Under the pieces are notes generated by a model. The model made no database searches and had not been told where the DNA came from. It saw only the letters and a program-made list of their open reading frames with translations. A DNA stretch of 64,000 nucleotides from Paenimyroides baculatum (GTDB lineage: Bacteria; Bacteroidota; Bacteroidia; Flavobacteriales; Flavobacteriaceae): contig NZ_VWSG01000001.1 in the NCBI RefSeq assembly GCF_008629655.1, forward strand, positions 62,001 to 126,000, in the 5' to 3' direction. The position numbers and the translations under genes are program-made. Each line of letters starts with the position of its first letter. The first letter of the stretch is position 1. Below are positions 1 to 64,000 of this stretch, one piece after another.

Positions 1-47
1 GTTATGTGAAATTGTGTTAAAAATAACTTAATAATTCAAGTAAATAT

Positions 48-90
48 AAAAAAAAGAGCCATATTAAAAAATATGACTCTTAAAAAAAAA
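48..90 (-). terminator. Rho-independent terminator of the lipoprotein gene
   Basis: Arms AAGAGCCATATT (54-65) and AATATGACTCTT (70-81) pair with one mismatch around an A-rich loop and are followed, in minus-strand reading, by a long T tract. It sits directly after the stop of the minus-strand lipoprotein gene. Confidence 0.8.
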
Positions 91-99
91 TGTTTAATT

Positions 100-474
100 T
101 TATCTGTTGGCATCAGCCGTCCAAGTTGAACCATCTTTTAAATACAGAATGGTTAATTTACTTGCTGTAATTCTTATGTAATGTGTTTCGGTAGAACCAA
201 TCATCACTGCAGAATTTTCGTTTTTCTCAATTTCGATTCCGGTAATATCAGGAATACTGTCCGAAAATAAGAAGTTGTATTTATCGCCTACTTTTACAAC
301 CTGTACGTGTCCGTTATCATTCGATTTACTTTCATCGCCGTTGGCAAATGTTACTTTACCGTTGTATCTACCAATAAAAAAATCGTTGTTTGCTGGATCG
401 TCATCATCACTACATGCTGTAAAAACAAAGATTGATAAACATAAAATTCCGAAAATCTTTAAAATACTTTTCAT
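100..474 (-). CDS. Small secreted lipoprotein, unknown function
   Basis: A 124-residue protein with a lysine-containing start, a hydrophobic stretch to about residue 20 and a lipobox ending FTAC followed by SDDDD. The acidic run after the lipidated cysteine resembles the lipoprotein export signal that sends Bacteroidota lipoproteins to the outer leaflet of the outer membrane. The remaining ~100 residues look like a small beta-rich domain with no motif I recognise. It stands alone, with its own terminator downstream and 131 bp separating it from the MFS gene. Localisation is well supported; function is unknown. Confidence 0.8.
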   Translation of the reverse strand: MKSILKIFGILCLSIFVFTACSDDDDPANNDFFIGRYNGKVTFANGDESKSNDNGHVQVVKVGDKYNFLFSDSIPDITGIEIEKNENSAVMIGSTETHYIRITASKLTILYLKDGSTWTADANR

Positions 475-605
475 AGCTTTTTAATATTTAATGTTACAAT
501 GTGTATAAACCAAGCATTGTGCCACAACATAGATATCGCTAATTAAAGGGGGTGTAATTTATCAGAAATATAAATTATGGTTATTTTTTCTACAAAAAGT
601 GTAAT

Positions 606-1757
606 TTATCGTAGTAAAAACCTTTTTAAGTAAACAGTTGCAAGCATTGCACCAATGCCCGCCATACCCACACCAACCAATACAGGCGAATTATAAGCAT
701 AACCAAGTGTGATTGGGATTCCACCTAAATAAGCTCCTAAAGTATTGCCAATGTTGAAACTCGCTTGTCCGGCTGCTGCAGCTATATTTTCAGATCCTTT
801 TGCAGATGTAATCAGCATCATTTGTAGTGGTGATCCAATAGTAAAAGCAACCAAGCCTGTAACAAATGCCATTACATAAGCTAACGATGTTATGTGTGCC
901 GTAAAATAAACCGTAACAAGTGTAAGTGCCATAGTGGTAAAACAAGCAATAGCCGCTTTTGTAGGGGAAATAGTATCTGCAAGTTTTCCACCTAAAATAT
1001 TTCCAATGAACATTCCCAAACCGACTAAAACCATAATATAAGGAACGCGGTCTTCTTGTAAACCGCCCACTTTTGTAACCATTGGCGAAATGTAGGTGAT
1101 CCATGAAAACAAACCACCTGTTCCAATAGAAATAACAGCGACAATTATCCAAGCTTTCGCCTGTTTAAAGTACGAAAGCTGCTGTCTTAAATCGCCATTT
1201 GTTTTGTTGTTCATATTTGGCAGCCAAAAGTAAATGCTTGCAATGGTGATTAATCCCAAAGCTGCAATGATTCCATAAGTAATTCGCCACGAATAATGAT
1301 GCCCAATGTACGTACCAAGCGGAACTCCTGCTAAATTTGCAATGGTCATACCCGTGAACATAAAGGCAATTGCCTGCGCTTCTTTTCCTTTTTGAACCAA
1401 CTGTGCTGCAACTACCGATCCTACACCAAAAAAGGCACCGTGTGGCAAGCCCGACATAAACCTGCTTATTGCCAATGTATTGTAATCGGGTGCAATGGCA
1501 AATAATCCGTTAAAAACTATAAAAAGCAACATTAACAGCAGCAACACTTTTTTAGGAGCGATCTTTCCCGTAAAAATGGTTAAAATAGGTGCGCCAACTA
1601 CAACACCTAATGCATATAAAGCAATAAAATGGGCTGCCTGCGTAATTTCAATCTGCTGGTCTTTAGCAATATCCTGCAAAATTCCCATCATGGTAAATTC
1701 CGTCATACCAATAGCTAATCCGCCAAATGCCAAAGCAATTAATCCTTTATTCATCAT
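606..1757 (-). CDS. MFS transporter, DHA1/AraJ-like
   Basis: A 383-residue polytopic membrane protein with about 12 hydrophobic segments. The N-terminal segment carries GMTEFTMMGIL, matching the GxxEFxxxGLLP signature of AraJ/PbuE-like major facilitator exporters (sugar, purine or drug efflux by proton antiport). Length is typical for the family. The second Met, one codon in, could equally be the start. The gene is monocistronic, transcribed away from the 1975 gene. Substrate cannot be deduced. Confidence 0.88.
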   Translation of the reverse strand: MMNKGLIALAFGGLAIGMTEFTMMGILQDIAKDQQIEITQAAHFIALYALGVVVGAPILTIFTGKIAPKKVLLLLMLLFIVFNGLFAIAPDYNTLAISRFMSGLPHGAFFGVGSVVAAQLVQKGKEAQAIAFMFTGMTIANLAGVPLGTYIGHHYSWRITYGIIAALGLITIASIYFWLPNMNNKTNGDLRQQLSYFKQAKAWIIVAVISIGTGGLFSWITYISPMVTKVGGLQEDRVPYIMVLVGLGMFIGNILGGKLADTISPTKAAIACFTTMALTLVTVYFTAHITSLAYVMAFVTGLVAFTIGSPLQMMLITSAKGSENIAAAAGQASFNIGNTLGAYLGGIPITLGYAYNSPVLVGVGMAGIGAMLATVYLKRFLLR

Positions 1758-1974
1758 CTTAAAATATCAATTTGCAAAGGTAACGCTTACTTGACAAAAC
1801 CGCTGTGCCCAAATAAACTTCTTTTAAAGGCAGCGTTGTTTTAACGTTATCATTTGTATTAATTAGAAAAAAAATATAAAAAATTAATAGCTGGTGTATA
1901 AAATTTAAATGGAATTAATATATTCGTACTATTAAAAATTTAAAATAGTTAAAAGGCTAAAAAGCACATTTAAT

Positions 1975-2628
1975 ATGAAACAGAGTATGTCTGAAGATCA
2001 ACAGTTTATTTTTGATTCTATTTACACGCAGGTACGTTCAGGATTTTACAGTTTAGAGGATGTTCAGAACAATATTATCGAAGAAATTGAAGACAATGGT
2101 TTTGAAGACGAGATTTCCGAAGATTGGGCATACGAACAGATTGATCGTGTGAACGAAGAACTTTTAAAGGAAAGTGAATCTTGGGGCGAAAACACGCAAA
2201 CCACACGTTTAATTGCTGCTTTTGATGAGTTGGCAGAATCTAAAATCATTGCACTTCATTATACAGGATTTACAAATGACGACGGGGAATATGAAGTTAC
2301 TGAAGTAGAGCGTACTTTGATTGATAACGACGAAAAATCGGAAGGATATTGTTTTTACCACGGTCAGGATATGGAACGCGCAGTTCGTGGCGAAGGTTTG
2401 TACATCAGTTTTCAAAAGATAAACAACGTAAGCGATGTTGTTAGCAGAGAAGTTGCCCAAAAAATTGTGGAAGTTTTACAAAAACACAATTTAAAGGTTG
2501 ATTGGAACGGCAAAGCTGCAACTCGTATTTTTCTGCCCGATTTTAAATGGGAACGAATTTATAACGAAGACGATCGCGATTTATTGAATTACAACTACGT
2601 AATCGACGCGATTTTACTGAATAAATAA
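1975..2628 (+). CDS. Conserved hypothetical protein, DUF6891-like
   Basis: A 217-residue acidic soluble protein with no signal peptide or membrane segment. A central GYCFYHGQDMERAV segment and the LYISF strand after it recall DUF6891 proteins, a family of unknown function; I make this link from memory and it is tentative. The N-terminal 60 residues are helical and rich in Glu/Asp. The first Met lies only three codons before a second Met, so the start may be either. A strong terminator follows the stop. Confidence 0.75.
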   Translation: MKQSMSEDQQFIFDSIYTQVRSGFYSLEDVQNNIIEEIEDNGFEDEISEDWAYEQIDRVNEELLKESESWGENTQTTRLIAAFDELAESKIIALHYTGFTNDDGEYEVTEVERTLIDNDEKSEGYCFYHGQDMERAVRGEGLYISFQKINNVSDVVSREVAQKIVEVLQKHNLKVDWNGKAATRIFLPDFKWERIYNEDDRDLLNYNYVIDAILLNK

Positions 2629-2630
2629 TA

Positions 2631-2658
2631 AAAAGCCACTCAAACGAGTGGCTTTTTT
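2631..2658. terminator. Bidirectional terminator between convergent genes
   Basis: AAAAGCCACT and AGTGGCTTTTTT form a perfect stem around CAAACG, with A and T tracts on either side. It can serve both the plus-strand gene ending at 2628 and the minus-strand barrel gene ending at 2685. Confidence 0.88.
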
Positions 2659-2684
2659 AATTAACTAATTCTAAAAAAATGTAA

Positions 2685-5042
2685 TCATAAGCGGTTTTGT
2701 TCGTCTGTTTTTTCTATTCTTTGAGCCGTTTTTAACGATTGGTTTCCAAACTGATATCGAAGTGTAATCATAAAATTTCGGGTATCGGCAGCATCTAAAA
2801 AGTAATTGTTCTGGTTGGCGTATTTTGTACTGATCTTCATTTTTTCGCTGTAAAAAATATCGTTAAAAGCAATCGATGCATCTAACTTTTTATTAAAAAA
2901 CTTACGTGTCATTTGTAAAGATGTGCTTGAAAAGCTTGATATGTTAAACGTTCCCTGAATGGTTGGCGATGTATAAAAGAAACTCGTGTTTAAAACCCAG
3001 TCAGCTGCTTGGTTTAACTGAATCTGTACGTTGGTTCTTCCGTTAAAAGTCAGTTTTTTATTCTCGTACAATTGGTTTTTTAAATCCCAGAAATATTGTT
3101 GGCGGTATTCGGTATTTGTACTAAAATCGACAGATAATTTTTCAGAAATTTCAAAGTTTTTGTAAAGTTGCAAACCTGCAGCGTTTTCAGATTTTATATT
3201 GGTGTATCGGTACATTAAATTTTTGGTTTCGGGAATTTGAAAGTTTATTTCCATGGCAGGAAATTTCTCGTAACGGTAATAAGGTGTAATGATTGTGTTT
3301 TTAAAACTGTAATTTAATTCGATATTATGCGTAATGGTTGGTCGCAAACGCGGATCACCTTGAAAATACGAGAATTCGTTGTAATATGATTTTGCCGGAT
3401 TTAACCACGAATAATAAGGTCGCGTAATTCTTTTTCCGTACGAGATGCCCAATTGTTGCGAATTCTGAAAATTATACTGCGCATATAATGTAGGAAACCA
3501 CTGTAAATACGATTGTTTGTTCACATCTGCAGGTTGTTTTACTACTCCTTCCAACTGTGTGTATTCAGCTCGTAAGCCGGCTTTAAAAGACCATTTTTCT
3601 AAATCGTAACTAAAACTGCTATACGCTGCGTAATTTTTTTCAGTATAATTAAAATCGTTGCTTTTATCGGGATTCAACTGTAAATTTCCACTGTCATCAT
3701 CAGAAAAAAGCATGGTGAAATCAGACGAAATGGTGCTGAACTTTAATCCGTTGTCCCACATAAATTTGTCTTTTTTGTAAGAATCATCAACCTGAACGGC
3801 AAAAACCTGCGTGTTACTTTCTTCATCATTCGTAAATTGATTTCTTAAAGTTGGATATTGAGTGATAATATCCTGAAACTTGGTTTTTGAATTGTTGGTA
3901 AATTGAGCGGTCGATGAAAAAGTATGAACTTTCAATTTCTTCTGAAATTGAGCGTACGTATTGATCTGATTGTTGTTTTCGTTATGATCGTTTATCGTGT
4001 TAAACTGCGAAATAACATCGTTTGCGCTATTCGTGATTACCGTTGGAATGTTGTATAAACCGTGCAAATTTGGCTGATAAAAACCGTTGATTCCTACATT
4101 AAAACTGGTTAAAGAATCTTTTTCATAACCAATCATAGCGTTCCAAGTGTTCTGCGATTTGCTGGTGTCTTTGCGGTTGGTAATGGTTCTCCAGGCTGTA
4201 GTATCTTCTTCGTAAAAAACATAATCTTTGCTTTTGCGAACGTAATTTCCGCCACCATGATAGTAACTCGCGGCAAAATTCCATTTGCCAATATTGTAAA
4301 AATTGCTTATTCCGGCTACACCTTTGGCATACATACTTTGCTCGTATTTACTGAAAAGCGTTCCTTTGTACCCCAACAATTTGTTCTGTTTTAGTTTGAT
4401 GTTTACAATGGCAGCGCCCGATGCTTCGTACTGTGCCGGCGGATTTGTAATAACTTCTATAGCCTGCAGTTCGTTACCCGGAGTGTTTTCTAACAACGTT
4501 TGCAGCTCTTGCGACGACATCATCCATCTTTTATCGTTAATAGTAACCAAAATACTGCTGTTGTTGCGTACCTGCAAACTGCTGTTTTTAACGGTGATGT
4601 TCGGTGTGCGCTTTAAAATTTCCCACGTATTTAAATTACTTAACGAACTGTTTTCAACATCAAACACCATACGGTCTATTTTCTGTTTCACTTTTGGGCG
4701 TTTAACGCTTATGGTTAATTCGGTCAGTTGTTCTTCTAATGGAATCAGATATAATTTTAATGCGTTTTTTTGATATTCGATTGAAATTTGCTGTTGCAAC
4801 GGTTGATGAAAATCATCATTAATATCCAAAATAATTTCCGGTTGATCTGTGATTATTTCAAAGTTTCCCAATGAATCTGTCGCCACCGATTGCTGATAGT
4901 TTTTTGAAACATCAAGAATTCTAATTTCTAAATACGAAACAGGAATATCGTCTTTTGTATAAACCGTGCCGCTAATATTTTGTTGCTGTGCCCAAATTTG
5001 CATGCAGCATAAAAGCATCCAAACAAGTGTAATTTTTTTCAT
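2685..5042 (-). CDS. Outer-membrane beta-barrel protein, TonB-receptor-like
   Basis: A 785-residue protein with a signal peptide ending near residue 18 (CMQIWA then QQQ). Residues 20-100 look like a carboxypeptidase-regulatory-like beta-sandwich domain (starts ISGTVYTKDD), followed by a plug-like region at ~120-210 and a long barrel to residue ~770. This is the architecture of the outer membrane beta-barrel family related to TonB-dependent receptors. It is divergent from a histidine kinase/response regulator pair, and such pairs often control the neighbouring receptor. The ligand is unknown. No canonical TonB box was identified. Confidence 0.88.
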   Translation of the reverse strand: MKKITLVWMLLCCMQIWAQQQNISGTVYTKDDIPVSYLEIRILDVSKNYQQSVATDSLGNFEIITDQPEIILDINDDFHQPLQQQISIEYQKNALKLYLIPLEEQLTELTISVKRPKVKQKIDRMVFDVENSSLSNLNTWEILKRTPNITVKNSSLQVRNNSSILVTINDKRWMMSSQELQTLLENTPGNELQAIEVITNPPAQYEASGAAIVNIKLKQNKLLGYKGTLFSKYEQSMYAKGVAGISNFYNIGKWNFAASYYHGGGNYVRKSKDYVFYEEDTTAWRTITNRKDTSKSQNTWNAMIGYEKDSLTSFNVGINGFYQPNLHGLYNIPTVITNSANDVISQFNTINDHNENNNQINTYAQFQKKLKVHTFSSTAQFTNNSKTKFQDIITQYPTLRNQFTNDEESNTQVFAVQVDDSYKKDKFMWDNGLKFSTISSDFTMLFSDDDSGNLQLNPDKSNDFNYTEKNYAAYSSFSYDLEKWSFKAGLRAEYTQLEGVVKQPADVNKQSYLQWFPTLYAQYNFQNSQQLGISYGKRITRPYYSWLNPAKSYYNEFSYFQGDPRLRPTITHNIELNYSFKNTIITPYYRYEKFPAMEINFQIPETKNLMYRYTNIKSENAAGLQLYKNFEISEKLSVDFSTNTEYRQQYFWDLKNQLYENKKLTFNGRTNVQIQLNQAADWVLNTSFFYTSPTIQGTFNISSFSSTSLQMTRKFFNKKLDASIAFNDIFYSEKMKISTKYANQNNYFLDAADTRNFMITLRYQFGNQSLKTAQRIEKTDEQNRL

Positions 5043-5085
5043 GTGATTATTTTTTACAAATGTGTGGCTATTTTTGCAGTGCGTG

Positions 5086-5115
5086 GGTTAACGAACGGTT
5101 AATGGGCGGTTAACG
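5086..5115. promoter_or_regulatory. Three direct repeats at 11-bp spacing, candidate response-regulator operator
   Basis: GGTTAACG (5086-5093), GGTTAATG (5097-5104) and GGTTAACG (5108-5115) recur at exactly 11-bp intervals, about one helical turn, in the intergenic region between the barrel gene and the kinase operon. OmpR/PhoB-family regulators, such as the one encoded at 6515, bind tandem direct repeats of about this period. A TATATTTG box at 5140-5147 lies downstream for the kinase operon. Binding is inferred. Confidence 0.6.
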
Positions 5116-5139
5116 TGTTTTTACACATAATAGTTTTTT

Positions 5140-5147
5140 TATATTTG
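5140..5147 (+). promoter_or_regulatory. Candidate -7 element of the kinase/regulator operon
   Basis: TATATTTG matches the Bacteroidota TAnnTTTG -7 element. It is only 6 bp from the ATG at 5154, so transcription from it would give an almost leaderless message. No good TTG lies at the usual spacing upstream, which suits an activator-dependent promoter using the repeats at 5086-5115. Confidence 0.45.
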
Positions 5148-5153
5148 TTACTG

Positions 5154-6518
5154 ATGAAAAACGTAAGAAAACATCCTATCATTTATTTTTCGCTGCTGTT
5201 TGTGGTACTCGCTGCAATACAGTCGTACTTTTTGTACAATACCGTTTTGCTGAAAAAAAACGAAATTAAAAGTAAAGCCAAAGAAATATTTGAAAAGTCA
5301 ACGGTTGATTATTCGTTTTTGGAAGATACCCGTTGGGATGAAAGTTTACATCTGTGGCAAGAATTCGATAGTAAAGTAGCTGCCCAACAGCATTTTGAAA
5401 CAGAAATGAAATTGAAAAACGATAGCTTTGCTAGAGCTTTGCGTGCGTATGTGAAACAACAATATAAAGAAAGCGGTTTAGAATTAGCGTTTAAAAAAGA
5501 ATTGCTGGGTGTGTACGATAAAACAAATAATCAGCAAATAGTTTCAAAACCTATTGTTATTTATGCAACCAATCCTAAACCGGTTGAAAATTATTTGTTG
5601 AGTGAATCAAAATGGGAATCTACCCAATCAAATTCAACAACCGAAACACAAAGAGATACACTGAATACAAAAAGTTTTGACGATAGAATTGATATTGCCC
5701 GCACTTATGAAAAATCTGTTTCTAAAACGGATGAACGAAGTTATGTGATTCAACAGGCAATGTATTACGATATTTTAAATATGAATATGATTCTGTTTAA
5801 AGAACTTTGGGGGTTGTTCGCGGTTTCGATATTTATAATGATTATGGTGCTTGTGTTGTATTTTCAATCGTACAAAAAGTATAACGAACAACGCAAACAG
5901 GTTTTATTGCTGCATGATACCATTGATAATATTTCGCACGAATTTAAAACGCCTTTGGCAACGTTGAAAATTGCTTCAAAACAAATTCAAAAAGCGTACA
6001 GTACAGAAACACTGACATTGATGGATCGACAAATTAATCGGTTGGAACATCTTTTAAAACCTTTAAATACGGAAGATTTACAAAATAATCACGCAACAAA
6101 AACGCAGATTGTAGCATTTACAGATGATTATAAAACGCTGTACCCACATATTAACTGGGGTATTTCTATTGAAAGTAGTAATGACGAATTAACGGTAAAT
6201 GCTGCCGATATCGAGACCATTTTAGGAAATCTGATGGATAACAGCATTAAGTACGGCGGAAAAAGCATACAAATTAAGATTCTGCAAAAAGAGAACTCTT
6301 TAAAAATTGATGTTGTTGATGACGGAATCGGCATGGCTGCAAACGAACAAAAATATATTTTCGATAAGTATTACCGGGTTCCCATAAACAATATTCACAG
6401 CGTAAAAGGTTTGGGCGTAGGTTTGTATCTGGTAAGCAAAATTGTGCAGAAATATCAGGGGATTATTCAGGTTAAAAGCAATTTGGGCAAGGGGTGTCAT
6501 TTAAGTATCGAACTATGA
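5154..6518 (+). CDS. Sensor histidine kinase
   Basis: A 454-residue two-component kinase. Membrane segments at about residues 8-28 and 213-233 flank a ~180-residue periplasmic sensor region of no recognised type. The H-box HEFKTPLATLK carries the phosphoacceptor His262, followed by the N-box NLMDNSIKYGG, a G1 box DDGIGMAANEQ and a G2 box GLGVGLYLVSK. I chose ATG 5154 over an upstream GTG at 5115 because the latter overlaps the 11-bp repeats and adds only an extra hydrophobic tail. Its stop overlaps the regulator start by ATGA, so the two are translationally coupled. Confidence 0.93.
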   Translation: MKNVRKHPIIYFSLLFVVLAAIQSYFLYNTVLLKKNEIKSKAKEIFEKSTVDYSFLEDTRWDESLHLWQEFDSKVAAQQHFETEMKLKNDSFARALRAYVKQQYKESGLELAFKKELLGVYDKTNNQQIVSKPIVIYATNPKPVENYLLSESKWESTQSNSTTETQRDTLNTKSFDDRIDIARTYEKSVSKTDERSYVIQQAMYYDILNMNMILFKELWGLFAVSIFIMIMVLVLYFQSYKKYNEQRKQVLLLHDTIDNISHEFKTPLATLKIASKQIQKAYSTETLTLMDRQINRLEHLLKPLNTEDLQNNHATKTQIVAFTDDYKTLYPHINWGISIESSNDELTVNAADIETILGNLMDNSIKYGGKSIQIKILQKENSLKIDVVDDGIGMAANEQKYIFDKYYRVPINNIHSVKGLGVGLYLVSKIVQKYQGIIQVKSNLGKGCHLSIEL

Positions 6519-7201
6519 AAAAAGTAGCAGTTTTATTGGTTGAAGATGAATATGATTTTGGTTTTATATTGAAACAATACCTTGAAATGTATGAGTTTAA
6601 TGTGCACTGGTATCAAAATCCTATGCAGGCATTAGATGACTTTACGGCTGTAAACCAATGTGATATTGCTATTTTAGACGTAATGCTGCCCGAAATGGAC
6701 GGATTTACATTGGCAAAAAAACTACAAAAAAAAACTGATTTTCCGTTTTTGTTCCTTACAGCAAAAAATCAACAGATCGATCGTATTTTAGGATTAAAAC
6801 TCGGTGCAGATGATTACATCTCAAAACCTTGCGATCCCGAAGAATTAATCTTACGGATAAAAAATATTCTAAACCGCAAAGGGTATAAATCTGTAAATGA
6901 TGAAATCCTAATTGGCAATTATATTTTCAAACCAAAACAGTTGATATTACAGCATTCAGACACAGATTATCAGTTGACCGAACGTGAAGTTTCACTGCTT
7001 TTACTCCTTACGCAATACAACAATCAGGTAGTGACTCGCGAAATTATTTTACAGCACGTTTGGAAAAATACCGATTATTTTACAGGCAGAAGCATGGATG
7101 TTTTTATAAGCCGCTTACGTAAATACTTTCAAAACGACGATCGTATTAAAATTCAGTCAATTCGCGGTGTAGGTTTTCATGTGGTCTTTCCGGTAGATTA
7201 G
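6515..7201 (+). CDS. OmpR/PhoB-family response regulator
   Basis: A 228-residue cytoplasmic regulator. The receiver domain has the acidic pocket VEDEYD, phosphoacceptor Asp55 in ILDVMLPEMDGF, and the conserved Lys in YISKPCDPEEL. The C-terminal winged helix (about residues 130-226) ends with IRGVGFHVVF, typical of Trans_reg_C. The start ATG overlaps the kinase stop (ATGA). It likely receives phosphate from the kinase just upstream and binds the 11-bp repeats at 5086-5115 to control the divergent barrel gene. Confidence 0.94.
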   Translation: MKKVAVLLVEDEYDFGFILKQYLEMYEFNVHWYQNPMQALDDFTAVNQCDIAILDVMLPEMDGFTLAKKLQKKTDFPFLFLTAKNQQIDRILGLKLGADDYISKPCDPEELILRIKNILNRKGYKSVNDEILIGNYIFKPKQLILQHSDTDYQLTEREVSLLLLLTQYNNQVVTREIILQHVWKNTDYFTGRSMDVFISRLRKYFQNDDRIKIQSIRGVGFHVVFPVD

Positions 7202-7281
7202 ATAGAATCAATTCAGAACGTTATAATTATCAACAATTATTATCGACAGTTTTTAAGAAAAAAACTATCTTTAAATAAAAA

Positions 7282-8163
7282 ATGAAATTTGGAAAAGTTG
7301 CCGATCCATCTTTGGTCGATTTTACCTTACCGCCAATTGCGTCCGAAACTTATGCCGTTTTAGGAAAAAATCCTAAAGGTAATTTCGAAGTTTTTGTAGG
7401 TTGCGCCAAATGGAACAAATCCGATTTAAAAAACTTCTATCCAAAAGGCACAAAAGACGAACTGACTTATTATTCGCAACAGTTCAACAGTATCGAGCTG
7501 AATGCTACCTATTACAGTTCACCGTCTAAAGATCAGGTGCAGATTTGGAATGATAAAACACCCGAAAGCTTTAAGTTTTTTCCTAAAATTCCGCAATCAA
7601 TAAGTCATTACAGCAGGTTGTTGAACACCAATGAAAAAGTATTGGCATTTACCGATGCTTTAGCGTTTTTCGATGATAAGTTAGGAATGATTTTCCTACA
7701 AATGCACGAAAACTTCAAACCAAAAGATTTTGATCGTTTACATAAATTTATCGAAGAATTCCCAAAAGGTTTTCCATTAGCTGTTGAGGTTCGTAACGAA
7801 GAATGGTTTGCAGATAAAACTATTTTTAATCAATATTGTAATTTGTTGCAAAAGCATAATGTGGCAAATATTATTGTTGATACTGCCGGTCGCCGTGACA
7901 TGCTGCACATGCGTTTAACGGGCAACACGGCTTTTGTGCGATACGTTGGTGCAAATACCGCCGATGATTATGATCGATTAAACGATTGGCTTACAGTTCT
8001 TAAAGATTGGCGCGAAAGTGGTTTGCAAAAACTATATTTCTTTATTCATCAAAATACCGAATTAGAATCGCCTTTGCTGGCAACACATTTCATAAAGCAA
8101 TTGAATGATGCTTTTAAATTAGAGCTTCCATATCCCGGAAAAAACGAATTGTCATTATTTTAA
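7282..8163 (+). CDS. DUF72 (YecE) family protein
   Basis: A 293-residue soluble protein with the DUF72 hallmarks: FVGCAKWNKSDLKNFYP near residue 40, FNSIELNATYYSSPS near 70, LGMIFLQMHENF, LAVEVRNEEWF, and a late FVRYVGANTADDYDRL segment. The family folds as a TIM barrel related to sugar-phosphate isomerases, but no biochemical role is settled. It starts a run of closely spaced plus-strand genes (gap 11 bp to the next), suggesting an operon to about 11,994. Confidence 0.88.
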   Translation: MKFGKVADPSLVDFTLPPIASETYAVLGKNPKGNFEVFVGCAKWNKSDLKNFYPKGTKDELTYYSQQFNSIELNATYYSSPSKDQVQIWNDKTPESFKFFPKIPQSISHYSRLLNTNEKVLAFTDALAFFDDKLGMIFLQMHENFKPKDFDRLHKFIEEFPKGFPLAVEVRNEEWFADKTIFNQYCNLLQKHNVANIIVDTAGRRDMLHMRLTGNTAFVRYVGANTADDYDRLNDWLTVLKDWRESGLQKLYFFIHQNTELESPLLATHFIKQLNDAFKLELPYPGKNELSLF

Positions 8164-8174
8164 AACAGAAACAA

Positions 8175-8750
8175 ATGGAATCAACATTTATAGAAAGTGT
8201 AAAAAAACAGTTTGCCTATTACAAACATTTGGGCGATAAAACGTTTGAACAGTTACAGGAACCCGATTTCTTTTGGCAGTTTAACCCAGAAAGCAACAGC
8301 ATTACCGTTATTGTGAAGCATTTGTGGGGAAACATGCTTTCGCGTTGGACCGATATTTTTACAACCGATGGTGAAAAAGAATGGCGTAACCGCGACAGTG
8401 AGTTTGAAGCCGATTTAAAATCTGCAACCGAAGTTTTAGAAAAATGGGAAGCCGGTTGGAATTGCTTGTTTAACACCTTGAACAGTTTGTCTGAAAGTGA
8501 TTTGAACAAAATCATCTATATCCGTAACGAAGGGCATACGGTGCAGGAGGCCATTAACCGACAATTGGCGCATTACCCGTATCACGTGGGGCAGATTGTA
8601 TTTATCGGCAAAATGATTCAAAATGAAAAGTGGCAATCGTTATCAATTCCCCGAAATAAATCAAATCAATACAATGCTGAAAAATTTTCTACAGAAAAGC
8701 AACGCAGACATTTTACCGATGATTTATTGAACGATAAAAATCAGGAATGA
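8175..8750 (+). CDS. DinB-like / DUF1572 family protein
   Basis: A 191-residue protein with a four-helix-bundle pattern and the conserved histidines of the DinB/YfiT superfamily: His in VKHLWGNM near residue 49, and HYPYHVGQIV near residue 135. These usually form a metal site. DUF1572 members are ~170 residues, so length fits. The superfamily includes thiol transferases using bacillithiol or mycothiol, but a reaction cannot be assigned here. One base separates it from the DUF2071 gene. Confidence 0.85.
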   Translation: MESTFIESVKKQFAYYKHLGDKTFEQLQEPDFFWQFNPESNSITVIVKHLWGNMLSRWTDIFTTDGEKEWRNRDSEFEADLKSATEVLEKWEAGWNCLFNTLNSLSESDLNKIIYIRNEGHTVQEAINRQLAHYPYHVGQIVFIGKMIQNEKWQSLSIPRNKSNQYNAEKFSTEKQRRHFTDDLLNDKNQE

Positions 8751-8751
8751 T

Positions 8752-9477
8752 ATGGGATTATCAATCAAAAAAATACTGAAACAAACCGATCACCGAACTT
8801 GGGATTATCCTAAACAGCCTTATAGTTTTTATCAGGAATGGAACCGCGCCTTGTTTTTTCATTGGAAAGTTGATGCCGATATTTTGCAGGAATTAATTCC
8901 CGATGGTTTAACAATTGACCTATTCAATAACGAATCTTACGTGTCGTTGGTGGCTTTTACTATGGAAAAAATCCGACCACGATTTTTGCCTCCGTTTGCA
9001 CCAATTTCTAATTTCGATGAGATCAACCTGCGAACTTATGTTGTAAAAGACGATATTCCGGGCGTGTATTTTTTAAACATCGAAGCAAGTAAAATCATTT
9101 CGGTAGCCGTTTCAAAATTATTGTCGGTTTTACCTTATGAACATGCCGATATGTATCGAAACAATAAAGATTATTTTCAATCGGTTTTTAAAAAGAAGAA
9201 TTTCTCGTTTGCTGCAAAGTATGAAATCGGAACAGAAATAACTGATAAAACCGATTTAGATTGTTTTTTAACCGAGCGATATTGCTTGTATGTTGATGCC
9301 AATGAAAATTTGTATCGATACGATATTCATCATATTCCTTGGCCTTTGCAGCAGCTAACACTATACGAATTACAGACAGATTATGTTTTGGGCGATTTAA
9401 ATTTGAACGAACTTCCTTTAAAAGTTCAGTATTCAAGCGGTGTGCAGGTTATTGCATGGAATAAAATACAAGTTTAG
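8752..9477 (+). CDS. DUF2071 (YqjF-like) family protein
   Basis: A 241-residue soluble protein. The segments ALFFHWKVDADILQELIPDG and NLRTYVVKDDIPGVYFLNIE match the DUF2071/YqjF (acetoacetate decarboxylase-like fold) family of unknown function. It is packed between the DinB-like gene and the GIDE-like gene with gaps of 1 and 5 bp, implying cotranscription. No signal peptide or membrane segments are seen. Confidence 0.87.
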   Translation: MGLSIKKILKQTDHRTWDYPKQPYSFYQEWNRALFFHWKVDADILQELIPDGLTIDLFNNESYVSLVAFTMEKIRPRFLPPFAPISNFDEINLRTYVVKDDIPGVYFLNIEASKIISVAVSKLLSVLPYEHADMYRNNKDYFQSVFKKKNFSFAAKYEIGTEITDKTDLDCFLTERYCLYVDANENLYRYDIHHIPWPLQQLTLYELQTDYVLGDLNLNELPLKVQYSSGVQVIAWNKIQV

Positions 9478-9482
9478 TTTTT

Positions 9483-10694
9483 ATGGAAGATTTGTATAAC
9501 AGCATTATGCAGCAAGAAGTTGATGCCGCCTTACTGATTTGCGCGCTGGTAGTTTCACTTATTGTTGCATTTTTTCATTACATGATATTTACCGGATTGT
9601 ACAAAATTAATCTGGGCAACTTTTTTTTTGCCGTGTATCCGCTACTGTTGGTGGTTCTTTATTTTATTCAACCGCAATTTATGTTGATTGGGATCGGCGG
9701 TTTGTTTGTGTTGACATTTCCAATGGTATTGTTGGGCATCATAATTATTGCGCCCGCTTTAGGTATTCGGGAACGCGTAAATTATCAAAATAAACAACAG
9801 GAATTAGCTCGAATTACCAATAAAAATGCACAATATCTTAAACCGGCAAAAAAGAAGAATTGGATTTGGGAATTACTCAAAAGTCTATTTTTTATCGCAT
9901 GCTTTTTTGGATCTTTCGCCGTTTTAGGGTTTTTCGGACCCATTTTATTAATTGTTCTAACAGCAATAATCGGTAAAAAAAGATCGGGAAGCAGTTTAAT
10001 GAAGCTGCAAAAATCGTTGCCAACATCAAAAATACGGTCAGTTGCAATGGGATTGGCAGAAATTCAGGGAAAAATTATAATTGATGAAGCCTTAACAAGC
10101 CGAGTTAAATGTAAGCGTTGTGCCGGATATTACTATTTGATACAGGAAATTAGTCACGACGATGACGGTAAAGAACAATTATCAACCATACATACCGATT
10201 TTTTGTACAATCCATTTTTTTTGGAAGATGAAACCGGAAGAATAAAAGTAATTCCCGATAAATTGCAGTTGCTTCACTTTAGCGAATACTCGTACCGAAG
10301 CAATGGTAAAAAATATACCGAATACGTTTTGGAAGAAGATGATAAACTGTATTTAATGATCGGAAAGGCTTCGATAGAAAATAACAAACCCGTTTTTGTA
10401 TACGATGAAAACAAACGAATTTTATCGATAACACCAACAACTGCCGTAGAAAAACACGATCAGGCAATGTATTATTTATCGAAAGCACGTCCTTACATCA
10501 TCGCATTTTTATTGTGGGCGGCATTTATACTTTCGTCGGATATTCGTGTAACATCGTCTGGTGTTTCGGTTAGTCCACACAGGTATTTAAACAAAAATTT
10601 TGGTATTTTTAAAAATAATAAATCAGAAAAAGAAGAACAGGTAATTAACGATAATAGCGACGAAGCTATTTATGCGGAACCTGTTGAAAATTAA
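9483..10694 (+). CDS. Membrane protein with GIDE-like domain
   Basis: A 403-residue protein. Hydrophobic segments occur near residues 18-40, 48-66, 72-95, 138-165 and 340-360. The soluble part (about 180-325) starts KIRSVAMGLAEIQGKI and continues through CAGYYYLIQE and a FFLEDETGRIKV strand, the pattern of the GIDE domain (named from the human mitochondrial E3 ligase MUL1/GIDE). Bacterial GIDE-domain proteins often sit beside lemA, as here (12 bp). No RING finger is present, so ubiquitin ligase activity is not implied. A role in envelope or membrane-protein homeostasis is inferred. Confidence 0.72.
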   Translation: MEDLYNSIMQQEVDAALLICALVVSLIVAFFHYMIFTGLYKINLGNFFFAVYPLLLVVLYFIQPQFMLIGIGGLFVLTFPMVLLGIIIIAPALGIRERVNYQNKQQELARITNKNAQYLKPAKKKNWIWELLKSLFFIACFFGSFAVLGFFGPILLIVLTAIIGKKRSGSSLMKLQKSLPTSKIRSVAMGLAEIQGKIIIDEALTSRVKCKRCAGYYYLIQEISHDDDGKEQLSTIHTDFLYNPFFLEDETGRIKVIPDKLQLLHFSEYSYRSNGKKYTEYVLEEDDKLYLMIGKASIENNKPVFVYDENKRILSITPTTAVEKHDQAMYYLSKARPYIIAFLLWAAFILSSDIRVTSSGVSVSPHRYLNKNFGIFKNNKSEKEEQVINDNSDEAIYAEPVEN

Positions 10695-10706
10695 ATAAAA
10701 CAAATT

Positions 10707-11267
10707 ATGGAAAATTTATTGGCACTTTTAATTGTTGTAGCTCTTGTGGTTGCTTTAGTGGGCGGCGCAATTGCCATTTACAACCGCTTGGTTTTTTTAA
10801 ACAATAATACCGACAAGGCTTTTGCGAATATCGATGTGCTTTTGAAACAGCGTGCAGATGAAATACCGAATCTTATCGAAGTTGTAAAACAGCACACTGG
10901 TTTTGAACAATCGGTTTTAGAAAAACTTACCAAACTGCGTACCGATTTTCTGAATGCAACACAAAGCGATGAAAAAGTTGCTATTGCAAACGAAACAGCG
11001 GGTGCGTTGAAAACGGTTTTTGCTGTAAGCGAAAATTATCCCGAATTACAGTCAAGCCAAGCGTTTAATAATTTGCAGAACCGAGTTTCAGGAATCGAAG
11101 ATGCCATTGCCGACCGTCGCGAACTGTTTAACGAAACGGTAGCTTTGTACAATACCGGCATTCAGGAATTTCCCAATGTGATTTTTGCAGGAATGCTGCG
11201 TTACAACAAGCGTAATTTTTTACAGATTACCGAACAGGAAAAAGTGTATAACGGCGTTAAATTCTAA
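10707..11267 (+). CDS. lemA: LemA family protein
   Basis: A 186-residue protein with one N-terminal membrane helix (about residues 3-25) and a long helical domain. Signatures are YNRLVFLNNNTDKAFANIDV, LKQRADEIPNLIEVVKQH, and the C-terminal YNTGIQEFPNVIFAG. LemA proteins are membrane-anchored helical-bundle proteins of unknown function. Its partner upstream is the GIDE-like gene and downstream are two small membrane proteins. Confidence 0.93.
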   Translation: MENLLALLIVVALVVALVGGAIAIYNRLVFLNNNTDKAFANIDVLLKQRADEIPNLIEVVKQHTGFEQSVLEKLTKLRTDFLNATQSDEKVAIANETAGALKTVFAVSENYPELQSSQAFNNLQNRVSGIEDAIADRRELFNETVALYNTGIQEFPNVIFAGMLRYNKRNFLQITEQEKVYNGVKF

Positions 11268-11271
11268 CAGA

Positions 11272-11640
11272 ATGATTGTTGATTTTTTAAGATATTTAGA
11301 AACCGAACCGGGCATTTTGGTGTTTATTGTCGCCTTTGGAATAATTCCGTTGGCAATTGTTATTTATCTGGTGGATACATTTCTAAAAGCAATTGGACTA
11401 CGCGTTTTTGCCGAAAAAATGGGAACTTTGTTTGCCTTGCCAATTGGTGTTACGTGGTTGGCGGGTTTTGTGTTGTCTATGCTGTTTTTTGCATCGGGCG
11501 TAAGCAGTTTAAAAGTATTGTTTATTTTAATTGGATTGTTTATTATCTGTTTGATTTATTCTGTATTAAATTTCAATGAATTAAGCGGGTTTATTGGCGA
11601 AAAGAGTAATTCCATACAAAAATTAAAGAAGAAGAGCTGA
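11272..11640 (+). CDS. Small membrane protein, unknown
   Basis: A 122-residue protein with about three hydrophobic helices (near residues 14-37, 55-75 and 80-100) and a basic C-terminus. The start at ATG 11272 lies 4 bp after the lemA stop. An upstream in-frame start at 11185 would overlap lemA by 83 bp and is less likely. It seems to be part of the GIDE-lemA operon. No family recognised. Confidence 0.65.
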   Translation: MIVDFLRYLETEPGILVFIVAFGIIPLAIVIYLVDTFLKAIGLRVFAEKMGTLFALPIGVTWLAGFVLSMLFFASGVSSLKVLFILIGLFIICLIYSVLNFNELSGFIGEKSNSIQKLKKKS

Positions 11641-11643
11641 TTT

Positions 11644-11994
11644 ATGGGAGAAAAAAAACTCTGGAATAGCTTAATAATGATTCCTACAATAGGTTTTGTT
11701 TTGATATCCTTTTTTATATCTACAGCAATTTATAAATATGGAGCTAAAGAGATTTATTATATAGATTCAACTCAAGCTATGAATAAATTTTTTTATAATA
11801 TAACTTATTATTTTTTCTCATTTGGAATAATAGTTCTATTTAGCTTAGGAATAATTGGCTTAATCTATTTAATAGTAATGAGAAAGTTATTGTTTTCTAA
11901 AAATTTCTTTATATATTTTATAGTATTACTACTAATATATATTTGTTCTATAAAAGTAGATATAAATGGATATTTGAATTGGTTTTTCGATTAA
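11644..11994 (+). CDS. Small AT-rich membrane protein, unknown
   Basis: A 116-residue protein with three predicted membrane helices (about 9-29, 50-77 and 85-105). It lies 3 bp after the previous gene. Its base composition is visibly more AT-rich and its codon use more Ile/Tyr/ATA-heavy than the genes before it, so it may be a recent addition to the end of the operon. No family recognised. Confidence 0.6.
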   Translation: MGEKKLWNSLIMIPTIGFVLISFFISTAIYKYGAKEIYYIDSTQAMNKFFYNITYYFFSFGIIVLFSLGIIGLIYLIVMRKLLFSKNFFIYFIVLLLIYICSIKVDINGYLNWFFD

Positions 11995-12065
11995 AATAAA
12001 TAAAATTCACCGCTACCGAACGAATTCTTTGCTGTGGTAGTTAGTCCACAAAGTAAATAGCTGTA

Positions 12066-12111
12066 TTAAAAAAATCGCTTCTAATGTTTTTTCATTAGCA
12101 GCGATTTTTTT
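12066..12111. terminator. Bidirectional terminator between convergent genes
   Basis: AAATCGCTTCTAATG and CATTAGCAGCGATTT pair with one mismatch around a T-rich loop, flanked by A and T tracts. It separates the plus-strand operon ending at 11994 from the minus-strand oxidoreductase. Confidence 0.85.
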
Positions 12112-13144
12112 ATCTCAAAGCCTTTCTAACTTCCGGAGCTACTTTAGTTCCAAACAATTCAATAGATTTCATAAGCATATTGTGATCTGGGTCGCCAACA
12201 TCCATCTGTCCTACAAAACGGGTATGACCAAACCATTCGTGCTGTTGCAGAATTTTATCGACCACCACATTTGGTTCGTTCATAAAATAAGCGCCTTCCG
12301 GTCGGGTTGTGTTTAAAAATACCTCTTTGCTAAAAGGTGCCCAACCGCGATCTTTCCCTATATGATCCATCTGTGCCGCATAAAACGGAAAATATTCGTC
12401 TTTTATGCTGCTGGTAGCTCCCACAAAAGTGTGCGAATTAATTCCCAACTGTATTTTTGCTATATCATGACCTGCAGCCAAATAATTCTCTTTATAATAA
12501 TCAACCAAAGGTTTAAAGTTAATCGGCATTCCGCCAATAATGGCAAACATGATCGGCAAACCCAATCGTGCCGCACGAAGAACCGATGCCGGTGTACCAC
12601 CAACAGCTATCCAAACAGGTAATTTATCCTGAAATGGTTTAGGATACAGATTTACATTCTGCAGGCTTTGAGTCAAACGCCCGTTCCAGTTAATATCTGT
12701 GCCGTTTTTATCAATCAAATCCAATAAAAGCATCAGCTTGTCTTCAAACAACGCATCGTAATTATCCAAACTAAAACCAAAAAGCGGAAACGATTCTATA
12801 AAACTGCCGCGACCCGCCATAATGTGCGCTCTACCTTTTGATATTTGATCCAACATACTGAAATCTTCGAACAAACGCACGGGATCACTCGAACTTAAAA
12901 CCGTTACTGCCGATCCTAATTTTATGTTTTTTGTAACTGCCGCCGCTGCACTTAAAAACAATTGCGGATTGGTTACGCTGTAGTCTGCACGGTGGTGTTC
13001 GCCCATTTCAAAAACATCTAAACCAACTTCGTCTGCCAGTTTAACCTGTTCCAGCATTTCGGTAAATCGTTGATGAGGTGCCTTGAGTTGTTGCGTTTGC
13101 GGATCTAACCTTAAATCGCCAAACATCGATATTCCTAGTTCCAT
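12110..13144 (-). CDS. LLM-class flavin-dependent oxidoreductase
   Basis: A 344-residue bacterial-luciferase-like protein. The N-terminal strand ELGISMFGDL, the segment VFEMGEHHRADYSVTNP, GSAVTVLSSSDPVRLFEDF and the PVWIAVGGTPASVLRAARLG motif mark the LLM family, probably of the subgroup resembling the MsnO8/YhbW-type monooxygenases. These use reduced FMN or F420. Flavobacteria lack F420, so FMN is likely. Substrate is unknown. Monocistronic. Confidence 0.9.
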   Translation of the reverse strand: MELGISMFGDLRLDPQTQQLKAPHQRFTEMLEQVKLADEVGLDVFEMGEHHRADYSVTNPQLFLSAAAAVTKNIKLGSAVTVLSSSDPVRLFEDFSMLDQISKGRAHIMAGRGSFIESFPLFGFSLDNYDALFEDKLMLLLDLIDKNGTDINWNGRLTQSLQNVNLYPKPFQDKLPVWIAVGGTPASVLRAARLGLPIMFAIIGGMPINFKPLVDYYKENYLAAGHDIAKIQLGINSHTFVGATSSIKDEYFPFYAAQMDHIGKDRGWAPFSKEVFLNTTRPEGAYFMNEPNVVVDKILQQHEWFGHTRFVGQMDVGDPDHNMLMKSIELFGTKVAPEVRKALR

Positions 13145-13286
13145 ATTTTCTAATTTTTAGTAAAGTTCGTAAAATAGTTGTGGATTCTGCTTAATGTAGT
13201 GCAAGAAGTTTCTTTATGGTAATATCAAAAGAAAATAGTATATTCGGCTCATAAACATTTATTAACATACATTTAAACTACTACTT

Positions 13287-13919
13287 ATGAAAAAAGTTAT
13301 AATGCTGTTGGCAGTTTGTGCTTTTGGTTCGGCAAATGCGCAGGTTTCTTTTAAACCGGGAGTTAAAGCAGGATATTCTGCCTCTACCGTTACTGGAATG
13401 GGTGGAGAATACCGAAGCAATTTTTATTTAGGTTTATACGGTAATTTAAAATTAACGCGTATTTACAATATGCAATTTGAGATGATGTATTTACGCCAAG
13501 GTGTTGATAATATTCAGTCTTATAGATATGATGATAATACCTACCAATATGTTAAAGGAAGACAGGGCAGTGTGCCGTTAGACTATTTATCTTTAAACCT
13601 TATCAACAAGTTTAATTTTGATAAATTCAGCATGCATGTGGGACCGGGAATTGATTTTCTAGTGTCGGAACATACAGCAACCAATAATTATAATACTGTA
13701 GGAGGTAATTATTATGAGCCTTTGTATTCACATAACAACGGAGTTGATTTAACTTTTAACTTCGGGTTGGGATATAACATTACCGAAAATTTTGGTATTG
13801 AAGCTCGCATGCGTCAGGGAATTATTGAGCCTATTTATTCTAACGCAAGTATATATTCAGATTATTCAGCTAATTTAAACCGTTCGTTTATGGTTGGTTT
13901 AACATATACTTTTAAATAA
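13287..13919 (+). CDS. Outer-membrane beta-barrel protein
   Basis: A 210-residue secreted protein with a signal peptide ending at SANA (about residue 18). It shows alternating beta strands and the FKPGVKAGYSAS start typical of the small OmpA/PorT-like barrel family, and it ends in MVGLTYTFK, a classical outer-membrane C-terminus with terminal aromatic. It is 6 bp upstream of a clear paralogue. Function unknown. Confidence 0.82.
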   Translation: MKKVIMLLAVCAFGSANAQVSFKPGVKAGYSASTVTGMGGEYRSNFYLGLYGNLKLTRIYNMQFEMMYLRQGVDNIQSYRYDDNTYQYVKGRQGSVPLDYLSLNLINKFNFDKFSMHVGPGIDFLVSEHTATNNYNTVGGNYYEPLYSHNNGVDLTFNFGLGYNITENFGIEARMRQGIIEPIYSNASIYSDYSANLNRSFMVGLTYTFK

Positions 13920-13925
13920 AAACAC

Positions 13926-14507
13926 ATGCGAAAAATTATTTTTTTAGGGTTGATGGTATTTGGTTTTACTACAGTCCATGCACAGAAAGAATTCAAAGCA
14001 GGCTTAAGAGGCGGCTTAAATATTTCTACGATTGAAGATATTGAAGCATCACCTAAAACTGGTTTTTATGTTGGTGCATTTGGAAATATTAAATTTACAA
14101 AGTTTTATTCGTTACAGCCCGAACTGAATTTTTCTATGCAAGGTGCAAACGATGTTCTTTTAAGCGATCGATATTTTCCTGAAACAAATGGAGGAAAAGC
14201 CGATGTTCCTTTGAATTATTTAGGTTTAACCGTTATGAACAAGTTTAACTTAAAATCGTTCTTTTTACAGGTAGGTCCGTCGTTAGATTTGCTGTTAACA
14301 GAAAGCAGGTACAATAATAACAGAGCCGATTTATCACTTAATCTTGGTTTAGGATACGATATTACCGAAAATTTATCGGTTGAAGGAAGATACAAAGTGG
14401 GTGTTGCCGATGTAATAGAGGATGATGTCTATTGGCTTTTTTATTTTGGTGATATAAATTACAACAGTGTTTTCCAAGTTGGTTTAACGTATAAGTTTAA
14501 TAAATAA
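13926..14507 (+). CDS. Outer-membrane beta-barrel protein, paralogue of the preceding gene
   Basis: A 193-residue secreted barrel protein with a signal peptide ending at VHAQ. It shares with its neighbour the order GLRGGLNIS, YVGAFGNIKF, VPLNYLGL, MNKFN, VGPSLDLLL, NLGLGYDITENL and a terminal VGLTYKF, so the two arose by tandem duplication. The first copy carries extra residues between strands that this one lacks. They are cotranscribed and end at a shared terminator. Confidence 0.82.
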   Translation: MRKIIFLGLMVFGFTTVHAQKEFKAGLRGGLNISTIEDIEASPKTGFYVGAFGNIKFTKFYSLQPELNFSMQGANDVLLSDRYFPETNGGKADVPLNYLGLTVMNKFNLKSFFLQVGPSLDLLLTESRYNNNRADLSLNLGLGYDITENLSVEGRYKVGVADVIEDDVYWLFYFGDINYNSVFQVGLTYKFNK

Positions 14508-14529
14508 AAGATGCTTTAAGCATCTTTTA
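14506..14529. terminator. Bidirectional terminator
   Basis: AAAAGATGCTT and AAGCATCTTTT form a perfect 11-bp inverted repeat that overlaps the barrel-gene stop and abuts the stop of the convergent oxygenase gene. Confidence 0.85.
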
Positions 14530-15714
14530 TTGTTTTTTCTCTTTTCGATACAAATCCCAAACGTCTTCCTGTTGTTTTCTTCCTCTTAAAGCAATTTTTA
14601 TGTATGATTTTGGATTGCTTTTCGCTCTTTTATCGAAGTATTGGTTAATGTTATTCAACAATAAAATCCAATATTTACCTTTAGAGTAGGGAAGTCCCAA
14701 TGCAGAACGACTTTCGGCTCCCAACAAAACTTCGTTATAACCAATGTTTGTTTTTTGCACAAACCATTTCATAAACGAATTATTGGTAAACGAAACCATT
14801 TTGGGTTCTTCGTACAACGCGTAAGCCAAATCTTTAGAATCCTGATCAATGCCTTTTTGGGTTTTGCTCCACAAGTAAAGCTGTTTTGCGGCTTCTTCGC
14901 CTGTATCGGGTAATAATTCCAGCGGAATACCTAAAAGATAGCCTACGTATTTCCAAAGGTGTAAAACGGCTAAAAATTCTTCATTTGTCGGCGGAAGTTT
15001 TAATTTCGATAATCCGTCCATAAAAGCGATCGAAAAACCTAAATTAGTTGCCAGCATATCCCACAAATTAATCGGTCTGCCCCAAAGTTGCGGTTTCCAG
15101 GCAGTCGATTTTTCAATGTGTAAGCGCGAATAAGAGTGAATTAATCTTGTAGTTAATATCGAATAAATACCTTTTTGTTGAGGTTTTAATCCATTAACGA
15201 TTGTAACATTCATCCAGAAATCAACCGTATCAGCCAAACGTTTTACAGCACCTTTATGCAATGCTTGTGTAAAAATTAGCGGTTTGTTAATTGCCGATGA
15301 TTCGTATCCGCCCATTAAACAATAGTTTCGCAAAACCGACAATGCCGATGTACCGCAACGATTACAGTATGTCGCCGCCAGATTAATCAAATCGAAATTT
15401 ACCCAAGTTGGAATATCGGTCAGTTGTTTGAAAAGTTCTTGTGTAGCTTCAGAAAGATTTTGTTTGTTTGAAGGATGCATAGAAAAATCGCGATGCAACA
15501 TTCCAATAGCTTCGCCAAACCGTTTGTTGGTAAAATATTCTTTTGCTACGGTATCGCCCAATTCATCAACCTGAAAATACAACGGAATCAGTTGCTCGCT
15601 TTCTTCTAAAGAAACTTTCGGAAGTAATTTTGGTAGTAAATTATGGTTGGTAGGTTTCCAATAACTTGAAAAAGAATTGTTGTTTTCGGTAATATATCTT
15701 TCGGGAAATTTCAT
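14527..15714 (-). CDS. MpaB-type oxygenase (DUF2236) family protein
   Basis: A 395-residue soluble protein. The pattern FGEAIGMLHRDFSM, a CNRCGTSALSVLRNY segment, VDFWMNVTIVNGL and RLIHSYSRLHIEKS followed by LWGRPINLWDM fits the oxygenase MpaB / DUF2236 family (haem-dependent oxygenases including rubber oxygenase Lcp and mycophenolate MpaB). The conserved basic and His residues in the RLIHSYSRLH stretch are the likely haem-contacting region. The natural substrate cannot be inferred. Monocistronic, behind the nuo terminator. Confidence 0.75.
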   Translation of the reverse strand: MKFPERYITENNNSFSSYWKPTNHNLLPKLLPKVSLEESEQLIPLYFQVDELGDTVAKEYFTNKRFGEAIGMLHRDFSMHPSNKQNLSEATQELFKQLTDIPTWVNFDLINLAATYCNRCGTSALSVLRNYCLMGGYESSAINKPLIFTQALHKGAVKRLADTVDFWMNVTIVNGLKPQQKGIYSILTTRLIHSYSRLHIEKSTAWKPQLWGRPINLWDMLATNLGFSIAFMDGLSKLKLPPTNEEFLAVLHLWKYVGYLLGIPLELLPDTGEEAAKQLYLWSKTQKGIDQDSKDLAYALYEEPKMVSFTNNSFMKWFVQKTNIGYNEVLLGAESRSALGLPYSKGKYWILLLNNINQYFDKRAKSNPKSYIKIALRGRKQQEDVWDLYRKEKKQ

Positions 15715-15727
15715 AGTTTAAAGATAT

Positions 15728-15763
15728 AAAAAAAGGTTGATTTGGACTTCAAATCAACCTTTA
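15728..15763 (-). terminator. Terminator of the nuo operon
   Basis: Minus-strand reading gives AAAGGTTGATTTG, a short loop, AAATCAACCTTT and then seven T residues. It lies 24 bp past nuoN and 14 bp before the oxygenase start, separating the two units. Confidence 0.88.
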
Positions 15764-15786
15764 GTAAAGTAATCAATTAACTAAAA

Positions 15787-17160
15787 TTAAAATAAATCTA
15801 TTATTATTGACGGGCAAAATCCGATAATTAGATTAATGATGATGGCTGCAACTGCAACCGCCGAATACATAAAGTTCTTTTGATAAACCGTATGTGTATC
15901 GGCATTTTTATAAGTGAACATTACAATAATTACTTTTATGTAATAGTAAATACTGATGATTGATGTAATTACTGCGGTAATAACCGTAATGTAGAAACCT
16001 TGTTTTAAAGCTTCGGTAAACAAGAATAGTTTTCCAAAGAATCCTGCTAAAATTGGTATTCCTGCCATTGACAATAAAGCTAACGACAATGTAATTGCCA
16101 AGACCGGTTTGTGTTTTGCAAATCCGCGGAAATGAATAACCAATTCTTCTTTTTTATCCTGACATACATATAAAATAACGCTGAACGCTGCAATACCTGA
16201 AATTGCGTAAGCTGCCATGTAATAAAACAAATAAGGTTCTGCTGTTTTACCTAATAAAATTGCCATTAACATAAAACCGGCATGAGAAATACCCGAATAT
16301 GCCATAAGGCGTTTAATGTTGTTTTGTTTTAATGCCATTACGTTACCAATTATTAATGTGGCAACAATTAAAAAGGCAATTAAGTTTACAAAGTTTGTTG
16401 GCATTGCAGGGAAAAATACCTCGCTTAATTTGTAAAACGCAGCAACCGCAGCAACTTTTGCCAAGGTACTCATAGTAGTTGTTGTAAGTAATGGCGATCC
16501 TTGGTAAACATCGGGAGCCCAGAAATGAAATGGGAATGCTGCTATTTTAAACAATAAACCAACCAACATCAACGTAAAACCTACGGTGAACCATTTAGGC
16601 ATTGCCAATTGTGTACTTGCCAAAACAATCTGATGCATATCAAACGTAGCTGTTGCTCCGTAAATCAAGGCAATTCCGAACAAAATAAATCCTGAAGCGA
16701 AAGATCCCATTAAGAAATACTTCATTCCGGCTTCGTTGCTTTTTATGTTTGTTCTGTCGCTTCCTGCTAAAATATATAAGGTGATCGATAAAATTTCCAA
16801 ACCTAAAAAGAACATTACTAAGTTTCCGAAAGAAACCATACAGTAAGCGCCAATCAATAAAAATATTTTTAAAGAAGTGTAGTCAGATATTTTATCGTAC
16901 TGTTCTTTGTAGAACGACTGCCCCAAAGCAACAATGAAAAACGTTAAAACAATAAATAACGAGTTGAATAAAACCGTTGATTTGTTTACCACAATCATGT
17001 TGTTGTAGAAAGAATCAACCGAATTAAAATCGCATATATTTAAACCCAACGCCACCAATAAACCAACCAAGGTTAGTGGTACAATAGTTTTGCGCAGGTT
17101 AAAAATTTCTAATACTAATATAAGAACCGCTAAAGATGCTAAAGCTATTAATGTACTCAT
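15787..17160 (-). CDS. nuoN: NADH-quinone oxidoreductase subunit N
   Basis: A 457-residue polytopic antiporter-like subunit of complex I with about 14 hydrophobic helices. Conserved segments include the Glu in GLEILSITLYILAG near residue 120, the Lys in GLLFKIAAFPFHFWAPDVY near 215 and MAYSGISHAGFML near 290. These residues form part of the proton channel. It is the last gene of the operon, 19 bp after nuoM and followed by a terminator. Confidence 0.96.
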   Translation of the reverse strand: MSTLIALASLAVLILVLEIFNLRKTIVPLTLVGLLVALGLNICDFNSVDSFYNNMIVVNKSTVLFNSLFIVLTFFIVALGQSFYKEQYDKISDYTSLKIFLLIGAYCMVSFGNLVMFFLGLEILSITLYILAGSDRTNIKSNEAGMKYFLMGSFASGFILFGIALIYGATATFDMHQIVLASTQLAMPKWFTVGFTLMLVGLLFKIAAFPFHFWAPDVYQGSPLLTTTTMSTLAKVAAVAAFYKLSEVFFPAMPTNFVNLIAFLIVATLIIGNVMALKQNNIKRLMAYSGISHAGFMLMAILLGKTAEPYLFYYMAAYAISGIAAFSVILYVCQDKKEELVIHFRGFAKHKPVLAITLSLALLSMAGIPILAGFFGKLFLFTEALKQGFYITVITAVITSIISIYYYIKVIIVMFTYKNADTHTVYQKNFMYSAVAVAAIIINLIIGFCPSIIIDLF

Positions 17161-17179
17161 AGTTTAATTTTTCTATGTT

Positions 17180-18589
17180 CTATTGAATAAATAAATCGGT
17201 TAGTAATTTCGGATAGATTCCCAAACCAATTAAAACCACACAAATAACCGCTAAAACAAAATATTCTTTTGTAGTTACTTCGGCAAAAACCTTGTTTTCT
17301 GTGCTTCCTAAAACGGCATTCTGAAACATTTTAAGCATGTAATACGCTCCAAGAATGATTGATGTTCCTGCAAAAACTGCATACAGTAATTCTTTTTCTG
17401 ATAATGCGAACAATAAGGTAAATTCTCCGATGAATCCGAAAGTTCCTGGTAAACCGATTGATGCAAACATAATGATCAAAAAGAATGTTGTGAATTTAGG
17501 AGCTTGTGAACGAATACCGCCCATTTCCTTAATTTCGTACGTATCGTATCTTTTGTAAATGATATCGGCAAGATAAAACAAACCAACCACTACAAAACCG
17601 TGAGCAACCATTTGAATAATGGAACCTTGATAACCTGTGCTGTTTCCAACATAAGCACCTGCGGCAACCAAACCAACGTGCGCCATTGACGAATATGCCA
17701 ATAAACGTTTTAAGTTGTTAGATCGTAATGCGATTAACGAAGCATAGATAATTCCGACAATACAAAGAACGATTACCGTTTTTAATATGTTTTCAGACAC
17801 ATTTCCTGCAATCGGCATTTGCCAGCGTAAAATTGAATAGATACCCATTTTTAGCATGATACCTGAAAGTAACATCGTTCCAATTGTTGGAGATTTTTCA
17901 TAGGTGTTTGCCTGCCATGTGTGTAACGGGAAAACTGGAATTTTAATTCCGTATGCCAAAAAAAATGCCAGAAAAATATAGTTTGCTTCTTTGGTTGATA
18001 ACACTACTTTTGAAAGATCGCTCCAAGCAAAACTTCCGGTTAATGTGTATAGGTAAGCAAAAGCCGCCAACATAAACAACGATCCTGCGAAAGTGTACAT
18101 GAAAAACGTTACCATTACGCGTTTGCGTATTTTCCATTCGTCGCTTCCCCATAATAATCCTATAAAGAAAATAGGTAACAACGCTAATTCCCAGAAAATA
18201 TAGTAAACCAAACCGTCTTGCGCCAAAAACGTTCCTGCCATAGCAAATGCCATGAACAAAACCAATGAATACAACTGGTTTGCTTTTGAATATAACGTAT
18301 TGAAAGATGCCAAAATAATAATCGGCAATAACAACGTTGTAAGCAATAACATAGTTAAGCTTAATCCGTCAACCACGAACGATAAAGAGATGTTCGGGTT
18401 CGAAATCCATTGTTGGGTAAACGAAACATCGTTACCGTTTAAATATTCGCCTGTTAAAATTAAAGCAATTACGGCGTTAATTAAACTGGTTACTAAAGCT
18501 GTTTTAGCTGCATTTTTAGAATTTGATGCCAATGTAGCAACAGCTCCCAAAACATAAATAAGTAAAATAATAATACAATTCATTGCCAT
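17180..18589 (-). CDS. nuoM: NADH-quinone oxidoreductase subunit M
   Basis: A ~469-residue polytopic proton-pumping subunit. YYIFWELALLPIFFIGLLWG carries the conserved channel Glu. KIPVFPLHTWQANTY and LAYSSMAHVGLVAAG are the canonical NuoM motifs. I place the start at ATG 18589 (5 bp after the nuoL stop); a second ATG two codons later is equally good, while an upstream Met at 18637 would overlap nuoL by 44 bp and adds a non-family extension. Confidence 0.95.
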   Translation of the reverse strand: MAMNCIIILLIYVLGAVATLASNSKNAAKTALVTSLINAVIALILTGEYLNGNDVSFTQQWISNPNISLSFVVDGLSLTMLLLTTLLLPIIILASFNTLYSKANQLYSLVLFMAFAMAGTFLAQDGLVYYIFWELALLPIFFIGLLWGSDEWKIRKRVMVTFFMYTFAGSLFMLAAFAYLYTLTGSFAWSDLSKVVLSTKEANYIFLAFFLAYGIKIPVFPLHTWQANTYEKSPTIGTMLLSGIMLKMGIYSILRWQMPIAGNVSENILKTVIVLCIVGIIYASLIALRSNNLKRLLAYSSMAHVGLVAAGAYVGNSTGYQGSIIQMVAHGFVVVGLFYLADIIYKRYDTYEIKEMGGIRSQAPKFTTFFLIIMFASIGLPGTFGFIGEFTLLFALSEKELLYAVFAGTSIILGAYYMLKMFQNAVLGSTENKVFAEVTTKEYFVLAVICVVLIGLGIYPKLLTDLFIQ

Positions 18590-18593
18590 AATT

Positions 18594-20465
18594 TTAGTAA
18601 CACATAAATAAATAATACAACAAGCCACAAACACCAATTACAAAGGCAAATAAATACAGACCAATGTTTCCGTTTTGTGCTTTTTTACCCTGATATGAAA
18701 GTTCAGACGGAACGCGTCCAAAACTTAAAACAATACCGTTGATTAATCCGTCGATTTGATTTTTAAAGAAAGATCCAAAGAAATTCAACGGATGAACTAT
18801 TAAAGACTGATAGATATCGTCTAAATAATATTTGTTTGCAAACAATTTCTGCAAGCCCGAAACATTGTTGTCGTTCACAGGTACTTGTTTGTTTTTAATG
18901 TACTTAAAGTAAGCAACCATTAAACCAACCAATGCACCAACAACAGCCAAGCCCATTAACATATATTCGGTTGTGCCTAATACATGCGGATGCGATGCGG
19001 CGTTGTTTTTAATTACTGGTTTTAAAAATTCGTTCAACCAACTGTTCCCCGGAATACTGATTAATCCGCCAACTGCTGCCAATACTGCTAAAATAATTAA
19101 AGGCATTGTCATTGCAGACGGACTTTCGTGTAAGTGGTGCTCCTGCTCTTCGGTTCCTCTGAATTTGTTAGAGAAGGTTAAGAACAACAAACGGAACATA
19201 TAGAATGCAGTTAATATCGATGCTAAACTCGCAACAACCCATAATACGATGTTATGGTGGAATGCAGTTAATAAAATTTCGTCTTTAGAGAAGAAACCTG
19301 ATAACGGAGGAAATCCTGAAATTGCAATGGTTGCTATAAAAAACGTAGCATACGTGATTTTCATGTGTTTCTTTAATCCGCCCATGTGGCGCATATCTTG
19401 TTCGCCGCCAATTGCGTGAATAACCGATCCCGATCCCAAGAACAAACATGCTTTAAAGAATGCGTGTGTAATTACGTGGAAAACGGCAACTTCGTAAGCA
19501 CCCAAACCTAATGCCAAAAACATTAAACCTAATTGCGATACGGTAGAATATGCCAATACTTTTTTAATATCGTTCTGAACTAACGCAATCGTAGCCGCCA
19601 TTAAAGCAGTTGCTGCCCCGATTATTGCAATGATGTGTTGAACATCCGGAGTTAAATCGAACAAAAAGTTTAAACGCGTAATCATAAAGATACCTGCCGT
19701 TACCATGGTTGCCGCGTGGATTAAAGCCGATACAGGTGTTGGACCCGCCATTGCATCTGGTAACCAAGTGTAAAGCGGTAACTGAGCACTTTTACCTGTT
19801 GCTGCAATAAAGAATGCCATAGTTGCAATGCCTAAAGTAGGTGCAAGGAAACTTTGTTCTTTTAATTCGATAAAGTCTAATGTGTGAAATAAATAGCCTG
19901 TTACGAAAATTCCGACTAAAAAGCCTAAATCACCAATACGGTTCATTATGAATGCTTTTTTAGCAGCGTTGTTGTAATCTTGGTTTTTATACCAGAAACC
20001 AATCAATAGGTACGAGCATAAACCAACACCTTCCCAACCAATGAACATCATTGCCAAGTTACTTCCTGTCACTAAAATCAACATGAAGAAAACAAAAAAG
20101 TTTAGGTAAGTAAAGAATTTAGAAAAATTCTCGTCATGGCTCATATAGCTTGTTGAATACAGATGGATCAATGTTCCGATACCTGTAATAAATAGCAGCC
20201 ATAAAGCGGCTAACTGATCAAAATAAAATCCGAAATCAATTGAAAAATAATTGAATTTCATCCATTCGAACAAAACAATCTTTACAGGTTCTTGCGATCC
20301 TTGAATGTAAGCGAAAAATAAGCATGAAGTTACAAATGAAGCTGCAATAGCCATTGTTGCAATAGTACCCGATACTTTTTTGCTTAAATGTTTGCCCCAA
20401 AATCCGTTGATTAATGTACCAACCAAAGGGAAAATCAATGTAAGTAGTAATATAGTTGTACTCAT
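18594..20465 (-). CDS. nuoL: NADH-quinone oxidoreductase subunit L
   Basis: A 623-residue subunit, the largest membrane subunit of complex I. It carries FIGWEGVGLCSYLLIGFWY, SAQLPLYTWLPDAMAGPTPV and SALIHAATMVTAGIFMI, the standard NuoL motifs with channel residues, and ends with the long lateral helix and final C-terminal helix. Only 1 bp separates it from nuoK, so translation is probably coupled. Confidence 0.97.
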   Translation of the reverse strand: MSTTILLLTLIFPLVGTLINGFWGKHLSKKVSGTIATMAIAASFVTSCLFFAYIQGSQEPVKIVLFEWMKFNYFSIDFGFYFDQLAALWLLFITGIGTLIHLYSTSYMSHDENFSKFFTYLNFFVFFMLILVTGSNLAMMFIGWEGVGLCSYLLIGFWYKNQDYNNAAKKAFIMNRIGDLGFLVGIFVTGYLFHTLDFIELKEQSFLAPTLGIATMAFFIAATGKSAQLPLYTWLPDAMAGPTPVSALIHAATMVTAGIFMITRLNFLFDLTPDVQHIIAIIGAATALMAATIALVQNDIKKVLAYSTVSQLGLMFLALGLGAYEVAVFHVITHAFFKACLFLGSGSVIHAIGGEQDMRHMGGLKKHMKITYATFFIATIAISGFPPLSGFFSKDEILLTAFHHNIVLWVVASLASILTAFYMFRLLFLTFSNKFRGTEEQEHHLHESPSAMTMPLIILAVLAAVGGLISIPGNSWLNEFLKPVIKNNAASHPHVLGTTEYMLMGLAVVGALVGLMVAYFKYIKNKQVPVNDNNVSGLQKLFANKYYLDDIYQSLIVHPLNFFGSFFKNQIDGLINGIVLSFGRVPSELSYQGKKAQNGNIGLYLFAFVIGVCGLLYYLFMCY

Positions 20466-20466
20466 G

Positions 20467-20787
20467 CTATCCTTTTAATTTTTTAAGTTTATCAATATCA
20501 ATCGATCCTATATTTCTATAAATCGCAACCAAAATTGCCAATCCAATCGCTACTTCGGCAGCAGCAACAGCCATTGTAAAGAATACGAATACCTGTCCGT
20601 TTGCATCTTCGTGATAAGTAGAAAAAGCAACTAAAAGCAGGTTTGCGGCGTTCAGCATAATTTCGATCGACATGAACATAACAATTGCATTTCTGCGATA
20701 TAAAATACCAAATGCACCAATACAAAACAGTAATATGGCTAGGTAAATGTATTGGTCTATCCCAATTTGTTGTAAAACTTGTTCCAT
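20467..20787 (-). CDS. nuoK: NADH-quinone oxidoreductase subunit K
   Basis: A 106-residue protein with three membrane helices. GILYRRNAIVMFMSIEIMLN contains the conserved channel Glu of NuoK, and the second channel Glu lies in AAEVAIGLAILV. It starts 1 bp after nuoJ. Confidence 0.97.
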   Translation of the reverse strand: MEQVLQQIGIDQYIYLAILLFCIGAFGILYRRNAIVMFMSIEIMLNAANLLLVAFSTYHEDANGQVFVFFTMAVAAAEVAIGLAILVAIYRNIGSIDIDKLKKLKG

Positions 20788-20788
20788 A

Positions 20789-21295
20789 TTATGCTGTTTT
20801 TTTCTCTTTTTTAGAAATTAATACGGCACCAATCATCGCCATTAACAATAAAATTGCAGCCATTTCAAACGGCACTACAAATTCGTTCAATAACACTTTT
20901 CCTAAAACCTGAATGGTTTGGAAATCTACACCTGTATTTGTGTATGTTTCTAATGCCGGAGCCGTTTGTGCTAATGAACTTACCAAAAAGAAACCGATCA
21001 AACAGAAACAAACCGTAGCAACGATTTTTGTTACGATAGGTTTTGCAATTTCATCGCTTATGTTCAAATTCATTAACATAATGGTGAACAACATTAAAAT
21101 CATAATGGCTCCAGAATATACAATGATATGAACCATTGCCAAAAACTGTGAGTTTAATAAGGCATAATGACCTGCAATACTGAAAAAACAGATAACCAAC
21201 CAAATGGCACTGTGTATAGGGTTTTTAGAAAGAATGGTTAAAAACGCGCTTCCTAAAGTAACAGCCGAAAGAATGTAAAATAAAATCTCTATCAT
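20789..21295 (-). CDS. nuoJ: NADH-quinone oxidoreductase subunit J
   Basis: A 168-residue membrane subunit with five helices. HIIVYSGAIMILMLFTIML is the NuoJ TM3 motif around the pi-bulge that couples quinone chemistry to pumping. NPIHSAIWLV near residue 25 is also typical. It begins 2 bp after nuoI. Confidence 0.96.
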   Translation of the reverse strand: MIEILFYILSAVTLGSAFLTILSKNPIHSAIWLVICFFSIAGHYALLNSQFLAMVHIIVYSGAIMILMLFTIMLMNLNISDEIAKPIVTKIVATVCFCLIGFFLVSSLAQTAPALETYTNTGVDFQTIQVLGKVLLNEFVVPFEMAAILLLMAMIGAVLISKKEKKTA

Positions 21296-21297
21296 TT

Positions 21298-21837
21298 TTA
21301 TTCTGATTTTGCTGTGTTGTTAATAGCTTGATCTAAAGGCATAACCAATTGTTCTTTACCAAAAATAAAATGCTCGCGATTAGTATCAGCCTTTACAATT
21401 TTTTTAGAGGTTGTAAGGTAAATCGCCTGTTTAGGGCAAGCTTCTTCGCACAAACCACAGTAAATACAACGCAACATATTAATCTCGTATATCTCGGCGT
21501 ATTTTTCTTCGCGGTATAAGTGCAGTTCGTCAGCAGTACGTTCACCAGCTTTCATGGTAATAGCTTCGGCAGGGCACGATAGCGCACACAAACCACAAGC
21601 TGTACAACGTTCTCTACCTTCTTCATCGCGCATTAGCATGTGCTGACCGCGATAAACCGGACTGAACGGACGTGTTTCTTCCGGGTAACTAATGGTAACT
21701 TTCTTTTTAAACAAGTGCTTAAAAGTAGTTGCCATACCGCCTGCAATTGCACCAATATACAAACGTTCGCCAAGTGTCATTTCTTTATTAGAAACTTGCT
21801 TTTTTCTTCCCGATAAGGATGTATTTTGAATTGACAT
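21298..21837 (-). CDS. nuoI: NADH-quinone oxidoreductase subunit I
   Basis: A 179-residue 8Fe ferredoxin-type subunit in the peripheral arm. Two CxxCxxCxxxCP motifs, CTACGLCALSCP and CIYCGLCEEACP, bind clusters N6a and N6b. The N-terminal stretch with MTLGERLYIGAIAGG is the amphipathic membrane-associated region. It lies 12 bp after nuoH. Confidence 0.96.
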   Translation of the reverse strand: MSIQNTSLSGRKKQVSNKEMTLGERLYIGAIAGGMATTFKHLFKKKVTISYPEETRPFSPVYRGQHMLMRDEEGRERCTACGLCALSCPAEAITMKAGERTADELHLYREEKYAEIYEINMLRCIYCGLCEEACPKQAIYLTTSKKIVKADTNREHFIFGKEQLVMPLDQAINNTAKSE

Positions 21838-21849
21838 AATTTCTGTTTT

Positions 21850-22881
21850 TTAGCGATTTAATAATAATACAACCGCAGTAACCACAATGTTTAATATTGC
21901 TAACGGAATTAACGTTTTCCAACCTAAATTCATTAACTGGTCGTAACGGAAACGTGGAATGGTCCAACGTACCCACATGTACAAGAATATAAAGAAACAG
22001 ATTTTACCAAACAGTACAGCAATACCAATAATGTTGGCGATGTTTTCGCCCCAGTTTTCGGCTGCCCACGTCATACCCGGATAATTGTAAGCTCCTAAAT
22101 AAAGAACCGCCAATAGGGTAGAAGAGATAAACATTGCCGCATACTCTGCAAACAGGAAGAATCCCATTCTCATAGACGAATATTCTGTGTGGTATCCACC
22201 AATTAACTCTTGTTCACATTCAGCCAAATCAAAAGGTGTTCTGTTTGTTTCTGCAAACGAACAAATCAAAAATATGAAAAAGCCTAATGGTTGATAAAAG
22301 ATATTCCAATGCATTTCGTGTTGACCTGCTGCAATATCGCGCAAACTCATAGAGCTGTGCATCATTAAAATAGCAACGATAGACAATCCCATGGCGATTT
22401 CATACGAAATCATTTGAGATGCCACACGCATAGCACTGATCAGCGAATATTTGTTGTTAGATGCCCAACCACCAATCATAACTCCGTACACACTTACTGA
22501 TAATACCGCAAATACATAAAGCATTGCTACGTTGATATCAGCTGCCTGTAATACTACTTTTCTACCGCCAATTTCTAATGTATCTCCCCACGGAATTACC
22601 GCCGACGTCATTAATGCCATAGTCATAGATATGAACGGACCAAATACGAATAAGAACGTATTAGGGGTGTTCGGCATGAATTCTTCTTTCGCAAAAAGTT
22701 TTAAACCGTCTGCCAAAGGTTGTAAAATTCCACCCGGACCTGCACGGTTTGGACCTCTACGGTCTTGAATCCAAGCTGCAATTTTACGCTCTGCTAGTGT
22801 ACAGTACATGGCAAAAAGCATAGTAATTGCGAAAACGGCTACAATGATTACACCTTTTTCTATAATAATTGCTTCTTCCAT
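21850..22881 (-). CDS. nuoH: NADH-quinone oxidoreductase subunit H
   Basis: A 343-residue membrane subunit forming the quinone chamber. AERKIAAWIQDRRGPNRAGP, FAETNRTPFDLAECEQELIGG (loop residues of the E-channel) and WVRWTIPRFRYDQLM are diagnostic. About eight membrane helices. It starts 2 bp after nuoG. Confidence 0.97.
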   Translation of the reverse strand: MEEAIIIEKGVIIVAVFAITMLFAMYCTLAERKIAAWIQDRRGPNRAGPGGILQPLADGLKLFAKEEFMPNTPNTFLFVFGPFISMTMALMTSAVIPWGDTLEIGGRKVVLQAADINVAMLYVFAVLSVSVYGVMIGGWASNNKYSLISAMRVASQMISYEIAMGLSIVAILMMHSSMSLRDIAAGQHEMHWNIFYQPLGFFIFLICSFAETNRTPFDLAECEQELIGGYHTEYSSMRMGFFLFAEYAAMFISSTLLAVLYLGAYNYPGMTWAAENWGENIANIIGIAVLFGKICFFIFLYMWVRWTIPRFRYDQLMNLGWKTLIPLAILNIVVTAVVLLLNR

Positions 22882-22883
22882 AA

Positions 22884-23906
22884 TTAACTGTTTTCTGCGT
22901 TTTTATATGGAACTTCTGTCATACTAATTTTCTTACGATCTTGATCTCGACCTTCTAAAATTTGCTTTTCGGTATGGATGGTAACATTATCCATTTTACG
23001 GGTATAGTTGTTTTGATTGATAACCGAGAATTTTTCGAATTTTCTTGGACCTTCAATAACCCAGTCTGATACTTCTTTATGATCGAAACGACATTCGTTG
23101 CAAATGAATTCTTCTACTTCATGATACTCATCTTTACGAGCCGTAACACGTTGAATTTCGTTACCGAACATCCAAACGGTAGTTTTTCCGCAACATTTAT
23201 CGCAGTTTCTGTGTGCATTAAATGGTTTGTTAAACCAAACACGCGATTTAAAACGGAAAGTTTTATCTGTTAACGCACCAACCGGACAAACATCAATCAT
23301 GTTTCCAGACATTTCATGATCAATAGAAGCCGAAATGTAAGTTGAAATCTGTGCGTGATCACCACGATTCATAACCCCATGATTTCTACTGCCACAAACT
23401 TGCTCTGCCGTATGTACACAACGATAACACAAGATACAACGGTTCATGTGAAGCTGTATTTTATCGCCGATATTTTCAGGTTCGAATGTTCTTTTTTCTT
23501 CTTTAAAACGTGTTTTACCCAAACCGTGTTTAAAAGATAAGTTTTGTAGATCACACTCACCAGCCTGATCACAAACAGGGCAATCTAACGGGTGGTTGAT
23601 CAATAAAAATTCTGTAACCGCTTTACGGGCATCTAATGCTCTGTCTGAAGTTTTCACTTTAATCTCCATTCCGTCCATAACGCCCGTTTTACACGATGGC
23701 ATCATTTTAGGCATTGGACGCGGATCTGCTTCGCTACCTTTTGATACTTCTACCAAACAGGCACGGCAGTTACCACCGGTGTCTTTTAATTTTGAATAGT
23801 AGCACATTGCAGGCGGTACCACATCGCCACCAATCATACGGGCAGCCTGTAGTACGGTTGTACCTGGTTCTACTTCTATTTCTATTCCGTCTATTGTAAC
23901 TTTCAT
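22884..23906 (-). CDS. nuoG: Short NuoG-type 2Fe-2S/4Fe-4S subunit
   Basis: A 340-residue iron-sulfur subunit. It has a [2Fe-2S] ferredoxin domain (Cys in CYYSKLKDTGGNCRACLVE), a HPLDCPVCDQAGECDLQ motif (His-ligated N5), and CILCYRCVHTAEQVC plus CPVGAL (N4). A further NCDKCCG...CNECR set could bind another cluster. The large molybdopterin-oxidoreductase-like domain of ~900-residue proteobacterial NuoG is absent. This short form is usual in flavobacterial operons and should not be read as truncation. Confidence 0.93.
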   Translation of the reverse strand: MKVTIDGIEIEVEPGTTVLQAARMIGGDVVPPAMCYYSKLKDTGGNCRACLVEVSKGSEADPRPMPKMMPSCKTGVMDGMEIKVKTSDRALDARKAVTEFLLINHPLDCPVCDQAGECDLQNLSFKHGLGKTRFKEEKRTFEPENIGDKIQLHMNRCILCYRCVHTAEQVCGSRNHGVMNRGDHAQISTYISASIDHEMSGNMIDVCPVGALTDKTFRFKSRVWFNKPFNAHRNCDKCCGKTTVWMFGNEIQRVTARKDEYHEVEEFICNECRFDHKEVSDWVIEGPRKFEKFSVINQNNYTRKMDNVTIHTEKQILEGRDQDRKKISMTEVPYKNAENS

Positions 23907-23916
23907 AATCTTTCTA

Positions 23917-25281
23917 TTAAACGGTGGTATTTTGCATTAAATGTTTCACTTTTTCGAAAGGCTCATTTACAAAATGATCTCTGTTTTTAATTTTTTCAGG
24001 GAAACGAATATGATATTCAAACTCGTCTCTGAAATGACGAATAGCGGCAGCAACCGGCCAAGCAGCAGCGTCACCTAACGGACAAATCGTGTTTCCTTCA
24101 ATTTTAGCCTGAATGCTCCACAATACATCGATATCTTCTTCTGTACCCTGACCGTTTTCTATTCTCCACAAGATTTTTTCCATCCAACCGGTTCCTTCAC
24201 GACAAGGTGAACATTGTCCGCAACTTTCATGGTGATAGAATCTTGAGAAATTCCAAGTGTTTCGAACGATACAAGCGGTATCGTTATAAACGATAAATCC
24301 GCCAGAACCTAAAGATGATCCTGTTGCAAAACCACCATCTGCTAACGATTCGTAGGTCATTAAACGATCTTCGCCGTTAGCTGTTTTAAAAATTAGGTGA
24401 TTAGGAAGAATAGGAACCGACGATCCGCCAGGAATTAATCCTTTTAACGGACGATCATCAATCATTCCACCACAATATTCATCAGAATTCATGAATTCAT
24501 CAACGGTCATACCCATTTCGATTTCATAAACTCCCGGTTTTTTAACGTGACCAGAAACAGAAAATAATTTTGTTCCAGTAGATCTACCTAAACCAATTTT
24601 AGAATAGTCTTCGCCCGAATTCAATAAAATCCAAGGCACCGACGCGATCGATTCCACATTGTTTACAACCGTTGGGTTTTGCCATAAACCTTTAACAGCA
24701 GGGAAAGGCGGTTTAATACGCGGGTTTCCACGCTTGCCTTCTAACGATTCTATTAAAGCGGTTTCTTCTCCGCAGATATAGGCACCTCCTCCACAATGAA
24801 CGTGAAGATCCAAATCGAAACCTGATCCTTTTATATTTTTACCCAACCAACCGGCTGCGTAAGCTTCTTTTATTGCGCGTTCCAAGGTTTTGTAAACCCA
24901 CATGTATTCGCCACGAATGTAGATATATGAAAGGTTTGCACCTAAAGCAAATGACGAGGTAATCATTCCTTCGATCAATAAATGCGGAATGTATTCCATT
25001 AAATATCGATCTTTAAATGTACCTGGTTCAGATTCATCGGCATTACAAACCAAATGGCGTGGATTTCCTGATTTTTTGTCGATAAAGCTCCACTTTAAAC
25101 CAACAGGGAAACCTGCACCACCACGACCACGCAGACCAGAAGTTTTTACTTCTTCGGTAATATCGTCGGGGTTCATTTTTAATGCTTTTTCTACAGAAGC
25201 ATATCCGCCATTTTCACGATAAACATCGTAAGTTTTAATACCCGGAATATGGATTTTTTCAAATAATATTTTTTGTCCCAT
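23917..25281 (-). CDS. nuoF: NADH-quinone oxidoreductase subunit F
   Basis: A 454-residue flavoprotein. SGLRGRGGAGFPVGLKW is the NADH/FMN-binding glycine-rich region, HCGGGAYICGEETALIESL the second FMN region, and CGQCSPCREGTGWM with a later Cys binds cluster N3. It accepts electrons from NADH. In most nuo operons it directly follows nuoE; here a VOC gene separates them. Confidence 0.97.
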   Translation of the reverse strand: MGQKILFEKIHIPGIKTYDVYRENGGYASVEKALKMNPDDITEEVKTSGLRGRGGAGFPVGLKWSFIDKKSGNPRHLVCNADESEPGTFKDRYLMEYIPHLLIEGMITSSFALGANLSYIYIRGEYMWVYKTLERAIKEAYAAGWLGKNIKGSGFDLDLHVHCGGGAYICGEETALIESLEGKRGNPRIKPPFPAVKGLWQNPTVVNNVESIASVPWILLNSGEDYSKIGLGRSTGTKLFSVSGHVKKPGVYEIEMGMTVDEFMNSDEYCGGMIDDRPLKGLIPGGSSVPILPNHLIFKTANGEDRLMTYESLADGGFATGSSLGSGGFIVYNDTACIVRNTWNFSRFYHHESCGQCSPCREGTGWMEKILWRIENGQGTEEDIDVLWSIQAKIEGNTICPLGDAAAWPVAAAIRHFRDEFEYHIRFPEKIKNRDHFVNEPFEKVKHLMQNTTV

Positions 25282-25299
25282 AGTTTTTCAGTCTGTCAG

Positions 25300-25647
25300 T
25301 TATTCCGTCCAAACGGCAATTTCATAGCCGTCTAAATCTGTAAATTGAAAACGTTTACCTCCCGGAAAACTGAAAATATCTTTTACGATAGTACCGCCGG
25401 CACTTATCACTTTATTTTTACTTGCTTCAATATCTTTTGAATAAAGAACGATTAAAACAGTTCCTTTTACCGGTTTGCCTGTGGTAAATCCACCATCGAC
25501 ATAATCTCCTTCAAAGGCTGTATAATGTTCTCCATAATCTGTGAATTTCCAGCCAAAACATTCTGTGTAAAAATTCTTGGCTTTAACAATATCCTTTGAA
25601 AGGAATTCAATGTATTGTATTTGCTCGTGTTTTAGCTTTGTATCCAT
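25300..25647 (-). CDS. VOC (glyoxalase/bleomycin-resistance) family protein inside the nuo operon
   Basis: A 115-residue single VOC module: IQYIEFLSKDIVKAKNFYTE with CFGWKF, a central FTTGKPVKGTVLIVLY strand, and the closing FPGGKRFQFTDLDGYEIAVW. VOC proteins include glyoxalase I and related metal enzymes or binding proteins. Candidate ligands at the usual positions are His8/Glu14 early and Glu near the C-terminus, but the metal set is not certain. It is collinear with nuo genes, with gaps of 21 bp to nuoE and 18 bp to nuoF, so it is cotranscribed. Its function is unknown; no link to complex I assembly is established. Confidence 0.88.
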   Translation of the reverse strand: MDTKLKHEQIQYIEFLSKDIVKAKNFYTECFGWKFTDYGEHYTAFEGDYVDGGFTTGKPVKGTVLIVLYSKDIEASKNKVISAGGTIVKDIFSFPGGKRFQFTDLDGYEIAVWTE

Positions 25648-25668
25648 ACTAACTTTACTTTTAAAATG

Positions 25669-26202
25669 TTATTTATCGTGTAAAGTTATTTTTCCTTCTT
25701 TACAATCGGCAATTAGCTGATCTACTTTTTGTGTGGTTAAATGTTCGTGGTAAAAATCGCCCAACTGTAACATTGGAGCATAACCACAAGCACCTAAACA
25801 TTGTACACCAACAACAGAAAATAATCCGTCTGCTGTTACCTGACCTGGTTTTACGCCTAATTTTTCGCAGGCATAATCCATAACATCTTCGGCTTTATTA
25901 ATAGCACAACATGATGTTACACAGAATTCTAACATGTACTTTCCTACCGGTTTTTGGTTGAACATGGTATAAAATGTAACCACTTCGTAAACTTCGATAG
26001 GCGTAATGTTTAAAAATTCGGCAGCTTTGTTTTGCAATTCTACACTTAACCAATTGTCGTGTGCATCTTGCAATTCGTGCAATACCGGAAGTAATGCCGA
26101 TTTTTGTCTTCCTTCGGGATAATGACTAATTAACTCGTTGATACGTTCTGTTAACGCCGGAGTTATATTAATATCTTGATGGTATCTTTGTAATGTTTCC
26201 AT
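25669..26202 (-). CDS. nuoE: NADH-quinone oxidoreductase subunit E
   Basis: A 177-residue thioredoxin-fold [2Fe-2S] subunit. The cluster N1a ligands are in CVTSCCAINKA and VQCLGACGYAPM. The N-terminal helical part with HYPEGRQKSALLPVLHELQD is typical of the family. It lies 3 bp after nuoD. Confidence 0.96.
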   Translation of the reverse strand: METLQRYHQDINITPALTERINELISHYPEGRQKSALLPVLHELQDAHDNWLSVELQNKAAEFLNITPIEVYEVVTFYTMFNQKPVGKYMLEFCVTSCCAINKAEDVMDYACEKLGVKPGQVTADGLFSVVGVQCLGACGYAPMLQLGDFYHEHLTTQKVDQLIADCKEGKITLHDK

Positions 26203-26205
26203 AGG

Positions 26206-27444
26206 TTAACAATCTAATTCGCCTGCAATAACGTTCATACTTGAAAGGGTAATAATAGCATCAGACAAGCTGCGCCCTTTAACAATTTCGTTATATGCCT
26301 GGTAATATATAAAACAAGGTCTGCGGAAGTGTAAACGGTAAGGCACGCGGCTACCGTTGGTAATCAGGTAAAAACCTAATTCTCCGTTTCCGCCTTCTAC
26401 AGAATGATAAACTTCTGTGTTTGGAACCGGAATTTCGCCCATAACAATTTTGAAATGGTAAATTAAGGCTTCCATATTGTTGTAAACATCTTCTTTTGGT
26501 GGAAGGTAATAATCAGGAACATCGGCATGGAAACCTCCTTCTGCCGGCATTTTATCCAAAGCCTGACGGATAATTTTCATACTTTCCCAGATTTCTGCAT
26601 TACGAACACAAAAACGATCGTAACAATCGCCATTTTGTCCTACAGGAATATCAAATTCAAAATCTTCGTAAGAACAGTAAGGACTTGCCACACGAATATC
26701 GTAATCAACTCCGGCAGCGCGTAAATTAGGACCAGTAAATCCGTAAGCAACTGCTTTGTCTGCATCTATTGCACCTGCACCAATGGTACGATCCATAAAG
26801 ATACGGTTACGCGAAAGCATGTTTTCAAACTCTGTCCAAACGGCTGGGAATTCAGCTAAAAATTCATCGATTTTTCTCCATGCAGTTTCGCTCCAATCAC
26901 GTTCAAAACCACCGATTCTTCCCATGTTTGTCGTTAAACGTGCACCACAGATTTCTTCGTAGATTTCGTAGATTTTTTCACGGTACTGCATTACGTATAA
27001 GAAACCAGTTAATGCACCGGTATCAACACCCATTACAGAACTACAAATGATATGATCGGCAATACGGGCTAATTCCATGATAATAACACGCATGTATTGT
27101 ACGCGTTTTGGAATTTCGATACCCAACATTTTTTCAACCGTCATCCACCAACCTGTATTGTTAATTGGCGATGAACAGTAGTTTAGACGATCGGTTAAAA
27201 CGTTGATTTGATAAAACGGACGGTTTTCTGCAATTTTTTCAAAGGCGCGATGAATGTATCCAACGGTTCCTTCGCCATCGATGATTTTTTCACCATCCAT
27301 TAAAAGGATGTTCTGAAAAATTCCGTGGGTTGCCGGGTGTGTAGGACCTAAATTTAAAATAGATAATTCTACACCATCTTTTTCTTTTGTTTCCAGGATT
27401 TGTTTCTCAAATCGCTTTTCCGGAACTAATAATAAATCTGACAT
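26206..27444 (-). CDS. nuoD: NADH-quinone oxidoreductase subunit D
   Basis: A 412-residue subunit homologous to NiFe-hydrogenase large subunit, forming the quinone site with NuoB. LNLGPTHPATHGIFQN holds the quinone-site His; YCSSPINNTGW, MDRTIGAGAIDADKA and FRRPCFIYYQAY are also characteristic. I use ATG 27444, since an earlier Met at 27480 overlaps nuoC by 26 bp and encodes a non-family leader. Confidence 0.96.
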   Translation of the reverse strand: MSDLLLVPEKRFEKQILETKEKDGVELSILNLGPTHPATHGIFQNILLMDGEKIIDGEGTVGYIHRAFEKIAENRPFYQINVLTDRLNYCSSPINNTGWWMTVEKMLGIEIPKRVQYMRVIIMELARIADHIICSSVMGVDTGALTGFLYVMQYREKIYEIYEEICGARLTTNMGRIGGFERDWSETAWRKIDEFLAEFPAVWTEFENMLSRNRIFMDRTIGAGAIDADKAVAYGFTGPNLRAAGVDYDIRVASPYCSYEDFEFDIPVGQNGDCYDRFCVRNAEIWESMKIIRQALDKMPAEGGFHADVPDYYLPPKEDVYNNMEALIYHFKIVMGEIPVPNTEVYHSVEGGNGELGFYLITNGSRVPYRLHFRRPCFIYYQAYNEIVKGRSLSDAIITLSSMNVIAGELDC

Positions 27445-27454
27445 AGTTTTCGTA

Positions 27455-27976
27455 TTAACAATTAGGACCAGTTCTACCAAAGAAACGGTCGTCTTTATCG
27501 GTTCTACCTTGATCTTCTAAAGGAAATTCTTTTCTAAGTGGGAAAGATTCCATTTCATCCATATTTAAAATACGTTTTAACTGCGGATGATTTTTAAATA
27601 TAATTCCGTAAAAATCGTATGTTTCACGTTCTTGCCAGTTTGCAGCAGGATACAATGGAACAATACTTTCTACTTCGGGATTGTTTGCCGGTAAAAATAC
27701 TTTTACACGAACACGTATATTATCGAACCAATTGTGTAAATGATACACTACACAAAACTGACGGTCTTCTTCGTAATCTGGGTAATGAACTCCGCAAACA
27801 TCGGTTAAAAAGTTAAAGTTCATAGAAGGATCTTCTTTTAAGAATTTAATCACTTCGAACGATGCTTCTTTTTTAACTTCAAACGCCAACATATCGTGTA
27901 AAATATGAAAGTTTTCTACTTTTGGAGTAAACTGCTGGCTTAAGGTTTGCTGAATGATTTCGTTTGTTAAGCTCAT
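27455..27976 (-). CDS. nuoC: NADH-quinone oxidoreductase subunit C
   Basis: A 173-residue subunit of the peripheral arm. FNFLTDVCGVHYPDYEEDRQ, YPAANWQERETYDFYGIIF and ESFPLRKEFPLEDQGR are signature segments. C and D are separate genes here, unlike the nuoCD fusion in enterobacteria. It begins 1 bp after nuoB. Confidence 0.95.
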   Translation of the reverse strand: MSLTNEIIQQTLSQQFTPKVENFHILHDMLAFEVKKEASFEVIKFLKEDPSMNFNFLTDVCGVHYPDYEEDRQFCVVYHLHNWFDNIRVRVKVFLPANNPEVESIVPLYPAANWQERETYDFYGIIFKNHPQLKRILNMDEMESFPLRKEFPLEDQGRTDKDDRFFGRTGPNC

Positions 27977-27977
27977 G

Positions 27978-28529
27978 TTATTTAATGTTATATGAGTTTA
28001 ATAAATCTTTGTATTCATCGCTGCTTCTACGGCGAACCGATTCGTTTTTAACGATGTTTTGCAGTTCAATGATTCCGTCTAAAATCTGCTCCGGACGTGG
28101 TGGACAACCAGGTACGTAAACATCAACAGGAATTACTTTATCAATACCCTGTAAAACCGAATACGTATCAAAAACACCACCTGTACTTGCGCAAGCACCA
28201 ACGGCGATAACCCATTTAGGTTCTGCCATTTGTTCGTACACCTGACGTAAGATCGGAGCCATTTTTTTAGCGATGGTTCCCATTACTAAAAGCATATCTG
28301 CCTGGCGAGGTGAGAAACTCATACGTTCTGATCCGAACCTGCCTATATCGTAAGTAGCAGCCATTGTTGCCATGTATTCGATACCGCAGCAAGATGTTGC
28401 AAAAGGTAACGGCCACATAGAATTGGCACGAGCCAAACCTACAACTTCACTTAATTTTGTTGCAAAAAAACCTTCGCCAGAAAAACCATCGGGCGGAGCA
28501 ACTTGTTTTATATTTGATGGATTACTCAT
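27978..28529 (-). CDS. nuoB: NADH-quinone oxidoreductase subunit B
   Basis: A 183-residue subunit carrying cluster N2, the last in the chain. [11 protein letters not shown] has the tandem cysteines; VGACASTGG and [17 protein letters not shown] provide the other ligands. [10 protein letters not shown] precedes the tandem cysteines. Confidence 0.96.
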
Positions 28530-28543
28530 AATTAATTCTGCAT

Positions 28544-28909
28544 TTATTCAAACTCTAATCCCTTTTTCTTAAACTCATAAAGTAAGCCTACAATTAAAAG
28601 GAACATAAAAATGCCCATTTTGTATAAGCCTTCCCAACCTAGTTCCATGAAATTTACTGCCCAAGGATACATGAAAATCACTTCCACATCGAACAAAACA
28701 AAGAGAATTGCCACTAAAAAGTAGCGAACGTTGAAAGGAACGCGGGCATTACCGAACGATTCTATACCACATTCAAAGTTTATATCTTTATTTTTAGATG
28801 CTTTTTTAGGGCCTAAAAAACCTGAAACAATAATGGTAACAAAAACAAAACCCGCTGCCAGACCAAGCTGCATAAGGATCGGAATTAAATCTAACTGATT
28901 TGATTGCAT
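28544..28909 (-). CDS. nuoA: NADH-quinone oxidoreductase subunit A
   Basis: A 121-residue membrane subunit with three helices. The loop YECGIE-like motif appears as [20 protein letters not shown] with its conserved Cys, and [16 protein letters not shown] is the hallmark of TM2. It is the first gene of the 13-gene operon. Confidence 0.97.
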
Positions 28910-28938
28910 GTTGTTTGGTGCATTAAATTTTCAAACCT

Positions 28939-28974
28939 CAAATATAATTTTTTCGGCTCGTATAAAAAACCCAA
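28939..28974 (-). promoter_or_regulatory. Candidate nuo operon promoter
   Basis: Minus-strand TATATTTG (28946-28939) matches the -7 consensus, 30 bp before nuoA. The nearest TTG (28974-28972) is 25 bp upstream, slightly beyond the usual 17-23, so only the -7 element is firm. Confidence 0.5.
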
Positions 28975-29033
28975 TTGTTTTTAATTGTTAGGCATTTTCA
29001 CGGTTTAAGGTTAATTTATAATGGTTTTAAATA

Positions 29034-29068
29034 AAAAAAGAGAAAAACTTTTGTTTTTCTCTTTTTTA
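29034..29068 (-). terminator. Terminator of the porin-imelysin-dihaem operon
   Basis: AAAAAGAGAAAAAC and GTTTTTCTCTTTTTT form a near-perfect A/T-rich stem around TTTT, 16 bp past the dihaem protein stop. Confidence 0.8.
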
Positions 29069-29084
29069 GGTAATCTGTGCTTTT

Positions 29085-30476
29085 TTATAAAGAATTGATA
29101 AATTTAAGCAGTGCTTCGCGATCTTCTTTAGAAAGTTTCTTGAAATTCTGTTTTGCGTTTTCTGCTTCGCCTCCGTGCCAAAGTATCGCTTCGGTAATGT
29201 TTCTGGCGCGACCATCGTGTAAAAAATGTGTATGATTATTTACAACGAAAGTTAAACCAATTCCCCATAAAGGTCTTGTTTTCCATTCGCGTCCGTTTGC
29301 CAGAAAATCGGGTCTGTTATCTGCCAAACCTTCGCCCATATCATGTAACAGCTGGTCGGTGTAGGGGTAAAAAGTTTGAAAAGACAAAGCTGAAATTTCA
29401 CTGAAACCTGTTTGCTGTTTTGGCGTGTGACAGGTTGCACATTGCAAATCGGCGAAAAGTTTTGCGCCTTTTCTAACATCTAAATCTGCAATATTTCTTG
29501 GAGCGGGAACGGCCAATGTTCTTGTGTAGAAAACCGCGTTGTGCAAAATTTTATCAGACAATTCGGCATCATCGTTTAAATGATCGTTTCCGTTTGATTG
29601 GTCGTGACCGGTTTCTTGCGGAAAAACATAATTGGTAATGCCCATGTCTTCTACATAAGCCGCTGCACATTGTATCAATAAATTGGGTGCGTTTGCCTTC
29701 CATCCAAATTTACCAATTTCGGTTTGTTGTGTCAGCGGATTCCACACGTAATTCAATCTTCCTGAAATACCATCGCCATTGCTGTCGTTAATATCTTGTG
29801 AGTTGATCAAATCGTTATCAGAAATCAATTCTAACAAACCCAACCCAAAAACCGGCGGTGCAATTCGGGGTGATAAAAGCGCATTGTCAGGAAATGATAT
29901 ATAGGGATTAGTTACGTTAAAAATAGGTTTTCTTAAGTAAAAAATGGTTCCGTCTGCCAGTTTTTCTGCAATTTCTTCGTACTGAACCGTGTATTCTGCT
30001 TCGGGTTGAAAATTAAAGATTGCCTGATTTTGAATTTGAAGTCCGAAACCATTTACAGCAATAGGATTTCCGTTTGAACCACTTCCGGGTAAACTGGTAC
30101 GCAAAAGTAAACCGCTACGAGCTTGAATATTTTGCGGATGTGCTGCACGACCATCTCTTGGATGACAACTGATACAAGACGAATTGTTGAAAATTGGTCC
30201 TAAACCCGAATTAATGTTTGCCGGTGCGGTAACAAAAACCGATTCAAAATCAATGTCGCCTTCTAAATGCCTACTTAATTCACTGCCCGATAAATTGGGT
30301 GCAGGCGTACTGTACCCGTTACTTGTATTTGAAAAAATAGTAGTTTTTCCGCCTGCATATAATCTTTCTGTCAAATCCGGAAAATCCTTACCTGTAACGT
30401 CAACATATTCGTTATCGTCGCCACAACTTTGAAACAGAAAAATCAATAAAAACGAAAAAACTACTTTTTTAAACAT
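29085..30476 (-). CDS. Di-haem oxidoreductase (DUF1111 / thiol-oxidoreductase-like) lipoprotein
   Basis: A 463-residue c-type cytochrome lipoprotein. I place the start at ATG 30476, giving a short signal and lipobox LFQSC with GDDNE after the Cys. Haem motifs are CISCH (in NSSCISCHPRDGRA) and CATCH (in LQCATCHTPKQ). The distal region ending FLHDGRARNITEAILWHGGEA is typical of DUF1111, which resembles MauG/cytochrome c peroxidases. It follows an imelysin gene by 35 bp, a pairing common in iron-related loci. Confidence 0.88.
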   Translation of the reverse strand: MFKKVVFSFLLIFLFQSCGDDNEYVDVTGKDFPDLTERLYAGGKTTIFSNTSNGYSTPAPNLSGSELSRHLEGDIDFESVFVTAPANINSGLGPIFNNSSCISCHPRDGRAAHPQNIQARSGLLLRTSLPGSGSNGNPIAVNGFGLQIQNQAIFNFQPEAEYTVQYEEIAEKLADGTIFYLRKPIFNVTNPYISFPDNALLSPRIAPPVFGLGLLELISDNDLINSQDINDSNGDGISGRLNYVWNPLTQQTEIGKFGWKANAPNLLIQCAAAYVEDMGITNYVFPQETGHDQSNGNDHLNDDAELSDKILHNAVFYTRTLAVPAPRNIADLDVRKGAKLFADLQCATCHTPKQQTGFSEISALSFQTFYPYTDQLLHDMGEGLADNRPDFLANGREWKTRPLWGIGLTFVVNNHTHFLHDGRARNITEAILWHGGEAENAKQNFKKLSKEDREALLKFINSL

Positions 30477-30511
30477 ATTCAACAACAACCTTTTAAACTT
30501 TAAAGGTTAAA

Positions 30512-31594
30512 TTACTTTAAATTATTAACCACGAACGGTTTCAAATCTGCCTGTAAAACAGTGTGTAAAGCGTTTACTTTTACCTGTGCTGCCTTAACCT
30601 GATTTCTGTTATTGAAGATCGCATTTGAGAATGTACCCGGAATAGCATCTAACCCCATAATTGCTTCATTAATAGCATTTTTAATTTTAGCATCTAACGC
30701 CGGGTCTTTAGCATTAACCAAAGTACTTAAACCTTTACCGTTACCAACACCGTTTGCAGTACCTAAATAGATATTCTGAATGCTTCGCATGTTATCAATA
30801 AAATCTGTTTTTGAATTGTTGCTGAAACGAGATTCTTCTAATTCTGCATTTGGAGTAGATCCTTCTGAATTCAAGGGATCTTCTATTTTTCCGTTTGCAA
30901 CTTCATCAGCAATAATAATCAAACCTTCGGTTATTTCTTCTAAAACCACTGTGTAAGAAGGGTAGGCGTTTGGCGATGGATTTATAAAATTATCTACAAA
31001 GTTTCCTGCAGATGCAATCCAACCGTTGTGTAATTTCTGGGTATTGTTGTGTAAATCTTGTGTAGCAGCCTTTAATAGTTCAAGCTGTCTTGGTGTTAAC
31101 TGATCTACTTTTTTTGTACCATTTTCGCCCCAAAGTAAAAATTCGATAAGGTGAAATCCGCGAGCTTCGTTGTTATTTTCCAAAGTTGCGACTGTAATTG
31201 GCGATGAACTGTTTAAAATGTCGTTCATTGCAGTAACATCAACCGGCCAAGTATCCATTGCAGGATCAATTCCTTCGGTATCAACAGGTCCGTATAAAAA
31301 ACCTTCCGATTGTTCCCAATAAACACGGGTTTCCATCCATGCATTTTTAGCTTTGGTTAAATTTTCGGCAGTCAACGATGTTGATAATTGAGTAACCGCA
31401 GTGTGTAAAGCAGCAGCTTTCTGGTTTAAGTTGCTGTACGTATTAATAATAATGTTGTTGGATGTGTTGGTAACAGCTTCTTTCAGCGTTGCTGTTTCTA
31501 CTGGATCAACCGTAGGTTCGTCGTTATCACTACAAGATGCAATTGTGAATGCCGTCATTGCCAAAGCAACCGATTTTACTAGATAATTTTTCAT
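30512..31594 (-). CDS. Imelysin-family lipoprotein
   Basis: A 360-residue lipoprotein with lipobox IASC followed by SDNDE. The imelysin GxHxxE signature is seen as GFHLIEFLLWGENG near residue 148. The helical N-terminal half with KAKNAWMETRVYWEQSEGFL is also typical. Imelysin/ICMP/EfeO-like proteins bind or handle iron in the envelope; enzymatic peptidase activity is now doubted. Cotranscribed with a porin upstream (24 bp) and the dihaem protein downstream. Confidence 0.92.
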   Translation of the reverse strand: MKNYLVKSVALAMTAFTIASCSDNDEPTVDPVETATLKEAVTNTSNNIIINTYSNLNQKAAALHTAVTQLSTSLTAENLTKAKNAWMETRVYWEQSEGFLYGPVDTEGIDPAMDTWPVDVTAMNDILNSSSPITVATLENNNEARGFHLIEFLLWGENGTKKVDQLTPRQLELLKAATQDLHNNTQKLHNGWIASAGNFVDNFINPSPNAYPSYTVVLEEITEGLIIIADEVANGKIEDPLNSEGSTPNAELEESRFSNNSKTDFIDNMRSIQNIYLGTANGVGNGKGLSTLVNAKDPALDAKIKNAINEAIMGLDAIPGTFSNAIFNNRNQVKAAQVKVNALHTVLQADLKPFVVNNLK

Positions 31595-31618
31595 AATTTT
31601 TACTGTAAGATTTTAATT

Positions 31619-32908
31619 TTAGAATGAAAAAGCAATACCCATAGAAAAGGTATTTTCTTTTTGTTTTTTGCCCGAATTTATTAAGGTAACAGGATCGATA
31701 TGGTCTGATCCCAATGTTCTGCTCTGATATTGAATTTTTGCTACTACATTTTCACTGACGAAATAGTTGAAACCGCCGGTAACAGATTTACGTTCCCAAC
31801 GAGGTTTTCTTACAACAGCACCTTCGGTTTTAAACATGGTGTCGTAGTAGTCGTAGCGTACAAAAGGATAGATTTTTTGTTTTGATTCTGGTTTTAGAAG
31901 ATGTAGAATTTCGTAACCTATTTCTGCTGATGCACCAAGAGCTTTTTTGCCGACAGGTGTACGTTTAACGCCCAAATTGTTAGATAATGTAGCATTTTTA
32001 CGTGTAACGATATCAGAGTTTTCTAAATCGCCATACAAACCAATGGAGTTAAAACGTAAGTGGTTTTCGTTATAAGTAACATGACCCTCCACGATTTTTA
32101 CGTAAGACGATGTCTGCATGTCGTTTTTAGGACGGTTCGCAGCTGCATCGTTCACATATAATGCAGCACCCGCAAAAGTGTTTTTATGGGATCCGAATTT
32201 GTAGTCAAGTCTTAAAGTATAGGCAAAAGATTCACCTACAGTCATATCAAAACGAGTTTGGTGTCCGTCTCTGATCCAACCGCGCGAGCTGAAACCGGTA
32301 GCGTCTAATCCGTTTGTTACAGAAACTTCGTATAAGAAACGTTCTTTTAAAAATTTACCATAAAACTGCACACCGTTTTCGTACCAGCCTAAAGGTAAAA
32401 TTTCATTTTCCATTTCTTGTCTGTGGGTAGTAAAATAACTGGTTGGTCGGTCTAAATTCTGCGCCAATCCAAAATGAATCTTCATTCTTCCGGCACGAAC
32501 ATTAAAGTACGATTTTATACTGAAATCAATATAGACCTGTTCCAATTTTACCTCGCCGCCCGATTCTATTTCCTGTTCGTATTCACCAAATTCTTCCTGC
32601 GTGTCAAGATCTATGGTTGATCCCGTACCGCCGTGTTCGAACTCAATTTCGGTTTTCAGTTTAATTTTGTCTGTAAATTCGTACCCTAAATATAAATTCA
32701 AACGTTCCGCGTCAAACTTGTCTTTTATGTTTAAATCGGTATCGTATTTTGGGAAACTGTAGTAGTTGATTACACCGTAACCAGAAAGTGAAAAACGAGA
32801 CCAGCTTAAAAGTGACTGCTCGGTTTTTTGTTGTTCCGGTGTTTTTTCCTGTGCTGTCCCTAACAGCGGAATACAGAAAAAGATTAAATGCCATAATCTT
32901 AATTTCAT
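31619..32908 (-). CDS. Porin, phosphate-selective-porin-like barrel
   Basis: A 429-residue outer-membrane protein with a signal peptide ending at GTAQ (about residue 19). Many amphipathic beta strands and the segment FNVRAGRMKIHFGLAQNLDR resemble OprO/OprP-type porins. The last residue is Phe (GIAFSF), as expected for a barrel. It is the first gene of the imelysin operon and probably provides passage for the substrate handled by the two lipoproteins. Substrate is not known. Confidence 0.85.
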   Translation of the reverse strand: MKLRLWHLIFFCIPLLGTAQEKTPEQQKTEQSLLSWSRFSLSGYGVINYYSFPKYDTDLNIKDKFDAERLNLYLGYEFTDKIKLKTEIEFEHGGTGSTIDLDTQEEFGEYEQEIESGGEVKLEQVYIDFSIKSYFNVRAGRMKIHFGLAQNLDRPTSYFTTHRQEMENEILPLGWYENGVQFYGKFLKERFLYEVSVTNGLDATGFSSRGWIRDGHQTRFDMTVGESFAYTLRLDYKFGSHKNTFAGAALYVNDAAANRPKNDMQTSSYVKIVEGHVTYNENHLRFNSIGLYGDLENSDIVTRKNATLSNNLGVKRTPVGKKALGASAEIGYEILHLLKPESKQKIYPFVRYDYYDTMFKTEGAVVRKPRWERKSVTGGFNYFVSENVVAKIQYQSRTLGSDHIDPVTLINSGKKQKENTFSMGIAFSF

Positions 32909-32922
32909 CTTAAAATTTTCAG

Positions 32923-32930
32923 CAAATGTA
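32923..32930 (-). promoter_or_regulatory. Candidate -7 element for the porin-imelysin operon
   Basis: Minus-strand TACATTTG matches TAnnTTTG and lies 14 bp before the porin ATG. The upstream sequence is A/T-rich and no convincing Fur box was recognised. Confidence 0.4.
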
Positions 32931-32975
32931 AATAATATTTATTTAGATTGGTTAAAAATAGATAAAATATTTTAA

Positions 32976-33008
32976 CAAAAAAACACCTACATTATGCAGG
33001 TGTTTTTA
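32976..33008 (-). terminator. Terminator of the cold-shock gene
   Basis: Minus-strand AAAAACACCTGCATAATGTAGGTG followed by a T tract forms a stem of AACACCT/AGGTGTT type around a short loop, 35 bp after the stop. Confidence 0.85.
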
Positions 33009-33043
33009 CTTGGAATTAAATATATGTTGTTAACTAACGTATA

Positions 33044-33238
33044 TTATAAAACAACAACGTCAGTTGCGATTTTCCCTTTTTTTCCATCAGATTCAACGTA
33101 GTTTACTACATCTCCATCTTTTAACTCTCTTGATTTAAGTCCAGAGATGTGAACGAAAATGTCTTGACCTGTTGTTTCGTCTGTAATAAATCCAAATCCT
33201 TTTGATTCATTGAAGAACTTTACTGTACCTGTTCTCAT
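33044..33238 (-). CDS. Cold-shock domain protein (CspA family)
   Basis: A 64-residue single OB-fold protein. RNP1 is KGFGFI and RNP2 is DIFVHI, with MRTGTVKFFNESKG at the start. It binds single-stranded RNA/DNA and acts as an RNA chaperone in the cytoplasm. It is slightly shorter than E. coli CspA (70). Monocistronic, with its own consensus promoter and a long A/T-rich leader. Confidence 0.96.
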   Translation of the reverse strand: MRTGTVKFFNESKGFGFITDETTGQDIFVHISGLKSRELKDGDVVNYVESDGKKGKIATDVVVL

Positions 33239-33269
33239 TGTAATAATAATAAAATAAATTAATAATGGT

Positions 33270-33298
33270 CAAAGATAAACTTTTTATTCTGTTTTCAA
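33270..33298 (-). promoter_or_regulatory. Promoter of the cold-shock gene
   Basis: Minus-strand TTG (33298-33296), 18 bp spacer, TATCTTTG (33277-33270): a full Bacteroidota housekeeping promoter. It leaves a leader of about 27 nt before the ATG. Confidence 0.75.
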
Positions 33299-33320
33299 AG
33301 TTTTTGAGGTTTAATTTTAT

Positions 33321-33354
33321 AAAAAAATAAAGTCGAGCTAAAAACTCGACTTTA
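33321..33354 (-). terminator. Terminator of the accB-accC unit
   Basis: Minus-strand AAAGTCGAG, loop TTTTTAG, CTCGACTTT followed by ATTTTTTT. It lies immediately after accC. Confidence 0.88.
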
Positions 33355-33358
33355 TCAA

Positions 33359-34711
33359 TTATTCCTCTACAGGTTTTTGTATTTTAAATGTTTCCATAAA
33401 CGCTGTTGTGTAGTTTCCGGCAACATAATCCGGATTGTCCATTAACTGGCGGTGGAAAGGAATTGTAGTTTTAATACCTTCAATAACAAACTCGTCTAAA
33501 GCGCGTTTCATTTTACTGATTGCTTCTTCGCGGGTTTGAGCCGTTGTTATTAACTTGGCAATCATTGAATCGTAGTTTGGTGGAATGGTGTAACCCGAAT
33601 AAACGTGCGTGTCTAAACGAACACCGTGACCACCTGGTGCGTGCAAGGTTGTGATTTTACCTGGCGACGGACGAAAATCGTTAAATGGATCTTCGGCATT
33701 GATACGGCATTCAATAGAGTGTAATTGCGGTAAATAGTTTTTACCTGAAATTGGCACACCTGCAGCTACTAATATCTGCTCGCGGATTAAATCGTAATCA
33801 ATTACTTGTTCTGTAATCGGGTGCTCTACCTGAATACGGGTGTTCATTTCCATAAAATAGAAATTACGGTCTTTATCAACTAAAAATTCAATAGTTCCCG
33901 CACCTTCGTATTTAATATACTCGGCAGCTTTAACAGCAGCTTCACCCATTTTTAAACGCAATTCATCAGTCATAAACGGTGACGGAGTTTCCTCTGTCAG
34001 TTTTTGGTGACGACGTTGAATAGAACAATCGCGTTCTGATAAGTGGCATGCTTTTCCGTAAGAATCACCTACAACTTGGATTTCGATATGGCGTGGATCA
34101 ACAATCAGTTTTTCCATGTACATACCGTCGTTTCCAAATGATGCAGCAGCTTCTTGACGTGCGCTTTCCCAAGCTTTTTCTAGTTCGTCTTCTTTAAAGA
34201 TTTCGCGCATACCTTTACCACCACCACCTGCAGTTGCTTTCATCATAACCGGATAACCGATTTCTTTGGCAACTTTACGTGCGTGTTCTAAAGATTCCAA
34301 TAATCCGTCTGAACCCGGTACACAAGGTACACCCGCAGCTTTCATGGTTTCTTTAGCAGTAGCTTTATCTCCCATTTTATCGATCATATCCGGAGATGCG
34401 CCAATAAATTTAATACCGTGTTTCTGACATAATTCTGAAAACTTTGAATTTTCTGACAAGAAACCATACCCAGGGTGAATAGCATCGGCATTTGTAATTT
34501 CGGCAGCAGCAATAATATTCTGCATTTTTAAGTATGATTGTGCACTTGGAGCCGGACCAATACAAACTGCTTCGTCTGCAAAGCGAACGTGTAAACTGTC
34601 TGCATCGGCAGTAGAATATACGGCAACGGTTTTAATACCCATTTCTCTACAAGTTCTTATAACTCGTAAAGCAATTTCACCACGATTTGCAATTAATATT
34701 TTTTTAAACAT
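33359..34711 (-). CDS. accC: Biotin carboxylase subunit of acetyl-CoA carboxylase
   Basis: A 450-residue ATP-grasp enzyme that carboxylates biotin on BCCP, the first step of fatty acid synthesis. [20 protein letters not shown] is the start, [12 protein letters not shown] the ATP glycine-rich loop, [20 protein letters not shown] and [14 protein letters not shown] the catalytic regions. I use ATG 34711; an upstream Met would add 19 residues of low-complexity Phe/Lys-rich text encoded in the A/T-rich intergenic spacer. Confidence 0.95.
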
Positions 34712-34803
34712 CTTTTTAATTTGAAAATTAAACAATTTGAAAATCTGAAAATTTTTAAAGTGTGCCAATCTTTTTCAAATCAACACCTCTTCAAATAATC
34801 AAA

Positions 34804-35289
34804 TTAAGATGGATCTACTAAAAATAATGGTTGATCAAATTCTACCGGAGAAGAATCGTCTACTAAAACCTTAACGATTTTTCCTGATACTTCAGATTCA
34901 ATTTCGTTGAATAATTTCATTGCTTCGATCACACATAAAACATCGCCTGTTTTTATAGTTGTACCAACTTCTACAAACATTGGCTTGTCTGGTGATGGTT
35001 TGCGGTAGAATGTTCCAATGATCGGAGATTTTACCGTGATGTATTTAGCATCGTCATTTGCAGCAGCGGCTGGTGCAACAGCAGTTTCTACAGCTTGTGC
35101 AACAGGAGCAGCAGCCTGCATTTGAGGCATTGTAGCAGGAATATGCTGAACAAAAGTTCCGTTTTCTACCGTAGCGTTTTCTGAAGTTGTTTTAATGGTG
35201 ATTTTAATATCGTCCATTTCTAATTTTACTTCGGTAGCTCCAGATTTTGCTACAAATTTGATTAAATTTTGAATTTCTCTGATATCCAT
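34804..35289 (-). CDS. accB: Biotin carboxyl carrier protein (BCCP)
   Basis: A 161-residue carrier protein. Biotin is attached at Lys125 in CVIEAMKLFNEIE. An Ala/Pro-rich linker (about residues 53-80) joins the N-terminal domain to the biotinyl domain. It is 36 bp downstream of fabH and 92 bp upstream of accC, so all three fatty-acid genes are probably cotranscribed. Confidence 0.95.
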   Translation of the reverse strand: MDIREIQNLIKFVAKSGATEVKLEMDDIKITIKTTSENATVENGTFVQHIPATMPQMQAAAPVAQAVETAVAPAAAANDDAKYITVKSPIIGTFYRKPSPDKPMFVEVGTTIKTGDVLCVIEAMKLFNEIESEVSGKIVKVLVDDSSPVEFDQPLFLVDPS

Positions 35290-35325
35290 ATCAAGCTAAA
35301 TTTATTGTTCGTTTATGTTAATTTT

Positions 35326-36324
35326 TTATTTTTTTGTGTAAGCCCATTTAAGGTAAATGGCACCCCATGTAAATCCGCCTCCAAAAGAAGCCAGAATTAA
35401 ATTGTCGCCTTTTTTTAATTGATCTTCAAAATCGGCTAAAAGTAAAGGTAGGGTTGCCGATGTAGTGTTACCGTATCTGTGTATGTTTACCATAACTTTT
35501 TCTTCGTTAAGATCCATACGGTTTGCGGTAGCATCGATAATTCGTTTGTTTGCCTGATGAGGAACCAGCCAGTTAATATCGTCGTGCGTTAAATTATTGC
35601 GTTTCATAATTTGTTCGCTAACGTCTGCCATACCAGAAACGGCGTATTTAAAAACCGTTTTTCCGTCTTGATGCACGTAGTGTTGTTTGTTTTTAACGGT
35701 TTCTTCAGATGGAGGAAGTAAAGATCCGCCTGCTTCAATCTTTAAAAATTCACGACCAATACCGTCGCTTTTTAAAATTTCGTCTTGAAAACCTAAACCT
35801 TCTGTATTAGCTTCTACAAGTACCGCACCGGCACCATCGCCAAAAATAATACAGGTAGCACGATCGGTGTAATCAATAATCGAAGACATTTTGTCTGCAC
35901 CTATTAAAAGTACTTTTTTGTATCTGCCCGATTCTACATAAGAAGTTGCTGTAGACAAGCCGTATAAAAAGCTTGAACAGGCTGCCTGCAAATCGTAAGC
36001 AAAAGCATTTGTTGCACCAATTTGCGTAGCTACAAATACACCTGTTGCCGCAACGGGCATGTCTGGTGTGGTAGTTGCCATTAAAACCAAATCTATTTCT
36101 TTAGGGTCTAAACCTGTTTTAGAAATAAGATCTTGCGCGGCTTTAATTGCCATAAAAGAAGTGCCTTTATCTTTGTCTTTTAAAATTCGGCGTTCTTTGA
36201 TACCTGTACGCGAGGTAATCCATTCATCGTTTGTATCAACCATTGTTTCTAATACTTGATTAGATAACACAAAATCGGGTACGTATTTACCAACCGCTGT
36301 TATGGCTGCTGTAATTTTTGTCAT
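35326..36324 (-). CDS. fabH: Beta-ketoacyl-ACP synthase III
   Basis: A 332-residue thiolase-fold enzyme that condenses acetyl-CoA with malonyl-ACP to start fatty acid elongation. Catalytic Cys116 lies in AACSSFLYG; His is in WLVPHQANKRII, and Asn in HRYGNTTSA. The signature TGIKERR near residue 40 is present. It heads the fabH-accB-accC run. Confidence 0.95.
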   Translation of the reverse strand: MTKITAAITAVGKYVPDFVLSNQVLETMVDTNDEWITSRTGIKERRILKDKDKGTSFMAIKAAQDLISKTGLDPKEIDLVLMATTTPDMPVAATGVFVATQIGATNAFAYDLQAACSSFLYGLSTATSYVESGRYKKVLLIGADKMSSIIDYTDRATCIIFGDGAGAVLVEANTEGLGFQDEILKSDGIGREFLKIEAGGSLLPPSEETVKNKQHYVHQDGKTVFKYAVSGMADVSEQIMKRNNLTHDDINWLVPHQANKRIIDATANRMDLNEEKVMVNIHRYGNTTSATLPLLLADFEDQLKKGDNLILASFGGGFTWGAIYLKWAYTKK

Positions 36325-36446
36325 AAGGGACTACTTTATGTTCAAAAAAGTTGAAAAAGTGGTGAAAATTACAAAAAAAATAGCAAATAGCAGCTATTTT
36401 TATTTAAAAAAAGCAGTTTTGCCGTTTGTTTGAATTTACGCTAAAC

Positions 36447-36478
36447 TAAAAAACTCTCGCAATGCGAGAGCTTTTTTT
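36447..36478 (-). terminator. Terminator after rpmF
   Basis: CTCTCGCA and TGCGAGAG form a perfect stem with a short loop; in minus-strand reading it is followed by a TTTTTT run. It separates rpmF from fabH, unlike organisms where they are joined. Confidence 0.88.
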
Positions 36479-36490
36479 ATTCTTTAAGAA

Positions 36491-36685
36491 TTAAGCTACA
36501 GCTTCTGTTTTGTCTACTAAAACTTGTCCTCTGTAATATAATTTACCTTCATGCCAATAAGCTCTGTGCATTAAGTGTGCTTCACCAGTTATTGCGCAAG
36601 TTCCGATTGTTGGAGCTACAGCTTTATAATGTGTTCTTCTTTTATCTCTTCTTGTTTTCGAGATTTTTCTTTTAGGATGTGCCAT
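36491..36685 (-). CDS. rpmF: 50S ribosomal protein L32, zinc-free form
   Basis: A 64-residue basic protein starting [20 protein letters not shown], characteristic of L32. The C-terminal half has only one Cys ([11 protein letters not shown]), so the four-Cys zinc ribbon of the C+ type is absent. It follows the DUF177 gene by 9 bp, a widespread pairing. Confidence 0.95.
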
Positions 36686-36694
36686 CTTAAAATA

Positions 36695-37294
36695 TTATTT
36701 ATCCGTTAATAGTTGTTTTAATTTGTCCCAACGTGGGTCTGTATCATTATTTTCGTCCGAATTTTCGTCGGTTTCATTGTCATTTAATTCGTCGTCGTCA
36801 TCTTCTTCGTTAATCATTTCCAAGTCATCACTGTCTAGAAAATCCAACTCACCGTCTGATTCTTCCTCTTCATAATCTGCTGCTATATCGGGATGAATCC
36901 TTTTGTAAGGAACCGATAAGGCAATCATTTCGTAAATGTACTGAATTACATTCAACTGAAATTCTCCGTGCGGCAAAATTAATAATTCATCACTGTCATT
37001 ATTAAATTCATCACCGAATTTTACTAACAAATTTAAATTTCCTTCTATAGGTAAATCAAAATCATCATTAGTTACATCGCAGGGTACATTAATTGTGCCT
37101 TTGTGTGAAAGTTGCAATTCTAACATGGTGGTTTTTTTTAGCATTGAAATACTTACCTGTATGTTAGCACTGTTAAATTCACTGTAATCAAATATATCAA
37201 AAAAATCATTTTCGATATGATATTCAAATTGATGTTCGCCTAACTTTAATCCGGTGAACTGGATTAAAAAATCTTTTTCACTTACCATAACCAT
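36695..37294 (-). CDS. DUF177 / YceD family protein
   Basis: A 199-residue acidic protein. IQFTGLKLGEHQFEYHIENDFFD begins the DUF177 domain and PCDVTNDDFDLPIEG carries the motif region around its Cys. The final ~45 residues are a nearly pure Asp/Glu/Asn tail. YceD homologues are linked to 23S rRNA accumulation and sit before rpmF, as here. The ATG two codons downstream is an alternative start. Confidence 0.9.
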   Translation of the reverse strand: MVMVSEKDFLIQFTGLKLGEHQFEYHIENDFFDIFDYSEFNSANIQVSISMLKKTTMLELQLSHKGTINVPCDVTNDDFDLPIEGNLNLLVKFGDEFNNDSDELLILPHGEFQLNVIQYIYEMIALSVPYKRIHPDIAADYEEEESDGELDFLDSDDLEMINEEDDDDELNDNETDENSDENNDTDPRWDKLKQLLTDK

Positions 37295-37307
37295 CTATTT
37301 GAGCGTG

Positions 37308-37335
37308 CAAAGATATAAAAATTATTTAATTACAA
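37308..37335 (-). promoter_or_regulatory. Promoter of the DUF177-rpmF unit
   Basis: Minus-strand TTG (37335-37333), 17 bp, TATCTTTG (37315-37308): full consensus, 14 bp from the upstream candidate start codon. Confidence 0.7.
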
Positions 37336-37359
37336 ATAGTTATCACTATTTTTTTGTTG

Positions 37360-38403
37360 TTAAACATTTGAAACCTTTAAAGGGTCTGCTGTGCTTTGCA
37401 AATACTCGTTTTTATTTTTATAAATATCTAAAGCTGCGTAAACTGCATTTTTAAATGAGGTAAAATCGGCAATGCCTTTACCTGCAATATCGTACGCGGT
37501 ACCGTGATCGGGCGATGTGCGGATTTTGTCTAACCCTGCGGTATAGTTCACGCCATTGCCAAAACTTAAGGTTTTAAACGGAATTAATCCCTGATCGTGG
37601 TAACATGCTACAACGGCATCGAAATTTTTGTATTGTTCCGAACCAAAAAAAGCATCGGCAGAATAAGGTCCGTAAATAATAATGTTCTCATCAAACAATT
37701 CTTTTACCGTGTTATTAATAAAAGTTTGTTCTTCGTTGCCGATAATTCCGTTATCGCCACTGTGCGGATTTAATCCTAACAAGGCAATACGAGGTTTTAC
37801 TACGTTAAAATCTTGTACAAGCGATTTGTTTATTGTGCGTACTTTTTGTTTGATTAATTCGGGCGTTAAACTTTGTGATACTTGTTGCAACGGAACGTGA
37901 TCGGTAACCAAACCAATTTTAAGATCTTCGCTAATCATGAACATCAATGCATTTCCGTCTAGTTCTTTATCCAAATAATCGGTATGACCCGGAAATTGAA
38001 ATTCTTCGGACTGGATATTGTATTTGTTTATTGGTGCAGTTACCAAAGCATCAATCTCGTTGTTTTTTAAAGCCTGTGTTGCAGCTACGAACGATTTTAT
38101 GGCGTATTGCCCAACAGCATCGTTCAAAGTGCCAAAATCTACATTAACACCTTCTTTCCAAAGATTTAAAACATTGAATTTACCTTTCTGGATTTGATCT
38201 AACGAATCAATTCCGTGTATATTGGTTGTACAGTTGATAATCTTTTTAATAAACGATAACAACTTGGCATTTCCAAAAACCACCGGTGTGCATAATTCCA
38301 TCATTCGCTGATCCTCAAAGGTCTTTAAAATAACCTCCGGACCAACGCCGTTCATGTCACCTATTGAAATACCTAATATAATATTTTCACCTTTTTTAAA
38401 CAT
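37360..38403 (-). CDS. pdxA: 4-hydroxythreonine-4-phosphate dehydrogenase
   Basis: A 347-residue NAD-dependent enzyme of the DXP-dependent vitamin B6 pathway. ISIGDMNGVGPEVILK is the N-terminal signature; FPGHTDYLD, GLNPHSGDNG, YDAVVACYHDQGLIPFK-type (here FDAVVACYHDQG) and TSPDHGTAYDIAGKG carry metal-binding His and Asp residues. Divergent from ribE with a 55-bp gap. Monocistronic. Confidence 0.96.
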   Translation of the reverse strand: MFKKGENIILGISIGDMNGVGPEVILKTFEDQRMMELCTPVVFGNAKLLSFIKKIINCTTNIHGIDSLDQIQKGKFNVLNLWKEGVNVDFGTLNDAVGQYAIKSFVAATQALKNNEIDALVTAPINKYNIQSEEFQFPGHTDYLDKELDGNALMFMISEDLKIGLVTDHVPLQQVSQSLTPELIKQKVRTINKSLVQDFNVVKPRIALLGLNPHSGDNGIIGNEEQTFINNTVKELFDENIIIYGPYSADAFFGSEQYKNFDAVVACYHDQGLIPFKTLSFGNGVNYTAGLDKIRTSPDHGTAYDIAGKGIADFTSFKNAVYAALDIYKNKNEYLQSTADPLKVSNV

Positions 38404-38458
38404 GCGTTGCGCTAATTATTGCTAATTTTGTTACAAATTTAGTAAAATTATTCTACTT

Positions 38459-39052
38459 ATGTTTACTGGTATTGTTGAAACTCTTGGAGTTATACGAAAA
38501 ATAGCGCACGATCAAACAAACGTACACCTGTTTATAGAAAGTTCGTTCGCCTCTTTATTAAAGATCGATCAAAGTGTGGCGCATAATGGTGTATGTTTAA
38601 CTGTGGTTGAAATTAACGACGGTTTTTACAAGGTTACTGCCATAAAAGAAACGATTGATGTTACTACGATTGGTTTGTGGAACGTGGGCGATATTGTGAA
38701 TTTGGAACGCGGAATGCCTTTGAACGATCGTTTGGACGGACATATTGTTCAGGGACATGTTGATGAAACGGCTGTTATTACAAAAGTTGATGAAGTTGGA
38801 GGAAGCACGTATTTTAGTTTTGAATACAGCGAAAAATCGAAACATGTTACCATTGATAAAGGATCGATTACGGTTGATGGAACAAGTTTAACTGTTGTAA
38901 ATTCGGGAATTAATACTTTTAGCGTAGCTATTATTCCTTATACGTTGGAACACACGCTTTTTAAAACCTATAAAGTTGGTACTAAAGTGAATCTGGAATT
39001 TGATGTTATTGGAAAATACGTAACCAAACTAATGCAGGTGCATTTAAAATAA
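38459..39052 (+). CDS. ribE: Riboflavin synthase, alpha chain
   Basis: A 197-residue protein with two lumazine-binding repeats: MFTGIVETLGVI then VAHNGVCLTV, and GHIVQGHVDE then ITVDGTSLTVV. It dismutates 6,7-dimethyl-8-ribityllumazine to riboflavin. The family's usual length is ~200. It lies alone and is not in a rib operon. Confidence 0.96.
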   Translation: MFTGIVETLGVIRKIAHDQTNVHLFIESSFASLLKIDQSVAHNGVCLTVVEINDGFYKVTAIKETIDVTTIGLWNVGDIVNLERGMPLNDRLDGHIVQGHVDETAVITKVDEVGGSTYFSFEYSEKSKHVTIDKGSITVDGTSLTVVNSGINTFSVAIIPYTLEHTLFKTYKVGTKVNLEFDVIGKYVTKLMQVHLK

Positions 39053-39079
39053 AAAATCAGGTTTTAACCTGATTTTTTA
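39051..39079. terminator. Bidirectional terminator
   Basis: AAAAAATCAGGTT and AACCTGATTTTTT make a perfect inverted repeat overlapping the ends of ribE and the convergent carbonic anhydrase gene. Confidence 0.9.
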
Positions 39080-39721
39080 TTTGTAAGAAAAAACATCGCT
39101 TAAATTGTCGTTGTTTGTGTATGTACAGTTTTGGTTGATTAATTCGCCCGAACCAATATTAATAACCATACCGTGTACTGCTAATTGCTGACCATTTTTC
39201 CATGCGTTTTGCACGATAGATGTTCTGCTTAAATTAGAAACCTGCTCTTGCACATTAAGTTCAACCAAACGGTCTTCTTTCTGATTTTTGTCTGTAATAG
39301 CATCGATTTCTGCAGCGTTTAGGCGGTAAACATCTTTAATATGTTGTAGCCAGTTGTCAATAATTCCGAACTGTGAACTGCTTAACGATGCTGCTACACC
39401 ACCACAACCGTAATGTCCGGCAACAATAATGTGTTTTACTTTTAAAACGTTTACGGCATAATCTAAAACCGAAAGCATGTTCATGTCTGAATGCACACAA
39501 ACGTTGGCAATGTTTCTGTGGACAAAAACTTCGCCAGGTTTTGTTCCGGTTAGTTCGTTTGCAGGTACGCGACTGTCGGCACAGCCAATCCATAATATTT
39601 CAGGATTTTGACCTTTTGAAAGTTGTTGAAATCGACCTGAAGTATCGTTTTTAACAAAATCCATCCATTCTTTGTTGCCGTCTATAATTTTATCGAAACT
39701 TTTCTTTAAATCGTTACACAT
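39077..39721 (-). CDS. Beta-class carbonic anhydrase
   Basis: A 214-residue zinc enzyme interconverting CO2 and bicarbonate. Zn ligands are Cys47 in CADSRVPANE and the His/Cys pair in HYGCGG; Asp49 and Arg51 form the catalytic dyad. It is of the Can type (about 220 residues). A terminator-like repeat upstream at 39,782-39,816 suggests its own promoter, separate from the second anhydrase gene. Confidence 0.94.
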   Translation of the reverse strand: MCNDLKKSFDKIIDGNKEWMDFVKNDTSGRFQQLSKGQNPEILWIGCADSRVPANELTGTKPGEVFVHRNIANVCVHSDMNMLSVLDYAVNVLKVKHIIVAGHYGCGGVAASLSSSQFGIIDNWLQHIKDVYRLNAAEIDAITDKNQKEDRLVELNVQEQVSNLSRTSIVQNAWKNGQQLAVHGMVINIGSGELINQNCTYTNNDNLSDVFSYK

Positions 39722-39781
39722 TTTAATCTGTTTTATTTAAGCTAAATTACAATTTTCTTGTTTTTGGAATTAAATTCAGAT

Positions 39782-39816
39782 CAAAAAAAATCGACAAAAT
39801 AACTTTGCCGATTTTC
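39782..39816 (-). terminator. Terminator of the SulP-carbonic anhydrase unit
   Basis: Minus-strand AATCGGCAAA, loop, TTTGTCGATT followed by T8: one mismatch in a 10-bp stem. Located 40 bp after the second anhydrase. Confidence 0.7.
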
Positions 39817-39855
39817 CTTTCCAACTATTTAAATGTAATCTGATAATATTAATTT

Positions 39856-40491
39856 CTATAAAAAATCAACAACTCCGGTTTCAACATCGTAGTTTGCACC
39901 AACGATTTTGATTTTTCCTTCTTCTTCCATTTTTCTTAAAGTAGAACTTTCTTTGCGAATGTTTTCTATTGAATCTAAAACGTTGTGATGATTTAAACGC
40001 TCTAAAAGATCAGTGTTGTTAGAAGATCTTTCTTCGCCTTCTTTAATAATGTTTTTAATGATCGGATCAAAATGACCAACCAAATGGTTCAGGTTATCCA
40101 TTCCAAGCGGCTCAATTGACGCTGAATCTAATCCACCTTTTAAAGCGCCGCATTTTGTGTGTCCTAATACAACAACCAATTTTGAACCTGCAACGTTACA
40201 GCCAAATTCCATAGATCCTAAAATATCCTGATTTACGAAATTTCCTGCAATTCTAACGCTGAATACATCGCCCAAACCTTGATCAAAAATTAATTCTGCA
40301 GATGTACGGCTGTCTATACAGCTTAAAATTACGGCAAACGGCCACTGACCTGCACGTGTATCGTTAACTTGTGCCAATAAATCGCGGTTTGCTTTTAAGT
40401 TGTTTACAAAACGTTGGTTTCCTTCTTTTAGAATTTCTAATGCTCTTTCCGGTGAAATGGTCGCCTGTGTTTCTGATGTATGTGCTTTCAT
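39856..40491 (-). CDS. Carbonic anhydrase family protein
   Basis: A 211-residue beta-class anhydrase-like protein. SCIDSRTSAE and HTKCGALKG supply the Cys, Asp-Arg and His-Cys positions. The second set of residues differs from the other copy (RTSAE in place of RVPANE), marking a different subgroup. It lies 32 bp after a SulP transporter, so it probably supplies or consumes bicarbonate moved by that transporter. Confidence 0.92.
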   Translation of the reverse strand: MKAHTSETQATISPERALEILKEGNQRFVNNLKANRDLLAQVNDTRAGQWPFAVILSCIDSRTSAELIFDQGLGDVFSVRIAGNFVNQDILGSMEFGCNVAGSKLVVVLGHTKCGALKGGLDSASIEPLGMDNLNHLVGHFDPIIKNIIKEGEERSSNNTDLLERLNHHNVLDSIENIRKESSTLRKMEEEGKIKIVGANYDVETGVVDFL

Positions 40492-40523
40492 GATAGTCTT
40501 TGTTTATTTAATTGTTGATATTA

Positions 40524-42113
40524 TTACATTGCCCTTTTGTGGGTGATTGATACGTGAGAATCCTGATCGTTTTCGTAATCGCGGTACGATGTTTTGAATC
40601 CGATTAATTCTACGTCGATGTTTTCTTCTTTGGCTCTTACATTGGCGAAATCTTGGATCATTTCCAAAACGTCGGTTGTGATGTAAGATGTTGTGCGGGC
40701 ATCGATAATTACTTTTGATCCCGGTTGAATGTTTTTAAGTGTTTTTTTAATGGCAGCTTTGTTTAAAAACGAAACTTCTTCTGCTAGTTTAATCGTAAGC
40801 TCGTCGGCATCGTTCAATTTTTCACGACTTAAATAGTAGGCTCTTTTCATGTTTCCTTGTAAAATATAGAAAATAGAAATTGCCAAACCAATACCTACAC
40901 CTTTTAATAGATCGGTAAAAACAACTGCTAAAACGGTTGCTACGAATGGTATAAACTGATATTTTCCGTTATGCCAGAAATGCTTGAATGTTGCAGGTTT
41001 TGCCAGTTTGTATCCAACTAAAATTAAAACGGCAGCCAATGTTGCCAACGGAATTAAATTTAAAATGAACGGAATTGACAATACGCAAACCAACAATAAA
41101 ACTCCGTGAATAATTGCCGATGATTTTGATGTTGCGCCTGCATTTGCGTTTGCAGAACTACGAACAACTACCGATGTCATTGGTAATCCTCCAATTAGCG
41201 AACTGAATAAATTACCAATTCCTTGTGCTTTAAGCTCTAAATTGGTGTCGGTAATACGACGTTTAGTATCCAAACGATCCGATGCTTCTATACATAATAA
41301 TGTTTCAATAGATGCTACAATTGCAATGGTTGCACCAACAATCCAGACTTTTGTGTTTAAAAAGCCTTCGAAATTTGGCATGGTGATTAGGTTTTTAAAA
41401 TCTTCGGCGCTTTGTGGAACAGGTAGTGTAACCAAATGGTCAGTAGTAATAGCTAACGAGCTACCGCTTGAAACAAACAGTTGATTTAGTAAAATACCTG
41501 CAATTACCGCAACTAATGCACCCGGTAACATTTTTATTTTTCGTAATGCCGGAACATTTTCCCATGTTAATAAAATAACTACTGAAACAATAGTTACAAT
41601 AATGGCTCCCGGATGAATCGCACCAAAAACTTCATTAAAATAATTAAAGTTGATGCCGTTTTCAAACAAAGTTTCACTGCTCATATTGTCACTGTCAAAA
41701 CCTAATGCGTGCGGAATCTGTTTTAATATAATGATGATACCGATACCAGCAAGCATTCCTTCGATTACGTTGTTGGGGAAGTAATTTGAGATACTACCTG
41801 CGCGGATGAATCCTAAAACCAACTGTAAAATTCCGGCAATTAATCCGGCACATAGAAATAGTTCAAAAGCACCTAAATCGGTAATTGCGGTTAAAACAAT
41901 TGCGGTTAATCCTGCTGCCGGACCCGATACAGAAATATTGGAGTTACTTAATGTACCAACAACAATTCCTCCGATGATTCCTGCGATAACTCCCGATAAG
42001 GGCGGTGCACCCGATGCTAATGCGATACCCAAACATAGCGGTAATGCTACTAAAAACACCACCAAACCAGATGCAAAGTTCTGAGACAACTCTGCTTTAA
42101 TATTTTTTTTCAT
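40524..42113 (-). CDS. SulP family anion transporter with STAS domain
   Basis: A 529-residue membrane protein with 12-14 helices; LPLCLGIALASGAPPLSGVI and GLIGGLPMTSV-type segments (here SSLIGGLPMTSVVVRSSAN) are SulP signatures. A C-terminal STAS domain occupies about residues 430-520 (PGSKVIIDARTTSYITTDV). SulP proteins move sulfate or bicarbonate; adjacency to carbonic anhydrase genes favours bicarbonate, as for BicA. Substrate is inferred from context only. Confidence 0.92.
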   Translation of the reverse strand: MKKNIKAELSQNFASGLVVFLVALPLCLGIALASGAPPLSGVIAGIIGGIVVGTLSNSNISVSGPAAGLTAIVLTAITDLGAFELFLCAGLIAGILQLVLGFIRAGSISNYFPNNVIEGMLAGIGIIIILKQIPHALGFDSDNMSSETLFENGINFNYFNEVFGAIHPGAIIVTIVSVVILLTWENVPALRKIKMLPGALVAVIAGILLNQLFVSSGSSLAITTDHLVTLPVPQSAEDFKNLITMPNFEGFLNTKVWIVGATIAIVASIETLLCIEASDRLDTKRRITDTNLELKAQGIGNLFSSLIGGLPMTSVVVRSSANANAGATSKSSAIIHGVLLLVCVLSIPFILNLIPLATLAAVLILVGYKLAKPATFKHFWHNGKYQFIPFVATVLAVVFTDLLKGVGIGLAISIFYILQGNMKRAYYLSREKLNDADELTIKLAEEVSFLNKAAIKKTLKNIQPGSKVIIDARTTSYITTDVLEMIQDFANVRAKEENIDVELIGFKTSYRDYENDQDSHVSITHKRAM

Positions 42114-42181
42114 AAAAATCTATAATTAATAAACATGTAAGTTTATAGCAGTTTATAAATAAATGCTACAATAGTTTGTTA

Positions 42182-42514
42182 TTATAGGTTTTGTTCGGGA
42201 GGTGGTAAAGGGATTTTAAAAACGAGATCGTCTTTAATGCTGTGATTTAAAAAAATACGGTTTGAATTAGCAATAGCAGTATTAGATACGATTTTATGAC
42301 AGTTGATAAAGAAATGATATTGCACTTCTTTTTCTTCTTCTTCGTTAATGTTGTTATTGCTTGCTTTCGATTTTGTTTTGGTAGGAACTTCCTCTTCTTC
42401 GTTTATTATTAATGAAGAATTAACGACGTCTTTATTTAATGCATACGTTATTGTTGGCGCAAATAAAAAGCACACAAACAATAAAAGCGTAGTTATGTTA
42501 AAAATCTTTAGCAT
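42182..42514 (-). CDS. Small secreted/membrane-anchored acidic protein, unknown
   Basis: A 110-residue protein with an N-terminal hydrophobic segment (residues 8-25) that may be a signal peptide (PTITYALN). Two INEEEE motifs (LIINEEEEV and NINEEEEKEV) flank a Lys/Ser-rich stretch, and a C-terminal FFINCHKIVSN segment holds its Cys and His. It lies 68 bp upstream of the SulP gene on the same strand, so may be cotranscribed. No family recognised. Confidence 0.6.
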   Translation of the reverse strand: MLKIFNITTLLLFVCFLFAPTITYALNKDVVNSSLIINEEEEVPTKTKSKASNNNINEEEEKEVQYHFFINCHKIVSNTAIANSNRIFLNHSIKDDLVFKIPLPPPEQNL

Positions 42515-42599
42515 CGTATAACCGCAAATTTAATCGAAACTTTTTTAAATGCGCACTAAAGCTTGTCAAATAAATGTTAAAGAATTTGAATTCAGTGCA

Positions 42600-42629
42600 A
42601 AAAAAAACATTCCTGAATAAGGAATGTTT
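42600..42629 (-). terminator. Terminator of the tRNA-Gln array
   Basis: ACATTCCT and AGGAATGT form a perfect stem around GAATA, followed in minus-strand reading by a T8 tract. It is 2 bp past the last tRNA. Confidence 0.88.
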
Positions 42630-42630
42630 G

Positions 42631-42701
42631 TTGGTCCACAAGGACTCGAACCTTGAATGACTGCACCAAAAACAGTAGTGTTACCATTACACCATGGACC
42701 A
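42631..42701 (-). tRNA. tRNA-Gln (UUG), copy 3 in transcription order
   Basis: The minus strand folds as a cloverleaf: acceptor TGGTCCA/TGGACCA, D stem GTG/CAC, anticodon stem ACTGT/GCAGT with loop TTTTGGT (anticodon TTG), T arm CAAGG-TTCGAGT-CCTTG. The 3' CCA is not encoded. Sequence identical to the two upstream copies. Confidence 0.96.
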
Positions 42702-42729
42702 ATTGGTTTGATTTTTAATAAGCTTTTTG

Positions 42730-42800
42730 TTGGTCCACAAGGACTCGAACCTTGAATGACTGCACCAAAAACAGTAGTGTTACCATTACACCATGGACCA
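42730..42800 (-). tRNA. tRNA-Gln (UUG), copy 2
   Basis: Identical to the copy at 42631-42701 over its whole length; 28-bp spacer to copy 3. Anticodon TTG in loop TTTTGGT. CCA not encoded. Confidence 0.96.
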
Positions 42801-42830
42801 TTATTAGCTTATTTTGTTTAGTTTTATTTG

Positions 42831-42901
42831 TTGGTCCACAAGGACTCGAACCTTGAATGACTGCACCAAAAACAGTAGTGTTACCATTACACCATGGACC
42901 A
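42831..42901 (-). tRNA. tRNA-Gln (UUG), copy 1
   Basis: First of three identical tandem copies, 30 bp from copy 2 and 46 bp after a consensus promoter. Anticodon TTG. CCA not encoded. Confidence 0.96.
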
Positions 42902-42947
42902 ATAAAACCTGCAATAATAAAACGTGTTTGCTTAAATATTGCGAGTG

Positions 42948-42977
42948 CAAATGTAGAACAAAAAAATAATATCGCAA
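42948..42977 (-). promoter_or_regulatory. Promoter of the tRNA-Gln array
   Basis: Minus-strand TTG (42977-42975), 19-bp spacer and TACATTTG (42955-42948): full match to TTG-N19-TAnnTTTG. The primary transcript would contain all three tRNAs and end at the hairpin at 42600-42629. Confidence 0.75.
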
Positions 42978-43079
42978 GAAATTCAGCTAAAATTTTTAAA
43001 AAAAATCTAAAAGATTTTATCAGTAAAAAAAAAACGCTTTCTTTGTAGTTCTTTCGTAAAAAGATCAAAAATAGCTATT

Positions 43080-46000
43080 ATGTTGACAATCAATTTTAAA
43101 AAATGGAATACCATCACCGGGTGGCTTGCATTTTTAATTTCTCTTACAGTTTATACTTTAACTTTAGAACCTACCGTTAGTTTTTGGGACGCAGGTGAAT
43201 ACATTGCTACATCGGCAAAGTTAGAAGTTGGTCACCCACCAGGCGCACCGCTTTTCCAAATGTTAGGTGCATTTGCTGCCATGTTTGCTACATCGCCCGA
43301 TAAAATTGCGGCAATGGTAAACTGGGTTTCGGCACTTTCAAGCGCATTCGCCGTGTTGTTCATGTTTTGGTCGGCAACCAATATTTTAATGAAAGTTGTT
43401 AAAATAGGAACCGAAAAATTATCAAACCATACTGTAATTGCTGTTTTAGGAAGCTGTTTAATTGGTGCGTTAACCTTTACTTTTTCTGATACTTTTTGGT
43501 TCAGTGCAGTAGAAACCGAGGTTTATGCAATGGCAACTTTTATGTTGGCATTACTGTTGTGGCTTGGTTTACGATGGATTGATGCTATCGACGAACCACG
43601 AGGAAACAAATGGTTATTGCTGATTTCATTAGTTGTCGGAATGTCTTTCGGAGTACATTTCATGGCATTACTGGCAATTCCGTCAATTGGTTATTTGTAT
43701 TTCTTTAAAAAATATCCAAAAGTTACCGTTAAAAACTTCATTATTGCAAATGTTGCAGTAGTAGCGGTTTTATTGGTTGTTTTCGGATTTTTACTTCCAT
43801 ATACCATGATTTTCTTCGGAAAGTCTGAAATTTTCTTTGTCAATTCAATTGGTTTGCCGTTTAATTCAGGAACCATCATCGCTTTTGCATTGTTGGTTTC
43901 GTTCTTTGTATTTGGATTAAAATTTACGCGCGAAAAGAAAAAACAGTTTGCTAATACCCTGATTCTTTCGGTATTATTCATTTTTATTGGATTTTCTTGT
44001 TGGTTAATGTTGCCAATTCGTTCAAATACGCAGATTCCGATCAATGAAAACAAACCGTCTGATGCTGCCGAATTATTAGATTATTACAACCGTAAACAGT
44101 ATGGTTCGCGCTCGTTATTTTATGATACATTTTTTACGGTTAAGTATGGTAGTGCTTTAGATCCGTCACAGCCTTATAAAGATGGTAAAGTTGATTACGA
44201 AAGAGATTATGCTACTGGAAAATACAGCATTATTAACGACGGAAAAAATTCTGAACCTAATTATGCAAATCGCTTTAAAGGATTTTTACCGCGTTTGTGG
44301 GAGCCTGATATGGCTGCAAATTACATGAGTTTTACAAAACCTGTCGATTTTAAACTAAAACCTGATTACGCATCAGAGCCTGAAGCTATTGAAATGGCTA
44401 CGCAATTAAAAGCGCAGGTGCAGTCGGGTAGAATGTCTATGCGCGAATATGATGGTGTTTTACGACAAATGGGCGAGTATATCGAAGTAGAAAAACCAAG
44501 TTTTTCAGACAATATCGGGTTTATGTTCAACTACCAGTTTGGTTACATGTATACGCGTTATTTACTATGGAATTTCGCTGGAAGACAAAGCGATATTCAA
44601 GGTGAAAACGATCGTATGAACGGAAACTGGATTTCGGGTATCAAATTTTTAGACGAAATTCGTTTGGGATCGCAAGAAAATCTAACCAGTGATATGCTGA
44701 ACAATAAAGGGCGAAATGTATATTTTATGCTTCCGTTTATTTTGGGCTTGGTTGGATTTATCTTTCATTACCGCAAAGATCCAAAAACATTCTATGTGCT
44801 GTTGGCGTTGTTCTTATTTACAAGTTTCGCATTAAAAATCTTCTTAAACGAACGTCCGTTTGAACCTCGCGAGCGTGATTATGCAGTAGTTGGTTCGTTC
44901 ATGGTTTTTGCCATGTGGGTTGGTTATGGTGTGTATGCGATCTACGAATTTTTATCGAGCAAAGTAAATGCGAAAATAGCCTTGCCATTGGTGTTGGGTG
45001 TTACGTTTTTAGCATCGCCGGTGTTATTAGCAAAAGAAAACTGGGACGATCACGACCGTTCAGAAAAATATACGGCTTTGGCATTAGGCAGAGCCTATTT
45101 GGATTCGTTAGAACCAAATGCGATTATTTTCACAATTGGCGATAATGATACCTTCCCGCTTTGGTATTTGCAAGAAGTTGAAGGTTACCGTACCGATGTC
45201 CGTGTGGTTTGTACCACATTATTGCAGGCAGAATGGTATATCGACCAAATGAAAGTGAAATCGTATGAATCAGATCCATTAAAAATACGTTTTAATCATA
45301 AGCAATATTCTGGCGAAAATCTGTATTATGCTGCAATGGCTCCAACAGTTGACGAACGTTTCGATATAAACACCATTTTGGAATTCATAGCATCAGATCG
45401 TCCGGAATCTAAAATGGAAACCGAAAGCGGAATGTCTTTAACTCGTATTCCAACCAATAAATTCAGTATACCGGTTAACAAAGAAAAAGTGTTGAAAAAC
45501 GGAACGGTATCACAGAAATTTGCAAATGATATTGTTTCTGAAATTCCTATTGATGTTAAAGCGAATGCCTTATACCGTATGCGAATTATTATGTTCGATA
45601 TTATTGCGAACAATAATTGGGATCGACCAATATATTTTACAGCCGGCGATATTTCAGACGAAGCATTGTTGTGGCTAAAAGACTATTTACAGTTGAATGG
45701 TTTAGTGTACAAGTTGGTTCCCGTAAAAGCGAAAGTTGATAGAGTTAACGCCAATCATCCTTATTATATTGGTTCGATCGATGCTGATAAAATGTATAAA
45801 ACAGTGAACAGCTGGTATTGGGGTAATTTTGGAAGTCCGAACATTTATCACGACCAACAAACAAGAAAAGAATCAAGAATGTACCTGATAAACTTTGCAC
45901 GTTTGGCAGAACAGTTTATTACAGACGGAAACAAGGAAAAAGCCAAGAGCGTACTTGATTTAACTATGAAAAATTTTCCGATAGATTATTATATTCCGCA

Positions 46001-46403
46001 TGATAATCATTTAAAGTACGAGTTTTTTGAGCCTTATGCAGATTTGTACTATATGGTTGGCGATAACAAAAAAGCAGCAGAACTTGCAACCAAATTATTT
46101 ATAAAAGCAGAAGAGAATCTGAATTTTTATAAAGGAATGAAGGTTACAGAACAGCGCGAGTTTGTTTATGATATTATAGATAATTTTAATACCGCTTACC
46201 GCATTATTGATAATTCTAAAATGCATAAAGACGCAGCTACCGTAGCGGCTTTAAACAAACGAATAGCACCGTTTGAAAAGTATTTCCAACGTTACTTGAA
46301 TGCTTATAAACAACAACAAGAAGAACAAGCAGAAATGATGCAGAAGGAAGAACAAATGTTACAAGATTCTACTTCGCAAACAAAAGATTCTGTAAACCAA
46401 TAA
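43080..46403 (+). CDS. GT117 / DUF2723 family membrane glycosyltransferase-like protein
   Basis: A 1107-residue protein with about 12 membrane helices in the N-terminal half and a large soluble C-terminal region. LEPTVSFWDAGEYIATSAKL and EVGHPPGAPLFQM near residues 28-60 are the DUF2723 signature, with the acidic residues expected in a GT-C active site. FNERPFEPRERDYA-type (here LNERPFEPRERDYAVVG) begins the second part. Family members are homologous to TMEM260, an O-mannosyltransferase; in Bacteroidota they are placed in GT117. The acceptor is not known. Ends with a Gln/Glu-rich tail. Confidence 0.9.
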   Translation: MLTINFKKWNTITGWLAFLISLTVYTLTLEPTVSFWDAGEYIATSAKLEVGHPPGAPLFQMLGAFAAMFATSPDKIAAMVNWVSALSSAFAVLFMFWSATNILMKVVKIGTEKLSNHTVIAVLGSCLIGALTFTFSDTFWFSAVETEVYAMATFMLALLLWLGLRWIDAIDEPRGNKWLLLISLVVGMSFGVHFMALLAIPSIGYLYFFKKYPKVTVKNFIIANVAVVAVLLVVFGFLLPYTMIFFGKSEIFFVNSIGLPFNSGTIIAFALLVSFFVFGLKFTREKKKQFANTLILSVLFIFIGFSCWLMLPIRSNTQIPINENKPSDAAELLDYYNRKQYGSRSLFYDTFFTVKYGSALDPSQPYKDGKVDYERDYATGKYSIINDGKNSEPNYANRFKGFLPRLWEPDMAANYMSFTKPVDFKLKPDYASEPEAIEMATQLKAQVQSGRMSMREYDGVLRQMGEYIEVEKPSFSDNIGFMFNYQFGYMYTRYLLWNFAGRQSDIQGENDRMNGNWISGIKFLDEIRLGSQENLTSDMLNNKGRNVYFMLPFILGLVGFIFHYRKDPKTFYVLLALFLFTSFALKIFLNERPFEPRERDYAVVGSFMVFAMWVGYGVYAIYEFLSSKVNAKIALPLVLGVTFLASPVLLAKENWDDHDRSEKYTALALGRAYLDSLEPNAIIFTIGDNDTFPLWYLQEVEGYRTDVRVVCTTLLQAEWYIDQMKVKSYESDPLKIRFNHKQYSGENLYYAAMAPTVDERFDINTILEFIASDRPESKMETESGMSLTRIPTNKFSIPVNKEKVLKNGTVSQKFANDIVSEIPIDVKANALYRMRIIMFDIIANNNWDRPIYFTAGDISDEALLWLKDYLQLNGLVYKLVPVKAKVDRVNANHPYYIGSIDADKMYKTVNSWYWGNFGSPNIYHDQQTRKESRMYLINFARLAEQFITDGNKEKAKSVLDLTMKNFPIDYYIPHDNHLKYEFFEPYADLYYMVGDNKKAAELATKLFIKAEENLNFYKGMKVTEQREFVYDIIDNFNTAYRIIDNSKMHKDAATVAALNKRIAPFEKYFQRYLNAYKQQQEEQAEMMQKEEQMLQDSTSQTKDSVNQ

Positions 46404-46410
46404 ATTTAGT

Positions 46411-46434
46411 AAAGACGGTATTTTTGCCGTCTTT
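46411..46434 (+). terminator. Hairpin after the GT117 gene
   Basis: AAAGACGG and CCGTCTTT pair perfectly around TATTTTTG. The T tract after it is poor, so it may be a weak terminator or a processing site ahead of thiL. Confidence 0.5.
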
Positions 46435-46457
46435 GCCTATTAAATAAAACAATAAGT

Positions 46458-47510
46458 ATGTTAGAAGATAAAGATCAAAGCAAAACCTCATTGGCACAAT
46501 TAGGCGAATTCGGTTTAATCAACCATATCACAAAAAACTTTTCAATTCAGCAGGAATCAACTATAAAAGCAATAGGAGACGATGCAGCTGTTTTAGATTT
46601 TAAGTCGAAAAAAGCCATTGTTTCTACCGATTTATTGGTTGAAGGTGTTCATTTCGACTTAAGTTATATGCCGTTGAAACATTTGGGGTACAAAGCGGTT
46701 GTAGTTAATGTGTCCGACATTTGTGCGATGAACGCAACACCAACACAGGTCACGGTTTCTATTGCGGTTTCCAACAGATTTCCTTTAGAAGCAATCGAAG
46801 AATTGTACGAAGGTATTCGTTTGGCATGTGATTTTTATAAGGTTGATTTAATTGGAGGCGACACCACATCAAGCACCACCGGATTACTGATTAGTGTTAC
46901 TGCATTGGGCGAAGCCACAGAAGAAGAAATCACGTACCGTTCGGGTGCGCAAGAAAACGATTTACTGGTTGTGAGTGGCGATATTGGTTCAGCTTATATG
47001 GGCTTGCAGGTTTTAGAACGCGAAAAACAGGTGTTTTTGGTAAATCCACAGAATCAACCCAATTTAGAAGATTATTCTTACATTATTGAACGACAGTTAA
47101 AGCCGGAAGCTCGTAACGATATAAAAGATCTTTTACAGAAATTAGATGTAAAACCAACTTCGATGATCGACGTTTCAGATGGAATTTCTTCTGAAATTAT
47201 GCACATCTGTAAAGCATCAAACGTAGGTTGTAATTTGTATGAAGACAAATTGCCTTTAGATCCACAGTTGATAAATGTTTGCGAAGAATTTAATTTAGAT
47301 AGCACAACCATTGCTATTAACGGCGGTGAAGACTATGAATTATTGTTTACTGTATCAATGAACGATTTCGAAAAAATTAAAGGGAATCCGAATTTATCAA
47401 TCATTGGTCACATGACTATCGAAAAAGAGGGTATTCATTTAATAACCCGCGAAAACACGAAACTTCCTCTAAAAGCTCGTGGTTGGAATGCTTTAAATGA
47501 TGAAGAATAA
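46458..47510 (+). CDS. thiL: Thiamine-monophosphate kinase
   Basis: A 350-residue ATP-dependent kinase converting TMP to TPP. GEFGLINHITKNF, IGDDAAVLDF, STDLLVEGVHFDLSYM and the acidic metal sites in DLIGGDTTSS, MIDVSDGISSEIMH and INGGEDYELLF are ThiL/AIR-synthase-like motifs. Length matches the family. It overlaps the next long frame only if the upstream Met of that gene is used. Confidence 0.96.
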   Translation: MLEDKDQSKTSLAQLGEFGLINHITKNFSIQQESTIKAIGDDAAVLDFKSKKAIVSTDLLVEGVHFDLSYMPLKHLGYKAVVVNVSDICAMNATPTQVTVSIAVSNRFPLEAIEELYEGIRLACDFYKVDLIGGDTTSSTTGLLISVTALGEATEEEITYRSGAQENDLLVVSGDIGSAYMGLQVLEREKQVFLVNPQNQPNLEDYSYIIERQLKPEARNDIKDLLQKLDVKPTSMIDVSDGISSEIMHICKASNVGCNLYEDKLPLDPQLINVCEEFNLDSTTIAINGGEDYELLFTVSMNDFEKIKGNPNLSIIGHMTIEKEGIHLITRENTKLPLKARGWNALNDEE

Positions 47511-47526
47511 ACTTAATAAACAATAT

Positions 47527-48687
47527 ATGAATAAATTTTTTACATTTTTACTGATCTTTTTATGTACTAATTTATTTGCCCAAAATAAATTTGAATTAGG
47601 CTATTACATTGATCAATCTGGAAATAAAATTGAAGGTGAAATTTCGGAAATCACACTGAATAGTTTTCCTTCTAATTTCATAATTCGTAAAAAAGGAAAA
47701 GAGGAAACAGTAGAAACAAGCACTGCTACTTTGATTAAGTATGGATCTATTGTTTTTGAAAAGAAATCGTTTCAGTACGATCCATCCACGCGAATGGATA
47801 TTGCCAATATGTCTAAACAAAAAGAGTTTCGGTTAGTAAATAAAACTGCTTTTGTTCAGTTAATGGTTAATGGAGATATAAAACTTTATAAATACACAGA
47901 AAGCGGAGTTCCTACATTTTTCTATGAAACAGTGAATAACCAACTTACTACTTTAAAATATAAAAAGTATTTGGAAAATGGAACTGATATCAATGAAAAT
48001 AAAGAATTTTTAAGTCAGTTGCAAGAAGTTAAAAACGAAAAAGTTAGTGGTAACGAAGGGTATTACAATGCTGTTAAATATAATGACGCAGATTTAGTTG
48101 ATTATTTCACAAAACTTAACGGAAAAAGCATAAAAGTTGATAAAAAATCAAAGGTGTTTTTCAATGTTTTCGCGGGATATTCTATCAGTTCTATGGATAT
48201 TAATTTTTTACAGGATTTGCCTGCTAAAAGTTACTCACATATTACAGTTATGCCAGAAATAGAATATGTTCTTAATAATAATATTATGAACCCGACAAGT
48301 TTTTATTTCAATTTAAAATATCGTTCGGTAAAAGCCGATTATGAAGAGGTTTATGTAAGAGAAAACTGGCAACATCAGGTAGATTACCAATCGTTGTTGT
48401 TTTCATTAGGAGCAAAGAAATATTTCCTATCATCCAACAATGTTAAGTTTTATGGAAAACTTGGTTTTGGAGTGGATATGCCGCTTAAGTCAGAAATTCT
48501 TTCTCCGAGTGAATCTTGGAGATTAAATCCTATCTTTCTTGATCATATTAAAGGAGGAATTAATACAGGATTGGGAATCAAATTATACGATTCTTTTTTA
48601 GTCGAGATTGATTATGATTATATCTTTAATACTCTTTTCATGAGAAAAAACACTTCTATAAACTTTAAAGCAGGTTATAGTTTCTAA
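47527..48687 (+). CDS. Secreted beta-rich protein, probable outer-membrane barrel
   Basis: A 386-residue protein with a signal peptide ending LFAQ (about residue 19). The first ~190 residues resemble hypothetical secreted domains with a GYYIDQSGNKIEGEI start; the second half has repeated amphipathic strands and closes with INFKAGYSF, an outer-membrane-type C-terminus. I chose ATG 47527, since a Met at 47497 overlaps thiL and would put ten residues ahead of the signal peptide. Family unknown to me. Confidence 0.75.
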   Translation: MNKFFTFLLIFLCTNLFAQNKFELGYYIDQSGNKIEGEISEITLNSFPSNFIIRKKGKEETVETSTATLIKYGSIVFEKKSFQYDPSTRMDIANMSKQKEFRLVNKTAFVQLMVNGDIKLYKYTESGVPTFFYETVNNQLTTLKYKKYLENGTDINENKEFLSQLQEVKNEKVSGNEGYYNAVKYNDADLVDYFTKLNGKSIKVDKKSKVFFNVFAGYSISSMDINFLQDLPAKSYSHITVMPEIEYVLNNNIMNPTSFYFNLKYRSVKADYEEVYVRENWQHQVDYQSLLFSLGAKKYFLSSNNVKFYGKLGFGVDMPLKSEILSPSESWRLNPIFLDHIKGGINTGLGIKLYDSFLVEIDYDYIFNTLFMRKNTSINFKAGYSF

Positions 48688-48691
48688 AAAT

Positions 48692-48721
48692 AAACCCCGG
48701 AATTTTTATTCCGGGGTTTAT
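48692..48721. terminator. Bidirectional terminator
   Basis: AAACCCCGGAAT and ATTCCGGGGTTT form a strong, perfect stem around TTTT, between convergent genes. Confidence 0.93.
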
Positions 48722-48725
48722 TTAT

Positions 48726-50120
48726 TTAATGTGAACTCAACATGTTTTTTGGATCTAAATAAGTATCCAATTGTTCTTTTGTTAAAATATTGTGTTCTAA
48801 AATTAGGTCGTAGACACTTCGGTTTTCTTCCAAAGCCTGTTTGGCAATTTTGGTGCTGTTTTTATAGCCGATTATCGGGTTTAATGCGGTAACAATTCCT
48901 ATGCTGTTGTAAACTTCGTTTCTTAAATGATCAGTGTTTGCGGTAATTCCTTCTACACATTCAACACGTAAGGTGTCAATAGCGTTTGTTAGTATTTCAA
49001 TAGAATCAAATAAAGTCAACGCAATAATTGGTTCCATAACGTTTAATTGCAATTGTCCGGCTTCGGCAGCCAAGCTCACGGTCAATTCATTTCCGATTAT
49101 TTTAAAACAAACCTGATTTACAACTTCGGGAATTACCGGATTTACTTTACCCGGCATAATTGACGATCCCGGTTGTTTTGGGGGCAAGTTGATCTCATAT
49201 AAACCAGTACGCGGACCCGATGCCAATAATCGCAAATCGTTACAAATTTTAGACAATTTTATAGCTAATTTTTTCAAAGCGCCTGCGTAAGCTACAAAAC
49301 TGCTGGTATCTGATGTTGCTTCCACCAAATTTTCAGCCAGTTTAACCGGTTCGTTTAAAAGTGTGGCTAATTTATCTGCACATAGTTGCGCGTAACCTTT
49401 TGGAGCGTTCAGTCCTGTGCCAATTGCGGTTGCGCCCATATTCACTTCTAAAAACTGAAAAGCCTGATCTTGCAAATACGGGATTTCTTTCTTCAAGGTA
49501 AAAGCAAATGCTTCAAATTCTTGGCCTAAAGTCATTGGAACGGCATCTTGCAATTGGGTTCGTCCCATTTTAATGACGTTTTCAAACTCTTTCGCTTTTC
49601 TGTCCAAAGCAAAAAACAATTTTTCTAACGCATTGGTAACTTGTTTCGATGATTGAAATAATGCCAGTTTTAAAGCCGAAGGATATGCATCGTTGGTAGA
49701 TTGCGATAAATTAACATGATCGTTCGGGGAACAATGTTGATAATCACCTTTTTTATGTCCTAATTTTTCCAAAGCTATATTTGCAATCACTTCGTTGGCA
49801 TTCATGTTTACCGAAGTTCCCGCACCTCCCTGAATCATATCAATAGGAAATTGTTCAAAATACTGGTCTTTTAAAAGATCTAAACAAGCCTGCGAAATAG
49901 CATCTTTCAGTGTTTCGTTGATTAATCCTAATTCAAAATTCGTTTCAACAGCTGCTAATTTCACAACCGCTAACGATTTTATAAAAATGGGATACTGATA
50001 TAATTTATGGTTCGATATTTTAAAGTTGTTAATAGCGCGTTGAGTTTGCACGCCGTAGTAGGCATTTTCGGGTATCTGTAAATCGCCTAATAAATCAGTT
50101 TCTGTCCGAAAAGAGTTCAT
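48726..50120 (-). CDS. aspA: Aspartate ammonia-lyase
   Basis: A 464-residue fumarase/aspartase superfamily enzyme releasing ammonia from aspartate to give fumarate. The signature loop GSSIMPGKVNPVIPE contains the catalytic Ser; GGAGTSVNMNANEVIAN, SQSTNDAYPSALK and GRTQLQDAVPMTLGQE line the active site. Length is typical (~470). Aspartase rather than fumarase is supported by the TQRAINNF and MTLGQEFEAF context, but class II fumarase is the alternative. Confidence 0.93.
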   Translation of the reverse strand: MNSFRTETDLLGDLQIPENAYYGVQTQRAINNFKISNHKLYQYPIFIKSLAVVKLAAVETNFELGLINETLKDAISQACLDLLKDQYFEQFPIDMIQGGAGTSVNMNANEVIANIALEKLGHKKGDYQHCSPNDHVNLSQSTNDAYPSALKLALFQSSKQVTNALEKLFFALDRKAKEFENVIKMGRTQLQDAVPMTLGQEFEAFAFTLKKEIPYLQDQAFQFLEVNMGATAIGTGLNAPKGYAQLCADKLATLLNEPVKLAENLVEATSDTSSFVAYAGALKKLAIKLSKICNDLRLLASGPRTGLYEINLPPKQPGSSIMPGKVNPVIPEVVNQVCFKIIGNELTVSLAAEAGQLQLNVMEPIIALTLFDSIEILTNAIDTLRVECVEGITANTDHLRNEVYNSIGIVTALNPIIGYKNSTKIAKQALEENRSVYDLILEHNILTKEQLDTYLDPKNMLSSH

Positions 50121-50200
50121 GCTTTTTGTTTAAAATTACAAAAAATCTTTCAATGGACTTTTAATTTAAACGGAATATTAACAAATAAATAATTTAGAAG

Positions 50201-50557
50201 CTAAAAGAAATAATAAGCGTTTGGAATGTGATTTATCTCGTTTTCTTTGCCTATAACAACCGAAATAATATCAAGACTTACTTCTAAATCCAAATCTTTT
50301 TCCATGATGTACGCATTGGTGGCTTCTAAAATAAGTTTGATTTTTTTATTGTTCACAAAACTTTCGGGCTCGCCAAAATGGGTTGATGTTCTGGTTTTGA
50401 CTTCAACAATTGCCAATATATTTTCTTTGGTAGCAATAATATCAATTTCGGCTTTTTTGTAACGATAATTCGTTTCAAGAATAACATAATTGTTGGTTTC
50501 TAAAAATTCTTTAGCCAATTGTTCGCCTCGTTTACCAATATCGTTATGCGTTGCCAT
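50201..50557 (-). CDS. YraN / UPF0102 family nuclease-like protein
   Basis: A 118-residue protein of the restriction-endonuclease-like fold. GKRGEQLAKEFLETNNYVIL, AEIDIIATKENILAIVEVKTR (Asp...Glu-x-Lys) and HFGEPESFVNNKK are the family motifs. The E-x-K triad suggests nuclease activity, but none is proven. It starts 1 bp after ldcA-like gene stop, so the two form an operon. Confidence 0.93.
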   Translation of the reverse strand: MATHNDIGKRGEQLAKEFLETNNYVILETNYRYKKAEIDIIATKENILAIVEVKTRTSTHFGEPESFVNNKKIKLILEATNAYIMEKDLDLEVSLDIISVVIGKENEINHIPNAYYFF

Positions 50558-50558
50558 T

Positions 50559-51455
50559 TTAAATATATTTTAAAGAGGTTGATTCGTTATTGATGTTCAA
50601 AGAAACTTTTGTTCCTAGTTTTAATGTGCGATTATCAGGAATGTGACCCGCAGGAAAATTAAAACAAATTGGAAAATCGTATTCTTTGCAGAGATCCAGA
50701 ATAATCTGTTTAACATCGTATCCAAATGGAATCTGATTGTCGTGCATATCGGTCATTCCACCAATGATCAATCCGTTTAAATCATCAAAATATCCGTTGC
50801 GTTTTAGGTTATAAAACATTCGGTCGATATGATACAGATATTCGTCTAAATCTTCCAAATACAATATTTTATTTTTGGTGTTGACAGATGATTTCGATCC
50901 TAACAAACTATAAATAATTGATAAATTTCCGCCAACAATTAAACCTTCTGTAGAACCTGTTTTATTACTTGAGTTCGATGGAATTTCTATCGTGTAATCT
51001 TCATTAAACAAAGCCTGGCGCAATGTTTCTTTAGCTTCGGTCAACGCTTTTGGAACAGAATACGGCATAATGGCGTGCAAAGTGGCAATACCTAAATTGT
51101 GAATATGGCTGTGTAAAACGGTAATGTCGCTAAACCCAATCACCCATTTTGGATTTTGTATGAATTTAGAAAAATCGAGTTTATCAATAATTCGAACCGT
51201 TCCGTAACCACCACGTGCAATCCAAATGGCTTTAATAGTGTCATCGTCCATCATGCGCTGTAAATCATCTGTGCGTTGTTCGTCGGTTCCGCCTAACTGA
51301 TTCGCGTTAATGTCGATTGTTGATCCAAAAGCAATGTTCAATCCCCACGATTCAAAAAGCGAAACAGCTTCTTGAGCTTCATCTCTTGTAAAACTTCTTG
51401 CGGTACAAACCATTGCAACGGTATCGCCTTTTTGTAAATATGTGGGAATCTTCAT
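50559..51455 (-). CDS. LD-carboxypeptidase (S66 family)
   Basis: A 298-residue serine peptidase that trims the terminal D-Ala from cell-wall tetrapeptides during recycling. Nucleophile Ser is in VIGFSDITVLH; Glu lies in LYLEDLDEYLYHIDRMF and His in FPAGHIPDN. IWIARGGYGTVRIID and EGLIVGGNLS are further S66 motifs. No signal peptide, so it acts in the cytoplasm. I use ATG 51455; a Met six codons earlier is also possible. Confidence 0.94.
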   Translation of the reverse strand: MKIPTYLQKGDTVAMVCTARSFTRDEAQEAVSLFESWGLNIAFGSTIDINANQLGGTDEQRTDDLQRMMDDDTIKAIWIARGGYGTVRIIDKLDFSKFIQNPKWVIGFSDITVLHSHIHNLGIATLHAIMPYSVPKALTEAKETLRQALFNEDYTIEIPSNSSNKTGSTEGLIVGGNLSIIYSLLGSKSSVNTKNKILYLEDLDEYLYHIDRMFYNLKRNGYFDDLNGLIIGGMTDMHDNQIPFGYDVKQIILDLCKEYDFPICFNFPAGHIPDNRTLKLGTKVSLNINNESTSLKYI

Positions 51456-51615
51456 GATGATAATTTTAAACAAAAATAGTTTTTAATTGATATCTAGAAA
51501 ACGTTTGGGATACTTTTTCTGATGATTGAATTAAATAACATTTCTTTAAGTTTTGATGTATTTAAACGTATTCAAAAAATGATTAAATTTGTAAACAATT
51601 TTAATTTAAGAGATC

Positions 51616-52026
51616 ATGTATCCAGAAGAAATAGTAAAACCAATGCAGGCTGAATTAACTTCGGCAGGTTTTGAAGCATTATATACATCAGAAGAAGTTG
51701 AAAGCGCTTTATCTAAACAAGGAACAACATTAGTTGTAGTAAATTCGGTTTGTGGTTGTGCAGCAAGAAATGCACGTCCAGGAGCAGTTATGAGCTTAAT
51801 AAACGGAAAAAAACCAGAAAATATTGTAACGGTTTTTGCAGGTGTAAACAAAGAAGCGGTTGATACAGCGCGTGAGAAAATGTTTCCATTTCCACCATCA
51901 TCGCCATCTATGGCATTGTTTAAAAACGGGGAATTGGTGCATATGTTAGAACGTCATCACATTGAAGGAAATCCGGCTGAAATCATTGCTGAAAATCTTA
52001 AAGAAGCTTACAACGAACATTGTTAA
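51616..52026 (+). CDS. BrxA/BrxB family bacilliredoxin
   Basis: A 136-residue thioredoxin-fold protein. The active site is Cys46-Gly-Cys48 in VNSVCGCAARNARPG, the CGC motif of bacilliredoxins that remove bacillithiol from proteins. FPPSSPSMALFKNGELVHM and ERHHIEGNPAE are conserved family segments. Together with the DinB-like protein at 8175 this is compatible with a bacillithiol-using host, though no BSH biosynthesis gene is in the window. Confidence 0.94.
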   Translation: MYPEEIVKPMQAELTSAGFEALYTSEEVESALSKQGTTLVVVNSVCGCAARNARPGAVMSLINGKKPENIVTVFAGVNKEAVDTAREKMFPFPPSSPSMALFKNGELVHMLERHHIEGNPAEIIAENLKEAYNEHC

Positions 52027-52047
52027 TTCTTTAACGTAAAAAATACA

Positions 52048-52080
52048 TAAAAATCTACTGAATTTCGGTAGATTTTTTTA
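52048..52080 (+). terminator. Terminator of the bacilliredoxin gene
   Basis: AAAATCTAC and GTAGATTTT pair perfectly around TGAATTTCG, followed by a T tract. Confidence 0.85.
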
Positions 52081-52087
52081 TTTGTCG

Positions 52088-52095
52088 TATATTTG
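52088..52095 (+). promoter_or_regulatory. Candidate -7 element for plsC
   Basis: TATATTTG matches the -7 consensus and lies 17 bp before the GTG start. No clear TTG at proper spacing. Confidence 0.4.
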
Positions 52096-52112
52096 AACAT
52101 AAATTATTAAAA

Positions 52113-52844
52113 GTGCACAAAATATTATCGTATCCGTTAAGTATTGTATATTATTTTTTATTAAGCTTAAGTTTATTAATTTTTCATCCGATACAGTGGG
52201 TTTGTTTTAATTTGTTTGGATATCAGGCACATACAAACAGTGTAGTTGTTTTGCAATGGTTTTTAATGCGCAGTGCAAATGTTTTAGGAACAACCTTTAC
52301 GGTAAACGGTAGTGAAAAATTGCCTGTAAACCAGCCAATTATATATGTGTCTAACCACCAGTCAATGTTTGATATTATTTCAATGATTTGGTTTTTACGA
52401 AAAACACATCCAAAATTTGTCAGTAAAAAAGAATTAGGCAAAGGCATACCAAGCGTATCGTACAATTTAAAACACGGCGGATCGGTTTTAATAGACCGTA
52501 ACGATCCAAAACAAGCACTGCCAGCTATTAAAGGTTTGGGCGAATACATACAGAAACACAACCGTTCTGCAGTGATTTTCCCAGAAGGAACTCGATCTAA
52601 AAACGGATCACCAAAACGTTTTTCAGAAAACGGCGTAAAAATGCTTTGCAAATTTGCACCCGATGCCTATTTAGTGCCTTTAACAATAAATAATTCATGG
52701 AAAATGTTTCGTTTCGGAATGTTTCCAATGGGTTTGGGAAGTGCGGTAACATTAGAAGTTCATGATGCCATGAAAGTTTCTGATTACGATTTTAAAACTT
52801 TGTTCGAAAAAACAGAAGAAGCCATTACTTCTTCTATAAAATAA
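52113..52844 (+). CDS. plsC: 1-acyl-sn-glycerol-3-phosphate acyltransferase
   Basis: A 243-residue membrane-associated enzyme making phosphatidate from lysophosphatidate. The catalytic HX4D motif is His82...Asp87 in VSNHQSMFD; FPEGTRSKNG is the substrate-binding block III. One or two hydrophobic helices lie at residues 8-35. The start is the GTG at 52113: there is no ATG before residue 52, beyond which the N-terminal helix would be lost. Confidence 0.92.
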   Translation: MHKILSYPLSIVYYFLLSLSLLIFHPIQWVCFNLFGYQAHTNSVVVLQWFLMRSANVLGTTFTVNGSEKLPVNQPIIYVSNHQSMFDIISMIWFLRKTHPKFVSKKELGKGIPSVSYNLKHGGSVLIDRNDPKQALPAIKGLGEYIQKHNRSAVIFPEGTRSKNGSPKRFSENGVKMLCKFAPDAYLVPLTINNSWKMFRFGMFPMGLGSAVTLEVHDAMKVSDYDFKTLFEKTEEAITSSIK

Positions 52845-52874
52845 CACAACGCAAGTTGTAAAAAAAGATAAAAA

Positions 52875-53879
52875 ATGTCAATTCAAAATGTTCGATTAGA
52901 AGTGATGCAGTTCTTGGAGAAGAACATAGATACTTTTGTAGAGAATTACTTGATTCCTGTAGAAAAGATCTGGCAGCCTTCAGATATGTTACCCGATTCG
53001 CGAAACGAAAACTTTTTTGAAGAAGTTCGTGAACTACAAGCTTATGCCAAAGAATTACCTTACGATTTCTGGGTGGTTTTAGTAGGCGATACCATTACCG
53101 AAGAAGCATTACCAACTTATGAGTCTTGGTTAATGGATGTAGAAGGTGTTGATCAAAAAGGTGGCGAAGATGGCGGTGGAAACGGATGGGCAAAATGGTT
53201 ACGTCACTGGACAGGTGAAGAAAACCGTCACGGCGATTTATTAAACAAATACTTGTACTTATCTGGACGTGTAAATATGCGCGAGGTTGAAATTACCACA
53301 CAATATTTAATTAACGATGGTTTTGATCCGGGAACAGACCGCGATCCGTACAAAAACTTTGTTTTTACAAGTTTTCAGGAATTAGCAACTTATGTATCGC
53401 ACAACCGCGTGGCACAATTGGCTAAAAAACACGGCGATCATAAATTATCAAAAATATGTAAGTTAATTGCAGGCGATGAAATGCGTCACCACCATGCATA
53501 TTCAGAGTTTGTTGAGCGTATTTTTCAGGTAGATCCTTCGGAAATGATGAAAGCTTTTCATTATATGATGAAGAAAAAGATTACCATGCCGGCGAATCTA
53601 ATTCGTGAATCAGGTGGAGCAATTGGCGATGCGTTTCACAATTTTTCAGAATCGGCACAGCGTATCGGCGTTTATACTGCTATGGATTATGTTGATATTT
53701 TAAATAAGCTGATTAAACGCTGGGAAATCGACAAGATTAACAACCTGACGGATGAAGCTGAAAAAGCGAGAGATTACCTGATGAAATTACCAGACCGTAT
53801 GGCAAAATTAGCCGACCGTATGAAGATTTCAGATGAGTCGCACATTTTTAAATGGGTAACACCAGCAATTATAAAATAA
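52875..53879 (+). CDS. Acyl-ACP desaturase
   Basis: A 334-residue soluble di-iron enzyme introducing a double bond into acyl-ACP. Two E/D-E-x-R-H metal motifs are seen, EENRHGDLL near residue 117 and DEMRHHHAYSEF near 205; WLMDVEGVDQKGGEDGG and SFQELATYVSH are also typical of the stearoyl-ACP desaturase family. Located 30 bp after plsC, so lipid genes cluster here. Confidence 0.93.
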   Translation: MSIQNVRLEVMQFLEKNIDTFVENYLIPVEKIWQPSDMLPDSRNENFFEEVRELQAYAKELPYDFWVVLVGDTITEEALPTYESWLMDVEGVDQKGGEDGGGNGWAKWLRHWTGEENRHGDLLNKYLYLSGRVNMREVEITTQYLINDGFDPGTDRDPYKNFVFTSFQELATYVSHNRVAQLAKKHGDHKLSKICKLIAGDEMRHHHAYSEFVERIFQVDPSEMMKAFHYMMKKKITMPANLIRESGGAIGDAFHNFSESAQRIGVYTAMDYVDILNKLIKRWEIDKINNLTDEAEKARDYLMKLPDRMAKLADRMKISDESHIFKWVTPAIIK

Positions 53880-53882
53880 TAT

Positions 53883-53910
53883 AAAGCCGATAGAAATATC
53901 GGCTTTTTTA
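53883..53910 (+). terminator. Terminator of plsC-desaturase unit
   Basis: AAAGCCGATA and TATCGGCTTT form a perfect stem around GAAA with a T6 tract. Confidence 0.9.
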
Positions 53911-53950
53911 ATCTTTAGTAAATTGTGTGTCACTTGTTAAAGCACAATTC

Positions 53951-53976
53951 GTCAGTTCGAGCGAAGTCGAGAACTC
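53951..53976. repeat. Dispersed flavobacterial intergenic repeat
   Basis: The motif GTTCGAGCGAAGTCGAGAAC with its flanks resembles a short dispersed element common between genes in flavobacterial genomes (from memory). It is imperfectly palindromic. It marks the passage from core genes into the accessory part of the window. Confidence 0.55.
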
Positions 53977-54010
53977 TTAAGCAAAATCCATAATACAATT
54001 AAATCCATAA

Positions 54011-54655
54011 ATGAATTACATAGATCAAACCATAACTTTTGTTAAGAAAGAATTAGAAGGAACCGAAGCTGGTCACGACTGGTTTCACATTCAGAGAGTG
54101 TACAAAAATGCGCTGAATCTTTTAAAAAACGAACAAGCAAATGAACAGGTCGTTATTTTAGGAGCTTTACTGCATGATATTGCCGATAGTAAATTCCATA
54201 ACGGCGATGAAACAATTGGTCCTAAAAAAGCGATGGATTTTATGACATCTATTGATATAAACGATCATGTTAAAGAACATGTTGTAAAAATTATTGAAAA
54301 TATTTCGTTTAAAGGCGGCAATTTCAACAAAACGTTTCATTCTAAAGAATTAGAAATTGTTCAAGATGCCGATCGTTTAGATGCGATTGGAGCCATTGGT
54401 ATCGCCCGAACTTTTAATTACGGCGGATACAAAAACAATGGGTTATATGATCCGGAAATTCAGCCAAAATTAAAAATGACGAAAGAAGAGTACAAAAATC
54501 ATAAAGGCACAACCATTAATCATTTTTATGAAAAATTATTGCTGCTTAAAGATTTAATGAACACCGAAACCGGTAAAAAAATCGCAGAAAACCGCCACCA
54601 ATATATGGAAGGTTTTTTAGAACAGTTTTATAACGAATGGGAAGGAAAAGCGTAA
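54011..54655 (+). CDS. HD-domain phosphohydrolase
   Basis: A 214-residue protein with the HD-superfamily metal residues: His in GHDWFHIQRVYKNA near residue 23, His-Asp in GALLHDIADSKFHNG near 54, and Asp in IVQDADRLDAIGAIGIARTF near 118. This layout matches YedJ/YpgQ-type hydrolases (nucleotide or pyrophosphate phosphohydrolase). Substrate unknown. Likely the last core-like gene before the accessory region. Confidence 0.88.
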   Translation: MNYIDQTITFVKKELEGTEAGHDWFHIQRVYKNALNLLKNEQANEQVVILGALLHDIADSKFHNGDETIGPKKAMDFMTSIDINDHVKEHVVKIIENISFKGGNFNKTFHSKELEIVQDADRLDAIGAIGIARTFNYGGYKNNGLYDPEIQPKLKMTKEEYKNHKGTTINHFYEKLLLLKDLMNTETGKKIAENRHQYMEGFLEQFYNEWEGKA

Positions 54656-54727
54656 GAAATTATGCTTTTTTATTTTACGACACGTTTTGTCCACCGCTCT
54701 GTTTATTTTTGAATAAATTAAGGCAAT

Positions 54728-55139
54728 ATGGCAAAACAACATTCAATAAAAAGACAATTTTTAATTGTAGAATTCCTACGGAAAAACCTGCAACTTTTCG
54801 TCAAATAAATGATTTCTTACTAAAGAAAAAAAATGAAATTGATTACGATTTGATAATAAGTCAGCGTACTTTTCAAAGAGATTGTAATGACATGCTCAAA
54901 TTGTGAGGTGTTAAAATAGCTTTTAACAAACGTGAAAATCACTACGAAATTGTTAATGACGAAAACGATCTTTATTTCGACCGTATTATGGAAGCCTTTG
55001 ATACTGTAGCGGTTTTACAAAAACCAAAACGGTAGGTAATTATTTGTATTTAGAAAATCAAAAATCAAAAGGAACCGAATATTTTAACGACATTCTTCAC
55101 GCTATACAAAACCAGTTGTTGGTAACTTTTCAGTTAAGG
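54728..55139 (+). pseudogene. Decayed WYL-domain transcriptional regulator
   Basis: Fragments in different frames reconstruct one protein. A start MAKQHSIKRQFLIVEFLRK passes, after a one-base loss in an A run near 54,780, into PATFRQINDFLLKKKN and SQRTFQRDCNDML (N-terminal HTH). An in-frame TGA at 54904 then interrupts it, followed by GVKIAFNKRENHYEIV and YFDRIMEAFDTVAVLQ. A second frameshift near 55,030 leads into VGNYLYLENQKSKGTEYFN and ILHAIQNQLLVTF, the start of a WYL domain. The remainder of the WYL domain is missing. At least three lesions make it non-functional. Confidence 0.75.
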
Positions 55140-55339
55140 AGTTTTGTGCAAGTAGCACTTAAAAGGGCGATGATGTGAATTAAGTATGCCTTTATTACGA
55201 AGTAACCACGGCACTGATGCGGCACTAAGGCGGTATTGAATGGTGAATAGGGAAGCAGGGAATTAGGGAGGAACTGAAAGGTAGTAAATTTTTTCGTATT
55301 TTAGGTAACTACTACAAAATATGTTTAAAACACAAGAGT
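55140..55339. other. Intergenic stretch with GC-richer direct motif
   Basis: No gene seen. The segment 55190-55235 (with ACCACGGCACTGATGCGGC) has partial inverted similarity to 60094-60135 (ATACCGCC, GCATC and AGTGCCG in the same order on opposite strands). It is otherwise the decayed end of the WYL remnant and the leader of the next gene. Confidence 0.4.
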
Positions 55340-56056
55340 ATGGCTAAGGCAGACAATATTTTTAACATACGGGGACGTTTGGGAGATTTTATTTTCTGTC
55401 AGCGTAACGGTAAAACATACGTAAAGCGTTATTCGGGCGGGTTTACCAAGGCAGCCACACAGAACCACCCGAATATCAAAGTGGGTCAGGAGCGGTTTGC
55501 GCAAGTATCCCGATATGTTAAAAGCCTAAAACAACAATTACAACCCTATTTGTGGCGGCAGAAAGACGGTACTTTCCACAACCAGCTGATGGCTCTTTTT
55601 CTGCAAATTGCCAAAAACGAAACGGAAAAAACTTTTAACGAGCTTATACACGAATTGGACAGCTACAGCAGCCTCAGCAACAAATCACTTAATAAGAATT
55701 CAAAAATCGACCCAAGCACTTTGTTGTATGATGCCAAAACTAACAAACTCAATTTAGGCATAATCCCATACGAGCTGGCAGTAAAATACAAAGACATGTA
55801 TCTGGAGGTAGCGACCGGATGGTATGGTGTAGATGGAGAGGATATTTTACTATCGAAACCCAATATACAGTACATAAAGCTTGATAAGCAAACCAAAAAT
55901 GAAGATGTTATTGTGGATATTACCCCTGCGGAAGAAAGCCAGACACAATTACCTTTTGTAGCATTAGCCGTGGTTTATACCGATGATAAAGGTAGTGAGT
56001 CACCACACTTAGTGCATACGGTTATGGCTTGTTTTGTTAAGATGCGAAATATTTAG
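55340..56056 (+). CDS. Hypothetical protein of a Bacteroidota accessory family
   Basis: A 238-residue soluble basic protein. The N-terminus (NIRGRLGDFIFCQRNGKTY, then TKAATQNHPNIK) resembles a family of hypothetical proteins found in Bacteroidota accessory islands that begin with an I-x-G-x-[IL]-G-D-[IL]-x-F motif; the link is from memory. No domain of known function seen. The upstream ATG at 55319 is out of frame and closes after eight codons. Neighbours are a decayed regulator and small hypothetical genes. Confidence 0.65.
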   Translation: MAKADNIFNIRGRLGDFIFCQRNGKTYVKRYSGGFTKAATQNHPNIKVGQERFAQVSRYVKSLKQQLQPYLWRQKDGTFHNQLMALFLQIAKNETEKTFNELIHELDSYSSLSNKSLNKNSKIDPSTLLYDAKTNKLNLGIIPYELAVKYKDMYLEVATGWYGVDGEDILLSKPNIQYIKLDKQTKNEDVIVDITPAEESQTQLPFVALAVVYTDDKGSESPHLVHTVMACFVKMRNI

Positions 56057-56183
56057 TATAGCAAAAAAGGAAACCTCCTTAAAAAAGTATAGTTTTACAA
56101 GGTTTGCCTTTCACAAAATTTATATTTATACTACGAAGGTTAGAGTTGTTCAATTGCCCGCAATAGCGGAACATTTACCGTCG

Positions 56184-56265
56184 TTAGTTTCTAGCTTTAT
56201 TAATAAGTTCCAAGATATCAGCAAGAACTAAATCAGAATCTGGTTTGATCCCATACATAGTTTCA
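56184..56265 (-). pseudogene. Out-of-frame C-terminal part of the 56263-56682 gene
   Basis: After the stop at 56263 the reading frame displaced by one base continues for about 26 codons (IETMYGIKPDSDLVLADILE and on to a stop at 56184). It joins smoothly to the upstream gene if the A8 run at 56267-56274 had seven A's. A separate ATG at 56285 could also start a 33-residue ORF overlapping the upstream gene. Confidence 0.55.
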
Positions 56266-56682
56266 ATTTTTTTTAATTGTGTCATTGTCGTCTAAACCAA
56301 AATCGAATAAAGTGCTATAATCTGAAACGAAACATTCATAATAACTTATCCCAATAATTTTATCAAAAAAATCAATAGCAATTTCTTCATACAGTTCTAT
56401 TTTTGAACTTTCAGCAAATTGAAATGATACTTTACTACCAGGTCTTGGGAGTTTGTTTTCTTTGGAATATTCTTTAAAAGTTGTTCTAAGATTTTCTATA
56501 GCTTCATAATTTGAATTTCCATGCGCAATTAGAGTGTGCCAATTTGTAAATTTTGCTCCGAATTTAATATCATTTTGAGAAGCCTCTGAATTAATCCACG
56601 TTTCTAAAGGATAATCTTCGAAATTCCAGGTACTTTTAAAGAAAGACGATAAATACTTTATAAGTGCTTTTAGTTGGATCAT
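56263..56682 (-). CDS. Hypothetical protein, probably frameshifted near the C-terminus
   Basis: A 139-residue soluble protein of unknown function. NKLPRPGSKVSFQFAESSKI and the YYECFVSDYSTLFDF segment recall a hypothetical family of Bacteroidota in which the text continues ~30 residues further. Here the frame closes at a TGA right after an A8 run, while the family-like continuation is in the adjacent frame (to 56184). Either a one-base insertion has truncated it or the run slips. It belongs to a series of minus-strand small genes without operonic packing. Confidence 0.65.
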   Translation of the reverse strand: MIQLKALIKYLSSFFKSTWNFEDYPLETWINSEASQNDIKFGAKFTNWHTLIAHGNSNYEAIENLRTTFKEYSKENKLPRPGSKVSFQFAESSKIELYEEIAIDFFDKIIGISYYECFVSDYSTLFDFGLDDNDTIKKN

Positions 56683-56758
56683 TTATATAGAAATTATTAA
56701 TGCAATGTTGTTGTAAGTGTATGCCGAATGTTTCAGTTTAGCGACGACAAGGGAGCTT

Positions 56759-57064
56759 TTATTTTATAATTTTTAAATGTTCTATGACAATTTTTTCAAC
56801 TTCTTCTGCAGATAAATTATCAAAATCTCCAGCGGGTGTGTATGGAAAGTTATTCGTTGTTGGAGGATTTTCTAGCGAAACATAAAACCTGTTTTCAGTT
56901 CTTCCATTGTCAGAAATATAAACGGTATATTCTTTTGTTTTGTCAGCAATTCCAATTGCCGTATTATCTGCATCCCAATAATCTGTAACTATAATATTTG
57001 CTGAACCATATTTCTTTATTAGATAGCTTATAAGTTTCTTTATTTGTTGAGTTTTTTGTTCCAA
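56759..57064 (-). CDS. Small hypothetical protein, possibly immunity-like
   Basis: A 101-residue acidic protein with a helix-strand pattern. VTDYWDADNTAIGIADK and FPYTPAGDFDNLSAEEVEKI are the most distinctive parts. The length, acidity and placement among diverse single hypothetical genes fit polymorphic-toxin immunity proteins, but no toxin is seen and the family is not recognised. Start at ATG 57064. Confidence 0.6.
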   Translation of the reverse strand: MEQKTQQIKKLISYLIKKYGSANIIVTDYWDADNTAIGIADKTKEYTVYISDNGRTENRFYVSLENPPTTNNFPYTPAGDFDNLSAEEVEKIVIEHLKIIK

Positions 57065-57187
57065 ATCTTGATAGTATTATTGCTTAATAAGTTATTTATA
57101 TTGTTTAGAAAAAGAGGGTTGTGTTTGGATAATATAAAGGAGATTTTGAATTCTCGCTTAATTCGCCAATCTGTGTTATGGGACTTT

Positions 57188-58045
57188 TTAATCTTTTAAA
57201 ATTCTTTTTGTTTCCTTTAATGCCTCTAACATCTTTCTATTAAACTCTAATTCTAACTTTACAACATCATTACACCAGTGAGGTCCGCTTTTCATTAGCT
57301 CTAAAAATTTAAAAAGACATTCTTCTATTTCTTCATCAATTGAAATATTATTATCTACTTCGTGAATTAACTTATTTAATTTCTTTTTTGAATCTTCTAT
57401 TTTTTCGGAATAATTTTCTGGCGCTTTTTCAGTTGAAATCATTATTCCCTCTATACCAAATGTTTCACCCTTGAAGAATTTTAAAATGTCGCTTTCATTC
57501 GGATTCCACTTATCAAACTTAGAATAAGTAGAATTTTCCGAAACGATTTCTTTTTCAGTTACGATACTTGGGAATTTTGCTTGTATTCCGGAAAGCCTAA
57601 ATGCTAATACAACAGCTCTTCCAATAAGATCGAGAGAATGATGACCTCCTTGTTCTTGGATTTCAAATAACAATCCGTCTTTTTCGTAAGTTATTCCGTG
57701 CCTTACTCCAAACTTAGTTTGAGGTTTTACACCTAATTGAGTAACATTATTTAAGAAGGTTAAATGCCAAGCTGCTTTAAATACTTTTTCGGCAATTCTC
57801 TTTTTATTTCTGTCTAAATCTATGTCAAACCAAGCTAAAAAAACATCTCCTGTCCATTTAATAAATTTTCCTCCAAATGAGTTTACTAGGTTATTGGCTG
57901 TCCAATAAAGACGTGGTAGATATTCTTCAATATCTTCAACAGTATCATTTGAATTTAAATAGCTTGATGATTTTATTACATCGCAAACCCAAACAATACC
58001 TTTTCTTCTTTCGAACTTAAACTCTTTGAATGTATTCATCTTCAC
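57188..58045 (-). CDS. Class III nucleotidyl cyclase-like protein
   Basis: A 285-residue soluble protein with a cyclase homology domain at about residues 14-160. VWVCDVIKSS supplies metal-binding Asp22, FGGKFIKWTGDVFLAWF the second Asp67, FGVRHGITYEKDG corresponds to the RxGIHxG strand, and LIGRAVVLAFRLSG to GxxVNxAxRL. In the last motif the transition-state Asn is Val146 while Arg150 is kept, so activity is uncertain. The C-terminal 120 residues are helical. Members of this fold make cAMP, cGMP, or, in Pycsar anti-phage systems, cCMP/cUMP; no adjacent effector with TIR or membrane segment is seen. Confidence 0.65.
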   Translation of the reverse strand: MKMNTFKEFKFERRKGIVWVCDVIKSSSYLNSNDTVEDIEEYLPRLYWTANNLVNSFGGKFIKWTGDVFLAWFDIDLDRNKKRIAEKVFKAAWHLTFLNNVTQLGVKPQTKFGVRHGITYEKDGLLFEIQEQGGHHSLDLIGRAVVLAFRLSGIQAKFPSIVTEKEIVSENSTYSKFDKWNPNESDILKFFKGETFGIEGIMISTEKAPENYSEKIEDSKKKLNKLIHEVDNNISIDEEIEECLFKFLELMKSGPHWCNDVVKLELEFNRKMLEALKETKRILKD

Positions 58046-58203
58046 TAGTCTTAAAATTACAAATAGTGGTTTATAGCTTTACGTTGTTGTGCTTGCGAAA
58101 CCGTAAACTGTCTGCTAACACAAAAGTTCATATTGCTGAATGTTTCTGCTCACATTTTCGCGCTTACTTAAGTAAAAATCGTGTTGCTGGTAGACCTTCT
58201 TCA

Positions 58204-59097
58204 TCATAAATCACATAGTGTTGCTATGGGATACTTTTTTTGCTGAAATATTTTAATATGATTTTCTAAGTCGCCAAAAATTTTCTCGAACCTTTCAAAA
58301 CTCCCTTCGTAGCCAAGCGAACCAGTTTCTTTAAATCCTTCGATTATTTTCAAAGTTCCAACTTTTTCAAATTTATCTTTGAAATTGATAAAGTCTTTGT
58401 GGTCAACGGCTAATTTGATGACACCAAAAAAGAAATTACAATTTCCGCCACTCAAAGCCCAAATCTTTTCAATTCCTGGTTGACGTTCCTTGGTTATTTT
58501 TTGGTCATAACCACTTCCAATTTGTCTTCCTAATATTTCCTTGTCTTTCAAGTCTTCAACTGTCGGTTTTTTATTTGAATTGTAAGTTGTCGGAACTAAA
58601 ATATAATTGCATTGTCCTCTATATTGGTCTATTGATGCACAGATAACGGCTCTGTAATTGCCGTCTTTCAGTTGAAAAGATAACAAGTCGTCAGGCTGGA
58701 AATAGAAGGTAGTTATTTTTCTAAATTTTTTTCTTGCTCTTATTTTTGTATTTGTCTGGCTTATTTTCTTCCAAAACTTGTCAAGTTCCTTTTGTCTTGC
58801 TTTTCCTGCTTTCTGGTCATGTTCCTCCATCCATACTTTTACGCAAGCTCCTTTTTCAATAACTGATTTTACATAAGTTAACTTTTCATCTGTCATTAGT
58901 CCCATTTCCCAAAGAGCCAGAGCGCAAGAAGTAACATAAATTTCATTGTCGAAATCGTCAAAATAGTCAATTTGAATTAGAGGATATTGTTTGTTCACTG
59001 TGTCGAAGTCCGCTCCGCTGTCATATAAGTCCATTATACCCCAATAGGTGTCGTGAGCCGTATCACCATCAATTATTTTAACACCATCTGTTGCCAT
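58204..59097 (-). CDS. Hypothetical protein with Imm26-like C-terminal domain
   Basis: A 297-residue soluble protein. Residues 1-95, with the DTAHDTYWGIMDLYDSG start, resemble DUF4259-type proteins (acidic, helical). Residues ~132-170 carry FQPDDLLSFQLKDGNYRAV, the beta-strand pattern of Imm26-like immunity domains. Both assignments are tentative pattern matches. Start ATG 59097. It stands alone with 158 bp before the cyclase-like gene and 107 bp after the XRE gene. Confidence 0.6.
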   Translation of the reverse strand: MATDGVKIIDGDTAHDTYWGIMDLYDSGADFDTVNKQYPLIQIDYFDDFDNEIYVTSCALALWEMGLMTDEKLTYVKSVIEKGACVKVWMEEHDQKAGKARQKELDKFWKKISQTNTKIRARKKFRKITTFYFQPDDLLSFQLKDGNYRAVICASIDQYRGQCNYILVPTTYNSNKKPTVEDLKDKEILGRQIGSGYDQKITKERQPGIEKIWALSGGNCNFFFGVIKLAVDHKDFINFKDKFEKVGTLKIIEGFKETGSLGYEGSFERFEKIFGDLENHIKIFQQKKYPIATLCDL

Positions 59098-59204
59098 TTA
59101 CTTTCTGTCTTTAAGGTTGTATCCAAATATATTAAAGTTCTTGAATGATTAATATTTTAAATATATCATCAAATCCATTTTAAAATTTGAGTTTTATATC
59201 TTAT

Positions 59205-59714
59205 TTATTTTTTTGATTTAAAATAGACTAATTTCCTTGCAAGCTTCTCTCCAGTTGTTACTATTCCGTCATCTTTAAGATTTCGCATAACTCCACCAAT
59301 ATCTACAGATCTTAATTCTTCTGGAATTAAATTTAATCTTAATAATTCTTCCTTTATCTCTGAAACTACTTTACCTTTAGATAAAAAGTTAGTATTAACT
59401 ATATGTTTTCTAATCTTTGCAGTAAGATTTAATGATTTTAATCGATCCTCTGGTAAATTGTTTATAGGTTTAAGCGGAATATTAAAATCGTTTAAGGTTT
59501 CTAAAGGATATTCAACCGCTTTTCCATAGTTAATATAAGAATCAATATCTTTAGCAGTTCCTGCTTCAACTTTTATTACAGAGCTTCTTGAAACACCTGT
59601 CATATAAGCTATGTCATCAATTGAAAAGAGTTTTTTTAAACGATAATATTTTAGTTTAGATCCAATATTTTCTCTATAAAAGGACGGATCTGTGATGTCA
59701 GATTTAGTGCTCAT
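59205..59714 (-). CDS. XRE-family HTH regulator with C-terminal extension
   Basis: A 169-residue DNA-binding protein. Residues ~14-70 form an XRE/Cro helix-turn-helix (LKYYRLKKLFSIDDIAYMTG then VSRSSVIKVEAG). The C-terminal ~75 residues, with IGGVMRNLKDDGIVTTGEKL, look like a second winged-helix-type module. It is divergent from the promoter at 59748-59777, 34 bp away, and may regulate the adjacent transcript. Confidence 0.8.
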   Translation of the reverse strand: MSTKSDITDPSFYRENIGSKLKYYRLKKLFSIDDIAYMTGVSRSSVIKVEAGTAKDIDSYINYGKAVEYPLETLNDFNIPLKPINNLPEDRLKSLNLTAKIRKHIVNTNFLSKGKVVSEIKEELLRLNLIPEELRSVDIGGVMRNLKDDGIVTTGEKLARKLVYFKSKK

Positions 59715-59747
59715 TTAATGTTTTTTAGTTTTTATTTTAAAACTAAT

Positions 59748-59777
59748 TTGCATTTATTAAAAAAATGCTTATATTTG
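59748..59777 (+). promoter_or_regulatory. Perfect promoter without an ORF downstream
   Basis: TTG (59748-59750), 19 bp, TATATTTG (59770-59777): full Bacteroidota consensus on the plus strand. No coding frame of meaningful length follows for over 1.5 kb, so it probably drives a noncoding RNA. Confidence 0.7.
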
Positions 59778-59782
59778 TTTTA

Positions 59783-60055
59783 GCGAATTGATAATGAGTC
59801 TGCAAAGACAAATTAAAACGATGTTATCTCGAGTCAGAACGACCAAATTTCCCTCGAGTGTATCGTGAAATCGCTCCATGTCTAAAAAGTTTTGTACTTT
59901 CGTATACGGCATGGGCGGTTTTCACATATGCTTTAGTGGGAAACTTTAAGACTTCCAGTTATTAAAGAGGGTTTGGTCGCCCATGACTCTAAAGTGTGAA
60001 ACCGCTCCTTGCTTTTTCTGCAAAGAATTCTTTACACTCAGGAAACATCGTTCCA
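59783..60055 (+). ncRNA. Candidate structured noncoding RNA
   Basis: The ~270-nt stretch after the promoter is dense with pairing segments: ACGAT/ATCGT (59818-59822/59862-59866) with CTCGAG/CTCGAG (59828-59833/59853-59858); CATGGGCG/CGCCCATG (59910-59917/59978-59985); and an outer AACGATGTT/AACATCGTT (59817-59825/60044-60052). Two near-identical copies of GTGAAAYCGCTCC (59865-59877, 59996-60008) flank their own complement GGGCGGTTTTCAC (59913-59925), so two folds can compete. It matches no RNA family I recognise (not tmRNA, RNase P or SRP RNA). Confidence 0.5.
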
Positions 60056-61308
60056 TAACCACCTAAAATCTTATTTATGAGAACGAAATTTGTACATACC
60101 GCCATAACGCATCCGCCTTAATACAGTGCCGAAGCTTTTCCTTTTTTGCTGCCCCTGCACCAAAAGTTATATAATAGCAACAGGCATACGGTGCGGTAGC
60201 AGTGTGATAATCTGCTATACACAAATGTCAGCACCGCATATAACGTACCTTATTACTTTGGCACTATATAATTAGGGCATTTTAACTTATAAACTCGCAC
60301 TTTAAAAGTATTGCCTTTATTTGTATTTTCCAAATTGGAGGTTAAAATAATTGGGGTAAGGTTTAGGGGCTTTGAAAAGGGTTGTTTATAAGCTTTGAGT
60401 TTTTTTAATGCTCATTGAAAGATGAGAGAACATAGAGCTTTGTAATTTTTCTTTAACTTTTACCTTGATGTAAAAGTTACAAAAGATCAAGACTTTATTT
60501 TTTCAACGGTCAAATGAAGTCTTATTTCCTAAAAGAAATAAACTCGCTACGCTCAAACAGCATTTCTTTTCACGGAAATTTTGCCTATTTGACACTCGCT
60601 GAAAAAATAATGTCGCTATTAAATCCGGATTTATTCAACAATAGGATTTTGATTGAAAATGAAATAGAGTACTTAGGAGTATTAAAGCGCCATTAGTTCA
60701 TAAAACGATAGTTGAACCGACGAAGAGAGTGTAAGATGATCGAGAAGCGGAGCGACGTTTCGATCAGATAGTGAACGAGGAAAAGTTCAACCGTTTTGGA
60801 CTGAGGCAAGACAAAGAAAAAAAGCACTTTGCTTCTTTGGTGCATCAAAGAAGAGAAAAAACCGCAAGGAATCAATTAAGCAGAATGTTTGAGAATCGAA
60901 AGAGATCTTTCACTTTGTTCAAGATGACAAACTTTGCGGAAAACTAGATGCGATGCTGCATCGGAGTGCAGCATGACCGAATGTATATTCAAGTGAAGAT
61001 TGATAAGATTTTTCTTTTGGTCGCAAAAGAAACAAAACTCCTGAGCGTCACTACTCGTGGTCGATTAACGATTTAATAGTTAAATCAAATCAAACTCGCT
61101 TTTTCAAAGCTCAAACAGCATTTGATTTTGCACTATTTTCATCGAATCGACGCTCACTGCGTTGTGAATGCTCAGTTTTGGATTGTAGTATATAGTAGCA
61201 TTGGATTTTTGATTGAAAATCGAAAGAGGTCTTTCATCTCACTAAGTTCGAGGTAACAAACTATAGACTACACCATCACAGAAAAGTATAATTAATAATC
61301 ACCCCATT
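60056..61308. repeat. Gene-free mosaic of degenerate dispersed repeats
   Basis: No convincing gene. Visible elements are: a CTTGAT...ATCAAG inverted element around 60470-60500; a direct repeat of AAACTCGCT...GCTCAAACAGCATTT at about 60548-60569 and 61104-61133; a perfect hairpin ATGCTGCA/TGCAGCAT (60953-60960/60967-60974); and two diverged copies of GAAAATCGAAAGAGxTCTTTC followed by GACAAACT-like text at about 60891-60932 and 61216-61262. These resemble dispersed intergenic repeats of flavobacterial genomes. A 60-codon frame at 60514 lies inside such repeats and is not credible. Confidence 0.6.
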
Positions 61309-62070
61309 ATGCCAGAAAGAAATTTTGAATTATTAAAAAACAGCGACCCTGCTGCTTTAGAAAAGATTCATGCCCAATACAAAAGACTTATTTTTTGGGT
61401 GGGCAGACAGTATCTTGACGATGATTTTGTGGTGGAAAATTTGGTACAGGATACTTTTTTAAAATTATGGGATTATCGTGAAAAGATCGAAAACCCTTTG
61501 CATATACTTTTTTTTTTGAAGGTTGTCATGAAAAGAAGTTGTTATTCGCACCATGCAAAACCCCGAAACAAGTTTTTTAAAACCAACGTGAGCTCGTTTG
61601 AGAGTTATGAAAATTATGAGAACTCTGTAACAGGTTATGATCCTGCGGATGAGTTACAAAATCTGAAGGATCAGGAATCACAACAAATGCTTTTCGATCT
61701 TATGAACAATGCACTACCTCTGATCAATCCGGAGAGAAGGCATCTTCTAAATCTGTGTCTGAAATACGGTTTTCGATATAAAGCTATTGCACGTGCTATG
61801 GGAAAAGGTACTATGGAAACCGTTAACGAGGTACAACGGGCAATTGACGATATAAAGAAAATTGTAAATGTTGGAAGCAGTGCTGAATCTAGAAAAAACA
61901 AGATCAGACCTGAGTATGTAGATAAGGAACTTAGCGACCTACAGTTAAAAATACTGAGAATGCGATGTGAAATGAACCTGTCCTTTGAATCCATCGCAAA
62001 AGAATTGAACCTTCCCACAAAAGAAATACATAAGGACTTTATGACAGCCTACAGATTCACCCAGCGATAG
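61309..62070 (+). CDS. ECF-like sigma factor paired with dead Cas12f
   Basis: A 253-residue sigma-70 family protein. Region 2 spans about residues 15-82 (KIHAQYKRLIFWVGRQYLDD, then NLVQDTFLKLWDYREKI), region 4 about 126-185 (LPLINPERRHLLNLCLKYGF, then YKAIARAMGKGTMETVNEV). Ordinary ECF factors (~180 residues) end there; this one has a third unit at 205-250 (ELSDLQLKILRMRCEMNLSF, then ESIAKELNLPTKEI) that again looks like a region-4 helix-turn-helix. No anti-sigma gene is adjacent. It lies 28 bp upstream of a Cas12f-like gene, the arrangement reported for RNA-guided transcription systems in Bacteroidota. It is expected to bind RNA polymerase and be brought to DNA by that protein. Confidence 0.82.
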   Translation: MPERNFELLKNSDPAALEKIHAQYKRLIFWVGRQYLDDDFVVENLVQDTFLKLWDYREKIENPLHILFFLKVVMKRSCYSHHAKPRNKFFKTNVSSFESYENYENSVTGYDPADELQNLKDQESQQMLFDLMNNALPLINPERRHLLNLCLKYGFRYKAIARAMGKGTMETVNEVQRAIDDIKKIVNVGSSAESRKNKIRPEYVDKELSDLQLKILRMRCEMNLSFESIAKELNLPTKEIHKDFMTAYRFTQR

Positions 62071-62098
62071 CTAAGTAATCAATCTAAAAACGGTTATT

Positions 62099-63196
62099 AT
62101 GAAAAAAGCAACAATGACATTAACCCGAAGAATGCAGATAACAATTGATCTGCCAGCCGGAGAGCAACGAAAAAAGGTATGGAGTAAAATGTACAAGTGG
62201 CAGGATATATGCTGCCGTGCAGCAAACCTTATCGTGAGCCATTTGTACGTGCAGCTGATGATCACAGATTTTTTTTACCTGTCTGAAGGAGTAAAATACA
62301 AACTGACCGATGAAAAGAAAGACATTGACGGTATACTGCAGCGCTCGCACATAAACTGCACCTACCGCATGCTAAGCGACCGTTTTAAAGAGGAGATTCC
62401 AACCAATATGCTCGCATATCTTAACCATGAGCTGATAGGAAAGTTTAGAAAAAACTATAAGGAATATTTGAACGGTACCCGTTCTATAGATAATTTTAAA
62501 ACAAATAAGGGATTTATTTTTGGAAAGGAAGGCGTAAGGCAACTGCAATACAACGAGGAGAAAAAGTACTTCGGATTTGTTCTGTTTAAAATTCCTTTCA
62601 GAGTTTATCTGGGTAAAGATTTTACCGATAAATACCTACTTTTACAGCAGGTACTGTCTGGTGAGGTAAAACTTTGTACTTCGAGGATTAAAATGGATAA
62701 CGGAAAAATTTTCTGGCTGCCGGTTTTTGAGATTGCTATGGAAAAGCACTCTCTGAAACCCGAAATCGTTGCAGAAGCTTCACTTTCACTTGAGTATCCG
62801 ATCTCTGTTAAAATAGGAAAAAACAGGTTACAGATTGGCAATAAAGAAGAGTTTTTGCACCGCAGGCTGGCGATTCAGGCTGCATATACCCGAACCAGAA
62901 AAGCGGTAGCTTATTGCAGAGGTGGGAATGGCAGGGATAGAAAATTAAAGGCTTTGAACAGATTCAAAAATATGGAAAGTAATTATGTAACGAACCGCCT
63001 GCACGAGTACAGCAGAAGGCTTATTGATTTCTGTGTAAGTAATCAGGCTGCTACACTTGTGCTGCTGGATATGCAGGAAAATATTGATATTGCAAAAGAG
63101 GAGCAGTTCTTACTGCGTAACTGGAGTTACTACGAACTAATAACAAAAATTAAATACAAAGCAGAAAAGGCAGGTATTGAACTTATTACTACATAG
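62099..63196 (+). CDS. dcas12f: Nuclease-dead Cas12f/TnpB-like RNA-guided protein
   Basis: A 365-residue basic protein. Residues 1-60 (SKMYKWQDICCRAANLIVSH) resemble the Cas12f WED/REC start. The RuvC-like region runs ~222-365. At motif I the GVDLGI Asp position reads SLSLEY, Ser230 in place of Asp. At motif II (TLVLLDMQENI) Leu323 replaces the catalytic Glu. After NWSYYELITKIKYKAEKAGI the protein ends, so the zinc finger and the motif III Asp are absent. It should therefore bind RNA and DNA but not cut. Intact TnpB (~400) and Cas12f (400-550) are longer. It is cotranscribed with the sigma factor and precedes a structured guide-like RNA. An inactive transposon relic is the alternative, but the intact frame and sigma linkage argue against that. 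Confidence 0.8.
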   Translation: MKKATMTLTRRMQITIDLPAGEQRKKVWSKMYKWQDICCRAANLIVSHLYVQLMITDFFYLSEGVKYKLTDEKKDIDGILQRSHINCTYRMLSDRFKEEIPTNMLAYLNHELIGKFRKNYKEYLNGTRSIDNFKTNKGFIFGKEGVRQLQYNEEKKYFGFVLFKIPFRVYLGKDFTDKYLLLQQVLSGEVKLCTSRIKMDNGKIFWLPVFEIAMEKHSLKPEIVAEASLSLEYPISVKIGKNRLQIGNKEEFLHRRLAIQAAYTRTRKAVAYCRGGNGRDRKLKALNRFKNMESNYVTNRLHEYSRRLIDFCVSNQAATLVLLDMQENIDIAKEEQFLLRNWSYYELITKIKYKAEKAGIELITT

Positions 63197-63210
63197 TAAA
63201 ATAATATTTA

Positions 63211-63226
63211 GAGGGTGCCTGTACAC
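63211..63226 (+). other. Hairpin after the dCas12f gene
   Basis: GGGTG and CACCC (within 63213-63228) form a 5-bp stem around CCTGTA directly after the dcas12f stop and before the first TGAATG hairpin. It may be part of the first guide-like scaffold or an RNA-processing signal. Confidence 0.45.
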
Positions 63227-63232
63227 CCGTAA

Positions 63233-63259
63233 GGTGAGGTTGCATACACTCACTGAATG
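63233..63259 (+). repeat. Guide-scaffold-like repeat, copy 1
   Basis: GGTGAG (63233-63238), a 7-nt variable stretch, then ACACTCACTGAATG (63246-63259). GTGAG pairs with CTCAC to form a hairpin ending in TGAATG. The 14-nt end is identical to copy 2. The bases after it (from 63260, CGAAAAGCATATACAATC) would be its guide or spacer. Confidence 0.7.
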
Positions 63260-63283
63260 CGAAAAGCATATACAATCATGACA

Positions 63284-63447
63284 AAAGTCCGTTTTTATTA
63301 ACGAATGTTTTGAAACCTGTACATCGTTACAACTTATAACAGAGCAAACGGACTGTAATTGGATGAATAAGATAGAATGGTGGTTTATCTGTTAAAGGTG
63401 AGATCAGTTGGAAACACTCACTGAATGATTGCAAAATAAACAAAACC
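63284..63447 (+). ncRNA. Candidate dCas12f guide RNA
   Basis: Four nested or interlocked helices: stem 1 AGTCCGTTT/AAACGGACT (63286-63294/63346-63354); inside it stem 2 TAACGA/TCGTTA (63299-63304/63324-63329); a pseudoknot TAACAGA/TCTGTTA (63337-63343/63388-63394) that pairs the loop of stem 1 to sequence 3' of it; and the terminal hairpin GTGAG/CTCAC (63398-63402/63417-63421), followed by TGAATG. The guide would begin at 63428 (ATTGCAAAATAAACAAAACC) and run into a terminator. Pseudoknot plus terminal hairpin plus 3' guide is the layout of Cas12f and TnpB guide RNAs. The ends are estimated. Confidence 0.65.
63397..63427 (+). repeat. Guide-scaffold-like repeat, copy 2
   Basis: GGTGAG (63397-63402), an 11-nt variable stretch, then ACACTCACTGAATG (63414-63427), identical at the 3' end to copy 1. 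Distance between copies is 164 bp, too far for a normal CRISPR spacer. Confidence 0.7.
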
Positions 63448-63475
63448 GCTCTGAAATGAAAGCGGTTTTGTTTAT
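63443..63475. terminator. Bidirectional terminator
   Basis: AAAACCGCT and AGCGGTTTT pair around CTGAAATGAA with a T-rich end on both sides. It would end both the candidate guide RNA and the convergent mscS gene. Confidence 0.85.
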
Positions 63476-63477
63476 TT

Positions 63478-64000
63478 CTATTTCTTTTCAGGTGTTTCGT
63501 TAATAACACGGATAGGTGATGCAGCAAAGGGATTACTGAATCCGCCTTCGTAAATGGTTTTTTTAATTTCGTCTTGTATTTCAAAGTTTAACGAACCAAA
63601 ATCTGTTTTAGTTGCCCATGCACGAACGGTTAAAACAACACCACTTGCAGCTAATTCTTTTACAAAAATCTCTGGTTTGGGATCTTGTAAAACTCGGCTG
63701 TCAGCAACTAATTTACTTTCTATTGCCTGCTGTACTTTTTGTATGTTATCTGCATAGCTTACGGTTAAAGCAAATTCTATTCTACGTTTTGATATTTTCG
63801 AGAAATTTCTGATCACAGAATTTGCTAAAGCACCATTCGGACTAAATACTTTTATTCCTTGTGCGTTGTTTAAAGTGGTGTACAATAAATCGATTTTTTC
63901 AACTGTTCCATCGGTTCCTGCAGAATTTTCTATATAATCGCCTACTTCAAACGGACGGAATAATAAAATCAACACGCCGCCTGCAAAGTTTGATAATGAT
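63478..64000 (-). CDS. MscS-family mechanosensitive channel, 5' end outside window
   Basis: The C-terminal ~173 residues are in the window. Upstream of the first Met the frame stays open to the edge with LSNFAGG followed by VLILLFRPFEVGDYIE, the MscS pore-lining helix and adjacent beta-domain start, so the true start lies beyond 64000. The rest is the cytoplasmic vestibule (VFSPNGALANSVIRNFSK). It releases solutes on osmotic downshift. The inserted sigma/dCas12f module ends right beside it, so this gene probably marks return to core chromosome. Confidence 0.9.
   Translation of the reverse strand, partial: SLSNFAGGVLILLFRPFEVGDYIENSAGTDGTVEKIDLLYTTLNNAQGIKVFSPNGALANSVIRNFSKISKRRIEFALTVSYADNIQKVQQAIESKLVADSRVLQDPKPEIFVKELAASGVVLTVRAWATKTDFGSLNFEIQDEIKKTIYEGGFSNPFAASPIRVINETPEKK

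Follow-up and report, generated by a model that had tools for sequence, protein, structure and literature searches.

The locus at positions 61309 to 63477 of the window (the whole stretch of 64,000 nucleotides that was analyzed) is predicted, with a high degree of confidence, to encode an RNA-guided transcription activator that combines a nuclease-dead Cas12f (dCas12f), a sigma factor and a guide-RNA scaffold. The locus itself is real, as the open reading frames, the 28-bp gap between the two genes and the 3' noncoding DNA were all recovered. An earlier sequence-only reading had described a sigma gene followed after 28 bp by a short Cas12f/TnpB-like gene, which the open reading frames and profile matches bear out. 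What it had called structured noncoding DNA contains a guide-RNA scaffold, a degenerate second copy and an inverted repeat. The features are as follows.

61309-62070, + strand: sigma-70 family (ECF-like) sigma factor gene, 253 aa (TIGR02937, PDB 9n9q chain C)
62099-63196, + strand: nuclease-dead Cas12f (dCas12f), 365 aa (PDB 9n9c/9n9m/9n9o/9n9q; AF2 model and Foldseek)
63204-63276, + strand: guide-RNA scaffold, ending in TATACAAT (CM R2, 38-sequence alignment)
63277-63296, + strand: predicted guide, CATGACAAAAGTCCG... (position after TATACAAY, as in relatives)
63368-63444, + strand: degenerate second guide-RNA scaffold copy (CM R2, direct repeat, L001 copy)
63434-63477, no strand assigned: inverted repeat, likely a bidirectional terminator (17-nt arms, 10-nt loop)

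The targets of dCas12f-sigma systems, which were described in 2025 by the groups of Sternberg and Chang, lie upstream of genes and are flanked by a 5' G. By analogy with the solved family and with these reports, dCas12f would assemble with the guide RNA, and this complex would recognize DNA at a site flanked by a 5' G and recruit the sigma factor, hence RNA polymerase. Transcription would then start just downstream, some tens of bp past the R-loop.

Residues 1-363 of the dCas12f protein match the protein described as 'nuclease-deactivated Cas12f' in PDB entries 9n9c, 9n9m, 9n9o and 9n9q (E 9.7e-154), the first two of which were released on 2025-12-24. An AF2 model of moderate confidence (mean pLDDT 75.7, pTM 0.52) points to the same family; the product of 62099-63196 finds its best Foldseek match in 9n9m (E 5.5e-43, 62% identity), titled 'dCas12f-gRNA-DNA complex (partial R-loop)'. 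Identity to the solved dCas12f family is 58-62% by Foldseek. The profile NF040570 guided_TnpB matches at E 5.9e-17 and 62 bits, under its 100-bit cut-off, and the Cas12f1-like TNB domain is matched weakly (E 0.053) over the first 21 of 60 positions, because dCas12f ends there. We aligned the window protein with 41 homologues picked from 120 listed. All 42 sequences are 364-367 aa long, and the absent C-terminus is therefore a family trait rather than a local truncation.

By alignment, the RuvC catalytic Asp and Glu are lost in the window dCas12f. The Asp of 9nzo aligns by HMMER with Ser228, in AEAS, a position that is Ser in 41 of the 42 sequences and Thr in one. The sequence-only reading was thus right about the loss but had placed it at Ser230, which the alignment to 9nzo corrects. 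Its assignment of the replaced Glu to Leu323 holds in an alignment to 7wju (Leu, Met or Val in 42/42), and no DED triad is recovered. It had also reported the absence of the third RuvC motif and of the C-terminal zinc finger (TNB) in this protein. Both were confirmed, and this end is missing, RuvC-III region included, in all 42 sequences.

The sigma gene product matches TIGR02937, sigma70-ECF (E 4.6e-19), and its residues 5-250 of 253 align to chain C, 'RpoE', of 9n9q (E 4.9e-83), an entry that contains both sigma and dCas12f. In relatives, the linkage of the two genes is conserved; the sigma gene lies directly upstream of dCas12f in 36/36 related loci, from two families, and the pair forms one operon-like unit across them. 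Compared with the solved dCas12f-sigmaE system (9n9c, 9n9m, 9n9o, 9n9q), the window locus has a dCas12f that is also 365 aa long and a sigma partner alignable over residues 5-250, and the solved complexes contain a guide RNA by title. It differs in its guide, and its genome has four modules and guide RNAs in multiple copies. Both proteins are homologous to the solved complex family, the two genes are linked in every locus and the scaffold covaries; together these findings give strong support to membership in the sigma, dCas12f and guide-RNA class, which had been proposed for this locus. The further proposal, of a distant gene that the locus activates, is not established: within the window the guide matches nowhere else, and its best candidate site in the genome is a weak one.

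The scaffold begins 7 nt past the dCas12f stop and is followed by the guide. Covariance model R2, which was built on 32 sequences including the window's own copy, detects it at 87.9 bits (E 5.4e-19). Its hairpins are formed by 63213-63217/63224-63228, 63233-63238/63249-63254 and 63257-63260/63266-63269. Across an alignment of 38 sequences, 98.8% of pair cells are paired and the third helix covaries. The pattern is present in 35 of the 36 loci and was recognized by eye in the last (L056), and it occurs in 10/10 dCas12f genomes searched versus 0/5 genomes of the same genus that yielded no dCas12f. The second copy is degenerate (25.1 bits, E 7e-4 with the same model), and a direct repeat (63239-63259/63407-63427) has one unit in each copy. 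The corresponding copy in L001, a close relative, is complete at its end and carries the guide GCGTGGGTTC. The window guide is predicted to start at 63277, with positions 63277-63296 listed above; its start is placed by comparison with relatives in which guides with upstream matches begin where the scaffold ends. At gathering thresholds, Rfam finds only tRNAs across the window.

The window's genome carries four sigma and dCas12f modules, each with a sigma gene and one or more guides. The guides differ, and the modules are therefore likely to be four differently addressed regulators.

A full-genome search for guide sites upstream of genes, which the sequence-only reading had suggested, produced one weak candidate target, G000 C29:110525 (G followed by CATGACAAAAGT). 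The match covers 12 nt and the 5' G and lies 131 nt ahead of a gene for a predicted lipoprotein, and by our own estimate a match of G plus 12 nt is at about the chance level of once in seven genomes. With at most 3 mismatches, the 20-nt guide matches its own genome at itself and at one coding-frame site (BamA-like by eye). We rejected this site, which has no 5' G, and a reversed control pattern gave as many matches (2 and 2). The shorter pattern GCATGACAAR is not enriched, with 3 sites versus 14 for the reversed control in G000 and 4 versus 12 in G060. Read one base later, GATGACAARRG has 5 sites in G000 and 4 in G060, of which 5/5 and 3/4, respectively, lie inside ORFs of at least 100 aa. The fourth G060 site (L148) is outside ORFs but has no ORF start of at least 100 aa within 700 nt downstream. 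Targets for the guide GCGTGGGTTC plus a T-run were sought in four genomes, and the match found in three of them (GCGTGGTTTTTTTTATTT) resembles an intrinsic terminator. The pattern GGGCGTGGGYTY has 3 matches in ten genomes, all within ORFs; it misses the leader sites described below because most of these read (A/C/T)GGCGTG.

Three observations count against the activator reading, namely that the window guide is without a convincing target, that the second guide RNA is degenerate and that the module is rare in the genus (1/36 other same-genus genomes has one). One alternative is a decaying or idle copy, with intact proteins, a guide without a functional target in the genome and one guide RNA lost. 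This alternative would account for the lack of a strong match, for the degenerate second scaffold and for the lack of a leader upstream of sigma, compared with a leader in 20/36 loci. However, both ORFs are full length, the first scaffold retains every pair, and a module 96% identical to this one, its scaffold intact, is present in a second genome. We regard a decaying or idle copy as unlikely, and prefer the activator reading.

Relatives of the locus suggest where such activators may act. In these, guides match one arm of a leader that precedes the module's own sigma gene by about 200 nt. The leader is covarying, two-state and terminator-like, and copies of it also stand before SusC-like uptake genes. 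Pairing of its arm 1, which the guide resembles, with arm 2 (GAGTTCCACGCC-like) is possible in 30/30 leaders examined, and the terminator arm lies 53-59 nt downstream of arm 1. The leader had no Rfam match up to E 0.1 in the nine loci that carry it among ten given. A single sub-threshold Rfam match lies elsewhere in L034, not in the leader.

In 18/36 loci, a guide matches a G-preceded site upstream of its own sigma gene over at least 10 nt, where rU:dG and rG:dT count as matches and the preceding G is required by construction. The G is also visible in alignments made without requiring it. For each of these 18 matches, shuffled versions of the guide scored equally well in 0 to 24 of 200 trials. 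Guide 2 of L047 has a wobble-only run of 12 nt, so the wobble scoring is permissive. For 16/36 loci, no such arm was found in the 300 nt searched. Within the GCGTGG family, exact guide/arm matches reach at least 7 nt in 11/20 loci and only 5 nt in 9/20. Covariation of guide and own arm was not seen in this family by partner permutation over the 20 loci; permuted partners were at least as good in 341/5000 trials with exact and 819/5000 with wobble scoring, and in 3888 and 3996 of 5000 when L033 was left out. Guide and site changed together in L033 only. Guide 3 of L003 matches C27:232597, between a leader and an IS110-like gene, at 17/20 positions with a 5' G; this is suggestive, but we do not count it as evidence because the sequence is AT-rich and many comparisons were made.

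This arrangement suggests RNA-guided initiation inside the attenuator, which would bypass the terminator. Transcription would start inside the leader at a point downstream of arm 1 and ahead of the terminator arm, and the resulting transcripts could not form the terminator. A guide site before the module's own sigma gene would give positive autoregulation. In the window's genus, the modules would have multiplied (four in the window's genome), would have lost the leader or become separated from it, and would have been re-addressed by new guides. As a general account, in which dCas12f-sigma modules override an attenuator by RNA-programmed terminator bypass with positive autoregulation, we put this forward tentatively, as a possibility rather than a probability.

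Alternatively, the guide RNA might act on RNA, pairing in trans with the other leader arm as an antiterminator. That the guide is nearly identical to arm 1 in relatives, where arms 1 and 2 can pair in every leader examined, fits this idea. Against it, proteins of this family bind DNA as an R-loop complex, according to the title of 9n9m, the G before the match fits a DNA-level motif (though it is also paired in the leader), and the window has no such leader. We consider action on RNA improbable, and retain initiation at a DNA site as the preferred reading.

Natural activators of transcription that are guided by RNA were described only very recently, and to our knowledge little has been reported on what they regulate in their hosts. 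To this class the locus adds a genome that has four modules and several copies of the guide RNA. The comparison offers a testable rule for native targets: they would be leaders, covarying and attenuator-like, placed ahead of the module's own operon and of SusC-like genes. The rule also predicts the positions of RNA-guided start sites. The leader is possibly a new lead on native targets.

TldRs are TnpB-derived RNA-guided repressors, in which a dead RuvC effector with an adjacent guide RNA was exapted as a regulator. The window locus, like TldR, has such an effector and adjacent guide RNA, and the existence of dead TnpB/Cas12 relatives that repress would allow dCas12f to block transcription here, with the sigma gene an accidental neighbor. 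Yet the linkage to sigma in 36/36 loci from two families, and the presence of both proteins in 9n9q, make a repressor less probable still than action on RNA. Membership in TldR, which is TnpB-derived and has no sigma partner, was rejected, as sigma is present here and the nearest solved relatives are dCas12f/Cas12f; unlike TldR, the window protein is closer to Cas12f than to TnpB and is a predicted activator.

Cas12f nucleases have intact RuvC residues and a zinc finger at the C-terminus. The window dCas12f shares the fold of AsCas12f1 (7wju), CnCas12f1 (8hr5) and Al3Cas12f (9nzo), with detectable sequence similarity over at most residues 72-363, but has neither the RuvC residues nor the zinc finger, and has a sigma gene attached. 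A type V-F CRISPR-Cas12f nuclease was rejected, as the RuvC triad is not intact and a repeat search of 61000-63700 found no regular short-repeat array beside the effector. That the protein is an active nuclease of the miniature Cas12f or TnpB kind, wrongly taken for dead, is hardly credible: the weak family matches are to such nucleases, but Asp and Glu are replaced and the RuvC-III region is missing throughout the alignment.

At the 3' end of the locus, the arms of the 17-bp perfect inverted repeat (63434-63450/63461-63477) are 100% complementary, with A/T runs flanking. The repeat is likely a bidirectional terminator between the module and a convergent gene, labeled MscS-like by eye.

The locus is a new member of the class that joins a sigma factor to a nuclease-dead Cas12f (dCas12f) and a guide RNA. 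The sequence-only reading had proposed as much, and it is borne out by PDB matches of both proteins and by a guide-RNA scaffold, which we located with a covariance model (R2). The parts of the locus in the window are:

61309-62070, + strand, sigma-factor gene (ORF, 253 aa)
62099-63196, + strand, Cas12f-like gene (ORF, 365 aa)
63204-63276, + strand, guide-RNA scaffold (R2)
from 63277, + strand, predicted guide, after the scaffold
63368-63444, + strand, second scaffold, degenerate (R2)
63434-63477, strong inverted repeat overlapping the end of the degenerate second scaffold

The two genes are 28 bp apart, and the gene beyond the inverted repeat is convergent and MscS-like (label by eye). Upstream of the sigma gene, 59715-61308 forms an ORF-poor stretch, with about 1.6 kb lacking a long ORF.

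Residues 1-363 of the Cas12f-like protein match the PDB entries ‘Nuclease-deactivated Cas12f’ (9n9c, 9n9m, 9n9o, 9n9q) at E 9.7e-154, and the remaining Cas12f entries match far more weakly (E 5e-34 and worse). The sigma factor matches 9n9q chain C, ‘RpoE’, over residues 5-250 of 253 (E 4.9e-83). Structure prediction against Cas12f had been proposed as a check, and the top match of our AlphaFold2 model, which is of moderate confidence (input alignment of 42 sequences, mean pLDDT 75.7, pTM 0.52), is the dCas12f complex 9n9m, ‘dCas12f-gRNA-DNA complex (partial R-Loop)’ (E 5.5e-43, 62% identity, TM 0.69); the second is 9n9c. HMMER alignments place the catalytic Glu at Leu323, as first read, and the catalytic Asp at Ser228, two residues from the Ser230 originally assigned. 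Loss of the catalytic residues and short length are common to all 42 aligned sequences, that is, the window protein and 41 chosen from the 120 listed among 960 homologues. Among named relatives the closest, at 96% identity, comes from an uncultured Myroides MAG. The dated PDB entries of the class were released in December 2025; new here are a genome with four modules, the guide-RNA model and a connection in relatives to a leader, or attenuator.

The window's genome (3.34 Mb, 31 contigs) carries four dCas12f genes, on contigs C1, C23, C27 and C30 (100, 71, 70 and 60% identity), and all four are immediately preceded by a sigma gene. Across 60 genomes (this one, 36 of its genus and 23 of its order), dCas12f was found in three: this genome, one more of the genus and one of the order. 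An order-wide sample gave matches in 37 of 393 genomes, this one counted, with fragments alone in three of the 37 (G374, G403, G410). The expected linkage in relatives is conserved, the sigma gene lying directly upstream in 36/36 examined loci (L001-L008 and L031-L058). These were the best-scoring places returned, which biases the set against weak or broken copies; dCas12f is interrupted by stop codons in one, L052.

The scaffold, 3' of dCas12f, consists of three hairpins (GGGTG/CACCC, GGTGAG/CTCACT and AYRC/GYAT) and ends mostly in TATACAAY. A pattern search recovered it at 35 of the 36 loci, and it was seen by eye at the other, L056. Paired cells make up 98.8% of a 38-sequence alignment, against a shuffled mean of 96.6% (0/500 shuffles as high), and one third-helix pair is A-U in 19 sequences, G-C in 17 and G-U in 2. 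R2 matched all ten dCas12f genomes given to it, nine of which had contributed sequences to the model (G152 had not), and gave no match in five genomes of the genus where no dCas12f had turned up.

Eleven R2 matches fall in the window's genome: two on C1 (one degenerate), two on C23, four beside the C27 module, one on C30 and a weak pair at C27:213305-213525. This pair, possible orphan guide RNAs, is some 13 kb away from the C27 module, and the 3 kb fetched there held no dCas12f remnant. Several relatives have 2-4 tandem scaffold copies, with arrays of 3-4 guide RNAs at L047, L050, L058, L033, L035 and L003. At L058 the copied unit takes in the 3' end of dCas12f, so such arrays likely grow by tandem duplication, with divergence of the guides.

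At 18 of the 36 loci, a guide matches a G-preceded site upstream of its own sigma gene over at least 10 nt, with rU:dG and rG:dT counted as matches. The sites share the orientation of sigma and lie 198-228 nt before the sigma match begins; when guides were shuffled individually, between 0 and 24 of 200 trials equalled the match. L033 has a differing guide, AAAGCCTTCCC, and a correspondingly differing site at a similar distance upstream. The majority of the other guides in these loci start (G)GCGTGGGYTC; their match is to an arm of a conserved leader of about 165 nt. Among the 20 loci with the arm, exact identity between the best guide and its own arm is at least 7 nt in 11 and 5 nt in 9. Within this common family we saw no covariation of guide with own arm, so the data are equally compatible with common descent of a leader-directed guide and with ongoing selection for the own arm.

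Thirty leader copies can adopt two mutually exclusive structures. The first is a nested hairpin (97.3% of cells paired, 0/500 shuffles as high), in which 11 of 25 pairs are changed on both sides somewhere among the copies. In the second, the guide-matching arm forms a helix with an arm further downstream, beyond which comes a T-rich stretch (94.8% of cells paired, 0/500 shuffles as high); 4 of the 11 pairs of this helix show double changes, and 4/500 shuffles had as many. These shuffles leave relatedness among the copies in place. The two-arm helix forms in 30/30 copies, with arm starts 53-59 nt apart, and shuffled downstream sequence equalled it in 25 of 6000 trials. This anatomy points to an attenuator. 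RNA-guided initiation begins about 46 bp beyond the target-adjacent motif. A start in the leader would thus fall between the two arms, and the transcript would lack arm 1, so that no terminator could form; a possible new reading, drawn by inference, is that RNA-guided initiation inside the leader bypasses termination.

A model of the leader (R1) matched at 50 places. They are spread over 15 of 16 genomes, with 1-8 in each, and the 15 include two of three genomes of the genus that yielded no dCas12f; the leader therefore predates the module or is independent of it. Neighbours were viewed for 30 of the 50 matches (L104-L133). Eleven of these stand directly upstream of a sigma-dCas12f pair, 8 precede a gene that is SusC-like by eye (Plug and CarbopepD_reg_2 domains in 4/4 tested) and at least 4 precede a family of proteins of about 180-200 aa (L121, L122, L127, L131), one member of which had no Pfam match above cut-off. 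The rest have none of these genes within about 1.5 kb. L038 and L046 lack the leader hairpin, target arm and terminator, with the 5' part of the leader abutting the sigma start (by eye), and retain GCGTGG-type guides. Leaders from nine loci had no Rfam match up to E 0.1. A transcriptome study of Flavobacterium psychrophilum catalogues 64 structured 5' regions, for many of which Rfam gives no hit, and the leader may already be in print among them (PMC9723704).

R1 detects no leader in the window itself, where its best score is 12 bits (E 1), and the genome has two copies on other contigs:

C27:232815-232980, - strand, leader copy (R1)
C27, about 230570-231550, - strand, IS110-like transposase gene (by eye), separating this leader from the C27 module's sigma gene
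C12:367345-367513, - strand, leader copy (R1)

From one copy it is about 3.3 kb downstream to the C27 sigma gene; from the other, about 3.9 kb to a SusC-like gene, an opposite-strand gene lying in between.

The window guide, CATGACAAAAGTCCG, differs from the common guides of relatives, and a 20-mer search with up to 3 mismatches did not find it elsewhere in the window. Its best genomic site, C29:110525 (+), has a G followed by 12 identical nt; from base composition, we estimate about 0.14 chance occurrences of such a 13-mer per genome. The site lies in the 3' end of an ORF that looks epimerase-like, 131 nt before a lipoprotein-like gene of 132 aa (both labels by eye), whose product had no Pfam match above cut-off. 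The site also occurs in a compared genome, G060, within coding sequence, so its conservation there is no evidence. We regard C29:110525 as a weak candidate site and do not claim it as the target.

The short sequence GATGACAAACTTTGCGG is present within 59715-61308, and upstream of sigma in L001 too. Preceded by a G, it agrees with the guide over 8 nt, and shuffled guides did equally well in 8/200 trials for the window and 42/200 for L001. Elsewhere in the window, 42631-42901 (- strand) holds three tandem tRNA genes with identical Rfam scores.
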